This document shows positions 1 through 64,000 of a stretch of DNA of 64,000 nucleotides, in pieces. Below the pieces are notes generated by a model. It made no database searches. It was given only the letters and a program-made list of their open reading frames with translations, and was not told the origin of the DNA. Made by a program: the position numbers and the translations under genes. The stretch comes from Weeksellaceae bacterium. Lineage in GTDB: Bacteria; Bacteroidota; Bacteroidia; Flavobacteriales; Weeksellaceae. The stretch is from contig JAKLPS010000020.1 of NCBI GenBank assembly GCA_022013695.1, positions 124,001-188,000 on the forward strand, given 5' to 3'. Within the stretch, counting starts at the first letter, position 1. Each line of letters opens with the position of its first letter.

Positions 1-206
1 CATTTCATAGGGATATTAAAAAGTGGGGAAACGGTGTAATCGATCAGCATTCCCTCGTAGATTTCGTCATCCTTCAAGTCTGTCAGGACGGTGAAGTTCA
101 TGTCGGGAGGCGTAATAATTGACAAGTTTTTGGCAGCGGAGAAGAATTTCCAGGCCGTTTCTATATCGCAGTTTACTTGCTGTTCTCTATAAAGTCGGTG
201 TGTCAT
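1..206 (-). CDS. SRPBCC-fold protein, 3' part cut by the window edge
   Basis: The first 68 codons of a minus-strand gene are visible, starting at ATG 204-206 with MTHRLYREQQVNCDIETAWK. The order 'helix with ...AWKFFS, then NLSIITPP' is typical of the SRPBCC/START-like ligand-binding fold (polyketide cyclase and 'cell division inhibitor' annotations). It lies 24 bp downstream of the crtB stop in the same direction, so it is probably co-transcribed with the carotenoid genes. That position is usual in flavobacterial crt clusters as I recall them. Its biochemical role is unknown; a part in carotenoid modification or binding is only inference. The rest of the gene is outside the window. Confidence 0.7.
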   Translation of the reverse strand, partial: MTHRLYREQQVNCDIETAWKFFSAAKNLSIITPPDMNFTVLTDLKDDEIYEGMLIDYTVSPLFNIPMK

Positions 207-230
207 TTTTCATTTTGTAATTAATAAAAG

Positions 231-1067
231 TCAAATCGATAACATTTTATATTCCACATAGCAACCCATCATCAGCGAAATTTTCTTAGGGTTCGAGATT
301 CTAATTCGCTGATTGATAATCTCGTGGGCAGAGGTTTTCTTGATCTTTTTGAAAAGCGAAACGTAATACCGATAGGCCAGATAGACTCCAAATCGAGAGG
401 AGCGGGGCAGTTTTTTGATGCCTTCCAGCGCTTTCTGAAATTCGGCCGCGATTTCCTTTTCTATTTCAGCCTTCACGAGGTTGTCGAACCTTGCGATGTC
501 CACATTCGGAAAATAAGTCCTGCCCAAAACATCGTAATCATCTTTCATATCGCGAAGAAAATTCACTTTTTGAAAGGCCGATCCCAAAATCATGGCATAC
601 GGTTTCAGCTTTTCAAATTCCTCTTTATCGCCTTCTACAAAGATATGCAGGCACATCAAACCAACCACTTCCGCAGAGCCCAAAATATATTCCTTGTAAA
701 GTTCCGAATTATAATCGATCTTGTGAAGATCCATTTCCATACTTTTTAGGAATTGCTTTATCAGGTCGTGATCTATTTGGTATCGGCTGACGGTTTCCTG
801 AAAAGACTGCAAAATAGGATTGAGCGCTATATTCTCTTCCAAAGCCAAAAAAGTCTCATCGCGGAATCTGGATAGCAGTTTATTCTTGTCGAAGCCGTGA
901 AAACTATCCACGATCTCATCGGCCAATCGCACATAGCCGTAGATGGCGTAGATCGGATTTCTGATTTTGGAAGAGAGAGCCAAGATGCCGAGCGAAAAAC
1001 TGGTGCTGTATTGCTTGGTGGTCTCTTTACTGATTTTGAATGAAAGGTCGTCAAATAATTGTTTCAT
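231..1067 (-). CDS. crtB: Phytoene synthase (squalene/phytoene synthase family)
   Basis: A 278-residue prenyl-condensing enzyme expected to join two geranylgeranyl-PP into phytoene, the first committed step of carotenoid synthesis. Both aspartate-rich Mg2+/diphosphate motifs are visible: DEIVD at residues 50-54 and RDMKDD at 172-177, followed by DVLGRTYFP, a hallmark of the family. Length is normal (270-310). The start ATG 1065-1067 is one base after the crtI stop (TGA, 1069-1071), so translation is probably coupled. It is the third gene of a MarR-crtI-crtB-SRPBCC operon on the minus strand. Pairing with a CrtI-type desaturase favours phytoene synthase over squalene synthase. Confidence 0.93.
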   Translation of the reverse strand: MKQLFDDLSFKISKETTKQYSTSFSLGILALSSKIRNPIYAIYGYVRLADEIVDSFHGFDKNKLLSRFRDETFLALEENIALNPILQSFQETVSRYQIDHDLIKQFLKSMEMDLHKIDYNSELYKEYILGSAEVVGLMCLHIFVEGDKEEFEKLKPYAMILGSAFQKVNFLRDMKDDYDVLGRTYFPNVDIARFDNLVKAEIEKEIAAEFQKALEGIKKLPRSSRFGVYLAYRYYVSLFKKIKKTSAHEIINQRIRISNPKKISLMMGCYVEYKMLSI

Positions 1068-1068
1068 A

Positions 1069-2544
1069 TCAATTTAATTTTTTGTGGGCTTCAATTGCGG
1101 CTATTTTTCCGGAAATAAGACTTGGAGGAACGCCGGGTCCGGGAACCGTCAGCTGTCCTGCATAAAATAAATTTTTCACTTTTTTGTTTCTCAATGATGG
1201 CTTCAAAACGGCGGTTTGCAAGAGCGTATTGGCCAATCCGTAGGCATTTCCGGCGTATGCGTTGTAATCTTCTTTAAAATCATCGATGCAATAGCTTCTC
1301 TTATATTCGATTTTTGAGCTTAGGTTGGATGTTTTGGTGTGTTTTTCCAGTCGCTTCATCATTTCTAAAAAATATTTTTCTCTTTCTTGTTCAGAATCTT
1401 CTATTCCTGTGGCAATGGGCATCAGAAGAAATAGATTTTCGCAGCCTTCCGGCGCTACACTATCATCCGTTTTGGAAGGGCAGCAGACGTAAAACAAGGG
1501 TTTCGTAGGCCATTTTTTATCGTCATAAATTTCCTTGGTATGAAGATCTAAATCGTTCTCAAAGAACAAAGTGTGATGTTTCAGATTCGGTATTTTTTCT
1601 TTAATTCCAAGGTAAAAAATCAGACAAGACGGCGCAAAAGTTCTTTTTTCCCAATACTCGTCATCGTAATTCCGAAATTCTTTCGCGAGCAGCTGGCGCT
1701 CGGTATGGGCATAATCTGAGGAAGCCACCACCGCATCGAAACCTGTTGATTCGCCGTTAACTAATAAGGAATTTGCTTTTTTGTCTTTAATCATAATTTC
1801 CTCCACTTTGGCGTCCAAATGAAATGTAACGCCTTGATCCAAAGCAATTTGGTGCATTGCTTCTATAATTTTGATGAAGCCTCCCATTGGGTACCAAGTG
1901 CCAAGTTTGTAGCCTCCATAATTCATCAAGCTGTAAAGAGCCGGAATATCTTTGGGCGCTGCGCCGAGGAAAATCACCGGGAATTCCATCAGCATAATCA
2001 ATTTGGGATGAGAAAAATACTTGCGGACAAAGGTGCTGAAATCGGACAGCAAATCAAGCTTTAGCGCGCTATTCAAAATCTTTAGCGAAAAGAATTCCCA
2101 CCAAGAATGGCAAGGCTTGGTCACGTAATCCTGCATCCCGACTTCATATTTGTATTGCGCGTCTTTCATAAAATCGTCCAGCTTTTTCCCGGCACCTTCC
2201 TCGATTTGTTCAAAGAGCGCCTTCATTTCATCAAAATCTTTTGGAATTGCCATCACGCCGTCGGCGAAGACCATCTCGAACTGAGGATCCAACGGAACCA
2301 ACTCGTAGAAATCTGATGCTTTCCGTCCAAAATCATTAAAGAAATTTTCGATGATATCCGGCATCCAATACCAGCTTGGTCCCATATCGAAGGTGTAACC
2401 ATTTTCCGTTTGGAAACTTCTGGCACGGCCTCCGAGACTGCTATTCTTTTCGTAAACGTGAACTTCATGGCCCAGCTGAGCCGCATACGCAGCCGCAGAC
2501 AATCCTGAAAATCCAGATCCAATAATGGCAATTTTTTTCCTCAT
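1069..2544 (-). CDS. crtI: Phytoene desaturase (CrtI-type FAD oxidoreductase)
   Basis: A 491-residue flavoprotein expected to desaturate phytoene to lycopene. The N-terminus carries the dinucleotide-binding motif GSGFSG (residues 9-14) followed by EKNSSLGGRARSF, the second FAD contact of CrtI/amine-oxidase-like enzymes. The C-terminus has the family signature around NLFYAGQLTVPGPGVPPSLISG. I start at ATG 2542-2544; a TTG directly before it (2545-2547) would add one residue and is less likely. The gene begins 3 bp after the MarR stop and ends 1 bp before crtB, so it is firmly inside the operon. Confidence 0.94.
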   Translation of the reverse strand: MRKKIAIIGSGFSGLSAAAYAAQLGHEVHVYEKNSSLGGRARSFQTENGYTFDMGPSWYWMPDIIENFFNDFGRKASDFYELVPLDPQFEMVFADGVMAIPKDFDEMKALFEQIEEGAGKKLDDFMKDAQYKYEVGMQDYVTKPCHSWWEFFSLKILNSALKLDLLSDFSTFVRKYFSHPKLIMLMEFPVIFLGAAPKDIPALYSLMNYGGYKLGTWYPMGGFIKIIEAMHQIALDQGVTFHLDAKVEEIMIKDKKANSLLVNGESTGFDAVVASSDYAHTERQLLAKEFRNYDDEYWEKRTFAPSCLIFYLGIKEKIPNLKHHTLFFENDLDLHTKEIYDDKKWPTKPLFYVCCPSKTDDSVAPEGCENLFLLMPIATGIEDSEQEREKYFLEMMKRLEKHTKTSNLSSKIEYKRSYCIDDFKEDYNAYAGNAYGLANTLLQTAVLKPSLRNKKVKNLFYAGQLTVPGPGVPPSLISGKIAAIEAHKKLN

Positions 2545-2547
2545 CAA

Positions 2548-3216
2548 TTAATTTTTTCCGAAAGAATATTCTTGGTAAACGGTTTCTATAAGATTTTGGC
2601 TGTCGATATTTTTAGAAAATATGGGGTGATGAAAGTGATCCAATTTGCTAAGAATTTTGATCAACTGCATTTTCTCGACATAGTTCAGATTGCCTGAAAC
2701 AATATGGGTAGCCTCGCGGATCTTCTTCATTTGTTTTTCCAGATCTCGATTGCCCTTTTCAGTGATGACGAGCACTTTTGATCTTTTATCTTTTTCAGAA
2801 TCGGATTGCTCTACCCAGCCTTGTTTGATTAGCCGATTGATGATCAGCATTCCAGAAGATTTATCCTGAATATTTTTCTTTATCAATTCCATTTTTGTCA
2901 TCGGTCCAAAGGCTTTCAAGTTGATCAAATAACTGAATTCGTCCTGCGTGCGGAAATCGGATTCTGCAATGGCAGATTTTGAATAATTTTTCGCATATCG
3001 GTTGAGATGCACAAGCAAAGTGCTGATCACGCTTTCCGGCGATCGCCCCTTTTCCTTGCCTTCCCAGTCGGGTTCATCGACAACCGATTGGTAATCATTG
3101 ATTTGATCTGCTATCCAATTCTTGAAGCCTTCGATGTTGGAAGAATAGACCTGATTTTTTTCACTATCAAAGGTTTCGAGCAGATTGATCAAATCCTTTA
3201 TTAATTGATAATTCAT
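2548..3216 (-). CDS. MarR-family transcriptional regulator of the crt operon
   Basis: A 222-residue winged-helix regulator. The segment from about residue 88 to 190 reads as a MarR core: LINLKAFGPMTKMELIKKN (first helices), KSSGMLIINRLIKQGWVEQ (recognition helix region), then the wing with DKRSKVLVITEKG. The N-terminal ~75 residues exceed the usual ~150-residue MarR length and may add dimer contacts. It is the first gene of the crt operon, 3 bp upstream of crtI. A 10-bp inverted repeat overlaps its likely promoter (3238-3273), so I infer autoregulation and control of carotenoid genes. The ligand is unknown. Confidence 0.88.
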   Translation of the reverse strand: MNYQLIKDLINLLETFDSEKNQVYSSNIEGFKNWIADQINDYQSVVDEPDWEGKEKGRSPESVISTLLVHLNRYAKNYSKSAIAESDFRTQDEFSYLINLKAFGPMTKMELIKKNIQDKSSGMLIINRLIKQGWVEQSDSEKDKRSKVLVITEKGNRDLEKQMKKIREATHIVSGNLNYVEKMQLIKILSKLDHFHHPIFSKNIDSQNLIETVYQEYSFGKN

Positions 3217-3237
3217 TTTCTCGTTTTAAAAAGTTTG

Positions 3238-3273
3238 TAAATATACTAATTATTATTTATAAAAGTATATTTA
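3238..3273 (-). promoter_or_regulatory. Inverted-repeat operator candidate and promoter of the crt operon
   Basis: Two perfect 10-bp arms, TAAATATACT (3238-3247) and AGTATATTTA (3264-3273), are separated by 16 bp. On the minus strand the gene-proximal arm contains TATATTTA, one base off the flavobacterial -7 box TAnnTTTG, about 20 bp before the ATG at 3216. A dimeric MarR protein bound here would cover the promoter. The sequence is AT-rich, so chance symmetry cannot be excluded. Confidence 0.5.
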
Positions 3274-3433
3274 TTTTCTAAATTAGAAATCATTTTGAAT
3301 TTGTTATTTTAAAATTTCTTAAGGAAGAGGCTTTAATAGTTAAGATATCCTTAAAAATATTAAATTTTCAAAAAAATAGGCATTTGTGGAATCCATATTG
3401 TGTTAGCTACACAAATATTTAAAACAAAACGTT

Positions 3434-3988
3434 ATGAAAACAATGAAAATTAAAAGTTTGTTTTTGGGGCTGTCTCTGGCAACTGCCGGTTACCTACAAG
3501 CACAAAACACACAAACGACCGATACTACCAAAACTAATACTAATGCTGTAGCTTCCGCGGAAACTACCAATCCAAGTACCGACGCGTTGCAAAAACAAGT
3601 GGCAACTAAACCGGATGACACGCAGGCGCTGACGACGTTGGCAACCAAATATCAGGATGCAGGGGACTGGAACTCTGCCATTGCAACTTGGAAAAAAGTC
3701 ATAGCCCTCATTCCCGATTGGGCGCCGGCCTATTACAGTCTTGGATATGCGTATCAGTCCTCTAAAGACAACGATTCTGCAAAGACGGCTTATGAGCAAT
3801 ATATTGCCAAAATAAAACCCGAAGAAATTGAATCTTCTAAGAAAAACTTGGCGTATGCGTATTTCTTTGTAGCCTTTCAGGAAAAGGATAAAGACAAAGA
3901 AAAAGCGAAACAGTATATCGCAAAATCTTTGCAATACGACAGTTCTAACCAAGATGCGCTCAACCTGAGCAAAAGCTTGACGAACTAA
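3434..3988 (+). CDS. Exported TPR-repeat protein
   Basis: A 184-residue protein with a signal peptide (hydrophobic LFLGLSLATAGYLQA, cleavage expected after residue 23) and a Thr/Asn-rich linker to about residue 50. It is followed by tetratricopeptide-like helices at about residues 55-150 (ALTTLATKYQDAGDWNSAIA, then PAYYSLGYAYQSSKDNDSAK). TPRs mediate protein-protein contacts, so a periplasmic scaffolding role is plausible, but no partner is indicated. It is a single gene divergent from the crt operon and closed by a strong terminator at 4012-4042. The function is not known. Confidence 0.8.
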   Translation: MKTMKIKSLFLGLSLATAGYLQAQNTQTTDTTKTNTNAVASAETTNPSTDALQKQVATKPDDTQALTTLATKYQDAGDWNSAIATWKKVIALIPDWAPAYYSLGYAYQSSKDNDSAKTAYEQYIAKIKPEEIESSKKNLAYAYFFVAFQEKDKDKEKAKQYIAKSLQYDSSNQDALNLSKSLTN

Positions 3989-4011
3989 TTTTAAAACACT
4001 ATTTAATTACA

Positions 4012-4042
4012 GAAAAGACGCTTTTTGGGCGTCTTTTCCCGT
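4012..4042 (+). terminator. Rho-independent terminator after the TPR gene
   Basis: A 10-bp perfect stem, GAAAAGACGC (4012-4021) with GCGTCTTTTC (4029-4038), and a 7-nt loop lie 24 bp after the TPR stop codon and are followed by a T-rich stretch. The upstream A-run means it could also act on the opposite strand. Confidence 0.8.
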
Positions 4043-4200
4043 TTTATAAAATGACACGGAAGCAAATCTCTTTAATGAGCTTGCTTCAATCCCTTCTTCT
4101 TTTTAATTTTTTGGAGCCTTTTGTCCATTGACCTTAAACCTTATCCCAGTGTTGTATTGATTCTGTCGAAGGATCGGAGTGCTTTTTAGTTTTAATTTAA

Positions 4201-4252
4201 AGTTTGGTGTATATTTGTAATGTATTGGCCTTGAGGGGTTGACATTGAAAGC
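4201..4252 (+). repeat. Promoter/leader repeat, copy A (upstream of parDE)
   Basis: This ~52-bp stretch resembles 4961-5012 upstream of the restriction-modification gene. Shared blocks are tatatttgt, ttgagg and gacattgaaagc; I count about 40 of 52 identical positions by eye. It includes the -7 box TATATTTG (4210-4217). Here no start codon follows closely, because parD has its own promoter further down, so this copy may be a relic of an earlier module. Confidence 0.55.
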
Positions 4253-4309
4253 GAACTTCAAAAAGTTAAATGAATTTTCGAAGAGGGAAAAAAGAAAGTT
4301 TAGTCATAA

Positions 4310-4331
4310 TTACCAAATTTTGGTAACTTTG
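4310..4331 (+). promoter_or_regulatory. parDE promoter with overlapping palindromic operator
   Basis: Arms TTACCAAA (4310-4317) and TTTGGTAA (4319-4326) form a 17-bp palindrome with one central base. Its right end overlaps a perfect -7 box TAACTTTG (4324-4331). The parD ATG follows at 4350. An operator over the promoter is what is expected for ParD-type antitoxin autoregulation. Confidence 0.65.
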
Positions 4332-4349
4332 TTAAAAAATAAGAAAATT

Positions 4350-4598
4350 ATGGGACGAAATACATCTGTTTCTCTGGGAGACTATTTTGAAAACTTTGTC
4401 GACAGCAGAGTATCTGAAGGAAGATATAAAAACGCTAGCGAAGTTATTAGAGCTGGATTAAGATTGTTAGAAGAAGAAGAAAGCAAAATTACTGCGCTTA
4501 AAAATGCTATCGGTGAAGGGATTGAAAGCGGCGCCGCCAAAGACTTTGATCCAAAAAAACATCTTGAGTCGCTAAAAGCCAAAAAGCGAAATGGCTAG
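4350..4598 (+). CDS. parD: ParD-type antitoxin (ribbon-helix-helix)
   Basis: An 82-residue antitoxin. Residues 1-45 form the ribbon-helix-helix DNA-binding unit: the strand NTSVSLGDYFENFV, then SEGRYKNASEVIRAGLRLLEEEE, the classic ParD/CopG pattern. The C-terminal half is the flexible toxin-binding tail. I start at ATG 4350, not at the upstream TTG of the open frame (4239), because the promoter and operator (4310-4331) lie inside that extension. The stop overlaps the parE start by 8 bp. It should bind and neutralise ParE and repress the pair through the 4310-4326 palindrome. Confidence 0.88.
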   Translation: MGRNTSVSLGDYFENFVDSRVSEGRYKNASEVIRAGLRLLEEEESKITALKNAIGEGIESGAAKDFDPKKHLESLKAKKRNG

Positions 4599-4890
4599 AT
4601 ACAAATTAACAAACAAAGCGGTAGAAGATTTGTCCAATATTTGGGATTACACATACGAAGTTTGGTCTGAAACTCAAGCTGACAAATATTATTTTGAACT
4701 TCTTGAAGCTTGTAGAATATTGACCAAAGATCCAAACCTAGGGAAGAATTATACGGAGATTGACAAAGATGTTTTTGGTTATAATTCCGGACAACATATC
4801 ATATTCTTCAGAATAATGAGCGAAAACGAAATTTAAATTACGAGATTTTTGCATTATAGAATGGATTTGAAAAACAGAATGCAAGAATAA
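4591..4890 (+). pseudogene. parE: ParE-type toxin interrupted by an in-frame stop codon
   Basis: The ParE/RelE-fold toxin reads from ATG 4591 for 81 codons (MARYKLTNKAVEDLSNIWDY..., then GYNSGQHIIFFRIMSENEI) and hits TAA at 4834-4836. Reading on in the same frame gives ITRFLHYRMDLKNRMQE and a stop at 4888-4890, which is exactly the conserved ParE C-terminus. The full-length form would be about 99-100 residues, the normal length. The simplest explanation is one substitution, GAA to TAA. ParE normally inhibits DNA gyrase, and the lost C-terminal strand with RxLHxRMD is needed for activity in studied homologues. The toxin is therefore probably inactive or attenuated, while the antitoxin remains intact. 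Confidence 0.85.
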
Positions 4891-4960
4891 AAATTCGGTT
4901 AACAGCGGTCTCCAAATATAGCAAGCTTCGGAAAAATAAAAACGATAGGGTTTGATTGAC

Positions 4961-5012
4961 AGTTTTTTATATATTTGTGATGGCTTGGGGTTGAGGGATC
5001 GACATTGAAAGC
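4961..5012 (+). repeat. Promoter/leader repeat, copy B (upstream of the RM gene)
   Basis: Second copy of the repeat at 4201-4252. It contains the -7 box TATATTTG (4970-4977) and the block gacattgaaagc. The ATG of the nuclease-methyltransferase follows at 5093 after a GC-richer ~80-bp leader. The shared leader suggests the parDE and RM units arrived from, or recombined with, similar accessory modules. Confidence 0.55.
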
Positions 5013-5092
5013 AAGCGGCAGACAACGCTGCAACTTTATGACGACCGGCAGAGCAACCATAAATCGACTGAAAAAAGAACATAAAATCGTAG

Positions 5093-8000
5093 ATGGAATT
5101 AAAAGAATTGAAACCAAGAAAGGCACTGAACAAAGCCTTTTTAAAAGTAAAACCCAACAGGACTGAAATTGAAGGTTTCAAAACCAATCTCATTACTTTA
5201 CTCGACAGGACAAATGACACCGAAAGCGAAGAGTTTCATAAAAACTTAGTTTCCGACTTTCTAAAGAAAACCTATTACGACCCAAACCATTTTATAAATA
5301 CCAAAGGGCGGACAGACCTTGTTATTCATAACGGTCCAAACGCAAACTCGACAGTTGGAGTAATCATTGAAGCTAAAAAACCAACCAATAAAACCGAAAT
5401 GATTACCACCAAAAAACTAAATGCAAAAGCGTTTCAGGAATTGGTGCTTTACTATTTACGAGAAAGAATTACACATAAAAACCTTGAAGTAAAACATTTG
5501 GTGGCAACCAACATCAACGAATGGTTCATTTTTGACGCTATTCTTTTCGATAGACTTTTTGCCCAAAACAAAAACCTCGTAAAGCAATTTATAGAATTTG
5601 AAGGCGGACGATTGGCAGACACCAAAACCGATTTTTTCTACAAACAAATTGCCGAACCTTTTATTGCCGACATAACATCTGAAATTGAATTTACATACTT
5701 CAACATTCAGGACTTTCAAAAACAGCTTCGCAATGCCGACAAAGCAGACGACAATTCATTAATTGCTTTATTCAAACTTTTATCGCCAGAGCATCTTCTA
5801 AAACTTCCATTTACCAACGACAGCAACAGCCTTGACAAACGCTTTTACAGCGAGTTGTTGCATATAATCGGCTTGACAGAAATAAAAGAAGGAAGCAAAA
5901 AACTTATTGAACGAAATAAACCAGCAGAAAGACATTCAGGAACAATTCTCGAAGATGCAATCATTCAGCTTGACAGCTTAGACAAATTAAGCCGGCTGGA
6001 CAAACCAAACCAATTTGGCAGCACAACTCAAGAAAGACTTTTCAACCTTGCCCTCGAACTTTCAATCACTTGGATAAACCGCATATTGTTTTTGAAGTTG
6101 CTGGAAGCCCAACTTATAAAGTATCACAAAGGCGACAAATCTTATTCGTTTCTAAATCTTGACAAAATCAAAAACTATGACGACCTGAACAGCTTGTTTT
6201 TTCAGGTGTTGGCTCGTAAGTATAATGACAGAAATGATGATGTAAAAAAGGCTTTCGAAAAAGTTCCTTACTTAAACAGTTCGCTTTTTGAACCGACAGA
6301 TATTGAACAAGTAACCTTATTCATAAGCAATTTAAAGGACGATAAGAAAATTCCAATCATTTCAACGACTGTATTAAAGAACGACCAAGGCAAAAAACGA
6401 ACAGGAAGTTTAAATACTTTAGAATATTTGTTTGAGTTTTTGAACGCCTATGATTTCAGTAGTGAAGGTTCGGAAGAAATACAAGAAGACAACAAAACAC
6501 TTATCAACGCTTCTGTTCTCGGATTAATCTTCGAGAAAATCAACGGCTACAAAGACGGTTCATTCTTTACTCCCGGTTTCATCACAATGTATATGTGTCG
6601 CGAAACCATTCGCAAAGCAGTAGTTCAAAAATTCAACGACATCAAAAAATGGAACTGCAAAGACATTGAAGAACTCTACGATAAAATTGAAGACCGCCAG
6701 GAAGCCAACAAAATAGTAAACAGTATCAAAATTTGCGATCCTGCCGTGGGTTCAGGTCACTTTTTGGTTTCGGCACTCAATGAAATAATTGCCGTTAAAA
6801 ATGACTTGAAAATTCTGCAAGACCGAGACGGAAAACGCCTGAAAGAATATCAAGTGGAAGTGGTAAATGACGAGCTCATCGTAACAGATGAAGAAGGCGA
6901 ACTGTTTGAATACAACCCAACCAACAAAGAAAGTCAGCGAATACAAGAAATGCTTTTCCACGAAAAGCAAACAATAATTGAAAATTGCCTCTTCGGTGTT
7001 GACATCAATCCGAACTCGGTAAAAATTTGCCGTTTGCGTTTGTGGATTGAACTTTTGAAAAACGCTTATTACAAGAACGCCACCGAACTTGAAACACTCC
7101 CAAATATCGACATCAACATCAAATGTGGAAACTCCTTGGTGAGCCGTTTTGCCATTGATGCCGACCTAAAACAAGCCTTGAAAAAAAGCAAGTGGACAAT
7201 TGACAGCTATCGAATAGCCGTTGATACGTACCGAAACGCTGAAAGCAAGGAACAGAAAAGAGAAATGGAACGGCTGATTGCCAACATTAAATCGGATTTT
7301 AGAAGTGAAATTTCGTTGAACGACCCGAAAGTAAAGAAGCTACGCAAACTATCGGGAGAGCTGTTTCAAATGACACGGCAGACACAACTTTTTGAAATGA
7401 GCAAAAAGGAAAAAGCCGAATGGAACAAAAAAGTATCGCAACTAACCAATGAAACTAAAAAGTTAAAAACCGAAATAGAAGAAATCAAAGCCAACAAAAT
7501 ATTTGAAAATGCTTTTGAATGGCGTTTCGAATTTCCCGAAGTGCTGAATGATAATGGCGATTTTGTGGGATTTGATGTGGTGATTGGAAATCCGCCATAT
7601 ATAAATTTTGCAAATCTACCCGAAAAAGAAAGAGAATATTATAATAAATTTGAACTATACAAGAACAAAACTGATTTGTATGCTTTCTTTGTTGGATTAG
7701 GAGCAAAAATTAAAAATCAACAAGGCTTCATTTGTCTTATTATACCTCATACTTGGGTATCAACAACAAGTTTCTTACCGCTAAGAAAACTACTTCTTGA
7801 CCGACTAAATTTAATGTCAATTGTTGAACTTGATTTTGGAGTGTTTAAAGATGCCTATGTTAAAACCGTTATTATTCAAACGGATAACAAGCCAAAAAGT
7901 AAAATCCGATTGCTTGATGAAAATTTTGTTTTGAAAGTTGAAATCCCAAAAGAAACAATTAAAAAAGACAAAGAATTAAAGATTAATTTGACTTGGAACC

Positions 8001-8674
8001 CTATTAAACACAACATATACACAAAAATAAAAAATGATGCAATAAAACTTGGGGACATAGTTCATTTTTCAAGGGGCATTAAAACAAGTAACGACAATAG
8101 ATTTTTATTCAATGAAAACAACGGAAAGGATTATTATAAAGTCATAAGAGGCAGGAATATTAAAGCCTACAGAATAGACTATAACAACGAATACATTTGG
8201 TATCGTCCAGACTTGATGAAAGAGAAAGCAGGGTGCTTGACTCATACAAAAGAATTATTTTTAACACCTGAAAAAATAATTACTCAGCGAGTAAACAGTA
8301 GCGGACAACTATTAGCGACCTACGACAATGAGCAGTTTTTTTGTTTAGATACAACAAATGTTTCATCGGAAATTATTGATAAAAACTACGACTTAAAATT
8401 TATTGTAGGTGTAATAAATTCAAAGTTGATTAATTGGTGGTTTAATGACGAATTTAAAAATCCGACTATCAGCGGTTATGAATTACATCAAATACCAATA
8501 AAACACGACAAGCAAACAGAGAAAGAAATATCAAAACTCGTAACGACTATTTTAGAAAACAACAAAACAGGCAAGGACATTGAAAATCTCATAACCAAAA
8601 TTGACAGTTTTGTTTACCAACTTTACGAATTGACGGAAGAAGAAATTGAAATAATAGAAAAAAACATTAGCTAA
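5093..8674 (+). CDS. Type IIG-like restriction enzyme/methyltransferase (Eco57I-type)
   Basis: A 1193-residue single-chain protein combining cleavage, methylation and recognition. N-terminus: a PD-(D/E)xK nuclease signature, D75 in GRTDLVIHN and E93-A-K95 in VGVIIEAKKP. Middle: adenine-methyltransferase motif I, DPAVGSGHFL (about residues 549-558), and catalytic motif IV, NPPY (about 832-835). C-terminus (about 850-1193): TaqI/Eco57I-like target-recognition region. This order and length fit type IIG/Eco57I enzymes, which need no partner, and none is encoded next to it. It lies beside a TA pair between housekeeping loci, a typical defence insertion. A methyltransferase-only or phage-defence variant cannot be ruled out without knowing its target. 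Confidence 0.85.
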   Translation: MELKELKPRKALNKAFLKVKPNRTEIEGFKTNLITLLDRTNDTESEEFHKNLVSDFLKKTYYDPNHFINTKGRTDLVIHNGPNANSTVGVIIEAKKPTNKTEMITTKKLNAKAFQELVLYYLRERITHKNLEVKHLVATNINEWFIFDAILFDRLFAQNKNLVKQFIEFEGGRLADTKTDFFYKQIAEPFIADITSEIEFTYFNIQDFQKQLRNADKADDNSLIALFKLLSPEHLLKLPFTNDSNSLDKRFYSELLHIIGLTEIKEGSKKLIERNKPAERHSGTILEDAIIQLDSLDKLSRLDKPNQFGSTTQERLFNLALELSITWINRILFLKLLEAQLIKYHKGDKSYSFLNLDKIKNYDDLNSLFFQVLARKYNDRNDDVKKAFEKVPYLNSSLFEPTDIEQVTLFISNLKDDKKIPIISTTVLKNDQGKKRTGSLNTLEYLFEFLNAYDFSSEGSEEIQEDNKTLINASVLGLIFEKINGYKDGSFFTPGFITMYMCRETIRKAVVQKFNDIKKWNCKDIEELYDKIEDRQEANKIVNSIKICDPAVGSGHFLVSALNEIIAVKNDLKILQDRDGKRLKEYQVEVVNDELIVTDEEGELFEYNPTNKESQRIQEMLFHEKQTIIENCLFGVDINPNSVKICRLRLWIELLKNAYYKNATELETLPNIDINIKCGNSLVSRFAIDADLKQALKKSKWTIDSYRIAVDTYRNAESKEQKREMERLIANIKSDFRSEISLNDPKVKKLRKLSGELFQMTRQTQLFEMSKKEKAEWNKKVSQLTNETKKLKTEIEEIKANKIFENAFEWRFEFPEVLNDNGDFVGFDVVIGNPPYINFANLPEKEREYYNKFELYKNKTDLYAFFVGLGAKIKNQQGFICLIIPHTWVSTTSFLPLRKLLLDRLNLMSIVELDFGVFKDAYVKTVIIQTDNKPKSKIRLLDENFVLKVEIPKETIKKDKELKINLTWNPIKHNIYTKIKNDAIKLGDIVHFSRGIKTSNDNRFLFNENNGKDYYKVIRGRNIKAYRIDYNNEYIWYRPDLMKEKAGCLTHTKELFLTPEKIITQRVNSSGQLLATYDNEQFFCLDTTNVSSEIIDKNYDLKFIVGVINSKLINWWFNDEFKNPTISGYELHQIPIKHDKQTEKEISKLVTTILENNKTGKDIENLITKIDSFVYQLYELTEEEIEIIEKNIS

Positions 8675-8754
8675 CAGAATGCCAACGCTTCACAGCCCGC
8701 GAACCATTCCACACAATGTATTTCCCAAACTTACGCAGAACGCTTCGTAAAAAT

Positions 8755-10347
8755 CTAATTCTTTCGGAACTCGCTAATGAAATGCAGTTTCACATTCGGA
8801 AACTTCTCCTGCGTCATCACAATCGTGAAAGATGAATCGGCCAGAAAAACCAATTGATCGTATTTGTCTCTGGCCAAAAATCTCTGCTTCAATCGCGCAA
8901 ATTCTTTGAACTCCTCAGACTTTTCATCCGCTTCCACCCAACAAGCTTTGTGGATGCCGATGGATTCGTAGGTGCATTTGGCGCCATATTCGTGCTCCAA
9001 GCGGTATTGGATCACTTCGTACTGAAGCGCTCCAACTGTTCCGATAATTTTTCGGTTGTTCATCGTCAACGTGAAAAGCTGGGCAACACCTTCGTCCATT
9101 AGCTGGTCGATTCCTTTGGCTAACTGTTTCGCTTTCAAAGGATCATCGTTGTTGATATATCGGAAATGTTCCGGAGAGAAATTTGGGATTCCTTTGAAAC
9201 TGATTTTTTCGCCAGCCGTCAAAGTATCACCGATTCGGAAGTTTCCCGTATCGTGCAGTCCAACAATATCGCCGGGAAAGCTCTCGTCCACCACTTCTTT
9301 TTTATCTGCAAAAAAAGCGTTGGGAGAGGAGAACTTCATCTTTTTGCCTTCTCTCACAAGCAAGTAATTTTCATTTCTTTTGAACGTGCCGGAAACGACT
9401 TTCACAAATGCCAATCGATCTCTGTGTTTCGGATCCATATTGGCGTGGATCTTGAAAACAAATCCGGTAAAATTTTTCTCATCGGGTTTTACAATTCTTG
9501 TCGAACTTTCTTTTGGCTGAGGCTGAGGCGCGATCTCGATGAAAGCGTCCAACAACTCACGAACGCCAAAATTATTCAAAGCGGAACCGAAGAAAACCGG
9601 TTGCAAATCTCCATTCATGTATTCATTTCGGTCAAATTTCGGATAGACGGATTCTACCAATTCCAATTCCTCCCGAAGCGTCGCAGCCGCTTTTGCACCC
9701 ACCAACTCATCGATTTGCGCGTCATTGATGTCATCAAATTTCACTGCTTCACCAACTTTCTGCTTCTTCTCTTCCAAAAACAATTGGATGTTCTTTTCCC
9801 AAATGTTATAAATCCCTTGAAAATCTGCTCCCATACCAATCGGCAGAGAAAGTGGCGTCACGCGCAGACCCAGTTTTTGCTCCACTTCATCCAGCAAATC
9901 GAAGGCATCTTTACCTTCGCGGTCTAGTTTATTGATGAAGACCAACATCGGAATATTTCGCATTCTGCAAACCTGAACCAATTTTTCCGTCTGTTCCTCA
10001 ACACCTTTTGCTACGTCTATCACGACAATTACGGAGTCCACGGCCGTCAAAGTTCTATAAGTATCCTCAGCAAAATCCTTGTGACCCGGCGTATCCAAGA
10101 TATTGATTTTATAACCTTTATATTCAAAAGCCAACACCGAGGTCGCAACGGAAATCCCTCTTTGGCGCTCGATTTCCATAAAATCGGAGGTTGCTCCTTT
10201 TTTGATCTTGTTCGATTTTACCGCGCCTGCTTCCTGGATGGCGCCTCCAAAAAGAAGAAGCTTCTCGGTAAGCGTCGTTTTTCCCGCATCGGGGTGCGAA
10301 ATGATTCCGAAAGTTTTTCTCCTGCTGATTTCCTGTTCTAAAGACAT
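8755..10347 (-). CDS. prfC: Peptide chain release factor 3
   Basis: A 530-residue translational GTPase that recycles RF1/RF2 from the ribosome after peptide release. The G-domain motifs are in order: SHPDAGKTT (G1, about residues 17-25), ERQRGIS (G2 region), DTPGHKDF (G3) and NKLDREG (G4). Domains II and III follow, with the RF3-specific C-terminus. Length is normal for RF3 (~525-530) and it lacks EF-G domains IV and V. It is a single gene on the minus strand, ending 80 bp from the RM gene, which converges on it. Confidence 0.96.
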   Translation of the reverse strand: MSLEQEISRRKTFGIISHPDAGKTTLTEKLLLFGGAIQEAGAVKSNKIKKGATSDFMEIERQRGISVATSVLAFEYKGYKINILDTPGHKDFAEDTYRTLTAVDSVIVVIDVAKGVEEQTEKLVQVCRMRNIPMLVFINKLDREGKDAFDLLDEVEQKLGLRVTPLSLPIGMGADFQGIYNIWEKNIQLFLEEKKQKVGEAVKFDDINDAQIDELVGAKAAATLREELELVESVYPKFDRNEYMNGDLQPVFFGSALNNFGVRELLDAFIEIAPQPQPKESSTRIVKPDEKNFTGFVFKIHANMDPKHRDRLAFVKVVSGTFKRNENYLLVREGKKMKFSSPNAFFADKKEVVDESFPGDIVGLHDTGNFRIGDTLTAGEKISFKGIPNFSPEHFRYINNDDPLKAKQLAKGIDQLMDEGVAQLFTLTMNNRKIIGTVGALQYEVIQYRLEHEYGAKCTYESIGIHKACWVEADEKSEEFKEFARLKQRFLARDKYDQLVFLADSSFTIVMTQEKFPNVKLHFISEFRKN

Positions 10348-10583
10348 AATAAATTTTGAGATTGCAAAAATCGTGTTTTTTGTTGGATTTTGAAAATCGA
10401 CTTTATGACCAATAATAGAGTTCTGAAATGAAGTTTAAAGCTCATAATCCCGTCACAGCGATTATTTTTGAACGATATATCTGCGAAGAATAGAAATATT
10501 TTCATAAAATAATTTGGCAGAAATCAGTAACTTTCGGCTTCCAATGCCAATCAAAGGATTTTAAAAACCAATTTCTCTCATCG

Positions 10584-11384
10584 ATGACGAAGCTTCAGAA
10601 GTTAAAAAACGCCATTCAGAACATCTTGAAACAGCCAAGTTTGCTCAATATTATTCTCGATTTGAATGATATTCGCAAACAAGAATTTCAAAAAGAATAT
10701 CCGGATTTTCTCAGTCTTCCTGAAGTTTCTTTGGATGAAATATGCAGTGGAAATTTCGATGCTGGTGTGGAGCTTTTTATTTTGGATGGCGGTTCGCTCC
10801 CGACAGATTTGGCATTGCTAAAGACTTTGGCGCAAGGCAAAAACTCATATTTCGAGATCGGAACTTGGCGTGGCGAAAGTGTGTGGAACGTTGCAAAATT
10901 GATTGATGACTGTACAACTCTCAATCTTTCCAAACAAGAAATGGAATCCATAGGATGGAACAAAAAATATGCGGAACTTCACGGCATATTGTCCAAAAAA
11001 AATCCGAAAATTCTGCATTTAGAAGGCAACACCAAAACTTATGATTTTGCAGGATTGAATAAAAAATATGATTTGATCTTCATCGATGGCGATCATTCTT
11101 ACGAGATGGTAAAGCACGACACAGAGAAGGTTTTCCGGCATTTGGTTCACGAGGATTCGGTGGTCGTCTGGCACGATTACGCCTACAATCCGGAGAAAAT
11201 ACGATACGAAGTTTTCAAGGCTATTTTGGATGCTTTGCCGAAAGAGTTGCACCAAAATCTCTATCATCCTCAAAATACGATGTGCGCCATTTTTACAAAA
11301 AATAAATACAAAACTTCCACTTTCGAAAGTCCGAAAAATCCGGAAGTTTTGTTTGAAGTGAATTTGAAATCAAATAAATTTTAA
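10584..11384 (+). CDS. Class I SAM-dependent methyltransferase
   Basis: A 266-residue protein with a Rossmann methyltransferase core: motif I FEIGTWRGESVW (about residues 92-103), KKYDLIFIDGDHSYEMVKHD (about 156-175), and HEDSVVVWHDY near residue 195. The 'IDGDHSYE' form is typical of the Methyltransf_24 group often found with glycan or surface-polymer genes. It is the first of three tightly packed plus-strand genes with two glycosyltransferase-like proteins, so a role in modifying a surface sugar or small metabolite is likely. The substrate cannot be told from the sequence. Confidence 0.8.
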   Translation: MTKLQKLKNAIQNILKQPSLLNIILDLNDIRKQEFQKEYPDFLSLPEVSLDEICSGNFDAGVELFILDGGSLPTDLALLKTLAQGKNSYFEIGTWRGESVWNVAKLIDDCTTLNLSKQEMESIGWNKKYAELHGILSKKNPKILHLEGNTKTYDFAGLNKKYDLIFIDGDHSYEMVKHDTEKVFRHLVHEDSVVVWHDYAYNPEKIRYEVFKAILDALPKELHQNLYHPQNTMCAIFTKNKYKTSTFESPKNPEVLFEVNLKSNKF

Positions 11385-12296
11385 TTGAAGTTCCTCATCA
11401 TTATTCCCGCCCACAACGAAGAAATGAGCATTGCTTCGTGTCTGGAATCTCTACAAAATCAGAGTTTTCAGGATTTCACAATCGTTGTGGTCAATGACGG
11501 TTCGCGGGACAAGACAAAGGAAATGGTAGAGAATTTCCAACATCAGACCTCAAACATTCGGCTTGTAAATCTGGAAAAATCCGAACATCAGCCGGGCGCC
11601 AAAGTGGTGAGAACTTTTAACAGAGGTTTGGAATCTGTGGATATCAGGGATTTTGATGTGATCTGTAAATTTGACGCAGATATTGTTTTTCCAAGGAATT
11701 ACCTCGAAAAAATAAATCAAGTTTTTGAGAAAAATCCTAAAGCGGGATTGGTTTCTGGACTGGTTTATATCAGGAATTACAAGCAAAATCCACAAATTAA
11801 AAATCTGAAATTGCCAAGTGAAAATTTATTTGATTTTTCAAATAAAAACCACGATTGGATTTTCGAAAATCTATCGTCCAAAAATCACGTTCGTGGTCCG
11901 ATAAAAGCTTACAGGAAAGATTGTTTTGAAGATATGAATGGATTGAGACCCGTTTTGGGCTGGGACAATTTGGATGTTTTGTTGGCGAAAAAGTACGGTT
12001 GGGAAGTGGTGACGATCAAGGATATTTGGGTCAAACATTTGCGCCCAACGGCTTACCAATACAAAAGCCAGAAAGCAGAAAAGCTTGGACAATATTTTTA
12101 TCATATTGGTTTGAATTTGCCTTTAGCGATGATTTCATCTGCAAAATCAAGTTTTAAAAACCGTTCTCTCAAGGAATTTTTCATCACGATGAAGTCTTTC
12201 TTGCAGCAAAATGAAAAAAGAGAATTGAGCACAGAAGAAATCCGTTTTATCCGGAATCTTCGTTGGAAAGAGTTTTTGAGAAATTTTGGATTATGA
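11385..12296 (+). CDS. Glycosyltransferase family 2
   Basis: A 303-residue GT-A glycosyltransferase. The N-terminus IIIPAHNEEMSIASCLESL is the nucleotide-sugar-binding start of GT2 enzymes, followed by VVVNDGSRDKT and the metal-binding DxD-like FDADIVFP (about residues 94-101). It starts with TTG directly after the methyltransferase stop codon, and no better in-frame ATG precedes the conserved IIIPAHNEE. It overlaps the next gene by the ATGA arrangement. There is no transmembrane tail. It probably adds a sugar to a cell-surface polymer; donor and acceptor are unknown. Confidence 0.87.
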   Translation: MKFLIIIPAHNEEMSIASCLESLQNQSFQDFTIVVVNDGSRDKTKEMVENFQHQTSNIRLVNLEKSEHQPGAKVVRTFNRGLESVDIRDFDVICKFDADIVFPRNYLEKINQVFEKNPKAGLVSGLVYIRNYKQNPQIKNLKLPSENLFDFSNKNHDWIFENLSSKNHVRGPIKAYRKDCFEDMNGLRPVLGWDNLDVLLAKKYGWEVVTIKDIWVKHLRPTAYQYKSQKAEKLGQYFYHIGLNLPLAMISSAKSSFKNRSLKEFFITMKSFLQQNEKRELSTEEIRFIRNLRWKEFLRNFGL

Positions 12297-13336
12297 AAAA
12301 AATCGCTTACATAGAACTCGATACGCACGCCGAATTGGCGGCCAATTTTTATAAACTGACCAAAGATTCGCAGGAATTTGGGGTCGATTTTTATTTTTCC
12401 GAAAAGATCTTTAAATTTCTCGACATTCATAAGGAAAATATCTTTCTTACAGAATATTCCCAGCTTTCTGAAACTTTGGCAAATAAAAAATATGACCTTG
12501 TGATTATCGGAACGGTTCACCGCCATTTTATTTTTTACAAATCTGTTGTGGAGCGCTTCAATACCGCAATAGTAGTTCACAATCTCAATTTTGCCAAAAC
12601 CTCCAAATGGAATTTGGTCCAAAGTATTTTCAAAAAAGACCAACAGTACCGGCTGAAATTATTTCTAAAAGAAGGACTTCTGGAAGCGCCAAGCCTCTAT
12701 CGGAAAGCGAAATACCTTTTGGGAATTGATGAAGCCATGGCCGACAAGAATGACCTCAAGTTTTTTCCTCTCTTTTTTAATCAATTTGAGAGTCAAGTTT
12801 CTGGAAATGATGTCATTACAGTTGTGATTCCGGGGGAAGTTTCGCAGAAAAGAAGAGATTACAATTCGTTGTTGACAAAGCTGAAAAATTTCAAAAATAT
12901 CGGTCAAAATTATGATATTATACTTTTGGGAAAGGCCGCGGGCAAAGAATTAAAATTATTAAAGTCAATTTCTGATCTACTACCTCAATTTATTAATATT
13001 AAATACTTTACGGAAAAAATTTCACAAAAATATTTTGACAAACAAATGCTGAAAGCGGATGTTTTATATTGCCCCATTCAAACCGAAACCCAATTTTTTT
13101 CGATCAAAGAAATCTACGGCCTCACAAAAATCAGCGGAAACATTGGAGATGCCATCAAATATGGTAAACCAGCCATTTTCCCGCCGGCATATCGTTCGGA
13201 TTTGCCCTTTATAATTGAGGAAAAACAAGATTTGCAAACCCAATTTTCGGAGCTCAAAAATCAAAGATTTGATTTCAGTCCATTTTCAAAAGAAAGTGTT
13301 AGCCGGCGTCTGCAATTATTTCTAAACACGCTTTAG
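12293..13336 (+). CDS. Glycosyltransferase-like protein (GT-B type suspected)
   Basis: A 347-residue cytosolic protein. I start at ATG 12293, whose last two bases overlap the GT2 stop codon; the open frame extends upstream but only inside the GT2 gene. It shows two Rossmann-like halves: KIAYIELDTHAELAANFYKL at the N-terminus, and VVIPGEVSQKRRDYNSLL with DIILLGKAAGKEL near residues 175-220. It ends with DAIKYGKPAIFPPAYR, which resembles the donor-binding end of GT-B enzymes. Residue-level motifs of a named GT family are not clear, so the function rests largely on its neighbours. Confidence 0.6.
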   Translation: MKKIAYIELDTHAELAANFYKLTKDSQEFGVDFYFSEKIFKFLDIHKENIFLTEYSQLSETLANKKYDLVIIGTVHRHFIFYKSVVERFNTAIVVHNLNFAKTSKWNLVQSIFKKDQQYRLKLFLKEGLLEAPSLYRKAKYLLGIDEAMADKNDLKFFPLFFNQFESQVSGNDVITVVIPGEVSQKRRDYNSLLTKLKNFKNIGQNYDIILLGKAAGKELKLLKSISDLLPQFINIKYFTEKISQKYFDKQMLKADVLYCPIQTETQFFSIKEIYGLTKISGNIGDAIKYGKPAIFPPAYRSDLPFIIEEKQDLQTQFSELKNQRFDFSPFSKESVSRRLQLFLNTL

Positions 13337-13387
13337 CTGCTTGCCAGTTTGAACCACTAAAAGATTAAAACTTCCCGGAAAATTCGC

Positions 13388-13395
13388 TATTTTTG
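13388..13395 (+). promoter_or_regulatory. -7 promoter box of pcrA
   Basis: TATTTTTG matches the flavobacterial TAnnTTTG consensus and lies 23 bp before the pcrA ATG at 13419, giving a short leader. Confidence 0.55.
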
Positions 13396-13418
13396 TTATC
13401 TTAATTTTTGAGTTTGGA

Positions 13419-15746
13419 ATGGATTATCTGAAAGGATTGAATGAGCCTCAGCTTGAGGCAGTTACCACATTGCAAGGGCCGTTGATGGTTTTGGCAGGCG
13501 CAGGCTCTGGGAAGACCAGGGTTCTGACGATGCGGATTGCTCATCTCATTACCAACGGGGTGGATCCTTTCAACATTTTGGCGCTGACCTTTACCAACAA
13601 AGCCGCCAAGGAGATGAAAGAGCGCATCGCGAGAGTAGTAGGCCATAGCGATGCAAAATCCCTCTGGATGGGAACTTTTCACTCGGTTTTTGCTAGGATG
13701 TTGAGAAGCGAGGCGCATTATCTCGGTTTTCCATCCAACTTTACCATTTACGATTCTCAGGACGCGCTCAATGTGATGAAGAAGGTCATCAAGGAACTGA
13801 ACATCGATGCGGAAATATACAAACCCAAAAAAGTGCTTTCCAGAATTTCGCAGTACAAAAATAATCTCATCACCGTTCACGCTTATTTCAACAATCCCGA
13901 ACTAATGGAAGCCGATGAAAAGGCGAATTTGAAACTAATCGGTGAGATTTACAGAAAATATGTAGAGGTTTGTTTCCGAAACGGCGCAATGGATTTCGAC
14001 GATTTGCTGTTGAGAACCAATGAGTTATTGACGCGGTTTCCGGAAGTTTTGGCCAAATATCAAGACAGATTTCGATATATTTTGGTCGATGAGTATCAGG
14101 ATACCAATCATTCTCAGTATTTGATTGTCAAGGCTTTAGCCTCAAAATTTGAAAATATCTGCGTAGTTGGAGACGATGCACAATCGATCTATTCCTTCCG
14201 AGGTGCGAATATTTACAACATTCTCAATTTCAAAAAAGATTATCCCGATGCGGTGACGGTGTCTCTGGAACAGAACTATCGTTCGACCCAGAATATCGTG
14301 GATGCAGCGAATGCTGTAATTTCCAAAAACGTGCAGCAGTTCAAAAAAAATGTCTTTAGCGAGAACGAAATTGGCGAAAAAATCAAAGTTTATCGCAGCC
14401 TTTCCGATGCCGACGAAGCCAATTTTGTGGCGGCTAATATTTTTGAATTACACAATACGCAACAACACCATTTCTCCGATTTTGCGATTCTCTACAGAAC
14501 CAATTCGCAAACCAGAGCCTTTGAAGATGCGCTCAGAAAAAAGAATATTCCGTACCGCGTTTATGGCGGATTGTCTTTCTACCAAAGAAAAGAAGTGAAA
14601 GATTTGCTGGCTTATCTGCGGCTTTTGGTCAACGAAAATGATTCGGAAGCGTTGTTTAGAATTATCAATTTTCCGGCAAGAGGCATTGGCGAAACGACTC
14701 AAAATAAATTAGTCGTTTTTGCAGATTCTCAGAACATTTCTGTCAGTCAGGTTTTGGATAATCTCGGGTTTTACGCGCCACAATTAGGTTTGAACAATGG
14801 CGTATTGACCAAGCTTAATGATTTTTGGGCGATGATCAAAGCGTTCCAAGTGATGCTGAAAACCGAAAACGTTTACGATGTGGCGATGGAAGTGGCGAAA
14901 CGAAGCGGCCTAATCAAGTTGCTGAAAGAAGATCAAACCCCGGAAGGCGTTTCCAGAGTGGAAAATATTCAGGAATTGCTGAACTCGATGCAAGGTTTCA
15001 TCGATGAACAAACGCAAATAGAGGAGGGCGACCCCAGTTTGTCCAATTTTATGGAGAATATTGCGCTCTCTGCCGATACTCAAAATGATAAAGACGATGA
15101 CCGAGACAAAGTATCGCTGATGACCATCCACCTCTCCAAAGGTTTGGAATTCCCTGTGGTTCATTTAGTTGGGATGGAAGAAAATCTTTTTCCCAGTTTT
15201 ATGAGCAGTTCTACGAGAGAAGAACTGGAGGAAGAAAGACGGCTTTTCTACGTCGCGTTGACGAGGGCAGAGAAGCAAGTATTTTTCAGCTACGCCGTTT
15301 CCAGATTTCAATGGGGGAAAATTACCGATGCCGAGCCGTCGAGATTCCTGAGCGAGGTAGATCCCAAATATTTGGAAATGATCAATCCTGTTACGGAACT
15401 CCAGTTTGTGAACCGTTCCGGACTGGATTCCACTATCTTTGACGATGCACCTTCCGAGCCCAGATTTTTCAAAAAGAAAGAAGAGAAAAAAACATTGGAA
15501 AAGAATGTAAATTCGCCGCTTCCAAAACAATTGAAACCCGTTGCCACGGCGAGAATCATTAATCCTGCAGGGCAATCTTCGGAAAATATCGAAGTGGGCG
15601 ATCTGGTGCGGCACGACCGTTTTGGTGTTGGAGAAGTGAAGTTTTTGGACGGCACCGATCCTCAAAATATCAAAGCAAAAGTGATTTTCAAAAATGAAGG
15701 CGAGAAAAATCTTATCCTGAAATTTGCTAAATTGACAAAAATTTAA
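13419..15746 (+). CDS. pcrA: ATP-dependent DNA helicase PcrA/UvrD
   Basis: A 775-residue superfamily 1A 3'-5' helicase for nucleotide excision repair, replication restart and clearing of RNA polymerase or RecA. N-terminus: the Q motif LNEPQLEAV, then Walker A AGAGSGKTR (residues 26-34), motif II DEYQD (about 224-228) and QNYRSTQNI (motif IV). Motifs V and VI are MTIHLSKGLEFPVV and RRLFYVALTRAEK. The C-terminus (about 715-775), GDLVRHDRFGVGEV followed by KVIFKNEGEKNLIL, is the Tudor-like RNA-polymerase-binding domain that favours PcrA/UvrD over Rep. It has its own promoter box at 13388-13395. Confidence 0.95.
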   Translation: MDYLKGLNEPQLEAVTTLQGPLMVLAGAGSGKTRVLTMRIAHLITNGVDPFNILALTFTNKAAKEMKERIARVVGHSDAKSLWMGTFHSVFARMLRSEAHYLGFPSNFTIYDSQDALNVMKKVIKELNIDAEIYKPKKVLSRISQYKNNLITVHAYFNNPELMEADEKANLKLIGEIYRKYVEVCFRNGAMDFDDLLLRTNELLTRFPEVLAKYQDRFRYILVDEYQDTNHSQYLIVKALASKFENICVVGDDAQSIYSFRGANIYNILNFKKDYPDAVTVSLEQNYRSTQNIVDAANAVISKNVQQFKKNVFSENEIGEKIKVYRSLSDADEANFVAANIFELHNTQQHHFSDFAILYRTNSQTRAFEDALRKKNIPYRVYGGLSFYQRKEVKDLLAYLRLLVNENDSEALFRIINFPARGIGETTQNKLVVFADSQNISVSQVLDNLGFYAPQLGLNNGVLTKLNDFWAMIKAFQVMLKTENVYDVAMEVAKRSGLIKLLKEDQTPEGVSRVENIQELLNSMQGFIDEQTQIEEGDPSLSNFMENIALSADTQNDKDDDRDKVSLMTIHLSKGLEFPVVHLVGMEENLFPSFMSSSTREELEEERRLFYVALTRAEKQVFFSYAVSRFQWGKITDAEPSRFLSEVDPKYLEMINPVTELQFVNRSGLDSTIFDDAPSEPRFFKKKEEKKTLEKNVNSPLPKQLKPVATARIINPAGQSSENIEVGDLVRHDRFGVGEVKFLDGTDPQNIKAKVIFKNEGEKNLILKFAKLTKI

Positions 15747-15807
15747 TAGGCCAGATAAAAGTTGAAAAGAAACAAGAATAAAGTAAAAAAATTCAAAATC
15801 GATTTTT

Positions 15808-15938
15808 AACCACAAAAGTTACAAAAGAATTAAGTAAATAAGTTCTTTACGAAAGAACAAAAAGCATCCTTTTGATATCAAGATTTTGAACTTTTGAAAA
15901 TCTTAAGAAGCAAGAAAAACTATTTTGACTTTGTGGTA
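15808..15938. repeat. Dispersed repeat with inverted ends (ACCACAAAAG...CTTTGTGGT)
   Basis: The left end AACCACAAAAGTTACAAAAG (15808-15827) and the right end CTATTTTGACTTTGTGGT (15920-15937) are imperfect inverted copies about 90 bp apart, filling the gap between pcrA and the ABC ATPase gene. From general knowledge of Chryseobacterium-like genomes, elements of the form 'AACCACAAAAGTCACAAAAG...GACTTTTGTGGTT' occur many times between genes. No other copy is in this window, so the repeat status rests on recall. Confidence 0.5.
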
Positions 15939-15996
15939 GTTTTTTAATATTAACAAAAAAGCGAAAAGCAAGTTGCCGGAAGGCAAAAGCAATACT

Positions 15997-16665
15997 ATGA
16001 TTCGAGCAAAAAACATACATAAATTCTACGGAACTCTGGAAGTGCTGAAAGGCGTTGATATCGTGATAAAACCGGCAGAAGTGGTCTCCATCGTGGGCGA
16101 ATCGGGCGCAGGAAAATCGACGCTACTGCAGATTCTCGGCACTCTAGACAATCCATCAGATCCCGAAAAATATGAGACCGATATCAGGCTCGATGGCAAT
16201 AGTTTTCTGAAAATGAAAGACCGGGAATTGTCAAAATTCAGGAACAAAAATATAGGTTTTGTGTTTCAGAATCATCAACTTTTGCCCGAATTTACGGCGC
16301 TGGAAAATGTCCTTTTGCCATCGAGAATTGGCGGAATTCCTGAGAAAGAAGTTTTGGAAAAAGCGTATTCACTCTTCGAAGATCTCAATATTGCCAGCCG
16401 ACTGCATCACAAGCCGTCGCAGCTTTCCGGCGGTGAATCTCAGAGAGTGGCCGTGGCGAGGGCTTTGATTAATTCTCCAAAAATCATCTACGCCGATGAA
16501 CCTACGGGAAACCTCGATTCCAAAAACGCCGATGCCCTTCATCAATTATTTTTTGATTTGAGGGATAAGTATGATCAAACTTTCGTGATTGTGACGCACA
16601 ACGCTGTTTTGGCGGAAAGCACGGACAGAAAGTTGGTGATGAAAGATGGGCAGATTCTTTTATGA
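15997..16665 (+). CDS. ABC transporter ATPase of the LolD/MacB type
   Basis: A 222-residue nucleotide-binding protein. Walker A is GESGAGKST (residues 34-42), the Q-loop is FVFQNHQLLPEFTALENVLLP, the signature is LSGGES (about 142-147), and Walker B is IIYADEPTGNLDSKN. 'HQLLPEFTALENV' and 'ADEPTGNLD' are typical of the LolD/FtsE/MacB group, which drives lipoprotein release or mechanotransmission. No permease partner lies nearby, so LolD itself is likely but unproven. I start at ATG 15997, since the open frame extends to a TTG at 15973 without support. It is followed after 34 bp by radC. Confidence 0.87.
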   Translation: MIRAKNIHKFYGTLEVLKGVDIVIKPAEVVSIVGESGAGKSTLLQILGTLDNPSDPEKYETDIRLDGNSFLKMKDRELSKFRNKNIGFVFQNHQLLPEFTALENVLLPSRIGGIPEKEVLEKAYSLFEDLNIASRLHHKPSQLSGGESQRVAVARALINSPKIIYADEPTGNLDSKNADALHQLFFDLRDKYDQTFVIVTHNAVLAESTDRKLVMKDGQILL

Positions 16666-16699
16666 TGAAAAATTAAAAAATCATTTCAAAGGTATTAAA

Positions 16700-17377
16700 A
16701 TGAGCATCAAATCCCTTGCGGAAGACGACCGCCCAAGAGAAAAATTCCTGTTGAAAGGAAAGTCGGCAGTTTCGGATTCGGAGCTGTTGGCCATCATTAT
16801 GGGAAGCGGAAATAAGGAAGAATCTGCAGTGGAATTGGCGAGAAGGATTTTGAACTCGGTGGAAAACAATTGGCACCGACTAAGTCAATTATCAATTAAA
16901 GATTTGACAAAGTTCAAAGGCGTTGGCGAGGCCAAAGCCATTTCTATTGCCACGGCTCTGGAAATCGGGACCAGGCGATCGCAACAGGAAGTTTTGGAAC
17001 GATCACAAATCACCAGCAGCAAAGACAGTTATGAGATATTGGAAACGCATTTGTCTCATCTTTCTACCGAAGAGTTTTGGGTTATTTTCCTCAATCATCA
17101 GAACAAAGTTTTGTACAAAGCCTGTCTTTTTCGCGGCGGCATCGATAGTTCGGCAGTCGATGTGCGCGTGATTTTCAAAACCGCTTTGGAACATTTTTCT
17201 ACCAGAATTGTCGTGGCGCACAACCATCCTGCTGGCAGCCTGAAACCGAGCCAGCAAGATCTCAATTTGACTCAGAAGATCAAGGAAGCAGGACATTTGC
17301 TGAATATCGATTTGCTGGATCATCTTATTTTCACTCAAAATGGTTACTATAGTTTTAAAGACGAGGGAATATTATAA
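16700..17377 (+). CDS. radC: RadC family JAB-domain protein
   Basis: A 226-residue RadC. It has an N-terminal helix-hairpin-helix region (KDLTKFKGVGEAKAISIATALEIG, about residues 65-90) and a C-terminal JAB/MPN metalloprotease-like domain with HNHPAGSLKPSQQD (about 174-187), which supplies the metal-binding HxH...D residues. Historically called a DNA repair protein, RadC has no firmly established activity. I start at ATG 16700, giving MSIKSLAEDDRPREKFL, the normal RadC start; the longer frame overlaps the ABC gene and lacks similarity. The next gene starts immediately after the stop. Confidence 0.93.
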   Translation: MSIKSLAEDDRPREKFLLKGKSAVSDSELLAIIMGSGNKEESAVELARRILNSVENNWHRLSQLSIKDLTKFKGVGEAKAISIATALEIGTRRSQQEVLERSQITSSKDSYEILETHLSHLSTEEFWVIFLNHQNKVLYKACLFRGGIDSSAVDVRVIFKTALEHFSTRIVVAHNHPAGSLKPSQQDLNLTQKIKEAGHLLNIDLLDHLIFTQNGYYSFKDEGIL

Positions 17378-18283
17378 ATGATCAAACGCGTTAAATATCA
17401 GGATATTGACTTTAGAAAATATAATAAGTGCATAGAAAATTCTGTTCAGAAAAAATTCTACGCAGAAAGAATATTTTTGGATATTGCCAGTGGCAAAAAT
17501 TGGGAAATTCTTATTTATAAAGATTATGAGGCCGTAATGCCGATTCCTTGGGTAAAAAAATATGGAGTAAAAATGGTTCAAAATCCGAAACTTTGTCAAC
17601 AGTTAGGGGTTTTTTCCAAAACCGATTCCAAAAAAATTAACGATGCTTTTTACTGTTTCCTGGTTGAGAATTATGTCATTAGATATTACCCTTTTAATGA
17701 TATTAACGAGCTTTCGACACCGTTGAAAAAACGAAATAATTTTCTGATTTTTCCGGATCAATATGAAAATGTAAGGCAAAAATATTCTCCCAAAAGAAAA
17801 AGGAAATTACGATTAGATCAGGAAGTTTTGGATTACTCAGAAATGATTAAAAATCCTGACATATTGATCGTTGCAGATTTTATCAGAAGTACAGCTTTAG
17901 GAGCAGAATCCAAAGATTTAGAAAAATTTATAGCTCTACTTACGAGCTTTTTTCATCACCGTAAACTTGATTTTTATGCTTTCTTCTACCACCAGAAGCT
18001 GATCAATTTGATTGCCATTTACAAAGAAGATTATTCTGTGGCTTTGCTGGGAACTTATAATGATCGTAAATATCTGAAAATCAACGGATCATCTTACCTT
18101 ATTGATAAAGTGATTGCTGAAAATATCGACACCAAAATTTTTGATTTCGAAGGCAGTGAGATTCCTGCGGTAGAAGAATTTTTCCGAGGTTTCCGGCCTG
18201 AATTAAGACCCTACCAGTGCATTCAGGTTGGTAATACGGATTTAATCATAAAAATGATCAAGAAGATTTTCGTAATCAGATAG
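17378..18283 (+). CDS. GNAT-like (FemAB/BioF2-type) hypothetical protein
   Basis: A 301-residue protein whose ATG touches the radC stop codon, so the two are co-expressed. The C-terminal part FDFEGSEIPAVEEFFRGFRPELRPYQCI (about residues 258-285) has the 'FDFEGS...FRGF' pattern typical of FemAB-like acyltransferases with a GNAT fold. The N-terminal half could be a second, degenerate GNAT unit, as in that superfamily. There is no signal peptide or membrane segment. The substrate is unknown. The fold assignment is by pattern only, since no active-site residues are conserved enough to name. Confidence 0.55.
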   Translation: MIKRVKYQDIDFRKYNKCIENSVQKKFYAERIFLDIASGKNWEILIYKDYEAVMPIPWVKKYGVKMVQNPKLCQQLGVFSKTDSKKINDAFYCFLVENYVIRYYPFNDINELSTPLKKRNNFLIFPDQYENVRQKYSPKRKRKLRLDQEVLDYSEMIKNPDILIVADFIRSTALGAESKDLEKFIALLTSFFHHRKLDFYAFFYHQKLINLIAIYKEDYSVALLGTYNDRKYLKINGSSYLIDKVIAENIDTKIFDFEGSEIPAVEEFFRGFRPELRPYQCIQVGNTDLIIKMIKKIFVIR

Positions 18284-18366
18284 ATATGGATGCAAATTCC
18301 TTTTAACAATGATTAAAATATTATTTTTTCATCAAAAAGTCTTAATTTCGCAATCCGATTTCAAAT

Positions 18367-18876
18367 ATGTTTGACTCAGAATATTTGCCTTATGCCGCTG
18401 CGGTGATCATTGCTCTGCCTTTTTTGGTACTTGCAAGGAAATTTGTTTATAGATTTGTGAAGTTGAAAACGCAGGAAATCAATTTCTTGGCTACTAAAAA
18501 CAACAGCGACATCAAGCTCCAAGCTTTGGAAAGAATGACCTTGTTTCTAGAACGGCTGAAACCGTCTAATCTCGTTACAAAATTTGACAAAAACCTGCAG
18601 CCACACGAGTTTGTTTTCCTCACGGAAAAAAACATCACCGAAGAATTTGAGTACAATGCGTCTCAGCAACTCTACATTTCGAACGCATCGTGGCAAGACA
18701 TCATTACAAGCAAAAATAATATCTTGCAAAGTCTTCGCAAAACCTACGAAAATCTTAATGAGAACTCGAAATTGGAGGATTTCAAAACTGTTTTTCTAAT
18801 GGATTACCTGAATGCCGAAGATTACATATCGGACACCATAGAAAACCTCAGGAAAGAACTCAACAAAATAATATAA
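18367..18876 (+). CDS. Membrane-anchored hypothetical protein (DUF7935-like)
   Basis: A 169-residue protein with one N-terminal membrane helix (YAAAVIIALPFLVLARKFVY, about residues 9-28) and a soluble helical rest. The stretch LQALERMTLFLERLKPSNLV (about 50-69) recalls a family common and conserved in Bacteroidota next to the pyrophosphatase gene; I believe it is DUF7935 but could not check. It lies 14 bp upstream of ppa. The function is unknown. Confidence 0.65.
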   Translation: MFDSEYLPYAAAVIIALPFLVLARKFVYRFVKLKTQEINFLATKNNSDIKLQALERMTLFLERLKPSNLVTKFDKNLQPHEFVFLTEKNITEEFEYNASQQLYISNASWQDIITSKNNILQSLRKTYENLNENSKLEDFKTVFLMDYLNAEDYISDTIENLRKELNKII

Positions 18877-18890
18877 ACACCGAAAAATAA

Positions 18891-19502
18891 ATGATTCCAA
18901 ATTTTAAGGCCCATCCGTGGCACGGGATTTCAGCTGGAGACAACGCTCCAGAAGTGGTCAACGTTTTCGTAGAAATTGTTCCCTCAGACACCATCAAGTA
19001 CGAAGTTGATAAAGAAAGCGGCTATTTGAAAGTCGATCGTCCGCAGAAATTCTCCAACATTATCCCCGCAATGTACGGTTTCGTTCCAAGAACCTATTGC
19101 GAAGTAGAAGTCAAAAATTTAGCGGTGGCCACTGGCGCAACCGGCGTTACAGAAGGCGATCACGACCCTCTGGACATCTGCGTTCTCAGCTCGCACAACT
19201 TCGCCTCAGGAAACATTCTGTTGCAAGCGATTCCCATCGGCGGGTTCCAAATGATCGACAAAGGCGAGGCCGATGACAAGATTATCGCAGTGTTGGTAGA
19301 AGATCAGGTTTATGGTCACATCAGAGACATATCTGAGTTGCCAACCGCCGAAGTAAACCGTCTATTGCACTATTTCTTAAGCTACAAAAACCTGCCAACA
19401 GAGCCTGCAAAGGTAAAAATCGATTTGATTTATGGCGCAGATCAAGCAAAAAAGGTCATCTTGGCATCGCAAAAAGACTACGCCGATAATTTTGTAAGAT
19501 AA
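18891..19502 (+). CDS. ppa: Inorganic pyrophosphatase (family I)
   Basis: A 203-residue soluble Mg2+-dependent enzyme that hydrolyses PPi to phosphate and so pulls biosynthetic reactions forward. The metal-site signature GDHDPLDICVL (about residues 88-98) and DKGEADDKIIAVLVED (about 123-138) are both intact, matching the family I pattern D-x-D-P-x-D and D-x-K. Length is slightly above the E. coli enzyme (176). It follows the small membrane protein by 14 bp and ends in a terminator (19523-19549). Confidence 0.95.
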   Translation: MIPNFKAHPWHGISAGDNAPEVVNVFVEIVPSDTIKYEVDKESGYLKVDRPQKFSNIIPAMYGFVPRTYCEVEVKNLAVATGATGVTEGDHDPLDICVLSSHNFASGNILLQAIPIGGFQMIDKGEADDKIIAVLVEDQVYGHIRDISELPTAEVNRLLHYFLSYKNLPTEPAKVKIDLIYGADQAKKVILASQKDYADNFVR

Positions 19503-19522
19503 ATTACTGATTACAAATACAG

Positions 19523-19549
19523 ATGCCATCTTTCTAAGGTGGCATTTTT
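19523..19549 (+). terminator. Terminator after ppa
   Basis: The stem ATGCCATC (19523-19530) pairs with GGTGGCAT (19538-19545), with one G-T pair, followed by a run of T. It lies 20 bp after the ppa stop codon. Confidence 0.72.
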
Positions 19550-19562
19550 AGTTGATTTCATT

Positions 19563-19645
19563 GGGGCGCCTATTTCCGTCCTCCGTTCCCGCTATCCGCC
19601 TCCGGCGGATGAGCTCCACTCAGGCCGGGGCGCGCTTCGCTACGA
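19563..19645 (-). repeat. GC-rich dispersed intergenic repeat, copy 1 (GCGGATAGC family)
   Basis: A GC-rich block between the convergent ppa and mgtE genes. On the minus strand it contains GCGGATAGCGGGA (plus 19587-19599), identical to the core at 37982-37994, and has an internal hairpin CCGCC/GGCGG around 19597-19609. It codes for nothing convincing. It belongs to a family of short intergenic elements that I recall as abundant in Chryseobacterium-like genomes. Confidence 0.6.
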
Positions 19646-19673
19646 TGGAAGATTTCTCATTAATTCAGCAAGA

Positions 19674-20972
19674 TTAGAGAAGTTTGCCGGTGAGAAAAAG
19701 TCCTGCAACAGAGAAATAAATGATCAAGCCAGTAACGTCCACAAGCGTTGCCACAAAAGGCGCAGAAGAAGTTGCAGGATCCAGTTTCAATTTCTTAAGA
19801 ACAAATGGCACCATCGATCCGGAAATAGTACCCCAAAGTACGATCAGCATTAGAGAAAATGCGATACTGAGTCCTACATAAACCCAATGTTCACCGTAAT
19901 TGAAAAGCCCAATCTTTTGCCAAAATGCAATGCGCATAAAGCCGATAATTCCCAGAATACTGCCCAGAAAAATTCCAGTGAAAATTTCCTTTTTCATCAC
20001 ATACCACCAATCTTTCAAACCAATTTCCTGCAGCGCCATTGCTCGGATGATCAGCGTTGCGGCCTGCGAACCCGTGTTGCCACCGCTCGAAATAATCAGC
20101 GGAACAAAAAGGGCGAGCACAACCGCTTTCTGAATCTCCTCTTCAAAATATCCCATCGCAGAAGCCGTCAACATTTCGGAAAGGAAAAGAACAATCAACC
20201 AGAATCCCCTTTTTTTGACCATTTCGAAGATAGAAGTCTGTGTATAAGGCATATCCAAGGCGTCCAAACCTCCGAATTTCTGAATATCTTCTGTGTTTTG
20301 CTGCTCGATTTGATCCAAAATATCGTCAATCGTTACTATCCCAACCAAGACACCATTTTCCGTGATAATTGGCAAGGCACTTCTGTCATATTTTTCAAAA
20401 TACGGCACCGCATCTTCCTTGGAAGTGGTTGTGGTAATGGCTACAAAATGGTGGTCACACAGTTCGGATATCTGTTGATCCTCGTCGGCTAGTAGAAGAG
20501 AGCCAATCGTAATGTCATCAATCAGAATATTTTTCTCATCTACAACATAAAGGAAATTGAGCGTTTCCACTTTTTTTCCGACTTTTTTGATTTGTTGCAG
20601 GCAGCGTTTGACGGTCCATTCTTTGCGGATTTGCACGTAGTAGGGCGTCATCAAACGGGCAATAGAATCTGCCTCATAGCCCAAGAGTTTCAGAGCAACG
20701 CGTCTTTCCTGAGGATTTAGCAGGTTGATGGAAGATTTGATCAGTTCATCGGGAAAATCTTCGAAAAGTTGGGTTCGGTCATCGGGAGACATCTCGTTCA
20801 GGATGTCGGAAACCTCGTGGCTCGCAATGCTTCGGATCGTTTCTTCCTGGAAATCAGGATCTAAATGCGAAAAAACCTCTGCTTTTTCAGATTTTGGGAG
20901 TTTGAGAAATTCCAACAATCGTTCTTTCACTGGCAATTTGCTCAGCGATTCTGCGACGTCGGCGGGATTCAA
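19674..20972 (-). CDS. mgtE: Magnesium transporter MgtE
   Basis: A 432-residue Mg2+ channel/transporter. It has an N-terminal helical Mg-sensing domain (to about residue 105), then two CBS domains (about 110-225, the second with [22 protein letters not shown]). The C-terminal pore domain has five membrane helices and the conserved [21 protein letters not shown] (about 290-310). The first good start is TTG 20970-20972 ([14 protein letters not shown]). The frame stays open only nine codons further upstream, without an ATG, so this start is likely but not certain. No M-box leader is evident in the ~100 bp upstream. Confidence 0.93.
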
Positions 20973-21094
20973 TATGATTTCCGAATTCTCGATTGTTTAG
21001 AAATTTGCCTTGCAAAAGTATTAAAATCTGAAAGAATTCCTTTAGAATTAGATTAATATAATGTGAAATAAAAGTGGAACAGAGAAAGATCTAA

Positions 21095-21649
21095 TTATTT
21101 CCTCAACTCCTTATTCATCTTTCGAATTGCGCCTTTGGTTCCGATGATTACAGAATTTTTTGCAGAACCGAGCAATCTGCCGTTACCCTTGTATGTGTCG
21201 TAGGAAGTTTCCAAAATAAAATTTCCCCTCGAGTCATAGAGCTTCATGCTCACAATCACTTGATTGGAAAAAACATAAGATCCCAATCCAACTTTGAAAT
21301 ACTTGACTTTTGGGATCACGGCCACATCGGCATCGTTGTTTTTACAAATTTCTGTAACCATTTTCACGTCGACGCTGTCGAAAGAAATCGGCGTATCGAC
21401 CTGCAGATATTGCACGTTGCCCAAAGATTTCATCTTGTCGGATGTGGCACTGTAAAATGCAGTATAGGTGGGTTCTTTGATTTCTTCGATGTCTGGAAAA
21501 ATTTCTGGACTAAAGAATAATACCGTTTTAATTTTAGAAATTTTGATGTTCTTATTTTTATACACGAGAGAATCTCCAAAATTTGCACACGAAACAAGGA
21601 GCACTGAGGCACAGAAAGTTAGGAAAACAGAGGAAAGAGATATTTTCAT
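21095..21649 (-). CDS. Hypothetical lipoprotein
   Basis: A 184-residue protein with a lipoprotein signal (hydrophobic SSVFLTFCASVLLVSC, cysteine about residue 21) and a soluble rest. The C-terminal part YDSRGNFILETSYDTYKGNG and GAIRKMNKELRK resembles small Bacteroidota lipoproteins that bind or process envelope components, but I recognise no family. I start at ATG 21647-21649, because the frame's four extra upstream residues would precede the signal peptide. It is a single gene, divergent from polA. Confidence 0.7.
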   Translation of the reverse strand: MKISLSSVFLTFCASVLLVSCANFGDSLVYKNKNIKISKIKTVLFFSPEIFPDIEEIKEPTYTAFYSATSDKMKSLGNVQYLQVDTPISFDSVDVKMVTEICKNNDADVAVIPKVKYFKVGLGSYVFSNQVIVSMKLYDSRGNFILETSYDTYKGNGRLLGSAKNSVIIGTKGAIRKMNKELRK

Positions 21650-21749
21650 TTGCTGCCACAAAATTACAATCTAATTTCAAATTACCCTCACAATTTTAAG
21701 ATTTTTTTAACAAAATCCAATCATTCTATTTCCATAGGTTGCAATCTTT

Positions 21750-21757
21750 TATCTTTG
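21750..21757 (+). promoter_or_regulatory. -7 promoter box of polA
   Basis: TATCTTTG fits TAnnTTTG and lies 22 bp before the polA ATG at 21780. Confidence 0.5.
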
Positions 21758-21779
21758 CAAAATTCTTACTTTTGTTTTT

Positions 21780-24614
21780 ATGACTTCAACCGACAAAAGA
21801 TTATATCTCATCGATGCCTATGCCATGATTTTTCGCGGCTATTTTGCCTTCATCAAAAATCCCAGAATCACCACCAAAGGCGTCAATACCTCTGCAATCT
21901 TCGGATTTACAAACTCCTTGATTGAATTGATAAAAAGAGATCGTCCCACGCACTTAGCTGTCGTCTTCGACGTGGGCAGAACCAACGTTCGCCACGATGA
22001 TTATGCAGAATACAAAGCCAACCGCTTGGAAACTCCCGAACCCATTTTGCTCGCCAAACCCTTTATCCATGATATTTTAAAAGCAATGCACATTCCCATT
22101 TTAGGAGTCGAGGGCTACGAGGCAGATGACGTCATCGGGACGATTGCATGCAAAGCCGAAAAACAAGGTTATGACGTCTTTATGGTAACGCCCGACAAGG
22201 ATTTTGCGCAGCTGGTAACGGATAAAATTAAAATTTATAAGCCCGGACTGAAAGGTGGCGACATCGAAATCCTCGGCGTGGAAGAAGTCAAATCAAAATA
22301 CGAAATCAGTGACCCGAAACAGATCATCGATTATCTCGGAATGATGGGCGATGCCGTTGATAATATCCCCGGGTTGGACGGTGTGGGAGACAAAACCGCA
22401 CGAAAATTCATTCAAGAATTTGGGTCGATGGAAAATCTGCTCGCCAATACCCACAAACTGCAAGGAAAAATGAAGGAAAAAGTGGAAGCCAGCGCAGAAC
22501 GTGGAATTTTGTCTAAGAAATTGGCGACTATTATTTGCGATGCACCCATCGAATTTATCGAAGAGCAATATGATCTGGATATGCCTGATTTTGAAAAAGT
22601 TAAAGAAATTTTCGATGAATTAGAATTTCGCAGATTGTACGAAAATCTCTACCGAGCCTTTGCCAACAAAGAATATGTGGAGGAATTGATGGAAGTCGAA
22701 AATCCTACCGATGGAAAAGTTGAAACTTCCAGCTCTCCGAATAAAAACGGAATGATGGATATGTTTGCCAGTTTCGAACAATTGGAACAAGCCACGACCA
22801 CCAAATCGAACATCGAAGGCAATGACCATCTTTATCAATACATCGATAATCCAAAAGCTCAAAGAATTCTTTTGGCAAATCTTCTGAAACAAAAAGCAGT
22901 CAGTTTCGATACCGAGACGACTTCACTCAACGAGTTGGAAGCCGAACTTATCGGAATGAGTTTCTCTTACAAAAAAGGTTTAGCTTACTACATCCCAATC
23001 TCTGAAAATCAAGAAGATGCACAAAAAACTATCGAACTTTTTCGTCCGTTTTTTGAGGACGAAAATGTTCTAAAAATTGCCCATAATCTGAAATACGATT
23101 ATAAAGTTTTGCAAAATTATAATATTGAGGTCCGGGGGAAAATCTTTGATACGATGATTGCGCATTATCTTCTGAATCCCGATGGGCGGCACGGGATGGA
23201 TTATCTCGCCGAAATGTACCTCGATTACAAACCGGTTTCCATAGAATCGCTTATCGGAAAAAAAGGAAAAAATCAGCTGACGCTTCGGGAAGTGGATCTC
23301 GAAACGCAAACCGCTTATGCAGCTGAAGATGCGGATGTTACCTTTCAGTTATACGAATTATTTGCGCCCCAATTAATTAAAGAAAATCTGGAAGAATTGT
23401 TTTATAAAGTTGAAATGCCGTTGATGAAAGTGCTTGCCAAAATGGAATTGACGGGCGTGAAACTAGACAGCAATTGGCTGGCGCAGGAAAGTATTGATCT
23501 CGAAAATGATTTACGAGTTTTGGAAACGAAGATTTTTGAATTGTCCGGAGAAAACTTCAATATGAATTCACCAAAGCAATTGGGTGAAATTCTTTTCGAT
23601 AAAATGCAGCTGGACCCGAAAGCAAAAAAGACCAAAACCGGACAATATGCTACTTCGGAAGATGTGCTTCAAAAATTATCTTCAAAGCACGAAATCATTG
23701 CTTCGATTCTGGAATACAGAACTTTACAAAAATTAAAATCGACTTACGTTGATGCTTTACCGGGCCAAATCGATAAAAAAGATGGCCGCGTTCATACCAC
23801 TTTTGCACAAACCGTGGCTGCAACCGGCCGCTTGGCAAGCCTGAATCCAAACCTACAGAATATTCCGATCCGAACTTTGAGAGGTCAGCAAATTCGGGGT
23901 GCGTTTGTCTCCGATCGAGGAAAAAAGATCATTTCTGCCGATTATTCTCAAATAGAATTAAGATTAATTGCCGAAATTTCCGGCGAGCAAAATATGATTG
24001 CCGCTTTCCAAAATGGAGAAGATATTCACGCTTCCACCGCCGCAAAATTATTTGATGTTGCCTTGGAAGAAGTGACAAAAACCCAAAGAAGTCAGGCAAA
24101 AACGGTTAATTTTGGAATTATTTATGGACAAGGTGCCTTTGGATTGGCCGATCAAACTGGGCTTTCCCGATCCGAAGCGAAGAAAATGATCGATGCCTAT
24201 TTTGAATCTTATCCCAGACTGAAAGAATATATGAATGAGCAAATCGAAAAAGCCAGAAAACTGGGTTATGTAGAGACAATTTTAGGAAGAAAGCGACATC
24301 TAAAAGATATTAATTCCACCAATTTTGTCGTGAAAGGTCACGCCGAAAGGAATGCCGTAAACGCGCCAATCCAAGGCAGTGCAGCCGACATCATTAAACT
24401 AGCCATGATTAAAATAGACGAAGAATTGGAAACTCAAAACCTAGAAACCAAAATGCTTCTGCAGGTTCACGATGAGTTACTTTTCGAAGCGCCGATGGAT
24501 GAAGTGGATGTGGCAATATCATTAATTAAAAAGGAAATGGAATCTGCTTTTGTGACAACGGTCCCGCTGTTGGTGGAAGTTGGTGTTGGGAATAACTGGC
24601 TGGAAGCGCATTAG
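21780..24614 (+). CDS. polA: DNA polymerase I
   Basis: A 944-residue repair and Okazaki-fragment polymerase. N-terminus (1-295): 5' nuclease, with LIDAYAMIFRGYFA, GVEGYEADDVIGTIA and DNIPGLDGVGDKTA. Middle (about 340-530): 3'-5' exonuclease, with the catalytic DTET motif (SFDTETTSL) and KYDYKVL intact, so proofreading is expected. C-terminus: polymerase motif A DYSQIELR (from residue 721), motif B RSQAKTVNFGIIYG, and motif C QVHDELLFE near residue 896. All catalytic aspartates are present. It is a single gene with its own promoter box. Confidence 0.97.
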   Translation: MTSTDKRLYLIDAYAMIFRGYFAFIKNPRITTKGVNTSAIFGFTNSLIELIKRDRPTHLAVVFDVGRTNVRHDDYAEYKANRLETPEPILLAKPFIHDILKAMHIPILGVEGYEADDVIGTIACKAEKQGYDVFMVTPDKDFAQLVTDKIKIYKPGLKGGDIEILGVEEVKSKYEISDPKQIIDYLGMMGDAVDNIPGLDGVGDKTARKFIQEFGSMENLLANTHKLQGKMKEKVEASAERGILSKKLATIICDAPIEFIEEQYDLDMPDFEKVKEIFDELEFRRLYENLYRAFANKEYVEELMEVENPTDGKVETSSSPNKNGMMDMFASFEQLEQATTTKSNIEGNDHLYQYIDNPKAQRILLANLLKQKAVSFDTETTSLNELEAELIGMSFSYKKGLAYYIPISENQEDAQKTIELFRPFFEDENVLKIAHNLKYDYKVLQNYNIEVRGKIFDTMIAHYLLNPDGRHGMDYLAEMYLDYKPVSIESLIGKKGKNQLTLREVDLETQTAYAAEDADVTFQLYELFAPQLIKENLEELFYKVEMPLMKVLAKMELTGVKLDSNWLAQESIDLENDLRVLETKIFELSGENFNMNSPKQLGEILFDKMQLDPKAKKTKTGQYATSEDVLQKLSSKHEIIASILEYRTLQKLKSTYVDALPGQIDKKDGRVHTTFAQTVAATGRLASLNPNLQNIPIRTLRGQQIRGAFVSDRGKKIISADYSQIELRLIAEISGEQNMIAAFQNGEDIHASTAAKLFDVALEEVTKTQRSQAKTVNFGIIYGQGAFGLADQTGLSRSEAKKMIDAYFESYPRLKEYMNEQIEKARKLGYVETILGRKRHLKDINSTNFVVKGHAERNAVNAPIQGSAADIIKLAMIKIDEELETQNLETKMLLQVHDELLFEAPMDEVDVAISLIKKEMESAFVTTVPLLVEVGVGNNWLEAH

Positions 24615-24672
24615 AAATTGAATTAATCTTGCTATAAAAATGTTCAATTTAAAGCCTTAAAATTTTATAGTT

Positions 24673-26370
24673 ATGACAAAATTGTTACTTAATATTTTGA
24701 TTTTATTTGGCGTTTCTGTTTATGCTCAAAATGAGAAAAAAAGACCCAATATAATTTGGATTACATGTGAAGATATTTCACCATATATCACCAGTTTTGG
24801 GAATGATCTCATAAAAACGCCTAATATTGATAAGCTGGCAAAAGATGGTATAAAATATAATTTTACATATACTGTAGCTGGTGTTTGCGCTCCGAGCCGT
24901 TCTGGCATCATTACCGGAATGTATCCCACATCTATTGGAACACAGCACATGAGAACCGAAGCTATGGATTCAAAGTTCCGTCCCGAAGGGGTTCCCAATT
25001 ATTCTGCGGTTTTGCCCGAATACGTAAAAGCTTTTCCAGAATATCTTCGAAAGGAAGGATATTACACGAGCAACAATCAAAAAGAAGATTATCAATTTCA
25101 TACCCCGGTAACCGTCTGGGATGAGAGTAGTCCTGCAGCAGATTATAAAAACAGAAAAAAAGATCAGCCTTTTTTCAGCGTTTTCAATCTTTTTGTAACC
25201 CATGAATCTCTCTTAATGAAATATCCCGATACCCTTACAGTAGATCTAAATAAAATAAAAATTCCGGAATATTATGAAGATACACCGACTGTAAGAAAGG
25301 ATATGGCCAATCTTTTTACCCGTATTGAAACCATGGATAAGCAAGTTGGATCTATTATTAAAAGGTTGAAGGAAGAAGGTCTATATGAAAATACATACAT
25401 CTTCTTCTTCAGTGATCATGGCGGGAATCTCCCTTGGATGAAGAGAGAAATCCTTGAAAGAGGAACTCATATTCCTTTTGTGGTAAAACTTCCTAAAGAA
25501 CAGCTTTCCGGAACTGAAATCAATAATTTGATAAGTTCAATTGATTTTGCACCAACTGTCCTTTCGATAGCAGGTATCAGACCTCCGAAATATTTTCAAG
25601 GTCAAGCTTTTTTAGGCAATTATTCTGAAAATGCAAAAAGAAAATATGTATATGCAGGGAGAGATAGAATGGACGACAAGTACGACAGAGTGAGAGCCGT
25701 CAGAGATGCTCAGTACAGATATATCTTCAACTATATGCCGTATCTATCTAAATATCAGGATTTAGAATACAGAAAAGGAATTCCTATGATGGCGGAAATC
25801 TTACAAAAGAAAGAAGAAAAGAAGATTACGAATCCAAATCTATTAGATTGGTTTAAACCGACAAAGCCTATTGAGGAACTATATGATGTCATCAATGACC
25901 CAGATGAAGTACACAACTTGGCTTCTAACCGTTACTATTCTAAAAAATTGAAAGAATTAAGAAAAGCTTTCAGAAAATGGGGAAAAAAAATAGGAGATAT
26001 GTCTTCGACAAATGAAAAAGAAATGGTCATTGAAAAATGGTGGAATGGGAAAGCGTCCGCTCCCGTTACAGCAAAACCGAAAATCATCGTAAAAAATCAA
26101 AACATCACTTTGGAATGTGCGACTAAAGGTGCCTCCATCGGATATAAAATTCTGAAATCCGGCGAAACTGGAAAAATAGAAAGAGTAGTGAAAAGTTATG
26201 ATTATGGTGTCCTTTTTGGTTCAACAAAAAATGGGAAAAACATTAAAGTTAGTTCTCCGTGGAATATTTATCAAGGAGAAATTATTAAATTGAATAAAGG
26301 TGAAAAACTTGTTGTAAATGCAATGAGAATTGGTTATGAACCTTCAGAAACCAGCTATGAAAATAATTAA
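24673..26370 (+). CDS. Exported sulfatase (formylglycine-dependent)
   Basis: A 565-residue S1-type sulfatase with a signal peptide (cleavage after VYAQ, about residue 19). The metal site RPNIIWITCEDIS and the modification motif C72-A-P-S-R76 are intact, so C72 should become formylglycine. FFFSDHGGNLPWMKRE supplies the second metal/sulfate contact. After the catalytic domain, residues ~455-565 look like a chitobiase/hexosaminidase-type C-terminal beta-domain (ITLECATKGASIGYKIL). The GTQHMRT context recalls N-sulfoglucosamine sulfohydrolase-like enzymes, but the substrate is not determinable. It overlaps the FGE gene by 14 bp, which encodes its activator. Confidence 0.9.
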   Translation: MTKLLLNILILFGVSVYAQNEKKRPNIIWITCEDISPYITSFGNDLIKTPNIDKLAKDGIKYNFTYTVAGVCAPSRSGIITGMYPTSIGTQHMRTEAMDSKFRPEGVPNYSAVLPEYVKAFPEYLRKEGYYTSNNQKEDYQFHTPVTVWDESSPAADYKNRKKDQPFFSVFNLFVTHESLLMKYPDTLTVDLNKIKIPEYYEDTPTVRKDMANLFTRIETMDKQVGSIIKRLKEEGLYENTYIFFFSDHGGNLPWMKREILERGTHIPFVVKLPKEQLSGTEINNLISSIDFAPTVLSIAGIRPPKYFQGQAFLGNYSENAKRKYVYAGRDRMDDKYDRVRAVRDAQYRYIFNYMPYLSKYQDLEYRKGIPMMAEILQKKEEKKITNPNLLDWFKPTKPIEELYDVINDPDEVHNLASNRYYSKKLKELRKAFRKWGKKIGDMSSTNEKEMVIEKWWNGKASAPVTAKPKIIVKNQNITLECATKGASIGYKILKSGETGKIERVVKSYDYGVLFGSTKNGKNIKVSSPWNIYQGEIIKLNKGEKLVVNAMRIGYEPSETSYENN

Positions 26371-27457
26371 AGCTGGCAAAGCTATTTCCGTGTTGATGTT
26401 GTGCGCGACATGTTACGTAAAAACACAGGCTCAGGAATCATCCTGTCACATTTCGGTCAATCGTTTTGCTTCTGTTTCGGAATCTGTAACCCCAACTTCC
26501 AAAAAACCATTAAAAGTATTAAGAGACGGAATGGTTTTGATAAAAGGTGGAGAGTTTCTAATGGGCGCAGCCGACAACAGAGGAAGAAAAGATGAATATC
26601 CGCAACACAAAGTAAAACTCAACAGTTTCTATATAGATGTTACTGAAGTGACCAATGCTCAGTTTGCAGCATTTGTAGAAGCTACAAATTATATCACTAC
26701 AGCTGAAAAAGTACCAGAATGGGAAGAGTTGAAAAAACAACTTCCTGAAGGAACACCTAAACCAGCAGATAGTCTTTTGATTGCAGCATCCTTGGTTTTT
26801 AAAACTTCGCAAAAGCCCGTGCCGTTGAATAATCCTACACTTTGGTGGCAATGGACAAAAGGTGCAAATTGGAAACATCCAGAAGGTATCGGAAGTTCTA
26901 TCGCAGGAAAAGAAAACTTCCCAGTGATTCATATTTCTTGGTATGATGCCAACGCTTATGCAAAATGGGCAGGAAAAAGATTGCCCACAGAAGCCGAATG
27001 GGAATATGCTGCCAAAGGTGGTTTGAAAGATCAACCTTATCCTTGGGGTTCAGAAGAACCTTATGAAGGAAAACCAAAAGCCAATATTTGGGGCGGAAAA
27101 TTCCCCTATTTGAATGATAAAACAGACGGTTATGAAAGACTTGCGCCAGTAAAATCATTTCCAGCCAACCACTTCGGATTATATGATATGGCAGGAAATG
27201 TATGGGAATGGTGTGCGGATAATTATGATCGGGATTATTATAAAAATCTAAAAGATAAAATATCTGACAATCCGAAAGGTTCAGATATAAGTTTTGATCC
27301 GCAGATGCCATTTAATCAGGTGAAAGTAGTAAAAGGTGGTTCTTTTATGTGCAACGAAATTTACTGCTCGGGTTACAGAGTATCCTCGAAAATGGCTTCC
27401 TCGCCAGACACAGGATTAGAAAATACAGGTTTTCGTTGTGTTGCTGATACCCAATAA
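26357..27457 (+). CDS. Exported formylglycine-generating enzyme (SUMF1 family)
   Basis: A 366-residue protein that should oxidise the sulfatase motif cysteine to formylglycine. It has an N-terminal hydrophobic export signal (about residues 6-24), then the FGE-sulfatase domain: MVLIKGGEFLMGAADNRGRKDEYPQHKV, WYDANAYAKWAGKRLPTEAEWEYAAKGG, DMAGNVWEWCADNY and VKGGSFMCNEIYC. Both active-site cysteines, C332 and C337, keep the five-residue spacing of true FGE (human C336/C341); many SUMF1-like proteins lack them. I start at ATG 26357, inside the last codons of the sulfatase gene. The signal peptide places the reaction in the periplasm, after export of the sulfatase. Confidence 0.9.
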   Translation: MKIIKAGKAISVLMLCATCYVKTQAQESSCHISVNRFASVSESVTPTSKKPLKVLRDGMVLIKGGEFLMGAADNRGRKDEYPQHKVKLNSFYIDVTEVTNAQFAAFVEATNYITTAEKVPEWEELKKQLPEGTPKPADSLLIAASLVFKTSQKPVPLNNPTLWWQWTKGANWKHPEGIGSSIAGKENFPVIHISWYDANAYAKWAGKRLPTEAEWEYAAKGGLKDQPYPWGSEEPYEGKPKANIWGGKFPYLNDKTDGYERLAPVKSFPANHFGLYDMAGNVWEWCADNYDRDYYKNLKDKISDNPKGSDISFDPQMPFNQVKVVKGGSFMCNEIYCSGYRVSSKMASSPDTGLENTGFRCVADTQ

Positions 27458-27759
27458 ACCGCAACCGTTTGGGACAAAGACGCTTATAGCATTTCAGGAT
27501 CAATTATAATTATTTTACAGTCCCAAAGAATAAATACATGAAATTTCAAAGGATGACATACACAAGCGTCGAAAGCATTCAAATAAACTTTTACTGGGTC
27601 AAATTTTAGGACTAATTCCATAATGCTGTTGAGACTCGCCTCAGAAAACAGTACCGTTTAAAATTATAAAAATGAATAATTTGCATTTCTCTGATTAACA
27701 AAGTAGTTTTGCTAAAGATCAAACAATAGAATGACGAATTAACTTAAAAATATAAATAT
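27458..27759. other. 302-bp gap without a recognisable gene
   Basis: There is no convincing coding frame; the longest methionine-started reading is about 23 codons (27539 onward). A weak 8-bp inverted repeat, TTTGGGAC (27468-27475) with GTCCCAAA (27520-27527), follows the FGE stop, too widely spaced for a normal terminator. The rest is AT-rich and should hold the promoter of the VOC gene. I see no conserved element. Confidence 0.5.
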
Positions 27760-28110
27760 ATGATTTCATTAATAATTCCCAAACTTCCTTTTATCAATAA
27801 GGAAAAAACGCTGGATTACTATTCCAAATTAGGTTTTGAGATGGTTGCGGATTACAGTGATTATCTGATCACAAAATATCAGGAATTGGAAATTCATTTT
27901 TTTAAATTTGAAACTTTGTTGCCGGAAAAGTCTGATTTTATGATTTATCTGAAAATTGATAATAATATTGAAAAGTTTTATCAAGAGATTGAAAATCAGG
28001 GCATTGAAATTCATCCAAATGGAAAATTGGAAATAAAACCTTGGGGAACAAAAGAGTTTTCTTTACTGGATCCCAATGGAACTCTGCTCAGTTTCGGAAA
28101 GGAAAATTAG
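27760..28110 (+). CDS. VOC (glyoxalase/bleomycin resistance) family protein
   Basis: A 116-residue single-domain VOC protein: IIPKLPFINKEKTLDYYSKLGFEMVADY at the start, and KPWGTKEFSLLDPNGTLLSFG at the end, the typical 'FxDPDGN.L' closing strand. One beta-alpha-beta-beta-beta pair is present in full, matching the length of bleomycin-resistance/glyoxalase-like proteins (110-130). E/H metal ligands are not clearly conserved, so binding rather than catalysis is equally possible. No substrate is indicated by the neighbours. Confidence 0.82.
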   Translation: MISLIIPKLPFINKEKTLDYYSKLGFEMVADYSDYLITKYQELEIHFFKFETLLPEKSDFMIYLKIDNNIEKFYQEIENQGIEIHPNGKLEIKPWGTKEFSLLDPNGTLLSFGKEN

Positions 28111-28160
28111 GATTTTGTAACAATCTTTTTATAATACCGACTTAATATTAAATTAAACTT

Positions 28161-29186
28161 ATGAAAAATATAAAACTATACGGCTTTTTTGTTGGTTTTG
28201 CGCTTTTACAAAGTTGCTCTGCTGCCAAAAATTTCACTTACGACGGTAAAGGTTTCAAAGATGCTTACAACGGAATTACTGCCGCCGAACTCAAAACAAA
28301 TCTTTATGTAATAGCAGCGGATGATATGGAAGGACGCGATACGGGAAGCGCTGGACAAAAGAAGGCAGGAGTCTATATCATCGATCAATACAAGAAAAAT
28401 GGCATCAATTTTCCGGTAGCTTTGGGATCTTATTATCAAAAAGTGCCAGCGGAAGCGATGAAAAAATATGGCGAAACCTTGCCAGATTCCGAAAATATAA
28501 TGGCTTACATCGAAGGAAGTGAAAAACCAAACGAAGTGATTGTAGTTTCTGCGCACTACGATCACGTTGGAACCAAAAAAGGCGTGGTTTATAACGGTGC
28601 AGATGATGATGGAAGCGGCACAGTATCGGTGCTGGAGATCGCCGAAGCGTTTCAGGAAGCCAAGAAAAAAGGCTATGGACCCAAAAGATCAATTCTTTTT
28701 CTTCACGTCACCGGCGAGGAGCACGGGCTTTTCGGCTCCGAATATTATTCCAATAATCCGGTTTTTCCTTTAGCAAACACCGTGGCCGATCTTAATATTG
28801 ATATGATTGGACGCGATGATTTAGAAAACCGCGGCAAGCAATATGTTTACGTCATCGGTTCGGAAATGTTGAGTTCAGATTTGAAGAAAATCAATGTGGC
28901 AGCTAACGAAAAGACTGTCAATCTGGAACTTAATTACAAATATGACGATCCAAAAGATCCCCAAAGATTGTATTACAGATCGGATCATTACAACTTTGCA
29001 AAGCATAATATTCCGGTCGCTTTTTTCTTCGATGGGATCCACGAGGACTATCACAAATCGACCGACGATCCCGATAAAATAGATTATCCGCTATTGCAGA
29101 AAAGGGCTCAACTGGTTTTTGCGACGGCTTGGGAACTGGCAAACCGGCCGGAAAGAATCAAAGTTGACGGCACCAATAGCAGATAA
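28161..29186 (+). CDS. M28 family metallopeptidase lipoprotein
   Basis: A 341-residue zinc aminopeptidase with a lipoprotein-type signal peptide ending FALLQSCSAAK (cysteine near residue 19). Metal and catalytic residues are in order: SAHYDHVG (first Zn His, about residue 132), NGADDDGSGT (bridging Asp), HVTGEEHGLFGSEYY (catalytic and metal Glu), NIDMIGRDD (Asp) and YRSDHYNFAKHNIPV (last His). All five ligands are present. It should trim N-terminal residues from peptides in the periplasm or at the outer membrane. It is a single gene with a terminator at 29221-29250. Confidence 0.9.
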   Translation: MKNIKLYGFFVGFALLQSCSAAKNFTYDGKGFKDAYNGITAAELKTNLYVIAADDMEGRDTGSAGQKKAGVYIIDQYKKNGINFPVALGSYYQKVPAEAMKKYGETLPDSENIMAYIEGSEKPNEVIVVSAHYDHVGTKKGVVYNGADDDGSGTVSVLEIAEAFQEAKKKGYGPKRSILFLHVTGEEHGLFGSEYYSNNPVFPLANTVADLNIDMIGRDDLENRGKQYVYVIGSEMLSSDLKKINVAANEKTVNLELNYKYDDPKDPQRLYYRSDHYNFAKHNIPVAFFFDGIHEDYHKSTDDPDKIDYPLLQKRAQLVFATAWELANRPERIKVDGTNSR

Positions 29187-29220
29187 ATTACAGATTTTCG
29201 GAAATTGATAGACAATTGAA

Positions 29221-29250
29221 AAAGACGACTTCTAATGGTCGTCTTTTTTG
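29221..29250 (+). terminator. Terminator after the M28 peptidase gene
   Basis: AAAGACGAC (29221-29229) pairs perfectly with GTCGTCTTT (29238-29246), followed by T residues, 34 bp after the stop codon. The A-run upstream could let it serve queA on the other strand, but that gene ends 100 bp away. Confidence 0.8.
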
Positions 29251-29354
29251 TATGTTGGTCAAATTTAATTGTCAAAACCGGATGGTTTGTTTAATAAATA
29301 ATTAGATGCGATCCTTTTGAACAGAGGAATTCTCTCAATTTCCCATACGAGTAT

Positions 29355-30404
29355 TTATAGGATCAGCATAGCATCACCGTACGAATAGAATTTGTATTTT
29401 TCCTTGATAGCTTCCTCATAAGCTCTCATGATAAAATCCTTGTTTGCAAACGCAGCAATCATCATGATCAAAGTAGATTTTGGTGTGTGGAAATTGGTAA
29501 TCATCGCATTTGCAACTCCAAAATCGTGCGGAGGATAGATGAATTTGTTGGTCCATCCTCGGTAGGCAGAGATCTTTTTGTTGGAAGAAACAGAGGTTTC
29601 CAAAGCCCTCATTGTAGTTGTACCCACTGCGCAGACGCGTCGACCTTCTTCAACAGCTTTGTTGATAATGGCGGCGTTTTTTTCATCGATGATGGCTTCC
29701 TCAGACTCCATTTTGTGCTTGGAAAGATCTTCAACTTCTATCGGATTGAAGGTTCCCAAACCAATGTGAAGCGTGATTTCTGCAAAGTCCACACCCTTGA
29801 TTTCCAATCTTTTCATCAAATGTTTGGAAAAATGAAGACCAGCTGTGGGAGCGGCTACTGCGCCTTCTACTTTGGCATAGATGGTTTGGTATCGCTCGGC
29901 ATCTTCTGGTTCTACCTCTCTTTTGATATATTTGGGAAGTGGCGTCTCGCCAAGTTCTGTCAGTTTTGCACGGAATTCCTCATAAGAACCGTCGAACAGG
30001 AATCTCAATGTTCTTCCTCTAGACGTCGTATTGTCGATCACCTCGGCGACCAAAGATTCGTCCTCCGTGAAAAATAACTTGTTGCCAATCCTTATTTTTC
30101 TTGCCGGATCTACCAAAACGTCCCAAACGCGGGTTTCGGGATCTAATTCTCTCAGCAGAAACACTTCGATCTTGGCGCCAGTTTTTTCCTTGTTTCCAAA
30201 CAATCTGGCGGGAAAAACCTTGGTGTTGTTGAAAATGAAAAGGTCTTTCTCATCAAAATAGTCGATCACATCTTTGAAAAGCCGGTGTTCGATGGTTTCG
30301 GTTTTTCTGTCCAGAACCATCAGTCTTGCTTCGTCGCGGTTTTCGGAGGGATGTTCGGCCAGTAATTCTGCTGGCAACTCAAAATTAAAATCGGATGTCT
30401 TCAT
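29355..30404 (-). CDS. queA: tRNA preQ1 ribosyltransferase-isomerase QueA
   Basis: A 349-residue enzyme that transfers the ribosyl part of S-adenosylmethionine to preQ1 at tRNA position 34, forming epoxyqueuosine. Family landmarks are present: [33 protein letters not shown] at the start, [17 protein letters not shown] near residue 180, [37 protein letters not shown], and [16 protein letters not shown] near the end. Length is typical (340-356). It is a single minus-strand gene, and no other queuosine genes lie in the window. Confidence 0.96.
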
Positions 30405-30646
30405 AAAATTTACGGATTTTATTGGGTGATGCAGGTCAAAAACCTGCGGTTAATTTTTAGGACTGCGAAGATACAACATTAGAAGGCCTTTGTCAAGTAA
30501 ATGTCAATTTTTGAAAACCAAATGGATGAGATTATGAATTATTTAATATATTTTTGGAAAATTCGGAAGCATATTTGGTGTTTTGCACAAAAAACATTTA
30601 ATTTAGTGCAATTAAAAGTTGTTGTCGCCCATTAATTCGCTTTGTT

Positions 30647-32551
30647 ATGAGTATTGAAAAGGAAAATCCTGAAATCGAAAAACCAAATTCGGAAGCAAGT
30701 TCTGCTGAAAATCAATCAGTGGAAAAGGTAACTCCCGACGAGGTGTCACTTACAGAAAACGTTGAATCTGAGTTTGTTGTAGCTCAATCCCAAGAGGAAG
30801 TTACCGCGGCCGAAGAGTCAGAAACAGGATATGAAACGGAAATCCCAACCGAAAAAGAATCTCAGGAAATCGAAATCCCGGAAGAAAACCTTTCCAATGT
30901 TTCGCTTACAGCAACTTTGAACGAGATGGAATCTGTTGTGAACAAAGAGGATTCTCACGCTTTTTCCAAAAAATTCAGCGAATTGAGGGATCAAGCGAAT
31001 CATCAAATAGCGCAGGAAGTAGAAGATAAGAAGCAGACTTTTCTGGAGGAGGGCAACGCAGAAGAGCATTTTGAATTTCACCATCCACAAGCGTCAAAAT
31101 TATCAGCGCTTACCAATATTTATAGAGAAAAACAAGACAAATATCACCAATCACAGGAGGCAGATCATCAAAAAAACCTAGACCAAAGATTAGGAATTAT
31201 TGAAAGATTGAAGAATCTCTACACCAATTCGGAACCGGGCGTCAACCTATTCAGATCGATCCGAGAAATCAAAGAAGCTTGGGGAAATGCCGGCCAGGTA
31301 GCAAAATCGGAGTTTAAAAATCTGAACAACAACTATTTTCATCATCTCAAAATGTTCAATGAGATGCTGGATCTCAACAAAGAATATTTAGAACAAGAGT
31401 TTGCCCATAATCTCGAAAAAAGGCAGCACATCATCCAAAGGGCGAAGGAACTGCTGGAAGAAAAAGTGGTGCAAAAAGCGCTGAACGAATTGCAATATCT
31501 GCACAAACTTTGGAAGGAAGAAGCGGAACCTGTTGCAGAGGAATTTCGCGAGAAAACTTGGGAAGAATTCAAAGAGATTTCCAATAAGATCCACGAGAGA
31601 AAATCCGAATTGATGGCTGTTATAGAATCCGATCAGTTGGAAAATCTGGAGAAGAAAAATAAAATCATCGAAGAGATAAAAGCGCTTTCCGTGCCCGATT
31701 CTATCAATCACAGTTACTGGCAACAAGCGATCAAAAGGGTAGAAGACCTGCGGGCAGAATTTTTGAGACTGGGATCGGTTCCTAAGAAAGTTTCCAACCA
31801 AAACTGGACAGATTTCAAAGGGGTTTTGAGAGAATTCAATACCGCAAAAAATGATTTTTACAAAAACCTCAAAGGTTCTCAGATCCAAAATTTGGAGGCC
31901 AAACAGGCGCTGATAAAATCGGCTAAGGATAATATGAATTCCGAAGATTGGGACGTCGTGGTGCCGCTTTTCAAAAAACTGCAAGACGATTGGAAAACCA
32001 TTGGCCACGTTCCAAGAAGCCAGGCCAACACTGTTTGGGATGAGTTTCGGGATGCTTGCAACACGTTTTTCAAAAATTATAGAGAAAAAAATAACGCCAC
32101 AGGCGATAATTGGAAAGAAAATTACAAGAGCAAAAAAGCTTTACTTGAGGATCTAAAAGCTTTGACAGATGAAGAAGGTTCGGTCGAGAAAATCGAAACG
32201 ATCAAAAACGCGTGGAATGCCATCGGTAAAGTTCCGAAAGATAAATTGTCCATCAATACAGAATTCAATAAAACACTGAGAGAAAAACTGAAACTCAATA
32301 AAATCAATGAATTTGATTTGAAAGAAGAAAACCTCTCGGAAAGCCAGCTGACCGACAAAGCAAGAAAGATCAAAAATCAAATTGCAGACCTGGAAAGCGA
32401 AGTTGTGCAACTGGAAAATAATCTTTCGTTTTTTGGCTCTGCAAAACGCGACAATCCACTACTGAAAGATACTTATGAGAAACTGGATAGTAAAAAGGAA
32501 CAGCTGGATGGTTTGAAACTCTCGCTTCATCATATCATCGCCGGAGAATAA
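30647..32551 (+). CDS. DUF349 repeat protein
   Basis: A 634-residue, highly charged, helical protein. The N-terminal ~90 residues are acidic and low-complexity (Glu/Ser rich). From about residue 130 on, repeated DUF349 units are visible as 'W...A..E...F...' patterns, for example SIREIKEAWGNAGQVAKSEF, PLFKKLQDDWKTIGHVPRSQ and ETIKNAWNAIGKVPKDKL. The C-terminus (about 570-634) is a coiled coil. DUF349 proteins are cytosolic and common in Bacteroidota; their biochemical function is not established. It is a single gene with a terminator at 32565-32591. Confidence 0.88.
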   Translation: MSIEKENPEIEKPNSEASSAENQSVEKVTPDEVSLTENVESEFVVAQSQEEVTAAEESETGYETEIPTEKESQEIEIPEENLSNVSLTATLNEMESVVNKEDSHAFSKKFSELRDQANHQIAQEVEDKKQTFLEEGNAEEHFEFHHPQASKLSALTNIYREKQDKYHQSQEADHQKNLDQRLGIIERLKNLYTNSEPGVNLFRSIREIKEAWGNAGQVAKSEFKNLNNNYFHHLKMFNEMLDLNKEYLEQEFAHNLEKRQHIIQRAKELLEEKVVQKALNELQYLHKLWKEEAEPVAEEFREKTWEEFKEISNKIHERKSELMAVIESDQLENLEKKNKIIEEIKALSVPDSINHSYWQQAIKRVEDLRAEFLRLGSVPKKVSNQNWTDFKGVLREFNTAKNDFYKNLKGSQIQNLEAKQALIKSAKDNMNSEDWDVVVPLFKKLQDDWKTIGHVPRSQANTVWDEFRDACNTFFKNYREKNNATGDNWKENYKSKKALLEDLKALTDEEGSVEKIETIKNAWNAIGKVPKDKLSINTEFNKTLREKLKLNKINEFDLKEENLSESQLTDKARKIKNQIADLESEVVQLENNLSFFGSAKRDNPLLKDTYEKLDSKKEQLDGLKLSLHHIIAGE

Positions 32552-32564
32552 TGTAGCTAATTCC

Positions 32565-32591
32565 AAAACCTCTTTCTACAGAGGTTTTTTT
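32565..32591 (+). terminator. Terminator after the DUF349 gene
   Basis: AAAACCTCT (32565-32573) pairs with AGAGGTTTT (32580-32588), and the T-run continues to 32591. It lies 14 bp after the stop. Confidence 0.85.
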
Positions 32592-32700
32592 CTATACTGA
32601 TTGGCATATAAAGAATTATTAATAATCAATTAAGAAGGAATGAGCGAAATCTTATTATAAAAATGATACTTTTACGGCCAGTTTATTAAACATTTTTATT

Positions 32701-34545
32701 TTGAAAAAGCACCTACTTATTCTATTTTTTCTTCCGATCCTAGCATTTGCCCAGACACCACCTGCGGATTATTATTCGGGCACCGAGAACTTGAGCGGTT
32801 ATGCACTTAAGAGCAAGTTACACGACATCATTTCCACAAAAGTTTATACCTATAATTATGATGATCTCAAAACCACGGTGAACCAAACGGATCTTGATAA
32901 ATATTATGAAAACGATGGGACAATTCTGGATATTTACTCGGAAATTCCGACAGGTCCAGACGCCTACAACTACACCAGCGCCAATATTATTGGAAGTGCC
33001 AGCGCAGAAGGCCAGGGATGGAATAGAGAGCATATGATGCCGCAAAGCTCTTTCAACAGTGCCTATCCGATGTATGCAGATCTTTTTTTCGTTGTACCGA
33101 CGGATGCCCGTATCAATCAACTGAGGAGCGATTATCCGTACGCAAAAGCAGGATCTTCGATTTATTATACTTTTACTAACGGATCCAAACAAGCCTTAAA
33201 TGGAACGGCCAATGCCACTTATACTGGACGAGTTTTTGAACCGATTGATGAGTTCAAGGGTGATGTGGCAAGAACACTTTTGTATTTCGTTGTTAGATAT
33301 GAAGGGAAGTTGAGAAATTTTAAATTTACGACCAATATTGATCCAACCAAAGACGTAAATCCACTAGACGGAACCGAGGAGAAAGCTTATGAAAATTGGT
33401 ACATCGCAATGCTGCTTCTGTGGAACCAGCAGGATCACGTTTCCCAAAGAGAAATCGACCGCAATAATACCGTTTTTAGCCTTCAAAAAAATAGAAATCC
33501 CTTCATCGACCATCCGGAATGGATTGACGCTATCTGGAATCAAACATCCGACAATGTAGCACCGTCAGCTCCTTCATCGCTCTTGCTGGCAAGGAATTCG
33601 GCCTATTTTGTCGATCTTAATTGGCAGAGCAGTCCAGAATCGGACGTCATCGGCTATCATATTTATCAAGATAATGTCTTGGTTGCCAGTTCCAAAACAA
33701 GCTCGCTTTCCATCGATCATTTGATGCCAAACACCAATTATAATTTCACGGTGAAGGCGTATGACAATGCCTATTTAGAAAGTCCCCAAAGCAATATATT
33801 GAACGTGACCACATTAGCGAACGATGTCTTTGCGAACGATCTACAAATCGTCAAATATTTGGAAGGTAGTGGTAACAACAAGGCGCTGGAAATTGCCAAC
33901 AGAACTGGCCATAAAGTTAATCTCAATTCTTACAAATTGAATATCCAATACAAGGGAACGGTTTACTATTTTGCAGAGCCTTTTGAGCTGGAAGGTGAGC
34001 TGGAAAACAACAAAAGCCTGGTGGCCATCAATTCCAAAGCAAATTTCAGTTGCTTCAACAATGCTGATGCCCGATTCGTAATCGCGGCGCCGTCGCTGAC
34101 ATTTTCGGGAAGTAATTATGTGGATTTGTCGTACAAAGCGACCAGCGTGGACGCCATCGGAACCAAAGACATAGACAACGGAAACGCCAACAAATCACTC
34201 TACAGAAACCCCATCGCAATCAATCCCACAGCAACTTTTGATCTCGCCGAATGGACTGCTTATGCTTCAGATTATTGCCTTAATTTAGGCGTTTTGGGTT
34301 TAAATGAAAGCAGCGCTAATGCGGCGGACTTTAGGATTTATCCAAATCCGGTCAACGAAGTTCTGAATGTGGAAGGCGATTTACGAAAGGCTAAATCTGC
34401 AAAAATTTATGATGTTTCTGGCAAATTAATTAAAGAATTGAATAAGCCATTTGTCAACGGGAGTTCTCTCAATGTGCGCTCATTATTGCCAAATACCTAC
34501 ATTTTGAATATCGATGGCAACGCAACAAAATTCATCAAACACTAA
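32701..34545 (+). CDS. Secreted endonuclease I with T9SS sorting domain
   Basis: A 614-residue multidomain protein started by TTG (the signal peptide follows at once, cleavage after FAQ, about residue 18). The endonuclease I domain (to about residue 280) carries the beta-beta-alpha-metal motif GWNREHMMPQSSF (about 105-117, catalytic His near 110). A fibronectin III domain follows (about 283-372, SAPSSLLLARNSAYFVDLNW), then a lamin-tail-like domain (about 375-520). The last ~75 residues (FRIYPNPVNEVLNV..., ending ATKFIKH) are a type A T9SS sorting signal. It probably digests extracellular DNA for nutrients or biofilm turnover. Confidence 0.92.
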   Translation: MKKHLLILFFLPILAFAQTPPADYYSGTENLSGYALKSKLHDIISTKVYTYNYDDLKTTVNQTDLDKYYENDGTILDIYSEIPTGPDAYNYTSANIIGSASAEGQGWNREHMMPQSSFNSAYPMYADLFFVVPTDARINQLRSDYPYAKAGSSIYYTFTNGSKQALNGTANATYTGRVFEPIDEFKGDVARTLLYFVVRYEGKLRNFKFTTNIDPTKDVNPLDGTEEKAYENWYIAMLLLWNQQDHVSQREIDRNNTVFSLQKNRNPFIDHPEWIDAIWNQTSDNVAPSAPSSLLLARNSAYFVDLNWQSSPESDVIGYHIYQDNVLVASSKTSSLSIDHLMPNTNYNFTVKAYDNAYLESPQSNILNVTTLANDVFANDLQIVKYLEGSGNNKALEIANRTGHKVNLNSYKLNIQYKGTVYYFAEPFELEGELENNKSLVAINSKANFSCFNNADARFVIAAPSLTFSGSNYVDLSYKATSVDAIGTKDIDNGNANKSLYRNPIAINPTATFDLAEWTAYASDYCLNLGVLGLNESSANAADFRIYPNPVNEVLNVEGDLRKAKSAKIYDVSGKLIKELNKPFVNGSSLNVRSLLPNTYILNIDGNATKFIKH

Positions 34546-34566
34546 AAAATTAATATTTTTAACCCT

Positions 34567-34598
34567 AAAAACTCCTTGTCAATAAGGAGTTTTTTTTG
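34567..34598 (+). terminator. Terminator after the endonuclease gene
   Basis: AAAACTCCTT (34567-34576) pairs perfectly with AAGGAGTTTT (34584-34593) and runs into T residues. It separates the nuclease from purC. Confidence 0.87.
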
Positions 34599-34667
34599 TT
34601 AATAAACTATTCAAAATTTAGCGCGAGTTTGCTTACACTTAGGAACAGAAATCTAGCAAATAATTTG

Positions 34668-34675
34668 TAAATTTG
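34668..34675 (+). promoter_or_regulatory. -7 promoter box of purC-purF
   Basis: TAAATTTG fits TAnnTTTG. It overlaps the TTG at 34673 that opens the longest frame, so translation must start further down, which supports ATG 34748 (or possibly ATG 34703). Confidence 0.6.
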
Positions 34676-34747
34676 TGCAGAAATCTAATAGAAAAAGTCT
34701 CAATGGAAATTGGTGAAAGACGAATTCCATTCAAAAATGAAAGTATT

Positions 34748-35470
34748 ATGAGTGAAAAGAAAGAAATGCTTTACGAAGGTAAGGCAAAACAGGTTTTTGC
34801 AACAGAAAATCCAGATGAAGTTGTTGTACGATACAAAGATGATGCAACAGCCTTCAACGCTCAGAAAAGGGGGCAGTTTGATAGAAAGGGAGAATTGAAC
34901 AACGCCATTTCGACGCTTATTTTCGGATACCTTGCAGACAATGGAATCCCAACCCACTTCATCGCAAAACTGGACGACAGAGAGCAATTGGTAAAAAAAG
35001 TGGATATCATTCCTTTGGAAATAGTGGTTCGCAATTACGTAGCCGGAAGTATGGCTCAGCGATTAGGCGTCGAAGAAGGTATCAAATCTCCTGTCACAAT
35101 TTTTGATCTTTGTTTTAAAAGAGATGACTTAGGAGATCCTCTAATTAACGATCATCACGCGGTTTTCCTGGGAGCGGCCTCGTATGCCGAACTTGCTGAG
35201 ATGTATGCCTTGACAGACAAGATCAACAAACTTCTAATAGACCTTTTCGATAAAGCCAACGTGATCCTCGTAGATTTCAAAATCGAATTGGGAAAAACTG
35301 CTGATGGCAAAATGGTTCTGGCAGATGAGATTTCTCCGGACACTTGCAGACTTTGGGACAAAGACACCAAGAAAAAGCTGGACAAAGACCGATTTCGAAG
35401 AGATCTTGGTGAGATCACAGAAGCGTATGTGGAGATTTTCAACAGACTCCAAAAAGCTTTAGCCAAATAA
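34748..35470 (+). CDS. purC: SAICAR synthase
   Basis: A 240-residue phosphoribosylaminoimidazole-succinocarboxamide synthase, which joins aspartate to CAIR with ATP in purine synthesis. Landmarks: KKEMLYEGKAKQVF at the start, YKDDATAFNAQKRGQ, PLEIVVRNYVAGSM, and ADEISPDTCRLWD near residue 200. Length is typical (235-245). I chose ATG 34748, which gives the usual N-terminus right before LYEGKAKQ; ATG 34703 would add 15 residues of unsupported sequence. It is followed 15 bp later by purF in the same operon. Confidence 0.95.
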   Translation: MSEKKEMLYEGKAKQVFATENPDEVVVRYKDDATAFNAQKRGQFDRKGELNNAISTLIFGYLADNGIPTHFIAKLDDREQLVKKVDIIPLEIVVRNYVAGSMAQRLGVEEGIKSPVTIFDLCFKRDDLGDPLINDHHAVFLGAASYAELAEMYALTDKINKLLIDLFDKANVILVDFKIELGKTADGKMVLADEISPDTCRLWDKDTKKKLDKDRFRRDLGEITEAYVEIFNRLQKALAK

Positions 35471-35485
35471 TCTAAAAACCAAAAA

Positions 35486-36997
35486 ATGGATTTAGAATTT
35501 CAAGATTATAGCCCACTGCCGAAATATGCTTTCCAAAATCGCTATCGGGAATTCGAGGAGACCAAAGATCTTTCCAAGGAAGAAATGGGGAATTACCCGT
35601 TCGATAAGATGGAAGAAGAATGTGGCGTTTTTGGAGTGCATTCCACAGAAAATCAGGATACCTTTTCGCTCGCGCAGTTTGGCCTTTTCGCCCTGCAGCA
35701 CCGCGGGCAAGAAGCTTGCGGAATTGCCGTCGGGAACAATGGCAAAATCCTTTCCGTAAAAGATGAAGGTTTGGTTTTGGATGTTTTCAAATCCATTGAA
35801 GATCCTCATCAGTATATGGGAAGCACCGTCATTGGTCATACCCGATATACCACCGCGGGCGACAAAAAGAAGTACAACTTTCAACCTTTTTTTGCCAAGA
35901 ATGAGTACGACCAGATTATACTTTCTATTGCTCACAACGGAAATCTCACCAATGCCAAGCAGCTTAGAAAAGAATTAGAAGACGAAGGCGTGGTTTTCCG
36001 CGCCACATCTGACACCGAAGTGATTTTGAGGCTGATCCAGAAAAACCTAGATCTGGGGCTGCGTGGTGCGATAAAAGCGACGATGGAGAAAATAGAAGGC
36101 GCTTATTCGGTGGTAGGAATTACCAGAAATAAATTCTTTGCCTTCCGGGATTTCAATGGTATCAGGCCTTTGGTATTGGGGGCAATAGATGAAAATACCT
36201 TCGTTGTAGCATCAGAAAGTTGCGCCCTGGATGGTGTTGGAGCGCAGTTCGTGCGTGACATTTTGCCCGGAGAGATTGTTTATACCAATGACAACGAAGA
36301 TGGTTTGCAGTCTTATTTGGTGCGGGACGATTGTGTGAACAAGATTTGCGCATTCGAATATATCTATTTTGCAAGGCCAGATTCCACTTTGGAAGGCATC
36401 AGTGTGCACGAGGTGCGGGAAAAATCGGGGATGAAAATTTGGGAGCAAGCCCCTGTGGAAGCAGATATTGTGATTGGTGTTCCAGACTCTGGAGTTCCCG
36501 CTGCGATTGGTTTTTCCAAGGCTTCAGGCATTCCATTTAGGCCTGTTTTGATCAAGAATCGTTACATTGGTCGGTCTTTCATCATTCCGTCTCAGGAAAT
36601 GAGAGAACATTTTGTCAATCTGAAACTCAACCCCATCGTTTCCGAAATGAAGGATAAAAGGGTTGTCATTATCGATGATTCTATCGTGCGCGGAACCACT
36701 TCCAAGCGTCTTGTCAAAATTTTGAAGAACGCCGGCGTGAAGGAAATCCATTTCCGAAGTGTCTCGCCGCCCATTATTGCGCCTTGCTTCTTAGGCATCG
36801 ATACGCCGACGAAAGATGATCTCATCTCTGCCAATATGAATAAAGAAGAACTGAGAAAATATCTGGACGTGGACAGTTTAGAATTTTTAAGCGTCGAGAA
36901 TCTGATCAATATTTTGGGCTCCCCAGACCATTGTTTCGGCTGCTTTACTGAGAAATATCCTGTTGCCAATCCTGAAGCTGTCGCACTGTTTGACTAG
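35486..36997 (+). CDS. purF: Amidophosphoribosyltransferase
   Basis: A 503-residue enzyme for the first committed step of purine synthesis (PRPP plus glutamine to phosphoribosylamine). Residue C46, in EEECGVFG, is the glutamine-amidotransferase nucleophile that becomes the N-terminus after removal of a 45-residue propeptide, longer than in many relatives. LQHRGQEACGI and HNGNLTNAKQL belong to the glutaminase domain. The C-terminal PRPP-binding loop VVIIDDSIVRGTTSKR lies at about 391-406. Cysteines for an Fe-S cluster may be CFGCF near the end (PDHCFGCFTEKYP). It is co-transcribed with purC. No T-run hairpin is seen directly after it. Confidence 0.95.
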   Translation: MDLEFQDYSPLPKYAFQNRYREFEETKDLSKEEMGNYPFDKMEEECGVFGVHSTENQDTFSLAQFGLFALQHRGQEACGIAVGNNGKILSVKDEGLVLDVFKSIEDPHQYMGSTVIGHTRYTTAGDKKKYNFQPFFAKNEYDQIILSIAHNGNLTNAKQLRKELEDEGVVFRATSDTEVILRLIQKNLDLGLRGAIKATMEKIEGAYSVVGITRNKFFAFRDFNGIRPLVLGAIDENTFVVASESCALDGVGAQFVRDILPGEIVYTNDNEDGLQSYLVRDDCVNKICAFEYIYFARPDSTLEGISVHEVREKSGMKIWEQAPVEADIVIGVPDSGVPAAIGFSKASGIPFRPVLIKNRYIGRSFIIPSQEMREHFVNLKLNPIVSEMKDKRVVIIDDSIVRGTTSKRLVKILKNAGVKEIHFRSVSPPIIAPCFLGIDTPTKDDLISANMNKEELRKYLDVDSLEFLSVENLINILGSPDHCFGCFTEKYPVANPEAVALFD

Positions 36998-37190
36998 GAT
37001 TTTTCTTGATTTTTTAATAAGAAATTTGTCAAAAAAATAAAGTTTTTTTGCAAAATTTTAGCTGAGTTGATCTCTCCATCGATCGCCCTCTATTCTTGCG
37101 CCATTTTTAGCGGAGAAGTGGCAGCCAAGCTAAAGATAGGATGAAATCCTAATATTCCACTACGTTTTTCCTCCAATATGGAACCGACAA

Positions 37191-37217
37191 TAAAAAAACC
37201 CCAACCGAAGTTGGGGT
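37191..37217 (-). terminator. Minus-strand intrinsic terminator with UUCG loop
   Basis: ACCCCAAC (37198-37205) and GTTGGGGT (37210-37217) form an 8-bp stem. Read on the minus strand the loop is TTCG and the stem is followed by seven T (37192-37198 on plus are A), a textbook terminator. No minus-strand gene lies upstream of it in the ~160 bp before ndk, so what it terminates is unclear (see findings). On the plus strand there is no T-run. Confidence 0.7.
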
Positions 37218-37341
37218 AAAAACTAATAACCATGAAAACTCAAATTAAACATGAGAATCGAACATTAAGTAGCAAATGATATGCCAAAAAATATCTCTTC
37301 CCAGACGAATTTCCAAGAGCAAATGTACCAAAAAAATATCG

Positions 37342-37349
37342 TAAATTTG
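37342..37349 (+). promoter_or_regulatory. -7 promoter box of ndk
   Basis: TAAATTTG fits TAnnTTTG and lies 27 bp before the ndk ATG (37377), inside the over-long open frame; this supports the internal start. Confidence 0.6.
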
Positions 37350-37376
37350 CACTTCTTAAAAATAAAATTAAAAGTA

Positions 37377-37796
37377 ATGTCGGGAAAAATCACATTTACT
37401 ATGATCAAGCCAGATGCTGTTGAGGACGGACACATTGGTGCGATTCTTGGAAAAATCAGTGAAGCTGGTTTTAAAATCAAAGCTTTGAAATTGACGCAAC
37501 TGACCGTTGCTGATGCCAAAAAATTCTATGAGATCCATTCAGAAAGGCCTTTCTATGGTGAATTGGTAGAGTTTATGTCCTCCGGACCTTTGGTGGCAGC
37601 GGTTTTGGAAAAAGACAATGCCGTGGAAGATTTCAGAACCACCATCGGGGCCACTAATCCTGAACAAGCCGCAGAAGGCACCATCAGAAAACTATTTGCA
37701 AGAAGCATCGGAGAAAATGCTGTTCACGGTTCTGACTCAGATGAGAATGCGCTTATCGAGGCTCAGTTTCATTTTTCCGGAAGAGAGATTTTCTAA
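37377..37796 (+). CDS. ndk: Nucleoside diphosphate kinase
   Basis: A 139-residue enzyme that exchanges the gamma-phosphate between NTPs and NDPs through a phospho-histidine. The active-site segment NAVHGSDS contains H117, the phosphorylated residue. [16 protein letters not shown] and the ATP-contact region [15 protein letters not shown] are intact. I start at ATG 37377 ([15 protein letters not shown]), the family's normal start; the frame's 32 extra upstream codons cover the promoter. It is monocistronic with a strong terminator (37819-37852). Confidence 0.96.
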
Positions 37797-37818
37797 TTTC
37801 TTCTGAAAATAAAATATA

Positions 37819-37852
37819 AAATAGGCTGTTAGTTTTGACAGCCTATTTTTTT
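37819..37852 (+). terminator. Terminator after ndk
   Basis: AATAGGCTGT (37820-37829) pairs with ACAGCCTATT (37838-37847), and T residues continue to 37852. It lies 23 bp after the ndk stop. Confidence 0.87.
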
Positions 37853-37864
37853 TGGTATTTGTAA

Positions 37865-38003
37865 ATAGCCCCGATTGACTCTCTTTCTTTTATTTATTTT
37901 AATGAATCGTCGAATCTCATTCTTCGATTTGAAGCGGCATCCTTTTTTTGCGAAGGGAAAAGCATTGGCAAAAAAGATATAGCGGATAGCGGGATTAAGC
38001 TCC
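37865..38003 (+). repeat. Dispersed intergenic repeat, copy 2 (GCGGATAGC family)
   Basis: Lying between the convergent ndk and rpe genes, it runs from TAGCCCCGATTG to GCGGATAGCGGGATTAAGCTCC. The core GCGGATAGCGGGA (37982-37994) recurs on the minus strand at 19587-19599. An internal stem, TTTTTTGC (37944-37951) with GCAAAAAA (37978-37985), is shared in style with the copy at 47880. From recall the usual form joins CCCCGATTGA directly to AGCGGCATCC; here about 50 AT-rich bp separate them, as if inserted, with CGATT on both sides. Confidence 0.6.
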
Positions 38004-38011
38004 TAAATATT

Positions 38012-38662
38012 TTAGAATTTCAAAAGTTCAATTGTTCTTTCCGGATCTCCTGAAGAGAAAACTGCGTTTCCTGCAACCAAAACATCCGCGCCAGCTTCGA
38101 AAAGTTTGGAGGCATTGTCAAGGTTAACGCCACCATCAATTTGGATCAGAGCAGTTGAGTTATTACTCAAAATCAAATCTTTGGTTTCGCTGATTTTTTT
38201 ATAGGTATTCTCAATGAATTTCTGTCCGCCAAATCCAGGATTGACGCTCATTAATAACACCAAATCAACATCTGCAATAATATCTTCCAACATCAAAACC
38301 GGAGTCGCAGGATTGAGAACTACACCAGCTTTTGCGCCTTTGCTTTGAATCAAGTTAATGGTTCTGTGAAGATGAACGCAGGCTTCGTAATGTACAGAAA
38401 CCAAATCAGCTCCCAATTCGATGAATTCTTCGACATATTTTTCAGGTTCTACAATCATCAAATGGACATCGACAAATTTCTTCGCGTGTTGCTGAACGGT
38501 TTTCATCACGGGGAATCCAAACGAGATATTTGGAACAAATCTTCCGTCCATCACATCTACGTGGAACCAGTCTGCCTGGGAATTGTTTAGCATCTCGATA
38601 TCTCTCTGTAGATTTCCGAAATCTGCGGAAAGAAGGGAAGGTGCAATAAGTTTTGTTTTCAT
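38012..38662 (-). CDS. rpe: Ribulose-phosphate 3-epimerase
   Basis: A 216-residue TIM-barrel enzyme interconverting ribulose-5-P and xylulose-5-P in the pentose phosphate pathway. The start IAPSLLSADFGNL, HVDVMDGRFVPNISFG (metal His/Asp), DVHLMIVEPEKYV, LMSVNPGFGGQKFI and the phosphate-binding end DGGVNLDNASKLFEAGADVLVAG are all intact. Length is normal. It is a single gene with about 80 bp to the M42 gene upstream. Confidence 0.96.
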   Translation of the reverse strand: MKTKLIAPSLLSADFGNLQRDIEMLNNSQADWFHVDVMDGRFVPNISFGFPVMKTVQQHAKKFVDVHLMIVEPEKYVEEFIELGADLVSVHYEACVHLHRTINLIQSKGAKAGVVLNPATPVLMLEDIIADVDLVLLMSVNPGFGGQKFIENTYKKISETKDLILSNNSTALIQIDGGVNLDNASKLFEAGADVLVAGNAVFSSGDPERTIELLKF

Positions 38663-38742
38663 TTAAATTAGATTTATTATCCAATTGAAAAGCAGCTATT
38701 GGATATGGTTTGTTTCCTTGTAGCTTCTTTTTTTTGACTCAT

Positions 38743-39819
38743 TTAATGATATTTGAGCTTCATTGTTGGCTCTATTTTCAGAAGACTTTCGTAGATCAGT
38801 TTGATGACATTGCTGACGTCTTCTTTGGAAACCATTTCCACAGTTGTATGCATATATCGCAAAGGCAAAGAGATCAGCGCGCTTGGAACGCCGCCGTTGG
38901 AATGTGCGAAAGCATCTGTGTCTGTTCCTGTTGCACGGCTGGCCGCTGCTCTTTGGAAAGGGATTTCTTTTTCTTTTGCGGTTTCAGTAATCAGTTCACG
39001 GATGGTGTGATGAACGCTTGGTGCAAAAAATATGACTGGTCCTTCACCACATTTTTGATCGCCTTCTTTTTTCTTTTCGATCATTGGCGTTGTAGTGTCG
39101 TGTGTCACATCTGTCACGATGGCAATGTTTGGTTTTATAGTATCAGCTATCATATCGGCGCCATACAGCCCGACTTCCTCCTGCACAGAGTTGGTGACGT
39201 ACAGCCCAAAAGGAAGGTTTTTTTTGTTTTGTTTGAGCAGTCGAGCCACTTCAGCAATCATAAATCCTCCGATTCTGTTGTCTAGAGCTCGGCACACGAA
39301 ATAGCGGTCATTCAGCTCGAAAAACTCGTCGGGATATGTGATCATACAACCTACGAAAATGCCCATTTCTTCGACTTCCTTTTTGGATGTTGCGCCACAG
39401 TCGATGAAGATATTGTCGATTTTTGGGGTGGGTTCGTTTTGATTCGCACTTCTTGTATGGATTGCTGGCCATCCGAAGACACCCTTCAGCACTCCCTTTT
39501 CTCCGTGGATATGGACAACTTTGGAAGGGGCGATGGTTTGGTCTGAGCCTCCGTTTCTGATGACATAGATTAACCCATCATCCGTAATGTAGTTGACGTA
39601 CCAAGAGATTTCATCTGCGTGGGCTTCGATAACCACCTTAAACTCGGCTTCTGGATTTATAATGCCGTAAGCGGTTCCGTAATGATCCACCTCGATTTTA
39701 TCTACAAAAGGTTGGATGTAGTCCATCCAGACCTGCTGTCCTTTGTGCTCGTACCCCGTTGGCGAGGCGGTATTCAAATATTCTTCTAAGAATTTAATTG
39801 ATTTCTTTTCGAATTTCAT
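38743..39819 (-). CDS. M42 family aminopeptidase
   Basis: A 358-residue co-catalytic metallopeptidase (glutamyl aminopeptidase/PepA-FrvX type, cytosolic TET-like assemblies). Metal ligands appear as EAHADEISW (His/Asp, about residues 64-72), RALDNRIGG (bridging Asp), NSVQEEVGLYGAD (catalytic and metal Glu) and ATDVTHDTTTP-like VTDVTHD (Asp). The C-terminal RYMHTTVEMVS supplies the last His. All ligands are present, so it should be active. It is divergent from the DUF4294 gene, a neighbourhood I recall as common in flavobacteria. Confidence 0.92.
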   Translation of the reverse strand: MKFEKKSIKFLEEYLNTASPTGYEHKGQQVWMDYIQPFVDKIEVDHYGTAYGIINPEAEFKVVIEAHADEISWYVNYITDDGLIYVIRNGGSDQTIAPSKVVHIHGEKGVLKGVFGWPAIHTRSANQNEPTPKIDNIFIDCGATSKKEVEEMGIFVGCMITYPDEFFELNDRYFVCRALDNRIGGFMIAEVARLLKQNKKNLPFGLYVTNSVQEEVGLYGADMIADTIKPNIAIVTDVTHDTTTPMIEKKKEGDQKCGEGPVIFFAPSVHHTIRELITETAKEKEIPFQRAAASRATGTDTDAFAHSNGGVPSALISLPLRYMHTTVEMVSKEDVSNVIKLIYESLLKIEPTMKLKYH

Positions 39820-39875
39820 CTTTGATAGGAATGATTTTTGATGGTAATGTTTGCTAATTTGATGATGTAAAAGTA

Positions 39876-40580
39876 ATGATTTTTCATAAACTGGTCCCGA
39901 TCCTTTTCATTTTTACAGGTATATTTTGCTACGCTCAACAAGATACTTTGCAGATAAAATCCTTTGACGACATTCCCAAAAGTAAGTTAAAACAAGACGA
40001 ATTCGGAAATGACTATTTCTATGATGAGGTTCAAAAAGCAAAGATTTATAAAATCAACGGGGAACAAGTGATTGTTTTGGACGAGCTTACCTTGAGGGCA
40101 AATCCGCACTTTAACAATCAACTAGACAAAAATTTTTATTTTTTTCTTAATAAAAAATTGAATCGCGTTTATCCTCTATTCTTAGACGCGTTGGAGCAAT
40201 ATCGCAATATCAAAATCGAAAGTGCCAATCTAAAAGGCGCTGACAGAAGCAGATTTATCAAGCAAAAGCAAACGGAACTTGCCGCGAGCTACGAAAAGCA
40301 ACTTCGGGAACTTACGACAACGGAAGGTCAGGTTTTCGCGAAGCTGATGAGCAGAGCAACTGGCAAAACTGTTTACGAAATCATCAAAGAACTTAGAGGC
40401 GGATGGAGTGCGTTTTGGTGGAATGTGAAGGGGAATGTTGCAGATGTAAGCTTGAAAACACCGTACGATCCACATCGATTTCGAGATGATCTGTTTATCG
40501 AATCGCTGCTGCAGTCCAACTGGAATCTTGGATATTTGCAACCCTATCCCGGCTCTAGTGATTATAAGATAAAAAAATAG
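39876..40580 (+). CDS. DUF4294 domain protein, exported
   Basis: A 234-residue protein with a signal peptide (LVPILFIFTGIFCYA, cleavage about residue 20). The remainder, rich in lysine and aromatic residues, matches the Bacteroidota-specific DUF4294 pattern: DELTLRANPHFNNQLDKNFYFFLNKKLNRVYPLFLDAL, then LIKELRGGWSAFWWN-like EIIKELRGGWSAFWWN near residue 175. The domain has no known activity. It is likely periplasmic, divergent from the M42 peptidase gene. Confidence 0.82.
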   Translation: MIFHKLVPILFIFTGIFCYAQQDTLQIKSFDDIPKSKLKQDEFGNDYFYDEVQKAKIYKINGEQVIVLDELTLRANPHFNNQLDKNFYFFLNKKLNRVYPLFLDALEQYRNIKIESANLKGADRSRFIKQKQTELAASYEKQLRELTTTEGQVFAKLMSRATGKTVYEIIKELRGGWSAFWWNVKGNVADVSLKTPYDPHRFRDDLFIESLLQSNWNLGYLQPYPGSSDYKIKK

Positions 40581-40643
40581 TTTCGTCACAAAAAAATTGC
40601 ATTATCAAAAATTGCATTTTTTGTTTTTTTTTAAGTTTATGCT

Positions 40644-41273
40644 TTACAATTCCGTAATGAGATAGTTTGGGTATTTACTTTTGTCAAAGGTAAAAAGCGA
40701 TGAAGAAAGCGGCTGATTCTCTTTGTAATTATTGATTTTGATGACCGCCAGATCATCATTTTTAGAAAGTTGTTCTATTTTAATGATCTTTTTCTGAGGC
40801 CGATTGACGTACAATGTGACGCTTTTCAAACCATTAGCTGGTACAGGCGTCATTTTGATAACATCTGTGCTAATTCCGCTAATCGTCTTTTTTCCAGAAT
40901 AGGTGACATTATAATCTTTTTTATAAGAATCGAGATAGCTTAAGGGTGAAAATGCCCTTTGATTTTCGCTGGGTTTTGCAATCGTGATTTCCTTCTCTTC
41001 ATCACTGATGTTGTAAATTTTGCTGCCATCAAAGAGTTGCTCCGTTCCCATGATTTTCAGTCGGTATTTGGTATTGTCCGAGTAGAATATGCCGGTTTGA
41101 GTAGTTGTGCCAGAAGTATAGGAAAATTTGAAATAAGAGTTTTTTTTGCTTTTATAATTTTTGGTTATGTCATCAAGTATGGTTTTTGATTTCGAATCAA
41201 TAGTTTGACCTAAAGCTAGAATAATATTTAATAAAGCCAATACGGAAAAGGATTTTTTGAAATAATGTTTCAT
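40644..41273 (-). CDS. lolA: LolA-type outer-membrane lipoprotein carrier
   Basis: A 209-residue exported protein (signal peptide to about residue 22, ALGQ). It shows the LolA-like half-barrel pattern: ILDDITKNYKSKKNSYFKFSYTSGT, TQTGIFYSDNTKYRLKIMGTEQLFDGSKIYNISDEEKEI, and ISTDVIKMTPVPANGLKSVTLYVNRPQKKIIKIE. LolA ferries lipoproteins across the periplasm. Bacteroidota carry several LolA-like paralogues, so this one may have a narrower role. It is a single minus-strand gene. Confidence 0.85.
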   Translation of the reverse strand: MKHYFKKSFSVLALLNIILALGQTIDSKSKTILDDITKNYKSKKNSYFKFSYTSGTTTQTGIFYSDNTKYRLKIMGTEQLFDGSKIYNISDEEKEITIAKPSENQRAFSPLSYLDSYKKDYNVTYSGKKTISGISTDVIKMTPVPANGLKSVTLYVNRPQKKIIKIEQLSKNDDLAVIKINNYKENQPLSSSLFTFDKSKYPNYLITEL

Positions 41274-41365
41274 TTATTTTTTTGTAATATTTGTTTTGCG
41301 AAGTTAAGTTTTCAATATTGATGCCAATAATAGATGGGTGATAAAAGTTTGTTAAAAGTTTGAGA

Positions 41366-41398
41366 TAAAAAATCCTTCTCAGACCAACTGAGAAGGAT
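41366..41398 (-). terminator. Terminator of the M36 metallopeptidase gene
   Basis: An 11-bp perfect stem, ATCCTTCTCAG (41372-41382) with CTGAGAAGGAT (41388-41398), and a 5-nt loop are followed on the minus strand by a T-run. It lies 23 bp after the M36 stop. Confidence 0.88.
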
Positions 41399-41421
41399 GT
41401 ATAAAATGTTTAATAAACTGA

Positions 41422-44010
41422 TTATTCCACGATTAATTTCTCCGCATTAGATTTACCATCTTCTGTGATTACTACGAGGTAGGTTCCTTTTACCAGGCCT
41501 TTGGTAGAGATAGAATCAGAGCTATTTTTCTTCCTTTCTAGGGTTTTTAGAAGTTTCCCGTTCATATCAAGAATGTCCACTTTTATAATCACATTTCCAA
41601 CTGTAGGAGCAGCTTGGATGAAGAATTCTCCCTTTGCAGGATTTGGATAGATTCCGAAAGCTTTATTTTTGAGTATATCTTCCGTCGCAAGTACGCAGGC
41701 AGAAGGAATGTCAAATTTTTCAACCTGATCGGTAATACTAGAAGAGCTGCCTGCAGATGCCGTATATCCAAGTCCTCTTCTCGCAAAAACTTTCCAGATG
41801 AGGCAATTGTCTACGCCCCCTGATAATTGATCAGCTTGCAAGATGGCATCTCTACCTGAGACAAAATCAGGATTACAAGGTTGAAGTTTTAATCCATCCA
41901 TCACAAGTTGCAAGGTTTTTGTACTTCCCGAGGTTGGATTGGCGGTGATGTCATAACTGTAGCCATACTTTTCGGCCATCGCCCAATGAAGATCCCAGAG
42001 CATCGTTGTCCAAATTTCTCCTATTGCGTGGACTTCTCCCCCTACCGAATTTGTATCGGCGTAGGTATGAGGATTTACATTCATATCTGTAGTGTATCTG
42101 TAGGTTCTGATGCCCGCCGCTGTTGTAGCGCTATTGACGGAATATGTTCCAATTCCTCTGCCAGTCGTAGCAGTATAACTTGGGGTATTGGTAAGCATAA
42201 GAGCAAAAAAATCGGACCAGCCTTCACCCATTTGTTCCAAACTGTTTAGGCAGTTATATCCTTGAGCTGTAAGTCTGTTCGAGATACCGTGGCCATATTC
42301 GTGAATCATTACGCCATTATCAAAACTTGAGTTTTTATATCCTACGGCCAGATCTTTCAAGTTCACATTCACAGTTTTACCGCCGTTGATCTCCGTTGTG
42401 ATGAAATTTCCTTCATCCTTTGGAATCATCACCGTAGGAATGTTAACATTGCTAACCCCATAAATATAAATGTCCGATACTGAGTTTGAGGTGGTTCTAT
42501 GGACTATCAGTCCGATAGCACCTGCATCCTGTACTGTTTTTGCTTTAATATTATAGGCACACCCTGCGGTGGTCACCATTGCAATCTTACCGGAAAGGCT
42601 ACCTGCTGCCAAGGCTGTACAGCCTGTTATATCAGAAGGGAAGGCAATATCTGCTGTGATTCCTGCTTCCATCAGCGGTCTACCATAGTTGGCAACACCC
42701 GTGTTAACGCCAGGTCTGGTGGCATATACAGGATCTGTATAAAATACTCTCTTCTTCAAAGGAACATTATAATTCCAAAGGTACATTTGCATTCTAGGCG
42801 CCTGAACTGTATAATTGCCAGATCCACTTAATATTTCATATCCCGAGGCAAAGTTAGCATTGTTGTAGCCACTGCCATCAAATCCTTCCGCTCTTACAGC
42901 ATCGTTTCCTCCTCCGCCTCGTCCAAAATTATTGGTTTGAAAATTTCTTGTTGCCTCCGTAAATCCGAATTTGTAAAATATGTCGTGCACCATATTATTG
43001 GCATAGAACAGATTGGTAATAGCAGAACTTCTATTGTCATAAGCACTTTGAGTTGCACTCTCGGAAAAAGGAAAATCAAAAGTCAGACTGCCAGTTGTTG
43101 AACTCTGCGGAGAAAAACCATTGAGACTATTGGTTGATGTATTATCGACGTAAGCCAGCACGTTATTTCCTCTTGTGTTGGTAAAGGTGGTTGTTCCATC
43201 AGATTGCCAGCCTTCTGGCGATGCCGTTGTATCCCAAGGATTTGTAAGTAACGATCTTGGCCCAAACGTTGGCGCTTCCGTCGGAAACGGAAATACATTG
43301 TAACTTGCGTCTGTTGCGGCTTTTCCTTGCTTTTTGACGGCTGTTTTAGATATTAAATAAGCAACGGATTGATTAGCCGTCTCTTCTACATCATCGCCAT
43401 AGCGATTTTTATCAAAAGCACATTCATCAATCATATTGTTTTTTTCCAGAATCTCGCCGTCTGTGAGACTTACCATAATACTATAAAACTTATTCTCCTT
43501 GCTTTGATTGATGAAAAATAGTTGAGCAGGAACCAGTCCATTTTCTTTTTGATAATAGAAACGAAGGCTTGCTACTTTTTCATCTGGCAGATTTACAAGA
43601 TTCCCATCTTTCTCGTCCAGCAACTGAAAACCCGTTGTATTGATATCTAAAGCACGCAACGCAGCAGAAAAAGCCTCGGACTTGTCTATTTTATCAGTAG
43701 CAACATTGCCACCTACTTTAGAAAAATTGTTATTGAAAGAGACCATTTTTCCATCCCGGATTACCGCTTTTGCCAGCGATTTGTAGATGGGCACATTCCC
43801 ATAATATTGCTGAACGTTAACAATATTGGATTTTAGACTGGCGGAATGATCCTCGTTTAAGATTTTAAATTCAGCATCCGCATTATTACGAAAGCTGACA
43901 TCGGTCTGGATAAAATTCTTCACGACGGCCTCGGTAGATTGCGCATTAAGATTCGCAAACAGAAAGAAGACGCCCATCCCGGCACACTTCGATAGTTGAT
44001 TTATTTTCAT
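41422..44010 (-). CDS. Secreted M36 (fungalysin) metallopeptidase with T9SS domain
   Basis: An 862-residue secreted protease. It has a signal peptide (to LNAQ, about residue 24) and a fungalysin/thermolysin-type propeptide (about 25-200, with an NVQQYYGNVPIYKSLAKAV segment). The M36 catalytic domain carries the zinc motif HEYGH (from residue 570) and a downstream GEGWSDFFALML. An inserted PA (protease-associated) domain lies at about 435-545 (DITGCTALAAGSLSGKIAMV). The C-terminal ~75 residues (FGIYPNPAKGEFFIQ..., NAEKLIVE) are a T9SS type A sorting signal. It probably digests extracellular protein. Confidence 0.93.
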   Translation of the reverse strand: MKINQLSKCAGMGVFFLFANLNAQSTEAVVKNFIQTDVSFRNNADAEFKILNEDHSASLKSNIVNVQQYYGNVPIYKSLAKAVIRDGKMVSFNNNFSKVGGNVATDKIDKSEAFSAALRALDINTTGFQLLDEKDGNLVNLPDEKVASLRFYYQKENGLVPAQLFFINQSKENKFYSIMVSLTDGEILEKNNMIDECAFDKNRYGDDVEETANQSVAYLISKTAVKKQGKAATDASYNVFPFPTEAPTFGPRSLLTNPWDTTASPEGWQSDGTTTFTNTRGNNVLAYVDNTSTNSLNGFSPQSSTTGSLTFDFPFSESATQSAYDNRSSAITNLFYANNMVHDIFYKFGFTEATRNFQTNNFGRGGGGNDAVRAEGFDGSGYNNANFASGYEILSGSGNYTVQAPRMQMYLWNYNVPLKKRVFYTDPVYATRPGVNTGVANYGRPLMEAGITADIAFPSDITGCTALAAGSLSGKIAMVTTAGCAYNIKAKTVQDAGAIGLIVHRTTSNSVSDIYIYGVSNVNIPTVMIPKDEGNFITTEINGGKTVNVNLKDLAVGYKNSSFDNGVMIHEYGHGISNRLTAQGYNCLNSLEQMGEGWSDFFALMLTNTPSYTATTGRGIGTYSVNSATTAAGIRTYRYTTDMNVNPHTYADTNSVGGEVHAIGEIWTTMLWDLHWAMAEKYGYSYDITANPTSGSTKTLQLVMDGLKLQPCNPDFVSGRDAILQADQLSGGVDNCLIWKVFARRGLGYTASAGSSSSITDQVEKFDIPSACVLATEDILKNKAFGIYPNPAKGEFFIQAAPTVGNVIIKVDILDMNGKLLKTLERKKNSSDSISTKGLVKGTYLVVITEDGKSNAEKLIVE

Positions 44011-44147
44011 ATTAGAATGTCATTTATTATTAAAAAATAGATTAACAAAATTATTTAAAATTTTCTTTTTTTTTGAAAAAATGAAAAAAAAATTCAGTGA
44101 TTTAAAGTATTATTAAAATAGCTGCTGTTTAATTATAAATATTATAA

Positions 44148-44438
44148 TCAAAAGAGTTTATTTCCAACGTACACCATATTTGGATTTTCTAATAAGGGTA
44201 AAATCGTCTCTCGAAACGTTATCATGTGGTCAGAAACCTGATGGCTGTGCAGATCATCGCTGGATTCCCAACTTTCGTGGATGAAGAAAACGCCTTTGTT
44301 TCTGCGATCTTCGAAGAGGTCGTATTGCAGGCACCCTTCTTCCTTACGGGTTTCTATCACGAGCTTCTTTAGTAACTCGATCGCGTCCATCATCTCGTTT
44401 TCCTTGATATGAAAGACCGCACTTAAGTAAATTTGCAT
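44148..44438 (-). CDS. Antibiotic biosynthesis monooxygenase-domain protein (YgiN-like)
   Basis: A 96-residue single ABM domain: IYLSAVFHIKENEMMDAIELLKKLVIETRKEEGCLQYDLFEDRR, then FFIHESWESSDDLHSHQVSDHM. The 'EEGCLQYDLFED' and 'ESWES...HQ.S.H' patterns are those of putative quinol monooxygenases. Such proteins act as small dimeric oxygenases or detoxifiers; the actual substrate is unknown. It is a single minus-strand gene, divergent from the E2 gene. Confidence 0.83.
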   Translation of the reverse strand: MQIYLSAVFHIKENEMMDAIELLKKLVIETRKEEGCLQYDLFEDRRNKGVFFIHESWESSDDLHSHQVSDHMITFRETILPLLENPNMVYVGNKLF

Positions 44439-44531
44439 TGTTTAAATTTAAAATATTTGATAATCAAATGTATAAAAAAAATCAATTCAGATTTTTGTGA
44501 AGATAGAATTATATAATTAATAAAAAAAATG

Positions 44532-44539
44532 TACTTTTG
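44532..44539 (+). promoter_or_regulatory. -7 promoter box of the E2 gene
   Basis: TACTTTTG fits TAnnTTTG. It overlaps the TTG (44537) that opens the longest frame and lies 21 bp before ATG 44561, fixing the start at the ATG. Confidence 0.6.
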
Positions 44540-44560
44540 GAAAAATTCAAAACCAATACA

Positions 44561-45895
44561 ATGGCAGAATACAAATTACTGCTCCCTAGTATGGGCGAAG
44601 GGGTAATGGAAGCGACAATCATCAGCTGGATGTTTAGCGAAGGCGATCTTGTAAAAGAAGATGAATCCGTAGTAGAAATTGCGACTGACAAAGTGGATTC
44701 TGATGTTCCGACACCTGTCGCGGGGAAAATCGTCAAAATTCTGAAGCAAAAAGATGAGGTGGCAAAGATTGGTGAACCCATTGCCATATTGGAAACCGAA
44801 GAAGATTCTCATCCACAAGAAACTCCGGAAGCAAAATCTTACGAGGAAGTACAACACGAAATTCCTCAGCCGGATCCGGACGTCCTTAGTACTTTGGAAC
44901 AGCCGTTATCCGACGTTTCTAAATCTACAAATCATAATTCGGATCTGTATCTTTCGCCTTTGGTCAAATCAATCGTGCAGCAAGAGAATATCTCGGCAGA
45001 AGAACTGAAAACCATCAAAGGTACAGGGTTGGATGGCCGAATCACCAAAGAAAATATTCTGGATTTTGTAAATAATAGAGGTAAAAAAATTGAAACCCCA
45101 TCAGCGGCGATTGCTCAAATACCGCAGGAGGATATTCCAACTCCTCAACCTGTATCTGCTCCGGCTCAGCCGATTTCTATAAGCGCAGGTGACGAGATTA
45201 TCCAAATGGATCGCGTTCGCAAGATCATTGCAGAAGCAATGGTAAACAGCAAACACACCGCTGCGCACGTGACTTCTTTCATCGAAACCGATGTGACCAA
45301 CGTGGTATCGTGGCGGGCTAAAAATAAAGATTCTTACCAGAAAAGAGAAGGCGAAAAACTGACTTTTATGCCGATTTTCATCCGTGCGGTGGTAAAAGCC
45401 ATTCAGGATTTTCCGATGATCAACGTTTCTGTAGATGGTGACAAAATCATTAAAAAGAAAAATATCAATATAGGAATGGCAACAGCGCTTCCAGACGGAA
45501 ACTTAGTCGTTCCTGTCATTAAAAATGCTGACCAATTAAGCTTATCCGGTTTAGCAAAAGCAATCAACGATCTGGCTTACAGAGCACGACATAAAAAATT
45601 GACGCCTGCAGATACGCAAGGTGCAACTTACACGATTTCAAACGTTGGAACTTTCGGAAACCTGATGGGAACGCCGATTATTCCGCAGCCTCAAGTTGCA
45701 ATTTTAGCTGTTGGAGCGATTGTGAAAAAACCCGCCGTTATCGAAACCGAGTTTGGAGATGTGATTGCGATTCGTCAAAAGATGTTTATGTCGCATTCTT
45801 ATGACCATAGAGTAGTGGACGGCAGTTTGGGCGGAATGTTCCTGAAACACGTCAACGATTATCTCGAAAATTGGGATCTCAATACCGAAATATAA
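44561..45895 (+). CDS. 2-oxoacid dehydrogenase E2 (dihydrolipoamide acyltransferase)
   Basis: A 444-residue E2 subunit. The N-terminal lipoyl domain (1-76) has the lipoylated lysine K44 in EIATDKVDSDV. The peripheral subunit-binding domain is at about residues 128-172 (YLSPLVKSIVQQ, GTGLDGRITKENIL). After a Pro/Gln/Ala linker comes the catalytic domain (about 210-444) with DHRVVDG (His 416, Asp 420). The 'EIATDKVDSDVPTPVAG' form is common in branched-chain (BkdB-like) E2s, but E1 and E3 genes are absent here, so pyruvate or 2-oxoglutarate specificity is not excluded. It is monocistronic with a terminator at 45901-45928. Confidence 0.9.
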   Translation: MAEYKLLLPSMGEGVMEATIISWMFSEGDLVKEDESVVEIATDKVDSDVPTPVAGKIVKILKQKDEVAKIGEPIAILETEEDSHPQETPEAKSYEEVQHEIPQPDPDVLSTLEQPLSDVSKSTNHNSDLYLSPLVKSIVQQENISAEELKTIKGTGLDGRITKENILDFVNNRGKKIETPSAAIAQIPQEDIPTPQPVSAPAQPISISAGDEIIQMDRVRKIIAEAMVNSKHTAAHVTSFIETDVTNVVSWRAKNKDSYQKREGEKLTFMPIFIRAVVKAIQDFPMINVSVDGDKIIKKKNINIGMATALPDGNLVVPVIKNADQLSLSGLAKAINDLAYRARHKKLTPADTQGATYTISNVGTFGNLMGTPIIPQPQVAILAVGAIVKKPAVIETEFGDVIAIRQKMFMSHSYDHRVVDGSLGGMFLKHVNDYLENWDLNTEI

Positions 45896-45900
45896 AATCG

Positions 45901-45928
45901 AAGCCTCAGAATTTTCTGAGGCTTTTTT
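45901..45928 (+). terminator. Terminator after the E2 gene
   Basis: AAGCCTCAG (45901-45909) pairs with CTGAGGCTT (45916-45924), then T residues. It begins 6 bp after the stop codon. Confidence 0.88.
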
Positions 45929-45950
45929 ATGGTTTATTAATTACGGATTT

Positions 45951-46565
45951 TTAACTAATCCAAGTTCCCCATTTATAAACAACTTTCCACTTACCTTTAA
46001 CCTTTTCCAAAAAATAAGCTCTTCCATTTCCACACAAACCACCACAGCGATAACTTGATTCTATGTAAGCTTTATTTTTATCTTTTGAAATAATTGGAAT
46101 ACTAAATGTAAAATACTTTTTATAATTTCCCTTTTCTATTTCATCGAATGTTTCAGAAAGTTTTAAGTGTTCAACTTTATTTAAAAGTTTATTTGAAATT
46201 CTTAATGAATCGGGATTAACATTTTGTGACAGAAGGTAAAGTGAATCCTTTTTATCAAAACCTTTTGAATTCTCTATTTGCCAAAATTTAAATAAATCAT
46301 TAATCACTAACTGATTTTCTTGAACAATAAAAATCAGACTATCTTTTGGAACTGCCTTAGGGGCAATAATCTCTTGCTTTTTCAAATATTCAATAACGAT
46401 TTTATTGTCAGAATTATTTTTTGTTACATTTAAACTATCCTGAGAAATTACACTTAAAATAATTTCATCAATTTCATTTAAGTTGTCGTTTAAAACAAAT
46501 TTGTTTTCTTGCTTACAAGAAATAATTATTAAACAAAATAAAACCAGAAATGACTTGTTAGACAT
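45951..46565 (-). CDS. Hypothetical lipoprotein
   Basis: A 204-residue lysine/asparagine-rich protein with a short lipoprotein signal ending LIIISC (cysteine residue 17). The C-terminal segment YIESSYRCGGLCGNGRAYFLEKVKGKWKVVYKW has two close cysteines (RCGGLCG), probably disulfide-bonded. It resembles small secreted Bacteroidota proteins of unknown role. It lies just downstream of prfB (17-bp gap) in the same direction, possibly by read-through. Its codon composition is distinctly AT-rich compared with prfB. Confidence 0.65.
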   Translation of the reverse strand: MSNKSFLVLFCLIIISCKQENKFVLNDNLNEIDEIILSVISQDSLNVTKNNSDNKIVIEYLKKQEIIAPKAVPKDSLIFIVQENQLVINDLFKFWQIENSKGFDKKDSLYLLSQNVNPDSLRISNKLLNKVEHLKLSETFDEIEKGNYKKYFTFSIPIISKDKNKAYIESSYRCGGLCGNGRAYFLEKVKGKWKVVYKWGTWIS

Positions 46566-46582
46566 ATTTAAAAATTTACTTT

Positions 46583-47695
46583 CTACAACTCATCCATTTC
46601 ACCACTTCCAGCTTGTCCTTCATTCATTAGATAAGCTTTTAAAAAAGGCGTGATATTCCCGTTTAGAACGCCGTCCACATCCGAGGTTTCGTATCCGGAA
46701 CGAACGTCTTTTACCAATTTGTAAGGATGCATCACGTAATTTCGGATCTGTGAACCCCATTCGATTTTCATTTTTCCCGCTTCGATTTCGTTTCTGGCTT
46801 TCAGGCGTTCTTCCAGTTCCATTTCGTAAAGTCGGGATTTGAGGAGTTGCATTGCTTTTTCTTTATTTTGAAGCTGAGAACGCGATTCTGAATTTTCAAT
46901 GATAATTCCCGTCGGCGCGTGACGAAGACGAACAGCGGTTTCAACTTTGTTTACGTTTTGTCCACCAGCTCCGGAACTTCGCATCGTTTCAAAACTGATG
47001 TCGGCTGGATTGATATTGATTTCAATCGTATCGTCCACCAAAGGATAAACATAAACCGAAACGAAACTCGTGTGACGTTTTGCGTTACTATCGAAAGGCG
47101 AAATTCTCACCAATCTGTGAACGCCATTTTCACCTTTCAAATAGCCGAAAGCAAAATCCCCATCGATTTCCAGAGTCACCGTTTTGATTCCGGCAACATC
47201 GCCTTCCTGGAAGTTGAGTTCACGGAGTTTGTAGCCTTGCTTGTCTGCCCACATAGTGTACATCCGCATCAACATACTGGCCCAGTCGCAAGATTCTGTT
47301 CCGCCGGCTCCGGCTGTGATTTGAAGAACGGCTGACAACTCATCGCCTTCGTTGGAAAGCATATTTTTGAATTCAAGATTTTCGATTTTCTCCACCAATT
47401 TTGGGAAACTTTCGTCCAATTCCTTCTCAGATTCTGGGTCTTCTTTTGCGAATTCCATCAAAACCTGAAGATCATCGAATTGCGTTTTGATCTCTTCATA
47501 GCTTTCCACCCATTTTTTTTTGGAACGGAGTTGTTTCAGGAAAACTTCGGCGTCTTTGGAGTTGTTCCAGAATTCGGGCGCAGCAGTTTTCTCGTCGTCG
47601 TTGGCGATTTCGATTTTTTTCTTTTCGATCTGGAGGAACTTGTGCAGGTCTTCTATTCTGGATTGGATATCTTTTATTTGTTCTGTGTTTACCAC
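46583..47695 (-). CDS. prfB: Peptide chain release factor 2
   Basis: A 370-residue class I release factor that reads UGA and UAA. The tripeptide anticodon SPF is seen in [15 protein letters not shown], and the GGQ catalytic motif in [18 protein letters not shown] (about residue 244). It starts at GTG 47693-47695, with a -7 box 18 bp upstream; no in-frame ATG is available before it. The frame is continuous through the region where many RF2 genes have a UGA programmed frameshift (here [10 protein letters not shown]), so no frameshift is needed. It is divergent from the sigma factor gene. Confidence 0.96.
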
Positions 47696-47712
47696 CTTTG
47701 TTTTGATTTTTG

Positions 47713-47720
47713 CAAAAATA
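47713..47720 (-). promoter_or_regulatory. -7 promoter box of prfB
   Basis: Read on the minus strand the bases are TATTTTTG, a match to TAnnTTTG, located 17 bp before the GTG start of prfB. Confidence 0.5.
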
Positions 47721-47753
47721 AGAAGAAATTGATGTTTAATGGTCGATTCAAAA

Positions 47754-47865
47754 ATTTTAACGCAAAGGGCGCGGAGATTTTTTTATCTAATTGAAAATAT
47801 TTTTAAGGTTCGCAAAGTCGCTTCGCTCAGGAAAAAATCTTTTTTTGATCGGCAAAACTTTATTT
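47754..47865. repeat. Intergenic repeat of the 'ACGCAAAGG' type
   Basis: The block begins TTTTAACGCAAAGGGCGCGGAG and contains AAGGTTCGCAAAGTCGCTTCGCTCAGG; the sub-motif CGCAAAG occurs twice (47761-47767 and 47811-47817). From recall, repeats starting 'AACGCAAAGGCGC' with internal 'GTTCGCAAAG' are widely scattered between flavobacterial genes. It codes for nothing. It lies directly upstream of the next repeat, filling the prfB/sigma gap of about 460 bp. Confidence 0.5.
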
Positions 47866-47867
47866 CT

Positions 47868-48010
47868 TGCGAAGCTGCAATAGGGATAGTAGTGGAAATC
47901 CTTTTTTGTGGTTGGGAAATGTTCCAATCAATTGGGGAAAACGTCTTCCACAAAAAAGATTGCAACGGATAGCCCGACCCGAGTGGTGGCATTTGGAAAG
48001 GCGAGGGGAT
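47868..48010. repeat. Dispersed intergenic repeat, copy 3 (GCGGATAGC family, diverged)
   Basis: It carries GGGATAGTAGTGGAAATCC, a stem TTTTTTGTGG (47902-47911) with CCACAAAAAA (47948-47957), then ACGGATAGCCCGA (47965-47977) and a GC-rich GAGTGGTGGC tail. The order 'ATCC-T(6), hairpin, A(6)-GAT, CGGATAGC' matches the copy at 37865-38003, although identity outside these blocks is low. Confidence 0.55.
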
Positions 48011-48161
48011 TGCCCAAATTTTGTAAAATGTATGAGGTAAAACGTAAAAAAGTTAAAATTTATTTTATTGATAATCAATTATTTGTGATTTAATTTGAAT
48101 TTATTTTAAAAATTGAGGCAACCATTTTGGTATTTTGCCGTCTTATAGTCAGAAAGAGAAA

Positions 48162-48719
48162 ATGAAAACAGATTTGCAACAGATCTTTTCCCAAGCAAAG
48201 AAAAATGACCGACTGGCTCAGAAGCGCCTGTTCGAGATGTTTTCGGGGAAAATGTTGTCGGTTGCCAATTCTTATATCAACAATCGGGATGATGCCGAAG
48301 ATGTTCTGATGAATGCTTTCTATAAAGCGTTTACGAAGTTGGAAGATTGTAAAAACTACGAATCGTTTCCATTTTGGCTGAGAAAAATTGTGGTGAATGA
48401 CGCAATCAGTTTTATTCGGAAAAATAAACATATTCTTTATGCGGAAACTGAGTTTACAGACGCTATTGCGGAGAAGACGGAAGATATTGATCAGTTTTCT
48501 CAAGACATCGATCTGGAAGTGATTTTCAAAGAAATGCCGATTGGTTACAAATTGGTTTTCAATCTTTCGGTTTTTGAGGAAAAGAAACATCTGGAGATTG
48601 CGGAAATCCTGAATATCACGGAAGGAACCAGCAAAAGCCAGCTGAGTAAAGCGAAAAAATGGCTAACAGATTATTTTAATCAACAAAACACCAAAGAAAA
48701 TGCAGAATCTGAAATCTAA
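48162..48719 (+). CDS. ECF-type RNA polymerase sigma factor
   Basis: A 185-residue sigma-70 family protein of the extracytoplasmic-function type. Region 2 is about residues 10-80 (LAQKRLFEMFSGKMLSVANSYINNRDDAEDVLMNAFYKAF, then FPFWLRKIVVNDAISFIRKN). Region 4 is about 120-170 (MPIGYKLVFNLSVFEEKKHLEIAEILNITEGTSKSQLSKAKKWL). I start at ATG 48162; the frame's nine extra codons are not conserved. Its end overlaps the next gene by 20 bp, the usual sigma/anti-sigma coupling. Confidence 0.9.
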   Translation: MKTDLQQIFSQAKKNDRLAQKRLFEMFSGKMLSVANSYINNRDDAEDVLMNAFYKAFTKLEDCKNYESFPFWLRKIVVNDAISFIRKNKHILYAETEFTDAIAEKTEDIDQFSQDIDLEVIFKEMPIGYKLVFNLSVFEEKKHLEIAEILNITEGTSKSQLSKAKKWLTDYFNQQNTKENAESEI

Positions 48720-49386
48720 ATACGAGCAAAGGGAAATACAAGTTTCCGACGGTCTTTGGGACAGATTGGAAGAGAAACTCGACCAGGTTCCTGCGAAAAA
48801 AGAGAAGACGAAAATGGTTTGGTTGAAATATGCCGCAGTTGTTTTATTAATGTTTGGTTTGGGCGGAAGTTTTTGGATGATTAATCATAAATCTGACATT
48901 CGTGAAAACCAGGAATTGGCAAATCAAACTAAAAATCAAATTTCAATTCCATTTGAACCAGAGGAAAATAATGAAGTTGAGACAATTAATCCAATCAATA
49001 ACAATTCTGAAAATCGAAATGAAAGTGAGAATCCTTCGACTCCGGTCAGAATGACAGAAAAAATTGGAAATGGAGAGCAAAGTTCGATTTCAGATAAAGA
49101 AATTTTAATCAAAAAAGAAGAAATTTCAATTCCACAACAGGAAGAAAAACTGACTCAAAACGATGCTTACACGTCGCTCAGCCCACAGAAACCGAAAGTA
49201 AAATATGTGTCTTCATCTGACTTACTTTTCGGAGTAGAAATTGACAAAGCGAAATCTGAAATGCCGAAATCGGCGATGGGAATTAATATGTCGAAACCCA
49301 AAATAGAGTCGGATTTTCCCAACCCAAAACGGATCAAACTCTTCGGAATCACGCTCTACGACAAAGATTCTATAACAACCAAATAA
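48700..49386 (+). CDS. Membrane protein, probable anti-sigma factor
   Basis: A 228-residue protein beginning inside the sigma factor gene. It has a cytosolic N-terminus (residues 1-39, with VSDGLWDRLEEKLDQVP, a pattern seen in Bacteroidota anti-sigma-like proteins) and one membrane helix (WLKYAAVVLLMFGLGGSFWMI, about 41-61). A long Asn/Glu/Ser-rich periplasmic part follows, probably disordered (to about 160). The gene overlap and topology suggest it sequesters the sigma factor, but no zinc-binding anti-sigma motif is visible. The stop lies 6 bp before the next gene. Confidence 0.68.
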   Translation: MQNLKSKYEQREIQVSDGLWDRLEEKLDQVPAKKEKTKMVWLKYAAVVLLMFGLGGSFWMINHKSDIRENQELANQTKNQISIPFEPEENNEVETINPINNNSENRNESENPSTPVRMTEKIGNGEQSSISDKEILIKKEEISIPQQEEKLTQNDAYTSLSPQKPKVKYVSSSDLLFGVEIDKAKSEMPKSAMGINMSKPKIESDFPNPKRIKLFGITLYDKDSITTK

Positions 49387-49392
49387 ACTATT

Positions 49393-50469
49393 ATGAAAGT
49401 CAAAATTCTACTTTTGGCAATGCTCTCCAGCTTTGCCGCAGCCCAAACTACGCTCGACGAGCAGATGAAATCTTATACGCAAAAAGTGAATCTCATCGTA
49501 TCGACCGAAAAGGCGAATATGAAATCGGAAACCGACAAAATTGATGAAGCTTTCTCCTCTGGAAAAATTACAAAAGCGGAACAAATTGCGCAGAAAGAAG
49601 CGGTTTCTAAAAAATACGAAATCATCATCAATGAAAAAATCGAAAATGAGCGCCAGCAACTGGAAAATATCACCAAAACGGCAGTAACCAATTCGGTTTA
49701 CAACACCAAAATGGATACTGTGAAAAGTAAAGATGTTTTTGTCTTCAGCGCAACGGGGTTGACCATCAAAAAAAGTGGAAAATCTCCCGCGCAATATCTG
49801 AAAAGTACCTCTCTGAACGTTGGTTATGCCTTTGCGAATCTGACAAACGCTAAAGGCAGTTTCAATCCTTTTGAAAACGATTCCGAGATGAGGATCGGGA
49901 ATTCTCACAGCATCGAAGTGCAATTTAGAAAAGATAAGCAACTGGGAAGTTTCACGAGTCCGTGGTTTATCAGATACGGCTTGGCTTACAGAACCGACAC
50001 TTATATGCCGAAGCGGCCGCAGGTTTTTGTGCAGGAAAATTCGCAGTTGTTCCTTGATGATTTTGAAAATGGAAGACTCAAACGGTCGAAGCTTAGAAAT
50101 GTTTACCTTACTATTCCCGTTGAATTTCAGCTTTATCTGAATCCAAAATTCACAGAATATGACGGAAAACAATATTTGGATGCCAAAAAAAAAATGTGGA
50201 AGATTGGATTAGGAGCTTATGCTGGCATTAATACGAGAAGCATCGTAAAAGTAAAATATTATAATGAAAATGACCACTTCAAAAAGTATGATTACACTTT
50301 GGACGACGGCGTGAATGCGTTTCTTTTCGGAGGAAAATTCAGTTTGGGTTATGGCGGAGTTAATTTATTCATCAAGAAAGATTTCACACCTATTTTCAGT
50401 GAAAGCGCGCTTCTGCCAAACAAAAACGGCATCCAAATCGGGATCGAAATTGCCAATATTGATTTCTAA
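49393..50469 (+). CDS. Exported protein with coiled coil and beta-barrel-like C-terminus
   Basis: A 358-residue protein with a signal peptide (LLLAMLSSFAAA, cleavage about residue 18). Residues ~20-95 form a charged coiled coil (KANMKSETDKIDEAFSSGKITKAEQIAQKE). The rest alternates hydrophobic residues and ends in a C-terminal Phe (IGIEIANIDF), like outer-membrane beta-barrels (STSLNVGYAFANL, PWFIRYGLAYRTD, FSLGYGGVNLFI). The operon with a sigma factor and membrane protein suggests it is their regulated envelope target or sensor. No family is recognised. Confidence 0.65.
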   Translation: MKVKILLLAMLSSFAAAQTTLDEQMKSYTQKVNLIVSTEKANMKSETDKIDEAFSSGKITKAEQIAQKEAVSKKYEIIINEKIENERQQLENITKTAVTNSVYNTKMDTVKSKDVFVFSATGLTIKKSGKSPAQYLKSTSLNVGYAFANLTNAKGSFNPFENDSEMRIGNSHSIEVQFRKDKQLGSFTSPWFIRYGLAYRTDTYMPKRPQVFVQENSQLFLDDFENGRLKRSKLRNVYLTIPVEFQLYLNPKFTEYDGKQYLDAKKKMWKIGLGAYAGINTRSIVKVKYYNENDHFKKYDYTLDDGVNAFLFGGKFSLGYGGVNLFIKKDFTPIFSESALLPNKNGIQIGIEIANIDF

Positions 50470-50534
50470 TAAAAACAGATTAAATTTTTCATAGAACACT
50501 ATTTTTTATTATTATTTTCTGAAAGCATACTTTT

Positions 50535-50807
50535 ATGGAGTGTGCTTTTAAACAATATACAACAGAAAATTCCGGGATGCCTTTTAACCATACAAATTGC
50601 GTTCTTTATGACAAAAAAGAAAAAGTATTGTGGATCTCAACCTACAGAGCAGGACTGGTACGTTATGATTTGAAAGGAAATTGGGAAAACTATCATAATG
50701 AAAATTCTGAAATTCCTACTTCTTATATTTCTACAATGACCTTTGATAAAAATGGAAATCTTTATCTGGCAACATGACAAGGATTGGTAAAGATCGAGAA
50801 GAAATAA
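50535..50807 (+). pseudogene. Fragment of a two-component-regulator-type beta-propeller protein
   Basis: From ATG 50535 the frame encodes about 80 residues of propeller repeats: LYDKKEKVLWISTYRAGLVRYDLKGNWENY and STMTFDKNGNLYLAT. A TGA stop follows (50775-50777), then QGLVKIEKK and TAA at 50805-50807 in the same frame. 'LAT-stop-QGLVK' fits LATWQGLVK, so TGG probably mutated to TGA. The N-terminal part and all other repeats are missing; TGA precedes the ATG by four codons in frame. It is too short to fold as a propeller, so it is a decayed remnant. Confidence 0.75.
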
Positions 50808-50835
50808 AATTTAAATCAATTAAATATAAAAAACC

Positions 50836-50864
50836 AAAAACCCCTCCGAAAAAAATCCGGAGGG
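50836..50864 (-). terminator. Terminator of the beta-oxidation operon
   Basis: CCCTCCG (50842-50848) pairs with CGGAGGG (50858-50864). On the minus strand the stem is followed by GTTTTTGG and further T, 26 bp after the acyl-CoA dehydrogenase stop. Confidence 0.75.
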
Positions 50865-50889
50865 TTTATTATTTCAAAAAATTGATAAT

Positions 50890-52677
50890 CTAGTAAGACC
50901 CTTTCCCAATAAAATTAGCGGCAACTTTTTCTGTCAAGGCAATCGGATTTGGCGTGTTGACGTACTTTGTAAAACGTCTTAATCCTGCCAGCATCATTCT
51001 TTGCTCGTCGCCTTCGGAGAAAGACACGATGCCTTCTTTGGCGCTGGCGGAGACGATTTCCACCGCTTTATAAAGATTCAGTCTTGCCATCGCAGCTTCT
51101 ACCGAATCGGTATCGAAATGTTTCTCAGCTCTCAGGATGGCCGATTCTGCCATATAAATTTGGTTGAGGATTTCAGAAGCATTCAAAAGTAGATGTTGCT
51201 GCTGCTCGATTTCCGTCATATATTTTTGAAGGGCAGATCCGGAAACCATCAGGAATACTTTTTTCAGATTTTTGATAACTTCTTTTTCCTCAGACATATA
51301 TTCTGAATAATCCGGAACTTCGAAAGAAGGTATTCCCATCAATTCTTTCCCCACATTTTTTGCAGGCGTTAGCAGATCGATTTTGCCTTGCATTGCGCGT
51401 TTGATGAGCATTCCAACGGCAAGAAGTCGGTTGATCTCGTTGGTTCCTTCGTAGATTCTGGATATTCTGGAATCCCTCCAGGCGGCCTCCATCGGCGTAT
51501 CTTCGGAGAAGCCCATTCCGCCAAAGATTTGGATGCCCTCGTCTGCGGTGTGCTGCGCCAAATCGGAAACGTAAACTTTCAGGATAGAACATTCTACAGC
51601 AAATTCCTCCACACCTTTCAGCTCTGCTTGCTCGTGCTGCATTCCTCCTGAAACGAATTCCTCAATTTTGTTTTCGATATCTTTTGCGCCTCGGTAGGTG
51701 CCTGCTTCGCTCACGAAAATGCCGGTTGCCATCTCCGCCAGCTTCTTGCGAATGGCTCCAAAAGTGTTGATAGAAACGCCAAATTGCTTCCTCTCTGCCG
51801 CATAATTCAAAGAATGGTTAAAGATTCTTCTTTGTGCATCAAGACAGGCGGCTGCCAGCTTTATTCGGCCAACATTCAGTGCATTCAGCGCGATTTTGAA
51901 ACCGTTGTTTCTTTCGCCTAAAAGATTCTCTACCGGAACTTTCAGATCATTGAAGAAAACCTGACGTGTAGATGATGCGCGAATGCCCAATTTGTGTTCT
52001 TCCTCGCCGAAGGTCAAACTATCCGGATTTTCCAGCTCCGAACGGTTGATGACAAAACCGGTAATGTTTTTGTCGTCGTCTATCTTGGCAAAAAAAGTGA
52101 AAGTGTCTGCAAAACCGGCGTTGGAGATCCACATTTTCTGTCCGTTGATGATGTAATGCTTGCCATCGTCCGACAATCTGGCTTTTGTTTTTCCGCTGTT
52201 GGCATCGGATCCTGCTTCGGGCTCTGTCAAACAATAAGAACCGAATTTGGTTCCTGCAGCCAAGTCCGGGAGATATTTGTTTTTCAAATATTCGGTACCG
52301 TAAAGCAAGATGGGCAAAGTACCGATTCCGGTATGGGCGCCGTAAGCAGTTGCCAAAGAACCCGTTGCACCAGACAGATAATCGCAAGCCAGCGTGGTAG
52401 AGACGAAGCTCATTCCCAGTCCGCCATACGCTTCCGGAACGGCGAGTCCTAAGAATCCCATTTCTCCGATTTTCCGCATCACTTCTTCTGTGTAAGCATA
52501 GTCTTTTTTCTCAAATCTTTCCTTGTTGGGAACGACTTCTTTATCGATGAATTCTTTTGCAGAATCCCGTAGCATTTTTTGTTCTTCAGAAAGTTCTTCG
52601 ATGCTGAAGATGTCTTGGGCAGTGATATCTTTTACGAGAAATTCGCCGCCGTTCAGTGTTTTGGTTTCGGTTGACAT
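50890..52677 (-). CDS. Acyl-CoA dehydrogenase
   Basis: A 595-residue flavoprotein that introduces the first double bond of fatty acyl-CoA. The ACAD fold is visible from about residue 28: GFLGLAVPEAYGGLGM, GSYCLTEPEAGSDANSGKTKA (FAD/substrate site), NGQKMWISNAGFADTFTFFAKI, ERKQFGVSI, and IYEGTNEINRLL with the candidate catalytic Glu. A further C-terminal ~170-residue helical extension is longer than in short-chain enzymes (~380) and matches very-long-chain-like bacterial forms. It is the last gene of the beta-oxidation operon, following the 4HB element. Confidence 0.95.
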   Translation of the reverse strand: MSTETKTLNGGEFLVKDITAQDIFSIEELSEEQKMLRDSAKEFIDKEVVPNKERFEKKDYAYTEEVMRKIGEMGFLGLAVPEAYGGLGMSFVSTTLACDYLSGATGSLATAYGAHTGIGTLPILLYGTEYLKNKYLPDLAAGTKFGSYCLTEPEAGSDANSGKTKARLSDDGKHYIINGQKMWISNAGFADTFTFFAKIDDDKNITGFVINRSELENPDSLTFGEEEHKLGIRASSTRQVFFNDLKVPVENLLGERNNGFKIALNALNVGRIKLAAACLDAQRRIFNHSLNYAAERKQFGVSINTFGAIRKKLAEMATGIFVSEAGTYRGAKDIENKIEEFVSGGMQHEQAELKGVEEFAVECSILKVYVSDLAQHTADEGIQIFGGMGFSEDTPMEAAWRDSRISRIYEGTNEINRLLAVGMLIKRAMQGKIDLLTPAKNVGKELMGIPSFEVPDYSEYMSEEKEVIKNLKKVFLMVSGSALQKYMTEIEQQQHLLLNASEILNQIYMAESAILRAEKHFDTDSVEAAMARLNLYKAVEIVSASAKEGIVSFSEGDEQRMMLAGLRRFTKYVNTPNPIALTEKVAANFIGKGSY

Positions 52678-52686
52678 ATTATTTGT

Positions 52687-53123
52687 AATTTTAAATTTTA
52701 GATTATAAATTTTAAACTGATTAGACTCGCTGTTATAAATTTTCAGATGAAGTTTTGATGATTTTCGTTAAGATATTAATAATGCTTTCAATTTGTAGTA
52801 AATAAGAATCTACATCAACATTCACAAGATTTGTAGATTGATAGAGCTTTAACCAATACTTTGTTTCTCTAGCTTCCTTGTTTGCAATGGAAAGTTTTGA
52901 AATAAAATCTTTTTTGGATTGTGCAGCAATTGCTTCTTCCACATTTGCTCCAATCGATGTTCCACTTCTAAGAATCTGTTTTGAAAGTATATATTCATTT
53001 TGAGATTTGCAGTCCAAGTAAAAATTAATGATACTTAATGCAAATTCAAATGTTAAATTTTGAATCAAGTTATCTTCTTTGAAGCTCATATCATCTAAAA
53101 TTTATAATTTAAAATCTATAATT
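52687..53123 (-). mobile_element. Four-helix-bundle element 1 with flanking inverted repeats
   Basis: The four-helix-bundle gene (52733-53089) is enclosed by an AT-rich inverted repeat: left arm 52687-52714 and right arm 53096-53123, 25 of 28 positions complementary by eye (core TTTTAGATTATAAATTTTA). The unit almost exactly fills the gap between the thiolase stop and the acyl-CoA dehydrogenase start, in operon orientation. Low complexity makes the arms weaker evidence than in element 2. No transposase is present. Confidence 0.5.
52733..53089 (-). CDS. Four-helix-bundle protein (23S rRNA intervening-sequence type)
   Basis: A 118-residue all-helical protein: LTFEFALSIINFYLDCKSQNEYILSKQILRSGTSIGANVEEAIAAQSKKDFISKLSIANKEARETKYWLKLY. 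'QILRSGTSIGANVEEA' and 'KEARETKYWL' are the signature of the four-helix-bundle family first met in 23S rRNA intervening sequences (S23/IVP, also related to Avd of retroelements). Its function is unknown; nucleic-acid binding is assumed from a basic surface in studied members. It sits between the thiolase and acyl-CoA dehydrogenase genes and is closely framed by inverted repeats. Confidence 0.88.
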   Translation of the reverse strand: MSFKEDNLIQNLTFEFALSIINFYLDCKSQNEYILSKQILRSGTSIGANVEEAIAAQSKKDFISKLSIANKEARETKYWLKLYQSTNLVNVDVDSYLLQIESIINILTKIIKTSSENL

Positions 53124-53124
53124 T

Positions 53125-54300
53125 TTAGAGAAGTTCAAACACGCTCGCCGCTCCCTGACCTGTTCCTACGCACATTGTCACCACGCCGTATTTGCTGTTT
53201 CTGCGTTTCATTTCGTCAAGAAGTTGGACGGTTAATTTTGTGCCGGTGCAGCCAAGTGGATGCCCAAGTGCGATGGCGCCGCCGTTTACGTTGACGATGT
53301 CTGGATTAATGTTCAATTCTCTTAAGATTGCAACAGACTGAGATGCAAAAGCTTCATTCAACTCAAATAAATCGATGTCGGATTGTTTAAGCCCAGCTTG
53401 TTCCAACGCTTTTGGAATGGCGTACATCGGTCCGATTCCCATAATTCTTGGCGGAACACCAACAGTTGAATAGGAGAGAAGTCTCGCAACTGGAGTCAAG
53501 TTTAATTCTTTTACCATTCTTTCGGACATTATCATCGTGAAAGCAGCGCCATCAGAAGTTTGAGAAGAATTCCCGGCCGTCACAGAACCATTAGCTGCGA
53601 AAACGGGACGTAATTTTGCCAAAACTTCGACCGATGTGTCAGCTCTTGGGCCTTCATCTTGCTCAAACGCATATTCCTTGGTCTGCACTTTTTCCTTGTC
53701 GTCCAAGAAATTATATTTCACATCAATTGGAACAATCTGACGCTCAAATTTTCCTTCTTTAATGGCTTTAATGGCCTTTTGATGAGAGTTGTAAGAAAAC
53801 TCATCTTGCTCCTCTCGGCTGACTTTGAATTCGTTGGCAACCGCTTCAGCCGTCAATCCCATTCCCCAATAATAATCGGGATGTTTCTTTGCCAAATCGG
53901 TGTCAGGAATTGGTTTGTAGCCGCCCATCGGGATGTACGACATACTTTCGGCACCACCAGCAATGATGCATTCTGCCATTCCGGCTTTGATTTTCGCTGA
54001 TGCAATCGCAATCGATTCCGATCCTGATGCGCAATATCTGTTCACCGTCACGCCCGGCACTTTGTCGGTATCCAATCCCATTAAGGAGATTAGTCTTGCG
54101 ACGTTGAGTCCTTGTTCTGCCTCCGGCATCGCGCAACCGACAATCAAATCGTCGATGCGGGCGGGGTCTAGGTTTGGAACATCTTTCATCAGACGTTCTA
54201 TCACAGTTGCCGCCATATCATCGGGGCGGGTAAAACGCAAAGAACCTTTCGGCGCTTTGCCCACTGCTGTTCTGTATCCTGTTACTATGTATGCTTCCAT
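53125..54300 (-). CDS. Acetyl-CoA C-acyltransferase (thiolase)
   Basis: A 391-residue thiolase for the last beta-oxidation step. The active-site acyl cysteine is seen in TVNRYCASGSESIAIA (about residue 90). NSSQTSDGAAFTMIMSE, FELNEAFASQ, GGAIALGHPLGCTGTKL (catalytic His) and the second cysteine in TMCVGTGQGAASVFE follow. All catalytic residues are intact. It lies between the two four-helix-bundle elements, in the operon with the multifunctional enzyme upstream and the dehydrogenase downstream, which favours a degradative (FadA/AcaA) over a biosynthetic role. Confidence 0.95.
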   Translation of the reverse strand: MEAYIVTGYRTAVGKAPKGSLRFTRPDDMAATVIERLMKDVPNLDPARIDDLIVGCAMPEAEQGLNVARLISLMGLDTDKVPGVTVNRYCASGSESIAIASAKIKAGMAECIIAGGAESMSYIPMGGYKPIPDTDLAKKHPDYYWGMGLTAEAVANEFKVSREEQDEFSYNSHQKAIKAIKEGKFERQIVPIDVKYNFLDDKEKVQTKEYAFEQDEGPRADTSVEVLAKLRPVFAANGSVTAGNSSQTSDGAAFTMIMSERMVKELNLTPVARLLSYSTVGVPPRIMGIGPMYAIPKALEQAGLKQSDIDLFELNEAFASQSVAILRELNINPDIVNVNGGAIALGHPLGCTGTKLTVQLLDEMKRRNSKYGVVTMCVGTGQGAASVFELL

Positions 54301-54320
54301 TTTTATTTTGTTGTATTTAG

Positions 54321-54742
54321 GTATTAATGTAAAATGTATTTACGATTTTAAAATGTTTGAGTATTAAAATTCTGCTTCAATTTTGCTAACATATTTGGTA
54401 TGTGTTTGATTTCGGAGTAAATGATATTAAAATCATCATTTTTAAAGAATTGCAAATCTTTAGCAATTAATATTTGGGTTTCAAATTCGAATGATGAGCC
54501 TAATGCAATATTCAGAAAATGAGAAAATTGAGCATTTGTATCACGACCAGCACCTTCAGCAATATTAGACGGAATTGAAATTAAACTTCTTCTTGCCTGA
54601 GAAGTCAATCCGAACAATTCTTCGTGTGGAAAATTATTAGAAGCCAAGTAAAAGGTTTTACAAAGTTTCATCGATTTTGCCCAAGCTTCTAAATCTCTAA
54701 AATTGTGCATCGTTAATACATTAATACTTTTTACATTTTACA
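54321..54742 (-). mobile_element. Four-helix-bundle element 2 with flanking inverted repeats
   Basis: The second four-helix-bundle gene (54348-54710) is framed by GTATTAATGT plus ATTTACGAT on the left (54321-54330 and 54338-54346) and their inverse, ATCGTTAAT plus ACATTAATAC, on the right (54709-54717 and 54718-54727). The 10-base block is perfect and the 9-base block has one mismatch; the left arm carries an extra AAAATGT between them. ACATTTTAC (54734-54742) echoes GTAAAATGT in the left arm. The unit fills the gap between the multifunctional enzyme gene and the thiolase gene. Confidence 0.55.
54348..54710 (-). CDS. Four-helix-bundle protein (23S rRNA intervening-sequence type), second copy
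   Basis: A 120-residue helical protein: HNFRDLEAWAKSMKLCKTFYLASNNFPHEELFGLTSQARRSLISIPSNIAEGAGRDTNAQFSHFLNIALGSSFEFETQI. 'F.DL.AW..s..L', 'E.FGLT.Q.RR...SI..NIAEG' and 'F..FL..A.GS..E.ETQ' are the full IVP-type signature. It is clearly a different subfamily from the gene at 52733, so the two are not a recent tandem duplication. It lies between the multifunctional enzyme and thiolase genes within an inverted repeat. Role unknown. Confidence 0.93.
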   Translation of the reverse strand: MHNFRDLEAWAKSMKLCKTFYLASNNFPHEELFGLTSQARRSLISIPSNIAEGAGRDTNAQFSHFLNIALGSSFEFETQILIAKDLQFFKNDDFNIIYSEIKHIPNMLAKLKQNFNTQTF

Positions 54743-54748
54743 AAACAT

Positions 54749-57148
54749 CTAGTTTCTCACCGGCTTACCTGTCTTCAGCATTCCGGCGATTCTTTCCAAA
54801 GTTTTTTTCTCGCCGCAAAGGGAGAGGAAGGCTTCTCGTTCCAAATCCAAAAGATATTGTTCAGAAACTTCCGTTGGTTCGGAAAGATTTCCGCCCGTCA
54901 TCACGTAGCCAATTTTGTTTGCGATGAGTCGGTCGTGTTCTGAGGCATAACCGCCGGCAACCATCTGGTCGGTTCCAACGTAGAAAATTCCCATTGCTTC
55001 GCTGCCGAGCACTTTTACCCTCTCCGGAACTGGCGGTGTGTAACCTAATTCGTCTAAAACAATGGCCTGCCGTTTTGCCTCCGCAATTTGACGATCTCTA
55101 TTGACAACGATGATGTCTTTGTCGGTCAAAATTCCCATTTGCCGGGCTTCGTGCGCAGAAGTCGCTACTTTTGCGGTTGCAATGTTCATAAAGTAATTTC
55201 TCAAATGATTGGTTTTGACATCGTCTGGAAGGGTTCCTTTCAAAGCTCTTAGGGCAAACTCTTTGGTACCGCCGCCGCCCGGAATGAGACCAACGCCTAC
55301 CTCCACCAAACCGATGTAGGTCTCTGTTGAAGCCACAATTTTATCCGAATGCATCGAGAATTCGCAGCCGCCGCCCAGCGTCATACCAAACGGTGCTGCT
55401 ATTACCGGAATGGATGAATATCTCAGTTTCATAGAAGTTGATTGGAACAGAGCAACGGCCATATTGAGCTCATACCAATCCTGCTCAGCGGCCATCATCA
55501 TAATCATCGCAAGATTGGCGCCCACTGAGAAATTCTCAGCTTGATTGCCAATGACCAAACCGCGATAATCCTTCTCTGCGATCTCTATAGATTTGCTAAT
55601 GCCCTCCAAAACACCGCCGCCAAGCGTGTTCATTTTTGAACGGAATTCGAAGTTCAAGATGCCGTCGCCAAGGTCAATCAATGCAGATTCAGAATTGGAC
55701 CAAACGGTCTTTTCTTTTCTAATATTATTCAAAATGATAAAAGCATCTTGACCAGGAATGGCATCGTAAGTTTTCGTGTTTTGATTGTAAAACAAGGTCT
55801 TTCCGTTTTCTAATTTGTAGAAAGAGTCATTGCCGTTTGCCAGCATTTCCTTAACCCAATCAGCGACTTTGTAACCTTCGCTTTCCACCAAATCGATTCC
55901 TTTTTGAACTCCTAAGAAATCCCAGTTTTCGAAAGGTCCATATTTCCACGCATAGCCGGTTTTCATCGCATCATCGATGGAGTAGAAGACATCGGTGATT
56001 TCCGGAACGCGTTGCGAAACGTAGGCAAAAAGCGAAGCATAATGTTTTCTAATCAGTTCGCCTGCTTTGGTTTGATCTTTCAGCAAAATCGGCAAACGGT
56101 TTTTCAGACTTCCGGCTTCCTTAGCTGCTTGTACGATAGGAAGTTTCGGTTGTTTCGTAGGTTCGTAGCCAAGTGTCTGATAATTAAGCACAAAACGATT
56201 GACGTTTCCGCCGGCATCTTTTTCTTTATAATAGAATCCTTTTTTACTTTTATCACCAAAGAATTTATTTTCGATCAAATGATTCAAAGTTTTAGAATCC
56301 TTAAGCGCTTGCACCATTTCGTCATCTTTTAGATTGGCTTGCAATCCTTTTGTAACACTGACTGCGGTGTCGAGACCAACCAAATCTCCCAATTTGAAAG
56401 TTCCGGTTTTTGGGCGGTTCAGCAAATCGCCCGTCAGAGCATCGGCTTCCTCGATGGTCAGTCCGATTTCCTCCGTGAGTTCCATAATTTTGGACATAGA
56501 GTAAACGCCGATTCGGTTTCCGATGAAGCCCGGCGTGTCTTTGCAGAGCACCGTGGTTTTCCCAAGGAATTTTTCCGCATATGACATCAAGAAATCAACG
56601 ACCGACTTGTCGGTTTTCGGTCCCGGAATCACTTCGAATAATTTCAAATATCGTGGCGGATTGAAGAAATGCGTTCCGCAGAAATGCTTCTGAAAATCTT
56701 CTGACCTCCCTTCCGACATCAAGTGAATCGGAATTCCAGAGGTGTTGGAGGTGATCAAAGTTCCTGGTTTGCGCAGTTTGTCCACTTTTTCAAACATCGA
56801 TTGCTTGATGTCCAATCTTTCCACGATAACCTCGATTACCCAATCCGAATTTTTGATTTTTTCCAAATCATCTTCGAAGTTGCCAGTGGTAATTCTGGAA
56901 GCGAAAGATTTGTCGTAGATGGGTGAAGGGTTGCTTTTCAGAGCGTTGTCAAGATGGCCTTGCGCCACGCTGTTTCTGAATTTTTTACTTTCTGGATTCA
57001 CGCCCGTTGCTTTGTCTTTGTCCGACAATTCTTTGGGAGGCATATCCAACATCAAAACCTGAATCCCGTTACCAGCCAAGTGGCAGGCAATGCCGGAACC
57101 CATCACGCCGGAGCCGAGAACCGTTACGTGTTTTATTTTTCTGTTCAT
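54749..57148 (-). CDS. 3-hydroxyacyl-CoA dehydrogenase/enoyl-CoA hydratase (multifunctional beta-oxidation enzyme)
   Basis: A 799-residue fusion performing the middle steps of beta-oxidation. The NAD-binding dehydrogenase comes first (KHVTVLGSGVMGSGIACHLAG, residues 5-25; FFNPPRYLKLFEVIPGPKT near 165; KDTPGFIGNRIG). A crotonase/enoyl-CoA hydratase domain follows at about 480-700 (SVGANLAMIMMMA; GMTLGGGCEFSMHSDKIVAS; LIPGGGGTKEFALRA). This order, dehydrogenase before hydratase, is reversed from E. coli FadB and typical of the FadB-like/FadN group. It is the first enzyme gene of the operon, 19 bp after MarR. Confidence 0.94.
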   Translation of the reverse strand: MNRKIKHVTVLGSGVMGSGIACHLAGNGIQVLMLDMPPKELSDKDKATGVNPESKKFRNSVAQGHLDNALKSNPSPIYDKSFASRITTGNFEDDLEKIKNSDWVIEVIVERLDIKQSMFEKVDKLRKPGTLITSNTSGIPIHLMSEGRSEDFQKHFCGTHFFNPPRYLKLFEVIPGPKTDKSVVDFLMSYAEKFLGKTTVLCKDTPGFIGNRIGVYSMSKIMELTEEIGLTIEEADALTGDLLNRPKTGTFKLGDLVGLDTAVSVTKGLQANLKDDEMVQALKDSKTLNHLIENKFFGDKSKKGFYYKEKDAGGNVNRFVLNYQTLGYEPTKQPKLPIVQAAKEAGSLKNRLPILLKDQTKAGELIRKHYASLFAYVSQRVPEITDVFYSIDDAMKTGYAWKYGPFENWDFLGVQKGIDLVESEGYKVADWVKEMLANGNDSFYKLENGKTLFYNQNTKTYDAIPGQDAFIILNNIRKEKTVWSNSESALIDLGDGILNFEFRSKMNTLGGGVLEGISKSIEIAEKDYRGLVIGNQAENFSVGANLAMIMMMAAEQDWYELNMAVALFQSTSMKLRYSSIPVIAAPFGMTLGGGCEFSMHSDKIVASTETYIGLVEVGVGLIPGGGGTKEFALRALKGTLPDDVKTNHLRNYFMNIATAKVATSAHEARQMGILTDKDIIVVNRDRQIAEAKRQAIVLDELGYTPPVPERVKVLGSEAMGIFYVGTDQMVAGGYASEHDRLIANKIGYVMTGGNLSEPTEVSEQYLLDLEREAFLSLCGEKKTLERIAGMLKTGKPVRN

Positions 57149-57167
57149 TTAATAAGATTTGTTTTTA

Positions 57168-57629
57168 TTATTTTCTATTATTAAGCTCATTGGCAATTTT
57201 CAGAATGTCGCTCATCACTTCTTTGAAGACTTCAAATTTTTCCGGCTGAATTCTTTCGACAATCTTTTTATTAAAATTGAGCACCACTTCTTTGGATAAA
57301 TTTCTGGAATTGATTCCCTTTTCCGTCAACTTGATGATGACTTCGCGCTTATCGGTAGTGGTTTTTTCTTTGTAGATGTAGCCGTTGTCTTCCAGAAGTT
57401 TGATGATTCTGGTGAGCGAAGTTGGCTCAATTGCCATTTTCGGACCCAGATTGGTGCTTCTCGTTCCTTCTTTCGGGTCAATTTTAAGCAAAGTAAGTGC
57501 CTGAACGGCGGTAGAATTATACAAAGAAGCCCGATCGGAGTACATCTTCGAAACTGCCAGCCACGCAGACTTGAGCATCAAGTCCACACTTTCGACTTTT
57601 TCTGAATTTTTCTTTTCCATAAGGATCAT
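57168..57629 (-). CDS. MarR-family regulator of the beta-oxidation operon
   Basis: A 153-residue winged-helix regulator. The core ALTLLKIDPKEGTRSTNLGPKMAIEPTSLTRIIKLLEDNGYIYKEKTTTDKREVIIKLTEKG holds the recognition helix (PTSLTRIIKLLEDNG) and the wing (DKREVIIKLT). The operon's first gene, it ends 19 bp before the multifunctional enzyme gene. Two starts are possible: ATG 57627-57629 and ATG 57618-57620, three codons apart. A perfect 22-bp palindrome at its promoter (57659-57680) suggests autoregulation of the whole fatty-acid operon, presumably relieved by acyl-CoA. Confidence 0.93.
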   Translation of the reverse strand: MILMEKKNSEKVESVDLMLKSAWLAVSKMYSDRASLYNSTAVQALTLLKIDPKEGTRSTNLGPKMAIEPTSLTRIIKLLEDNGYIYKEKTTTDKREVIIKLTEKGINSRNLSKEVVLNFNKKIVERIQPEKFEVFKEVMSDILKIANELNNRK

Positions 57630-57645
57630 ATTGAGGTGCTTTTCA

Positions 57646-57680
57646 CAAATATAAAAAAAATACTATGCATGCATAGTATT
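57646..57680 (-). promoter_or_regulatory. Promoter and 22-bp palindromic operator of the beta-oxidation operon
   Basis: Bases 57659-57680 form a perfect palindrome with half-site AATACTATGCA. On the minus strand it is followed 5 bp later by the -7 box TATATTTG (57646-57653), so the operator lies between the -33 and -7 elements. The MarR start codon follows within about 20 bp. Length and symmetry are those of a MarR dimer site. Confidence 0.75.
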
Positions 57681-57761
57681 CTAACTTATAAATATGTAAG
57701 TAATTGATTATTTGACAGTTAATTATTATGCAAAACTTAATAATAAAAAATCAAACTGCTT

Positions 57762-58715
57762 TCAATGTTCGTCATTGTCAGTATTGATAAGGTATTGTAG
57801 CGATTGTTTCAAATCTGAAAATGTATGATAATTGCCACAAAAATTACCCGTTTTCAGCTCCCATTCATCATTTTGGAAGGTCAGTTTGAATTTTTGCAGA
57901 TTTGAAGAAAAGTTTTTTTGAAGAAACGAAAACATCATTTCCTTTTCCAGCTTTGGCGCTTCTATCTCCGGCGGGCGAAAATTCTTGTTAAAATCCAGAA
58001 TTTTGGGTGCAATCAATTCAGGGCTATTGAGCATGACTTCTTCCGCAATGCCGCTGGTGAGTTTTTTGTCTTTCAACCACCAGATTTTGTCCGAAAATTC
58101 CTTTGCCAATCTCCAGTCGTGGGAAGAAAAGAGAATTAATTTGTTTTCATTTTTCGCAAGATTTCTGATTAGAGAAAGAATCATCAGTTTGTTTTCTTCG
58201 TCCAAATGCGTGGTGGGTTCGTCCAAAATAATGAAAGGAGAATTTTGCGCCAAAGCCCTCCCAATAAAGGCTTTTTGGAGATTTCCGTCGGAGAGTTCTA
58301 TTAACTTGGTATGTCGAAATGGCGTGAGATTCAGTTTGCTGATGATTTCATCGATTTCAGTTTTATCCTTTTCATTCAATTTAAAATAATAAGGATAATG
58401 AATGTATTTTCCAAGTGAAATTAAATCTGTAACGGTGTAATTTTCAGGTATTTCGGATTTTGAAAAAACGATGGCAATTTTGCAAGCTATTTCGCTCGGA
58501 TTCATCTTCTGAATCGGTTTTCCGTTGATTGAAATTTCGCCATTCAAAAGTTTGTTCTGTCCGAGAATTGATTTGATTAAAGTAGTCTTCCCAATGCCGT
58601 TATTGCCCATCAACAGGCAGACTTCGCCTAATTCTAAGGAAGTATTGATGTCAGAAATCAATGGTTCTGAATATCCGATGGATGCATTAATTATTTTGAG
58701 AAAATTCATCATCAT
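57762..58715 (-). CDS. ABC transporter ATPase for iron-siderophore/haem/cobalamin-type uptake
   Basis: A 317-residue nucleotide-binding protein of the FecE/BtuD type: Walker A MGNNGIGKTTLIK (about residues 36-48), signature LIELSDGNLQKAFIGRALAQ (LSDGN instead of LSGGQ), Walker B FIILDEPTTHLDEEN, and H-loop LFSSHDW. The usual Q-loop glutamine is not evident (IAIVFSKSEIPENYTVTD). Residues ~225-317 form a C-terminal extension beyond the usual ~255, ending KQSLQYLINTDNDEH; its role is unknown. It overlaps the permease stop by 4 bp (ATGA). Confidence 0.88.
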   Translation of the reverse strand: MMMNFLKIINASIGYSEPLISDINTSLELGEVCLLMGNNGIGKTTLIKSILGQNKLLNGEISINGKPIQKMNPSEIACKIAIVFSKSEIPENYTVTDLISLGKYIHYPYYFKLNEKDKTEIDEIISKLNLTPFRHTKLIELSDGNLQKAFIGRALAQNSPFIILDEPTTHLDEENKLMILSLIRNLAKNENKLILFSSHDWRLAKEFSDKIWWLKDKKLTSGIAEEVMLNSPELIAPKILDFNKNFRPPEIEAPKLEKEMMFSFLQKNFSSNLQKFKLTFQNDEWELKTGNFCGNYHTFSDLKQSLQYLINTDNDEH

Positions 58716-59680
58716 TTCTTTTTAATAAGCATCAACAATATCACCGGAATCCCAAAAAACGTCGTAATAATATTAATCGGAAACTGGCTCAGTTCTGAAA
58801 TAATCGAAAAAACCTGCATGATCAAAATTCCCAAAACGATATTCAAAATCCATTGATGCCAAAGCTGAGCGGGATTCCAAAGCATTCTGCAAAAATGCGG
58901 AACCACGATTCCGATAAATAAAATCGGTCCCAAAAAGGCCGTCACAGAAGCCGACAGAATAGAAGAAGCTAGAATAATACTGATTTTCAATTTCGATTGG
59001 CTGACGCCAAAACTCTGAGCATAAGCCGATCCCAAAGCATTACCAATCAACGGTTTGATGGATCTGAAAGTGAAAAACAATCCGATAATTATTAAAATGG
59101 TTAAGATGGAAATTTGAGAAAAATTGGCTTGGTTATTCGCTCCGAAAGTCCACAGAATATAATTTTTCAGACTTTGACTTTCCACATAAAATTGAAGACA
59201 AGAAACAACCGCTCCAGCTAAAGCAGAAATCAGAAAACCGAAAATTATGATGAAACTTTTGTCGCGAAATCGATTGGAAAATAAAAGCAAAACCAACATC
59301 AGAACTACACTTCCAAGAATTGATGACAAGCTGATGAAACTGTTCTGCAGAAAATCCGGAATCGGAATATCCTGTGAAAAGAAAATGTAAAACGCGACAA
59401 ACAAACCGGAAACCGAGGTAATTCCCAAAACATCCGGTCCGGCCAAAGGATTCTTGAAATATTCCTGCAAAAGAAAGCCACTCGTCGGGATTGCAATTCC
59501 GGCTAAAATCATTGCTAAAGCGCGATTGATACGGAATCCCGCGACTTCAAAGTTTTCTTTTTCAGAATCTAAAAAGTCGGAGAAGTTGAGTTTTGCATAA
59601 CCAACATTCAAATTGATAAGGAACGAAATGATGATTCCGACAATGATAAAAAAGCAAATAATTCCAAATTTATTTTTCAA
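58712..59680 (-). CDS. FecCD-family ABC transporter permease
   Basis: A 322-residue polytopic membrane protein with about nine to ten helices and the FecCD landmarks NRALAMILAGIAIPTSGFLLQEYFKNPLAGPDVLGI (about residues 53-87), then IGNALGSAYAQSFGVS and FLGPILFIGIVVPHFCRML near 265-285, the coupling region. It should pair with the downstream ATPase to import iron chelates, haem or cobalamin. It starts at TTG (59678-59680), with a stop close upstream in frame. No substrate-binding protein gene adjoins it. Confidence 0.9.
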   Translation of the reverse strand: MKNKFGIICFFIIVGIIISFLINLNVGYAKLNFSDFLDSEKENFEVAGFRINRALAMILAGIAIPTSGFLLQEYFKNPLAGPDVLGITSVSGLFVAFYIFFSQDIPIPDFLQNSFISLSSILGSVVLMLVLLLFSNRFRDKSFIIIFGFLISALAGAVVSCLQFYVESQSLKNYILWTFGANNQANFSQISILTILIIIGLFFTFRSIKPLIGNALGSAYAQSFGVSQSKLKISIILASSILSASVTAFLGPILFIGIVVPHFCRMLWNPAQLWHQWILNIVLGILIMQVFSIISELSQFPINIITTFFGIPVILLMLIKKK

Positions 59681-59724
59681 GATTTATCTTATTAATGTAA
59701 TTTTCATCGCAGATTCTTACTTTA

Positions 59725-60294
59725 TTATTTTGCTGCTAAAAACTGAGCAATTTTCTGATTCAAAGCTTCCTCACTCATAGAACCCAACGTTTCATCTACT
59801 TTATCGCCTTTTTTAATCAATGTGAAAGGAATGGCTCCGCCGTCCCAAGTTTTAAAATTTTGCTCAAAAAACTGTGGTTTCAAAAGACTTCCGTCTAACA
59901 GAACCACTTGTTTTCTGATGTTTTGTTTATCTACAAAATTACTCACTTCACTATTCCAATCGCTCTTGTTGTCCAGACTTACAAAAGTGAACTTGACTGG
60001 TTGACCTTTTAGCTCATCCATTTTCTGGCGAAAAAAAGGAATTTCCTGCACGCAGGGGCCGCACCAGGTGGCGAAAAAATTAGTCACATACAAAGTGTCA
60101 GAATTATTATTCTGCAGATAGGTCACCATTTTTTCTGAAGATAATTCGACTAACGGCGTCATCTTAGCGTCGGATTTTTGGTTTGAAGTAGCGACAGAAT
60201 CTTGTTTAATGATAGTTTCAGCGGGCTTTTGATCGTCTTTTTTGCAGGCCAAAACACTGATTGCTGCGAGCGAATATAATGCGAATTTTTTCAT
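59725..60294 (-). CDS. TlpA-like thioredoxin-fold lipoprotein
   Basis: A 189-residue periplasm-facing redox protein with a lipoprotein signal (LYSLAAISVLACKKD, cysteine residue 17). The thioredoxin domain (about 50-189) has the active-site motif W77-CGPC-81 (TNFFATWCGPCVQEIPFFRQKM) and the cis-Pro loop GGAIPFTLI. Such proteins reduce disulfides in, for example, cytochrome c maturation. It is immediately upstream (44 bp) of the FecCD permease, in the position where a binding protein would be expected. Confidence 0.92.
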   Translation of the reverse strand: MKKFALYSLAAISVLACKKDDQKPAETIIKQDSVATSNQKSDAKMTPLVELSSEKMVTYLQNNNSDTLYVTNFFATWCGPCVQEIPFFRQKMDELKGQPVKFTFVSLDNKSDWNSEVSNFVDKQNIRKQVVLLDGSLLKPQFFEQNFKTWDGGAIPFTLIKKGDKVDETLGSMSEEALNQKIAQFLAAK

Positions 60295-60362
60295 AATTTT
60301 TATTTCATTTAATGTGAAACTTTGGATTTGTTATTTAGATTTTTTTTTTGGTCAATTTTGAT

Positions 60363-60370
60363 TAAATTTG
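60363..60370 (+). promoter_or_regulatory. -7 promoter box of the ferredoxin-reductase-like gene
   Basis: TAAATTTG fits TAnnTTTG, 10 bp before the ATG at 60381, so the mRNA leader must be very short. Confidence 0.55.
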
Positions 60371-60380
60371 ATTCTTGACA

Positions 60381-61508
60381 ATGGAGAATCAATTAACAGT
60401 AGCCAACCAACCTCAGTTTCACAGGCTAAAAATAGCTAAAAAACAACAACTGACCAAACAAGCTTTTGCGCTGCAGTTGGCAGTTCCACCTGAGTTGAAA
60501 TCTCAATATGAGTACAAAGCCGGACAGTATTTGACATTGAAATATCACTTCCAAGAAAGGGAAGTCCAGAACGATTATTCCATCACTTCGTCGCCTTTTG
60601 AAGATCAATTATCTTTGGCTATCAAGATCAATGGGGAGAAAAGTTCAACCCATTTTCTTTTTAATCATTATAAAATCGGTGATGAAATATCGGTGAGCGA
60701 GCCTCAAGGTCGCTTCTTCCTCCCTTCTCGGCCGAATGAAAAAAGAACCATCATCGCCTTTGCCTCGGGCATCGGAATCACGCCGATCCTGAGTCACATC
60801 AAAAATATCCTTAATGAAGAGAAATCGACACGCATTTTTCTGTTCTATGGCAACAAAAATTACGAAGATATTATTCTGAAAAATGAATTAGAAAATCTTC
60901 AGAAGCAAGTCGCAGAAAGATTTGAAGTGTTTTATTTTCTGTCTCAAGAGCCGGTGAGAGACAAACTATTTCAAGGAAGAATTGATGAAAAGAAAATAGC
61001 TCTAATTATCAACCAAATTCTTCATCTGGACGAAGATGATGAGGAATCTACGATCTGGGACAGCACCGATAAAGTCCTTATTTGCGGCCCAGGAGCAATG
61101 ATAAAATCGGTTGCTAATGCCTGCTACAACCACGGAATCCCCAAAAAAAATATTCATTTTGAGCTGTTCGAAACTTATAACGAAGATATCTATCCGACGG
61201 AGAAAGAGTTTCCTCTGATAGAAAATGTGAAGGTGACAATCAAATATAATCACATCGAAAAAGACGGCATCATCCTCAAAAATAATGAGCGCAAAATCCT
61301 ACAGCAACTGTTGGATCTTGGGTACAAACTGCCCTATTCCTGCAAATCTGGCGTCTGCGGAAGCTGCCTTTGCTACTTGAAAAACGGAAAAGTGGATATG
61401 ACCGAAGATGAATACCTCACGGATCACGAAAAAGATCAGGGAAAAATCTTACCTTGTACTGCCATTGCGATGAGCAAAGAGATATTTTTAGATTTTGATA
61501 TGATTTAA
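60381..61508 (+). CDS. Ferredoxin reductase-like flavoprotein with 2Fe-2S domain (PaaE-type)
   Basis: A 375-residue electron-transfer protein. N-terminal FAD domain with YKAGQYLTLKYHF and QNDYSITSSP; NAD(P)-binding domain with IAFASGIGITPILSHIKNIL and VLICGPGAMIKSVANACYNHGI. The C-terminal plant-type ferredoxin domain has cysteines 321, 326, 329 and 359 (YSCKSGVCGSCLC..., LPCTA). The order FAD-NAD-2Fe2S is that of PaaE/HCP-reductase-like proteins, yet no phenylacetate genes are near. I start at ATG 60381; the preceding TTG in frame is inside the promoter zone. The next gene starts 2 bp after the stop. Confidence 0.9.
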   Translation: MENQLTVANQPQFHRLKIAKKQQLTKQAFALQLAVPPELKSQYEYKAGQYLTLKYHFQEREVQNDYSITSSPFEDQLSLAIKINGEKSSTHFLFNHYKIGDEISVSEPQGRFFLPSRPNEKRTIIAFASGIGITPILSHIKNILNEEKSTRIFLFYGNKNYEDIILKNELENLQKQVAERFEVFYFLSQEPVRDKLFQGRIDEKKIALIINQILHLDEDDEESTIWDSTDKVLICGPGAMIKSVANACYNHGIPKKNIHFELFETYNEDIYPTEKEFPLIENVKVTIKYNHIEKDGIILKNNERKILQQLLDLGYKLPYSCKSGVCGSCLCYLKNGKVDMTEDEYLTDHEKDQGKILPCTAIAMSKEIFLDFDMI

Positions 61509-61510
61509 TT

Positions 61511-62134
61511 ATGGTTAAGGCGCTTACCAACATTTTAAAGATAGCTTTGCGGCTTTTGGAATTCGGATTTTTGCTGATGATTCTGGCGAATTTCTGGGTA
61601 TATGCATTGACCAGCGGCAGAACCTATACCAAGATCAGCCAAGTGCCTGCGAGAGATTGTGCCCTGGTTTTAGGAACCTCGCCGAAGATGCGATCCGGCG
61701 TTGCCAACCCTTATTTTACAGCAAGAATGGATGCTGTGGGTACGCTGTATCACCACGGTAAAATAAAGAAAATCATCGTGAGCGGAGAGAAAAGTGATAA
61801 CTATGATGAGACCGAAGCAATGAAGAATTTTTTGGTTTATAACGAAGGCGTTCCGGAACAGATGATCGAAAAAGATCCAAAAGGCTTCAACACGCACAGA
61901 AGCATCCTGAACTGCAAAAATATCTACAAACAGAAAAATGTGATCATCGTCTCACAGGGTTTTCACAATATGCGGGCATTATTTTTTGCGAGGAACAATG
62001 GCATGAATGCCTTGGGATTTGATGCTCAGGATGTAACCAAAAATGAAAGCTTCTACAGAAATCACACCCGTGAATTTCTTGCCAGAGATCTTGCCGTTTT
62101 TTACTATATTTTTGGCGTTTCGCCGGAAGAATAA
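61511..62134 (+). CDS. SanA/YdcF-like (DUF218) membrane protein
   Basis: A 207-residue protein with one N-terminal membrane helix (LEFGFLLMILANFWVYALT, about residues 16-34) and a DUF218 domain: CALVLGTSPKMRSGVANPYFTARMDAVGTLYHHGKIKKIIVSGEKS, then FNTHRSILNCKNIYKQKNVIIVSQGFHNMRALFFAR. This is the SanA-type arrangement, linked in E. coli to envelope barrier function, mechanism unknown. It is translationally close (2 bp) to the reductase gene upstream. Confidence 0.88.
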   Translation: MVKALTNILKIALRLLEFGFLLMILANFWVYALTSGRTYTKISQVPARDCALVLGTSPKMRSGVANPYFTARMDAVGTLYHHGKIKKIIVSGEKSDNYDETEAMKNFLVYNEGVPEQMIEKDPKGFNTHRSILNCKNIYKQKNVIIVSQGFHNMRALFFARNNGMNALGFDAQDVTKNESFYRNHTREFLARDLAVFYYIFGVSPEE

Positions 62135-62231
62135 TCTCTCATTGGAATAAAAAATTTTGAATATCGATCATTGGCAGATTCTTTGTAATTATGATATTAC
62201 TACTTGAAAAGTCATCCTAAAATCATTACAA

Positions 62232-62804
62232 ATGAAAAATTTATTCAAAATATTAGTTCTTGTCCTCAACAGTTTTACAGTGATTTCCTGCAAAACAACT
62301 ATGGGTGGATATGCTGCAAACGATCCTTATTCTCAGGGCTATTCCGACGGTTACAGAGACGGCTATTACCAGTCGCCCGATGGATTTTGGTATGCGCCCA
62401 ACGTTGTATATTTGGATTATAACAACAATTACTACAGAAATGGAGTGGTTTACAACACAAGAAATGTGAACCGAACCAATGTGATCATTTCGCCAAAAAG
62501 AAGTTCTTTGCAAAATCAGATTCCGAATAATGCAAGAATCCAATCAACCACAAGGACGCAGCAAAATGGAATGCGAACCCAAAATAGTATCCGACCGCAA
62601 CAAAATATCAATAGTGCAACACGGCGGCAATCTCAAAATACGATCCGGATGCAGCCCAATGCTAATAGCGCAAAAAGAACTCAGCCACAAAATGATGGAC
62701 GCGCCCAGCCGCAAAATAGTCCAAGACCCGCTCCTGAAAATAATGCGGCAGCCCAACCAACCGCAACGCAAGATGACAATTCCCGAAGAAGCGGATCGCG
62801 ATAG
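62232..62804 (+). CDS. Hypothetical lipoprotein with Q/N-rich repeats
   Basis: A 190-residue protein with a lipoprotein signal (LVLVLNSFTVISC, cysteine about residue 20), a Tyr/Gly-rich segment (YSQGYSDGYRDGYYQSPDGFWYAPN, about 33-57), and a long low-complexity tail from residue ~95 built of imperfect RTQQN/IRPQQN/RMQPNAN-type units rich in Q, N, R and P. No family is recognised. It is probably outer-membrane attached. The repetitive tail looks prone to length variation. Confidence 0.7.
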   Translation: MKNLFKILVLVLNSFTVISCKTTMGGYAANDPYSQGYSDGYRDGYYQSPDGFWYAPNVVYLDYNNNYYRNGVVYNTRNVNRTNVIISPKRSSLQNQIPNNARIQSTTRTQQNGMRTQNSIRPQQNINSATRRQSQNTIRMQPNANSAKRTQPQNDGRAQPQNSPRPAPENNAAAQPTATQDDNSRRSGSR

Positions 62805-62886
62805 AAAAAAGCCGGTTTTAACTGGTTTTTTTTGCTTAAATTTTCAACTTTTCAATTTTATGAATCTATCGCAATGAAAATTATAT

Positions 62887-62894
62887 TATTTTTG
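62887..62894 (+). promoter_or_regulatory. -7 promoter box of udk
   Basis: TATTTTTG fits TAnnTTTG and ends 13 bp before the udk ATG (62908), implying an almost leaderless mRNA. Confidence 0.5.
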
Positions 62895-62907
62895 TAAAAA
62901 TTGCAAG

Positions 62908-63525
62908 ATGCTCGTGATTGGAATTGCCGGCGGTACCGGTTCCGGAAAAACTACAGTTGTCAACAAGATTCTCCAAAAGCTGAATGTAGAAGGGGTCAAC
63001 GTACTGTCTCAGGACAATTATTATCACGACAATCCCAATCTAACGCTTTCTGAGAGAGAAGTCCTGAATTACGATCATCCAAAATCCATCGATTTTGATT
63101 TAATGCTGCGGCACGTGAAAGCCCTCAAAAATCATCAAAGCATCGAGCAGCCCATTTATTCGTTCGTAACACACTCCAGAACAGGAGATTACGTGACCGT
63201 GGAGCCTAGAAATGTTTTGATCGTGGAGGGTATTTTGGTTTTGACCAATCAAGAATTGCTAAAAGAATTTGATCTGAAAGTGTTTGTTCACGCAGATTCC
63301 GATGAACGACTGATTCGAAGAATCCGCCGCGACACGCAGGAAAGAGGGCGCGATTTGCAAGAAGTTCTCCACCGCTACCAAACGACTCTCAAACCGATGC
63401 ATCAGGAATTTATAGAACCTTCCAAAAACGAAGCCGACCTGATTGTTCCCAATATGAGACAGAACTCGGTTGCCATTGATTTTCTGACGACTGTTATCAA
63501 TAATTCTCTTAAAAAAGTTCATTGA
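62908..63525 (+). CDS. udk: Uridine kinase
   Basis: A 205-residue P-loop kinase of pyrimidine salvage (uridine and cytidine to their monophosphates). Walker A GIAGGTGSGKTTV (residues 5-17), LSQDNYYHDN, YDHPKSIDFDLM (substrate region), PRNVLIVEGILVL (Walker B-like) and FVHADSDERLIRRIRRDTQERGR (lid) are intact. Length is typical (~205-213). It probably leads a small operon with the DivIC-like protein and the next gene. Confidence 0.96.
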   Translation: MLVIGIAGGTGSGKTTVVNKILQKLNVEGVNVLSQDNYYHDNPNLTLSEREVLNYDHPKSIDFDLMLRHVKALKNHQSIEQPIYSFVTHSRTGDYVTVEPRNVLIVEGILVLTNQELLKEFDLKVFVHADSDERLIRRIRRDTQERGRDLQEVLHRYQTTLKPMHQEFIEPSKNEADLIVPNMRQNSVAIDFLTTVINNSLKKVH

Positions 63526-63580
63526 TGATGAGATCGCCTTTCGATCGCACATTACCTTAGAAATATTAAAGATTCTCCAT

Positions 63581-63931
63581 ATGAAAGAACTAATCAAAGA
63601 CATCAAAAAAAAATCGCCGACAATGAAGTTTTTTCAGACATATATTTTCAACAAATATCTACTGACGCTCGTGGGTTTTTTGATCTGGATGATATTCTTC
63701 GACAGCACTTCTTTCTTGGTTATCAATGAACTGAATGGCGAAATCAAACGCTACGAAAAACAACTGAATTTCTACAAAACAGAATACGAAAAGAACGACC
63801 ATTTCTTTCGAAAACTGATGAATAACAAGGACGAAAAGGAAAAGTATGCGCGAGAAAATTACTTTATGAAAAAACCCAATGAGGAGATTTTCATCTTGGT
63901 GGTAGACAGTTCCAAAATTGCCAAAAAATAA
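63581..63931 (+). CDS. Septum formation initiator (DivIC/FtsB-like)
   Basis: A 116-residue bitopic protein: basic cytosolic N-terminus, one membrane helix (YLLTLVGFLIWMIFFDSTSFLV, about residues 27-48), then a coiled coil (LNGEIKRYEKQLNFYKTEYEKND) and EKEKYARENYFMKKPNEEIFIL, the pattern of the DivIC/FtsB family, where '..AREnY.mkkpgEevf.l' closes the domain. FtsB/DivIC bridges division proteins at the septum. The order udk-divIC is one I recall in flavobacteria. ATG 63623 would shorten the N-terminus by 14 residues; either start is possible. Confidence 0.87.
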   Translation: MKELIKDIKKKSPTMKFFQTYIFNKYLLTLVGFLIWMIFFDSTSFLVINELNGEIKRYEKQLNFYKTEYEKNDHFFRKLMNNKDEKEKYARENYFMKKPNEEIFILVVDSSKIAKK

Positions 63932-63945
63932 AAAAATGTTTCAGA

Positions 63946-64000
63946 ATGAATGAATTGGGAGATTGGGAAATGCTTGTGAAAAAGCAACTCAAGACAGAAA
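63946..64000 (+). CDS. Start of a probable methylmalonyl-CoA mutase subunit gene (cut by the window edge)
   Basis: Eighteen codons from ATG 63946 read MNELGDWEMLVKKQLKTE. The 'W..LV.KQLK' beginning resembles the N-terminus of methylmalonyl-CoA mutase small subunits, and the udk-divIC-mutase order is one I recall in related genomes. The stretch is too short for certainty. It lies 14 bp after the DivIC-like gene and is probably in the same operon. Confidence 0.45.
   Translation, partial: MNELGDWEMLVKKQLKTE

Follow-up and report, generated by a model that had tools for sequence, protein, structure and literature searches.

Two small genes, each coding for a four-helix-bundle (4HB) protein, occupy successive gaps of one fad operon in Weeksellaceae bacterium GCA_022013695.1 (contig JAKLPS010000020.1, forward-strand positions 124,001-188,000; this whole 64-kb stretch is the window referred to below), raising the question of what they are and how they came to lie there. 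An ORF and profile check confirmed the coordinates, strand, operon order and two co-directional 4HB genes reported in an earlier note on this DNA. In operon order, the locus reads:

57168..57629, minus strand: MarR-family regulator, fad operon gene 1 (profile match)
54749..57148, minus strand: FadB-type 3-hydroxyacyl-CoA dehydrogenase / enoyl-CoA hydratase (profile match)
54711..54744, minus strand: G-type array on the upstream side of element A, ends judged by eye
54723-54737, minus strand: element A best inverted-repeat core, upstream side, operon sense AATGTAAAAAGTATT
54348..54710, minus strand: element A 4HB gene, 120 aa (PF05635, TIGR02436)
54313..54346, minus strand: C-type array on the downstream side of element A, ends judged by eye; complements the upstream array, plus one repeat unit
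53125..54300, minus strand: thiolase (profile match)
53093..53127, minus strand: element B upstream (G-type) 7-nt array, reaching the thiolase stop codon (53125-53127)
52733..53089, minus strand: element B 4HB gene, 118 aa (PF05635, TIGR02436)
52681..52716, minus strand: element B downstream (C-type) 7-nt array, complementing the upstream array at 25/28
50890..52677, minus strand: FadE-type acyl-CoA dehydrogenase, closing the fad operon (profile match)

Both 4HB genes score far above cut-off for PF05635 (E-values of 1.4e-35 and 2e-23; 83.1 and 122.2 bits, cut-off 33.8) and TIGR02436 (98.1 and 113.2 bits, cut-off 24). PF05635 is the sole Pfam match in either gene, with no transposase and no HUH Y1 domain, and relatives in the PDB are 2GSC and 2RLD, each an entry of five chains. 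The two proteins are mutually 18% identical and therefore belong to two subfamilies, bearing out the proposal of two insertions rather than a duplication. A defence or phage protein was considered and rejected, since PADLOC and PHROG gave no match for the two proteins and tblastn of the first returned no phage record.

What singles out these genes within the window is the sequence around them. The arms of element B, which fills a gap of 447 nt, form a 28-nt inverted repeat (52687-52714 / 53096-53123; 89%, 25/28) whose score was reached by 0/300 and 0/200 dinucleotide shuffles in two runs; that of element A is weaker, its score being reached by 4/300 shuffles and by 1/200 in the second run. Compared with shuffled sequence, the repeat is thus clearly better for element B and only moderately so for element A. 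When 55 ORFs of the window were tested alike, only the two 4HB ORFs passed at ≤2/200 shuffles and the other 53 failed, so that the framing of both genes by inverted repeats, as originally claimed, is unique among them. The same test on 348 control entries in fad loci gave 23 passes, which we sorted by hand into 8 further 4HB copies, 6 cases of an IS200-like gene and 9 others. The supposed 7-base insertion in the element A repeat looks by eye like one unit of a 7-nt array. Three stretches of the window show a lag-7 periodicity scoring at least 12; the best two (17 and 14) are the arms of element B, the third (12) lies at 59220.

Such arrays turned out to be the most telling feature of these elements, and one absent from the earlier note: the arms are built of 7/8-nt units repeated imperfectly in tandem, and their polarity is fixed, G-rich before the gene and complementary after it. 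In a genus set of 140 copies, which are not independent, 104 carry an inverted repeat beyond shuffles, where an arm is the best local inverted match within 120 nt and may overrun into adjacent codons; with subfamilies drawn by single linkage at 60% identity, 37/43 have at least one such copy. Identity at lag 7 in these arms is 0.50/0.53 against 0.34/0.35 expected (z 11.7/11.8), with lags 8 and 14 peaking as well, and the upstream arm has more G than C in 35/37 subfamilies, with two ties and no reversal. No clear arms were seen in 36/140 copies, including all five of subfamily 6. A search of named loci with one peptide pattern, limited to the best 80 of 585 candidates (L254 was too short, leaving 79 tested), gave the same array type in named Bacteroidota: an inverted repeat beyond shuffles in 56/79, arm periodicity with z of 14.6, 11.2 and 5.9 at lags 7, 14 and 21, and an upstream excess of G over C in 51 versus 3, with 2 ties. 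The type also occurs on cyanobacterial plasmids, with units that by eye read GTAGGGA, GGGAACA and GGGAAAA; 4 of the 12 cyanobacterial copies lack inverted arms, two of these being direct arrays by eye, and 3/12 run antisense to both neighbours.

Why the period should be seven may have to do with stop codons in all three frames. Stops are more frequent in upstream than in downstream arms (3.69 vs 2.57 per arm in the genus set, 2.98 vs 1.54 in a second set), and upstream arms also surpass their shuffles (3.69 vs 3.19 ± 0.17; 2.98 vs 2.61 ± 0.11). This remains a suggestion because that excess is modest and, in the genus set, downstream arms likewise carry more stops than their shuffles (2.57 vs 2.11 ± 0.12). 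A copy's own two arms also tend to be more alike within subfamilies (209 pairs for, 85 reverse, 75 ties), a sign of concerted evolution that is weak because the pairs are not independent.

If these are insertions, empty sites should exist, and they do. Across the window and 60 related loci, the fad gaps are either short or occupied, the occupant being a 4HB gene from one of several subfamilies, a PDDEXK gene or an IS200-like gene. Of each of the last two, a single copy was examined with Pfam, and the L044 copy of the IS200-like gene matched Y1_Tnp; the IS200-like gene is present in gap 1 in L087 as well as in five congeners. Here, 39/54 4HB copies passed the inverted-repeat test at 3/300 shuffles, a 55th being too short. 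With states assigned by hand from locus comparison, the two gaps show at least 13 and at least 10 changes on a tree of 23 species, and their alleles are freely combined between species. Other sites involve genes which we take, by sequence recognition, to be trpE, trpG, carA, carB, ftsZ, murE, mraY, sufA, sufB and metH. At trpE/trpG, the two genes overlap by 4 nt in 11/23 congeners and have a 4HB element between them in 6; the carA/carB junction is empty in 4/22 and has a 4HB element in 4. The elements directly adjoin the stop codon of the preceding gene and are oriented in sense within tandem gene pairs: 130/140 copies of the genus set are flanked on both sides by genes on their own strand, as judged by a simple ORF rule that admits some spurious small ORFs. 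The native ATG is gone at trpE/trpG in L369, L370 and L386, and in L381 AATT flanks both sides of the element, a possible target-site duplication seen by eye in this one case and in AT-rich sequence.

Seven sites host more than one 4HB subfamily and, judging by hand from the neighbouring genes, eight subfamilies are present at two or more sites. The empty sites, together with the return of some subfamilies, their ends looking alike, in operons unrelated to one another, give these elements the look of mobile cassettes, and we conclude that the two window genes are probably members of a family of ~0.4-kb mobile cassettes residing in operon gaps. This accords with the earlier view of protein-bearing, repeat-ended insertions that spread into the intergenic sites of operons, and with its expectation of precise empty sites. 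Median dN/dS values of 0.05-0.31 in 14 subfamilies indicate that the 4HB protein is under purifying selection. Very recent transposition was not seen, the closest pair from different sites (carA/carB and an ftsZ/yqeY-like pair) being 84% identical in DNA. That ceiling and the free mixing of gap alleles between species would also suit an account without any transposition, in which old, vertically inherited cassettes are merely reshuffled by homologous recombination in the flanking genes; given one subfamily at unrelated operons, with matching arms in several cases, and bare empty junctions, we find this improbable.

Whether the arms travel with the protein depends on how far apart the copies are. 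Upstream arms of one subfamily at different sites have a similarity of 12.4 (31 pairs), compared with 5.9 for different subfamilies at one site (428 pairs) and 5.3 when both differ (4679 pairs); the slight excess of same-site arms across subfamilies over those elsewhere, 5.9 vs 5.3, has p 1e-6. The cross-site signal stems from subfamilies 5, 8, 10 and 14, while most of the 16 cross-site pairs in subfamily 0 score close to chance and subfamilies 12, 16 and 22 have no testable pair. An arm score of at least 9 was reached by 10/10 pairs at a normalised protein score of at least 0.8, by 31% of 71 at 0.6-0.8, by 10% at 0.5-0.6 and by 2-4% below 0.5. The covariation of repeats with subfamily that the earlier note suggested testing thus holds between close relatives and is lost over longer distances, with no overall correlation of protein and arm (Mantel rho 0.012, p 0.39).

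Arrays also occur alone. Solo hairpins with d-type and bB-type arrays and no 4HB gene are scattered in congeners; the d-type array was matched in 21/23 genus genomes, the exceptions being G013 and that of the window, against 0 for a reversed-pattern control, and 800 kb contained 86 intergenic array stretches versus 4 4HB genes, so the 4HB protein need not move them. One could accordingly regard the arrays as dispersed hairpin repeats of the host, with the 4HB gene homing into the loop of a cognate hairpin, just as 23S intervening sequences (IVS) stand in place of helix tetraloops (PMC4990558). The d-type 4HB genes at fad gap 2, which sit between two hairpins or next to one, would fit. Yet among the orthologous sites examined none has a solo hairpin in one species and a 4HB gene with the same array in another, and many empty trpE/trpG and carA/carB sites are bare 4-nt junctions with no hairpin, which makes homing doubtful in our eyes.

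The complementarity of the arms invites a further explanation, namely that they base-pair within the transcript, much like the RNase III-processed stems of 23S IVS, and tune how the operon mRNA is processed or how its genes are expressed relative to one another. In the fold predicted for the gap-2 RNA they do pair (z -2.1, with 2/100 shuffles as good), whereas the gap-1 fold reaches z -1.0; both RNAs fold only weakly better than shuffles. Selection on an RNA helix left no signal in the arm mismatches, where G.U is not in excess over A.C (84 vs 92; 40 vs 46 with one copy per subfamily), and Rfam had no match at 50500-57800. The idea of the repeats as RNA hairpins, put forward in the earlier note, therefore fared poorly, and we consider an RNA-level role quite unlikely. 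By far the least probable option is a role for the 4HB protein akin to that of Avd, the accessory protein of diversity-generating retroelements which PF05635 resembles (PMC10053308), with a reverse transcriptase supplied in trans. While the two are related four-helix-bundle proteins, reverse transcriptase matches occur in only 14/59 relatives; there is no PF00078 match in the window's genome, nor in G026 (11 4HB matches) or G033 (13). Dependence on a resident enzyme is thus disfavoured, even if elements there could now be inactive.

How would a mobile cassette of this kind work? An element consists of a G-rich 7/8-nt array, the 4HB gene and a complementary C-rich array, placed in sense at the stop-to-start junction of a co-directional gene pair, so that the operon can supply its transcript. 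A ring of 4HB protein, suggested by the five chains in the homologous entries, might bind the repeat units as single-stranded DNA or RNA and join the two ends of the element, leaving cutting and joining to host enzymes; no recombinase was found in the element or identified elsewhere. Slippage and copying between arms may keep the arrays alike. That a ring binds the arrays strikes us as unlikely. Five subunits times 7 nt make 35 nt, roughly the length of many arms.

Among known systems, REP/RAYT pairs palindromic ends with a protein gene framed by them and scattered gene-less copies. The 4HB elements likewise have dispersed gene-less copies of their ends; unlike REP/RAYT they have no HUH transposase (Y1_Tnp belongs to a separate element in fad gap 1), and their ends are 7-nt arrays. 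They differ from insertion sequences in encoding nothing but 118- and 120-aa PF05635 proteins, with no transposase of their own. Cyanobacterial STRR are heptanucleotide tandem repeats, which the 4HB arms resemble in their 7-nt tandem periodicity.

Related through its protein is the 23S IVS of Coxiella burnetii with its S23p/IVP gene, 428 nt long and with terminal inverted repeats that form a 28-bp stem (PMC4990558). Protein family and terminal inverted repeats are shared (25/28 over 28 nt in element B, weaker in A), whereas the window elements lie between fad genes at stop/start junctions instead of in 23S rRNA, and their ends are 7/8-nt arrays bearing no sign of selection for RNA pairing. Coxiella S23p is reported to be under reductive evolution, in contrast to the purifying selection seen here. 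The S23/IVP domain has been called functionally uncharacterized (PMC11270868), and '23S rRNA IVP' appears in a figure legend on CRISPR association in a large CRISPR survey (PMC10910872).

Similar in array structure are the TAACTGA heptamer repeats of Beggiatoaceae, Cyanobacteria and Bacteroidetes (MacGregor 2015), which are mostly intergenic, many adjoining start codons (PMC4679880). The study described them without a known carrier and weighed a repeat-binding protein as the mobile element; its main text does not mention S23, TIGR02436 or 'four helix' (PMC4679880). Among the matches listed from open-licence PMC articles (titles and beginnings of abstracts, no preprints), none ties IVP/S23 proteins to heptamer arrays or intergenic mobile elements. 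We tentatively propose, as a possibility on which we would not yet count, that the dispersed heptamer repeats of Cyanobacteria and Bacteroidota have their missing partner in the IVP/S23 proteins and that the two form a so far unrecognised mobile class without a transposase, whose protein ring would read 7-nt arrays and place the element at stop/start junctions, rRNA IVS being its rRNA-resident members. Such a link would give proteins and repeats each a testable partner. It could also account for 4HB genes being found within conserved operons, such as among the cas genes on cyanobacterial plasmids, a co-location that can wrongly pass for function. The elements further show a route into operons such as trpEG and carAB that leaves both genes unbroken. 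With the TAACTGA repeats, the elements described here share 7-nt tandem arrays; what sets them apart is that theirs come as complementary pairs around 4HB genes.

In the window, the genes for MarR, a FadB-type enzyme, thiolase and acyl-CoA dehydrogenase are co-directional, with a small open reading frame (ORF) in each gap flanking the thiolase gene, as the earlier note had read them. Both small ORFs encode four-helix-bundle (4HB) proteins of the PF05635/TIGR02436 family, 18% identical to each other:

54348 to 54710, minus strand: 4HB gene of element A, in gap 1 (FadB-thiolase)
52733 to 53089, minus strand: 4HB gene of element B, in gap 2 (thiolase-dehydrogenase)

The inverted repeats claimed around both genes are present. 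No shuffled sequence reached the score of the element B repeat; that of element A exceeded most shuffles but gave a weaker signal (4/300 and 1/200 reached its score). Among 55 ORFs of the window put through the same test, only the two 4HB ORFs passed.

Across the genus and more widely, 140 distinct 4HB copies fell into 43 subfamilies (numbered from 0; 60% identity, single linkage). Arms better than shuffles frame 104 of these copies, with at least one such copy in 37 of the 43 subfamilies. The arms are degenerate tandem arrays with a unit of 7, sometimes 8, nt: their identity at lag 7 was 0.504 and 0.528, as compared with 0.335 and 0.349 (z 11.7 and 11.8), and z was 6.4 and 6.8 at lag 8 and 5.9 and 5.6 at lag 14, while the same measure was flat inside the 4HB genes. 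The upstream arm is richer in G than in C in 35 of 37 subfamilies, with two ties and no reversal; given that the two arms complement each other, the skew follows the orientation of the gene and is not a chromosomal strand bias. The idea that arms co-vary with the protein held between close relatives only, and over all protein distances there was no correlation. Arm similarity was 15.6 within the own subfamily versus 8.3 with others; the arm score was 12.4 for one subfamily across different sites (31 pairs), and other subfamilies scored 5.9 at the same site (428 pairs) and 5.3 elsewhere (4,679 pairs). This cross-site signal comes from subfamilies 5, 8, 10 and 14; most of the 16 cross-site pairs of subfamily 0 score close to the chance level.

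A FadB protein match was found in 182 of 197 family genomes, and the fad gaps were compared in 60 of the matched loci plus the window, 61 in all. An intact 4HB gene occupies gap 1 in 29 of the 61 (among them L078, where no thiolase follows), and L092 has a shortened one there; in gap 2, 27 of 59 measurable loci have an intact gene, three a shortened one (L070, L083, L086) and L046 one interrupted by a stop. All 61 4HB ORF matches in fad loci point in operon direction. Intervals of at most 90 bp were seen in 17/60 (gap 1) and 20/59 (gap 2). Gap 1 of L042, L043, L044, L047, L051 and L087 carries an IS200-like Y1 transposase gene framed by palindromic GC-rich repeats (assigned by Pfam for the L044 copy only), and that of L055 and L058, from two species, a gene-less version of this element. 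Gap 2 of L045, L052, L056 and L058 has a YhcG/DUF1016 PDDEXK nuclease gene (Pfam, L052 copy only) instead of the 4HB cassette. The nearest relative (FadB 97% identical) shares element A and has another 4HB subfamily in gap 2. On a tree of three flanking genes from 23 congeneric species, the seven states of gap 1 require at least 13 changes and the four states of gap 2 at least 10.

Other features of the fad loci deserve mention. In gap 1 of L075, a lipoprotein-like ORF without Pfam match (3243-3692) has 7-nt arrays on both sides, by eye, and is possibly another cargo of the arrays. In gap 2 of L043 and L053, a complete array hairpin stands on each side of the 4HB gene, resembling a composite element. 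Fad gene identities to window positions 50890-57629 are discordant in L076, L077, L083, L086 and others: in some genera FadB is about 57-58% identical and MarR, thiolase and FadE 75-86%, and in other genera FadB and thiolase exceed MarR and FadE. These sequence comparisons suggest that individual fad genes have been replaced.

Of four intact 4HB genes in the window's genome, which also carries a degraded one, two are those of the fad operon; the third lies between trpE and trpG and the fourth between carA and carB, as we name these neighbors from recognition of their sequences. Precise empty sites, as the insertion claim would have them, do exist: trpE and trpG overlap by 4 nt (ATGA) in 11 of 23 congeners, whereas the remaining 12 have a 4HB element (six), another ORF (two) or a different stretch of 84-103 nt (four) in the interval. 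Where it is filled, the trpE stop codon lies, by eye, within the upstream array. L369, L370 and L386 have lost the native trpG start, and here an open frame turns the downstream array into an N-terminal extension of TrpG (e.g., MTDILKPSTINHQLST); the next protein is likewise extended in L024 (metH part). L380 and L384, without a 4HB gene here, retain an 8-nt piece resembling the downstream array, possibly a footprint. At carA-carB (22 loci, one further locus being incomplete), four have 4 nt, nearly empty, four a 4HB element and the other 14 have 220-1340 nt. Over 103 copies from all sites, the upstream arm runs into the stop codon of the preceding gene in 45, and in 69 it either does so or lies no more than 6 nt away; of 100 downstream arms, 81 reach to within 20 nt of the following start or past it.

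Separately, in L352, L356, L363 and L365 the carA-carB gap is filled by long 7-nt-like arrays (GTAGACAGT... units), with no recognized 4HB gene there.

Both flanking genes are on the 4HB gene's strand in 130 of 140 copies, and in 41 of 43 subfamilies most copies have this setting; as background, 368 of 526 gaps of at least 25 nt are tandem in 800 kb of one congener, a figure that does not yet consider orientation. Seven sites host more than one subfamily, and eight subfamilies (0, 5, 8, 10, 12, 14, 16, 22) are each found at two or more sites, as read from the neighbor table with spurious ORFs set aside. The closest different-site pair, carA/carB versus an ftsZ/yqeY-like pair, is 84% identical in DNA. 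A conserved 4HB gene of subfamily 6, at one site in five congeners (L009-L013), has no detectable arms and may be a domesticated copy.

The arrays also occur without the gene. One type, the d-type array, matched at numerous positions in 21 of the 23 genomes of the genus among the matches listed (none of these in the window's genome), and its reversed pattern, as control, matched nowhere. Thirty d-type loci were opened, revealing several short gene-less hairpins at gene ends, others being single arms or longer arrays; element B arrays, too, occur as gene-less hairpins. In 800 kb of one congener, 55 intergenic stretches were periodic at lag 7 and 19 at lag 8, versus 2 to 8 at lags from 4 to 6 and from 9 to 12. 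The 12 inverted array pairs there comprise two that enclose a 4HB gene, six that enclose no ORF and four that span other genes; arrays at both ends mark 16 of 718 genes, two of them 4HB genes. Thus, the arrays are a larger class than the 4HB genes. Read on the sense strand, 44 arrays in tandem gaps of G018:C1:1-800000 are C-rich and 19 G-rich, with 4 ties; the C-rich ones often stand immediately upstream of a start, reminiscent of TAACTGA repeats.

The pattern extends further. In named genomes, 79 of the best 80 of 585 candidate loci were tested; 56 had arms (at most 1/200 shuffles), with z 14.6 at lag 7 and the upstream arm richer in G than in C in 51 versus 3 (2 ties), and in 73 of the 79 the genes on both sides shared the strand of the 4HB gene. 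These best loci are mostly Bacteroidota by label; a few MAG contigs labeled Desulfobacteraceae, Chlorobiota or Limnohabitans also show the pattern, with mis-binning possible. On cyanobacterial plasmids, 8 of 12 4HB loci had inverted arms at 0/200 shuffles, with units including GTAGGGA, GGGAACA and GGGAAAA; L168 and L174 have direct arrays instead (by eye), and L169 and L178 no clear arms. Eight of the 12 genes lie in sense between co-directional genes and three antisense to both neighbors; the loci interrupt cas6/cas4 twice and cmr2/cmr3 once.

The protein is kept by selection, since dN/dS medians are 0.05-0.31 in 14 subfamilies. Its nearest solved structures, 2GSC and 2RLD, have five chains each and are presumably pentamers, and the related Avd is a pentamer. 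Because of these homologues, we propose that a 4HB protein ring might read the tandem 7-nt units, by analogy with TRAP. Against a reading of the repeats as an RNA helix stand the lack of a G.U excess in the arms and the weak folding of the gap RNAs. Reverse transcription as the mover is disfavored, with no reverse transcriptase match in the window's genome.

We conclude that the 4HB elements are a real, widespread and apparently mobile family. The main text of a heptamer-repeat paper (PMC4679880) has no match to S23, TIGR02436 or "four helix". A table in a paper on Flavobacterium columnare (PMC5524665) gives, within a region listed as phage, a 4HB gene that follows guanylate kinase at a distance of about 35 nt, an arrangement consistent with the same anatomy. 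According to PMC11270868, 16S rRNA insertions of CPR bacteria also carry IVP ORFs. With 23S rRNA intervening sequences, as PMC4990558 describes them, our elements share protein, size and 28-bp ends; we class them with that kind, as a variant that lies outside rRNA and ends in arrays.
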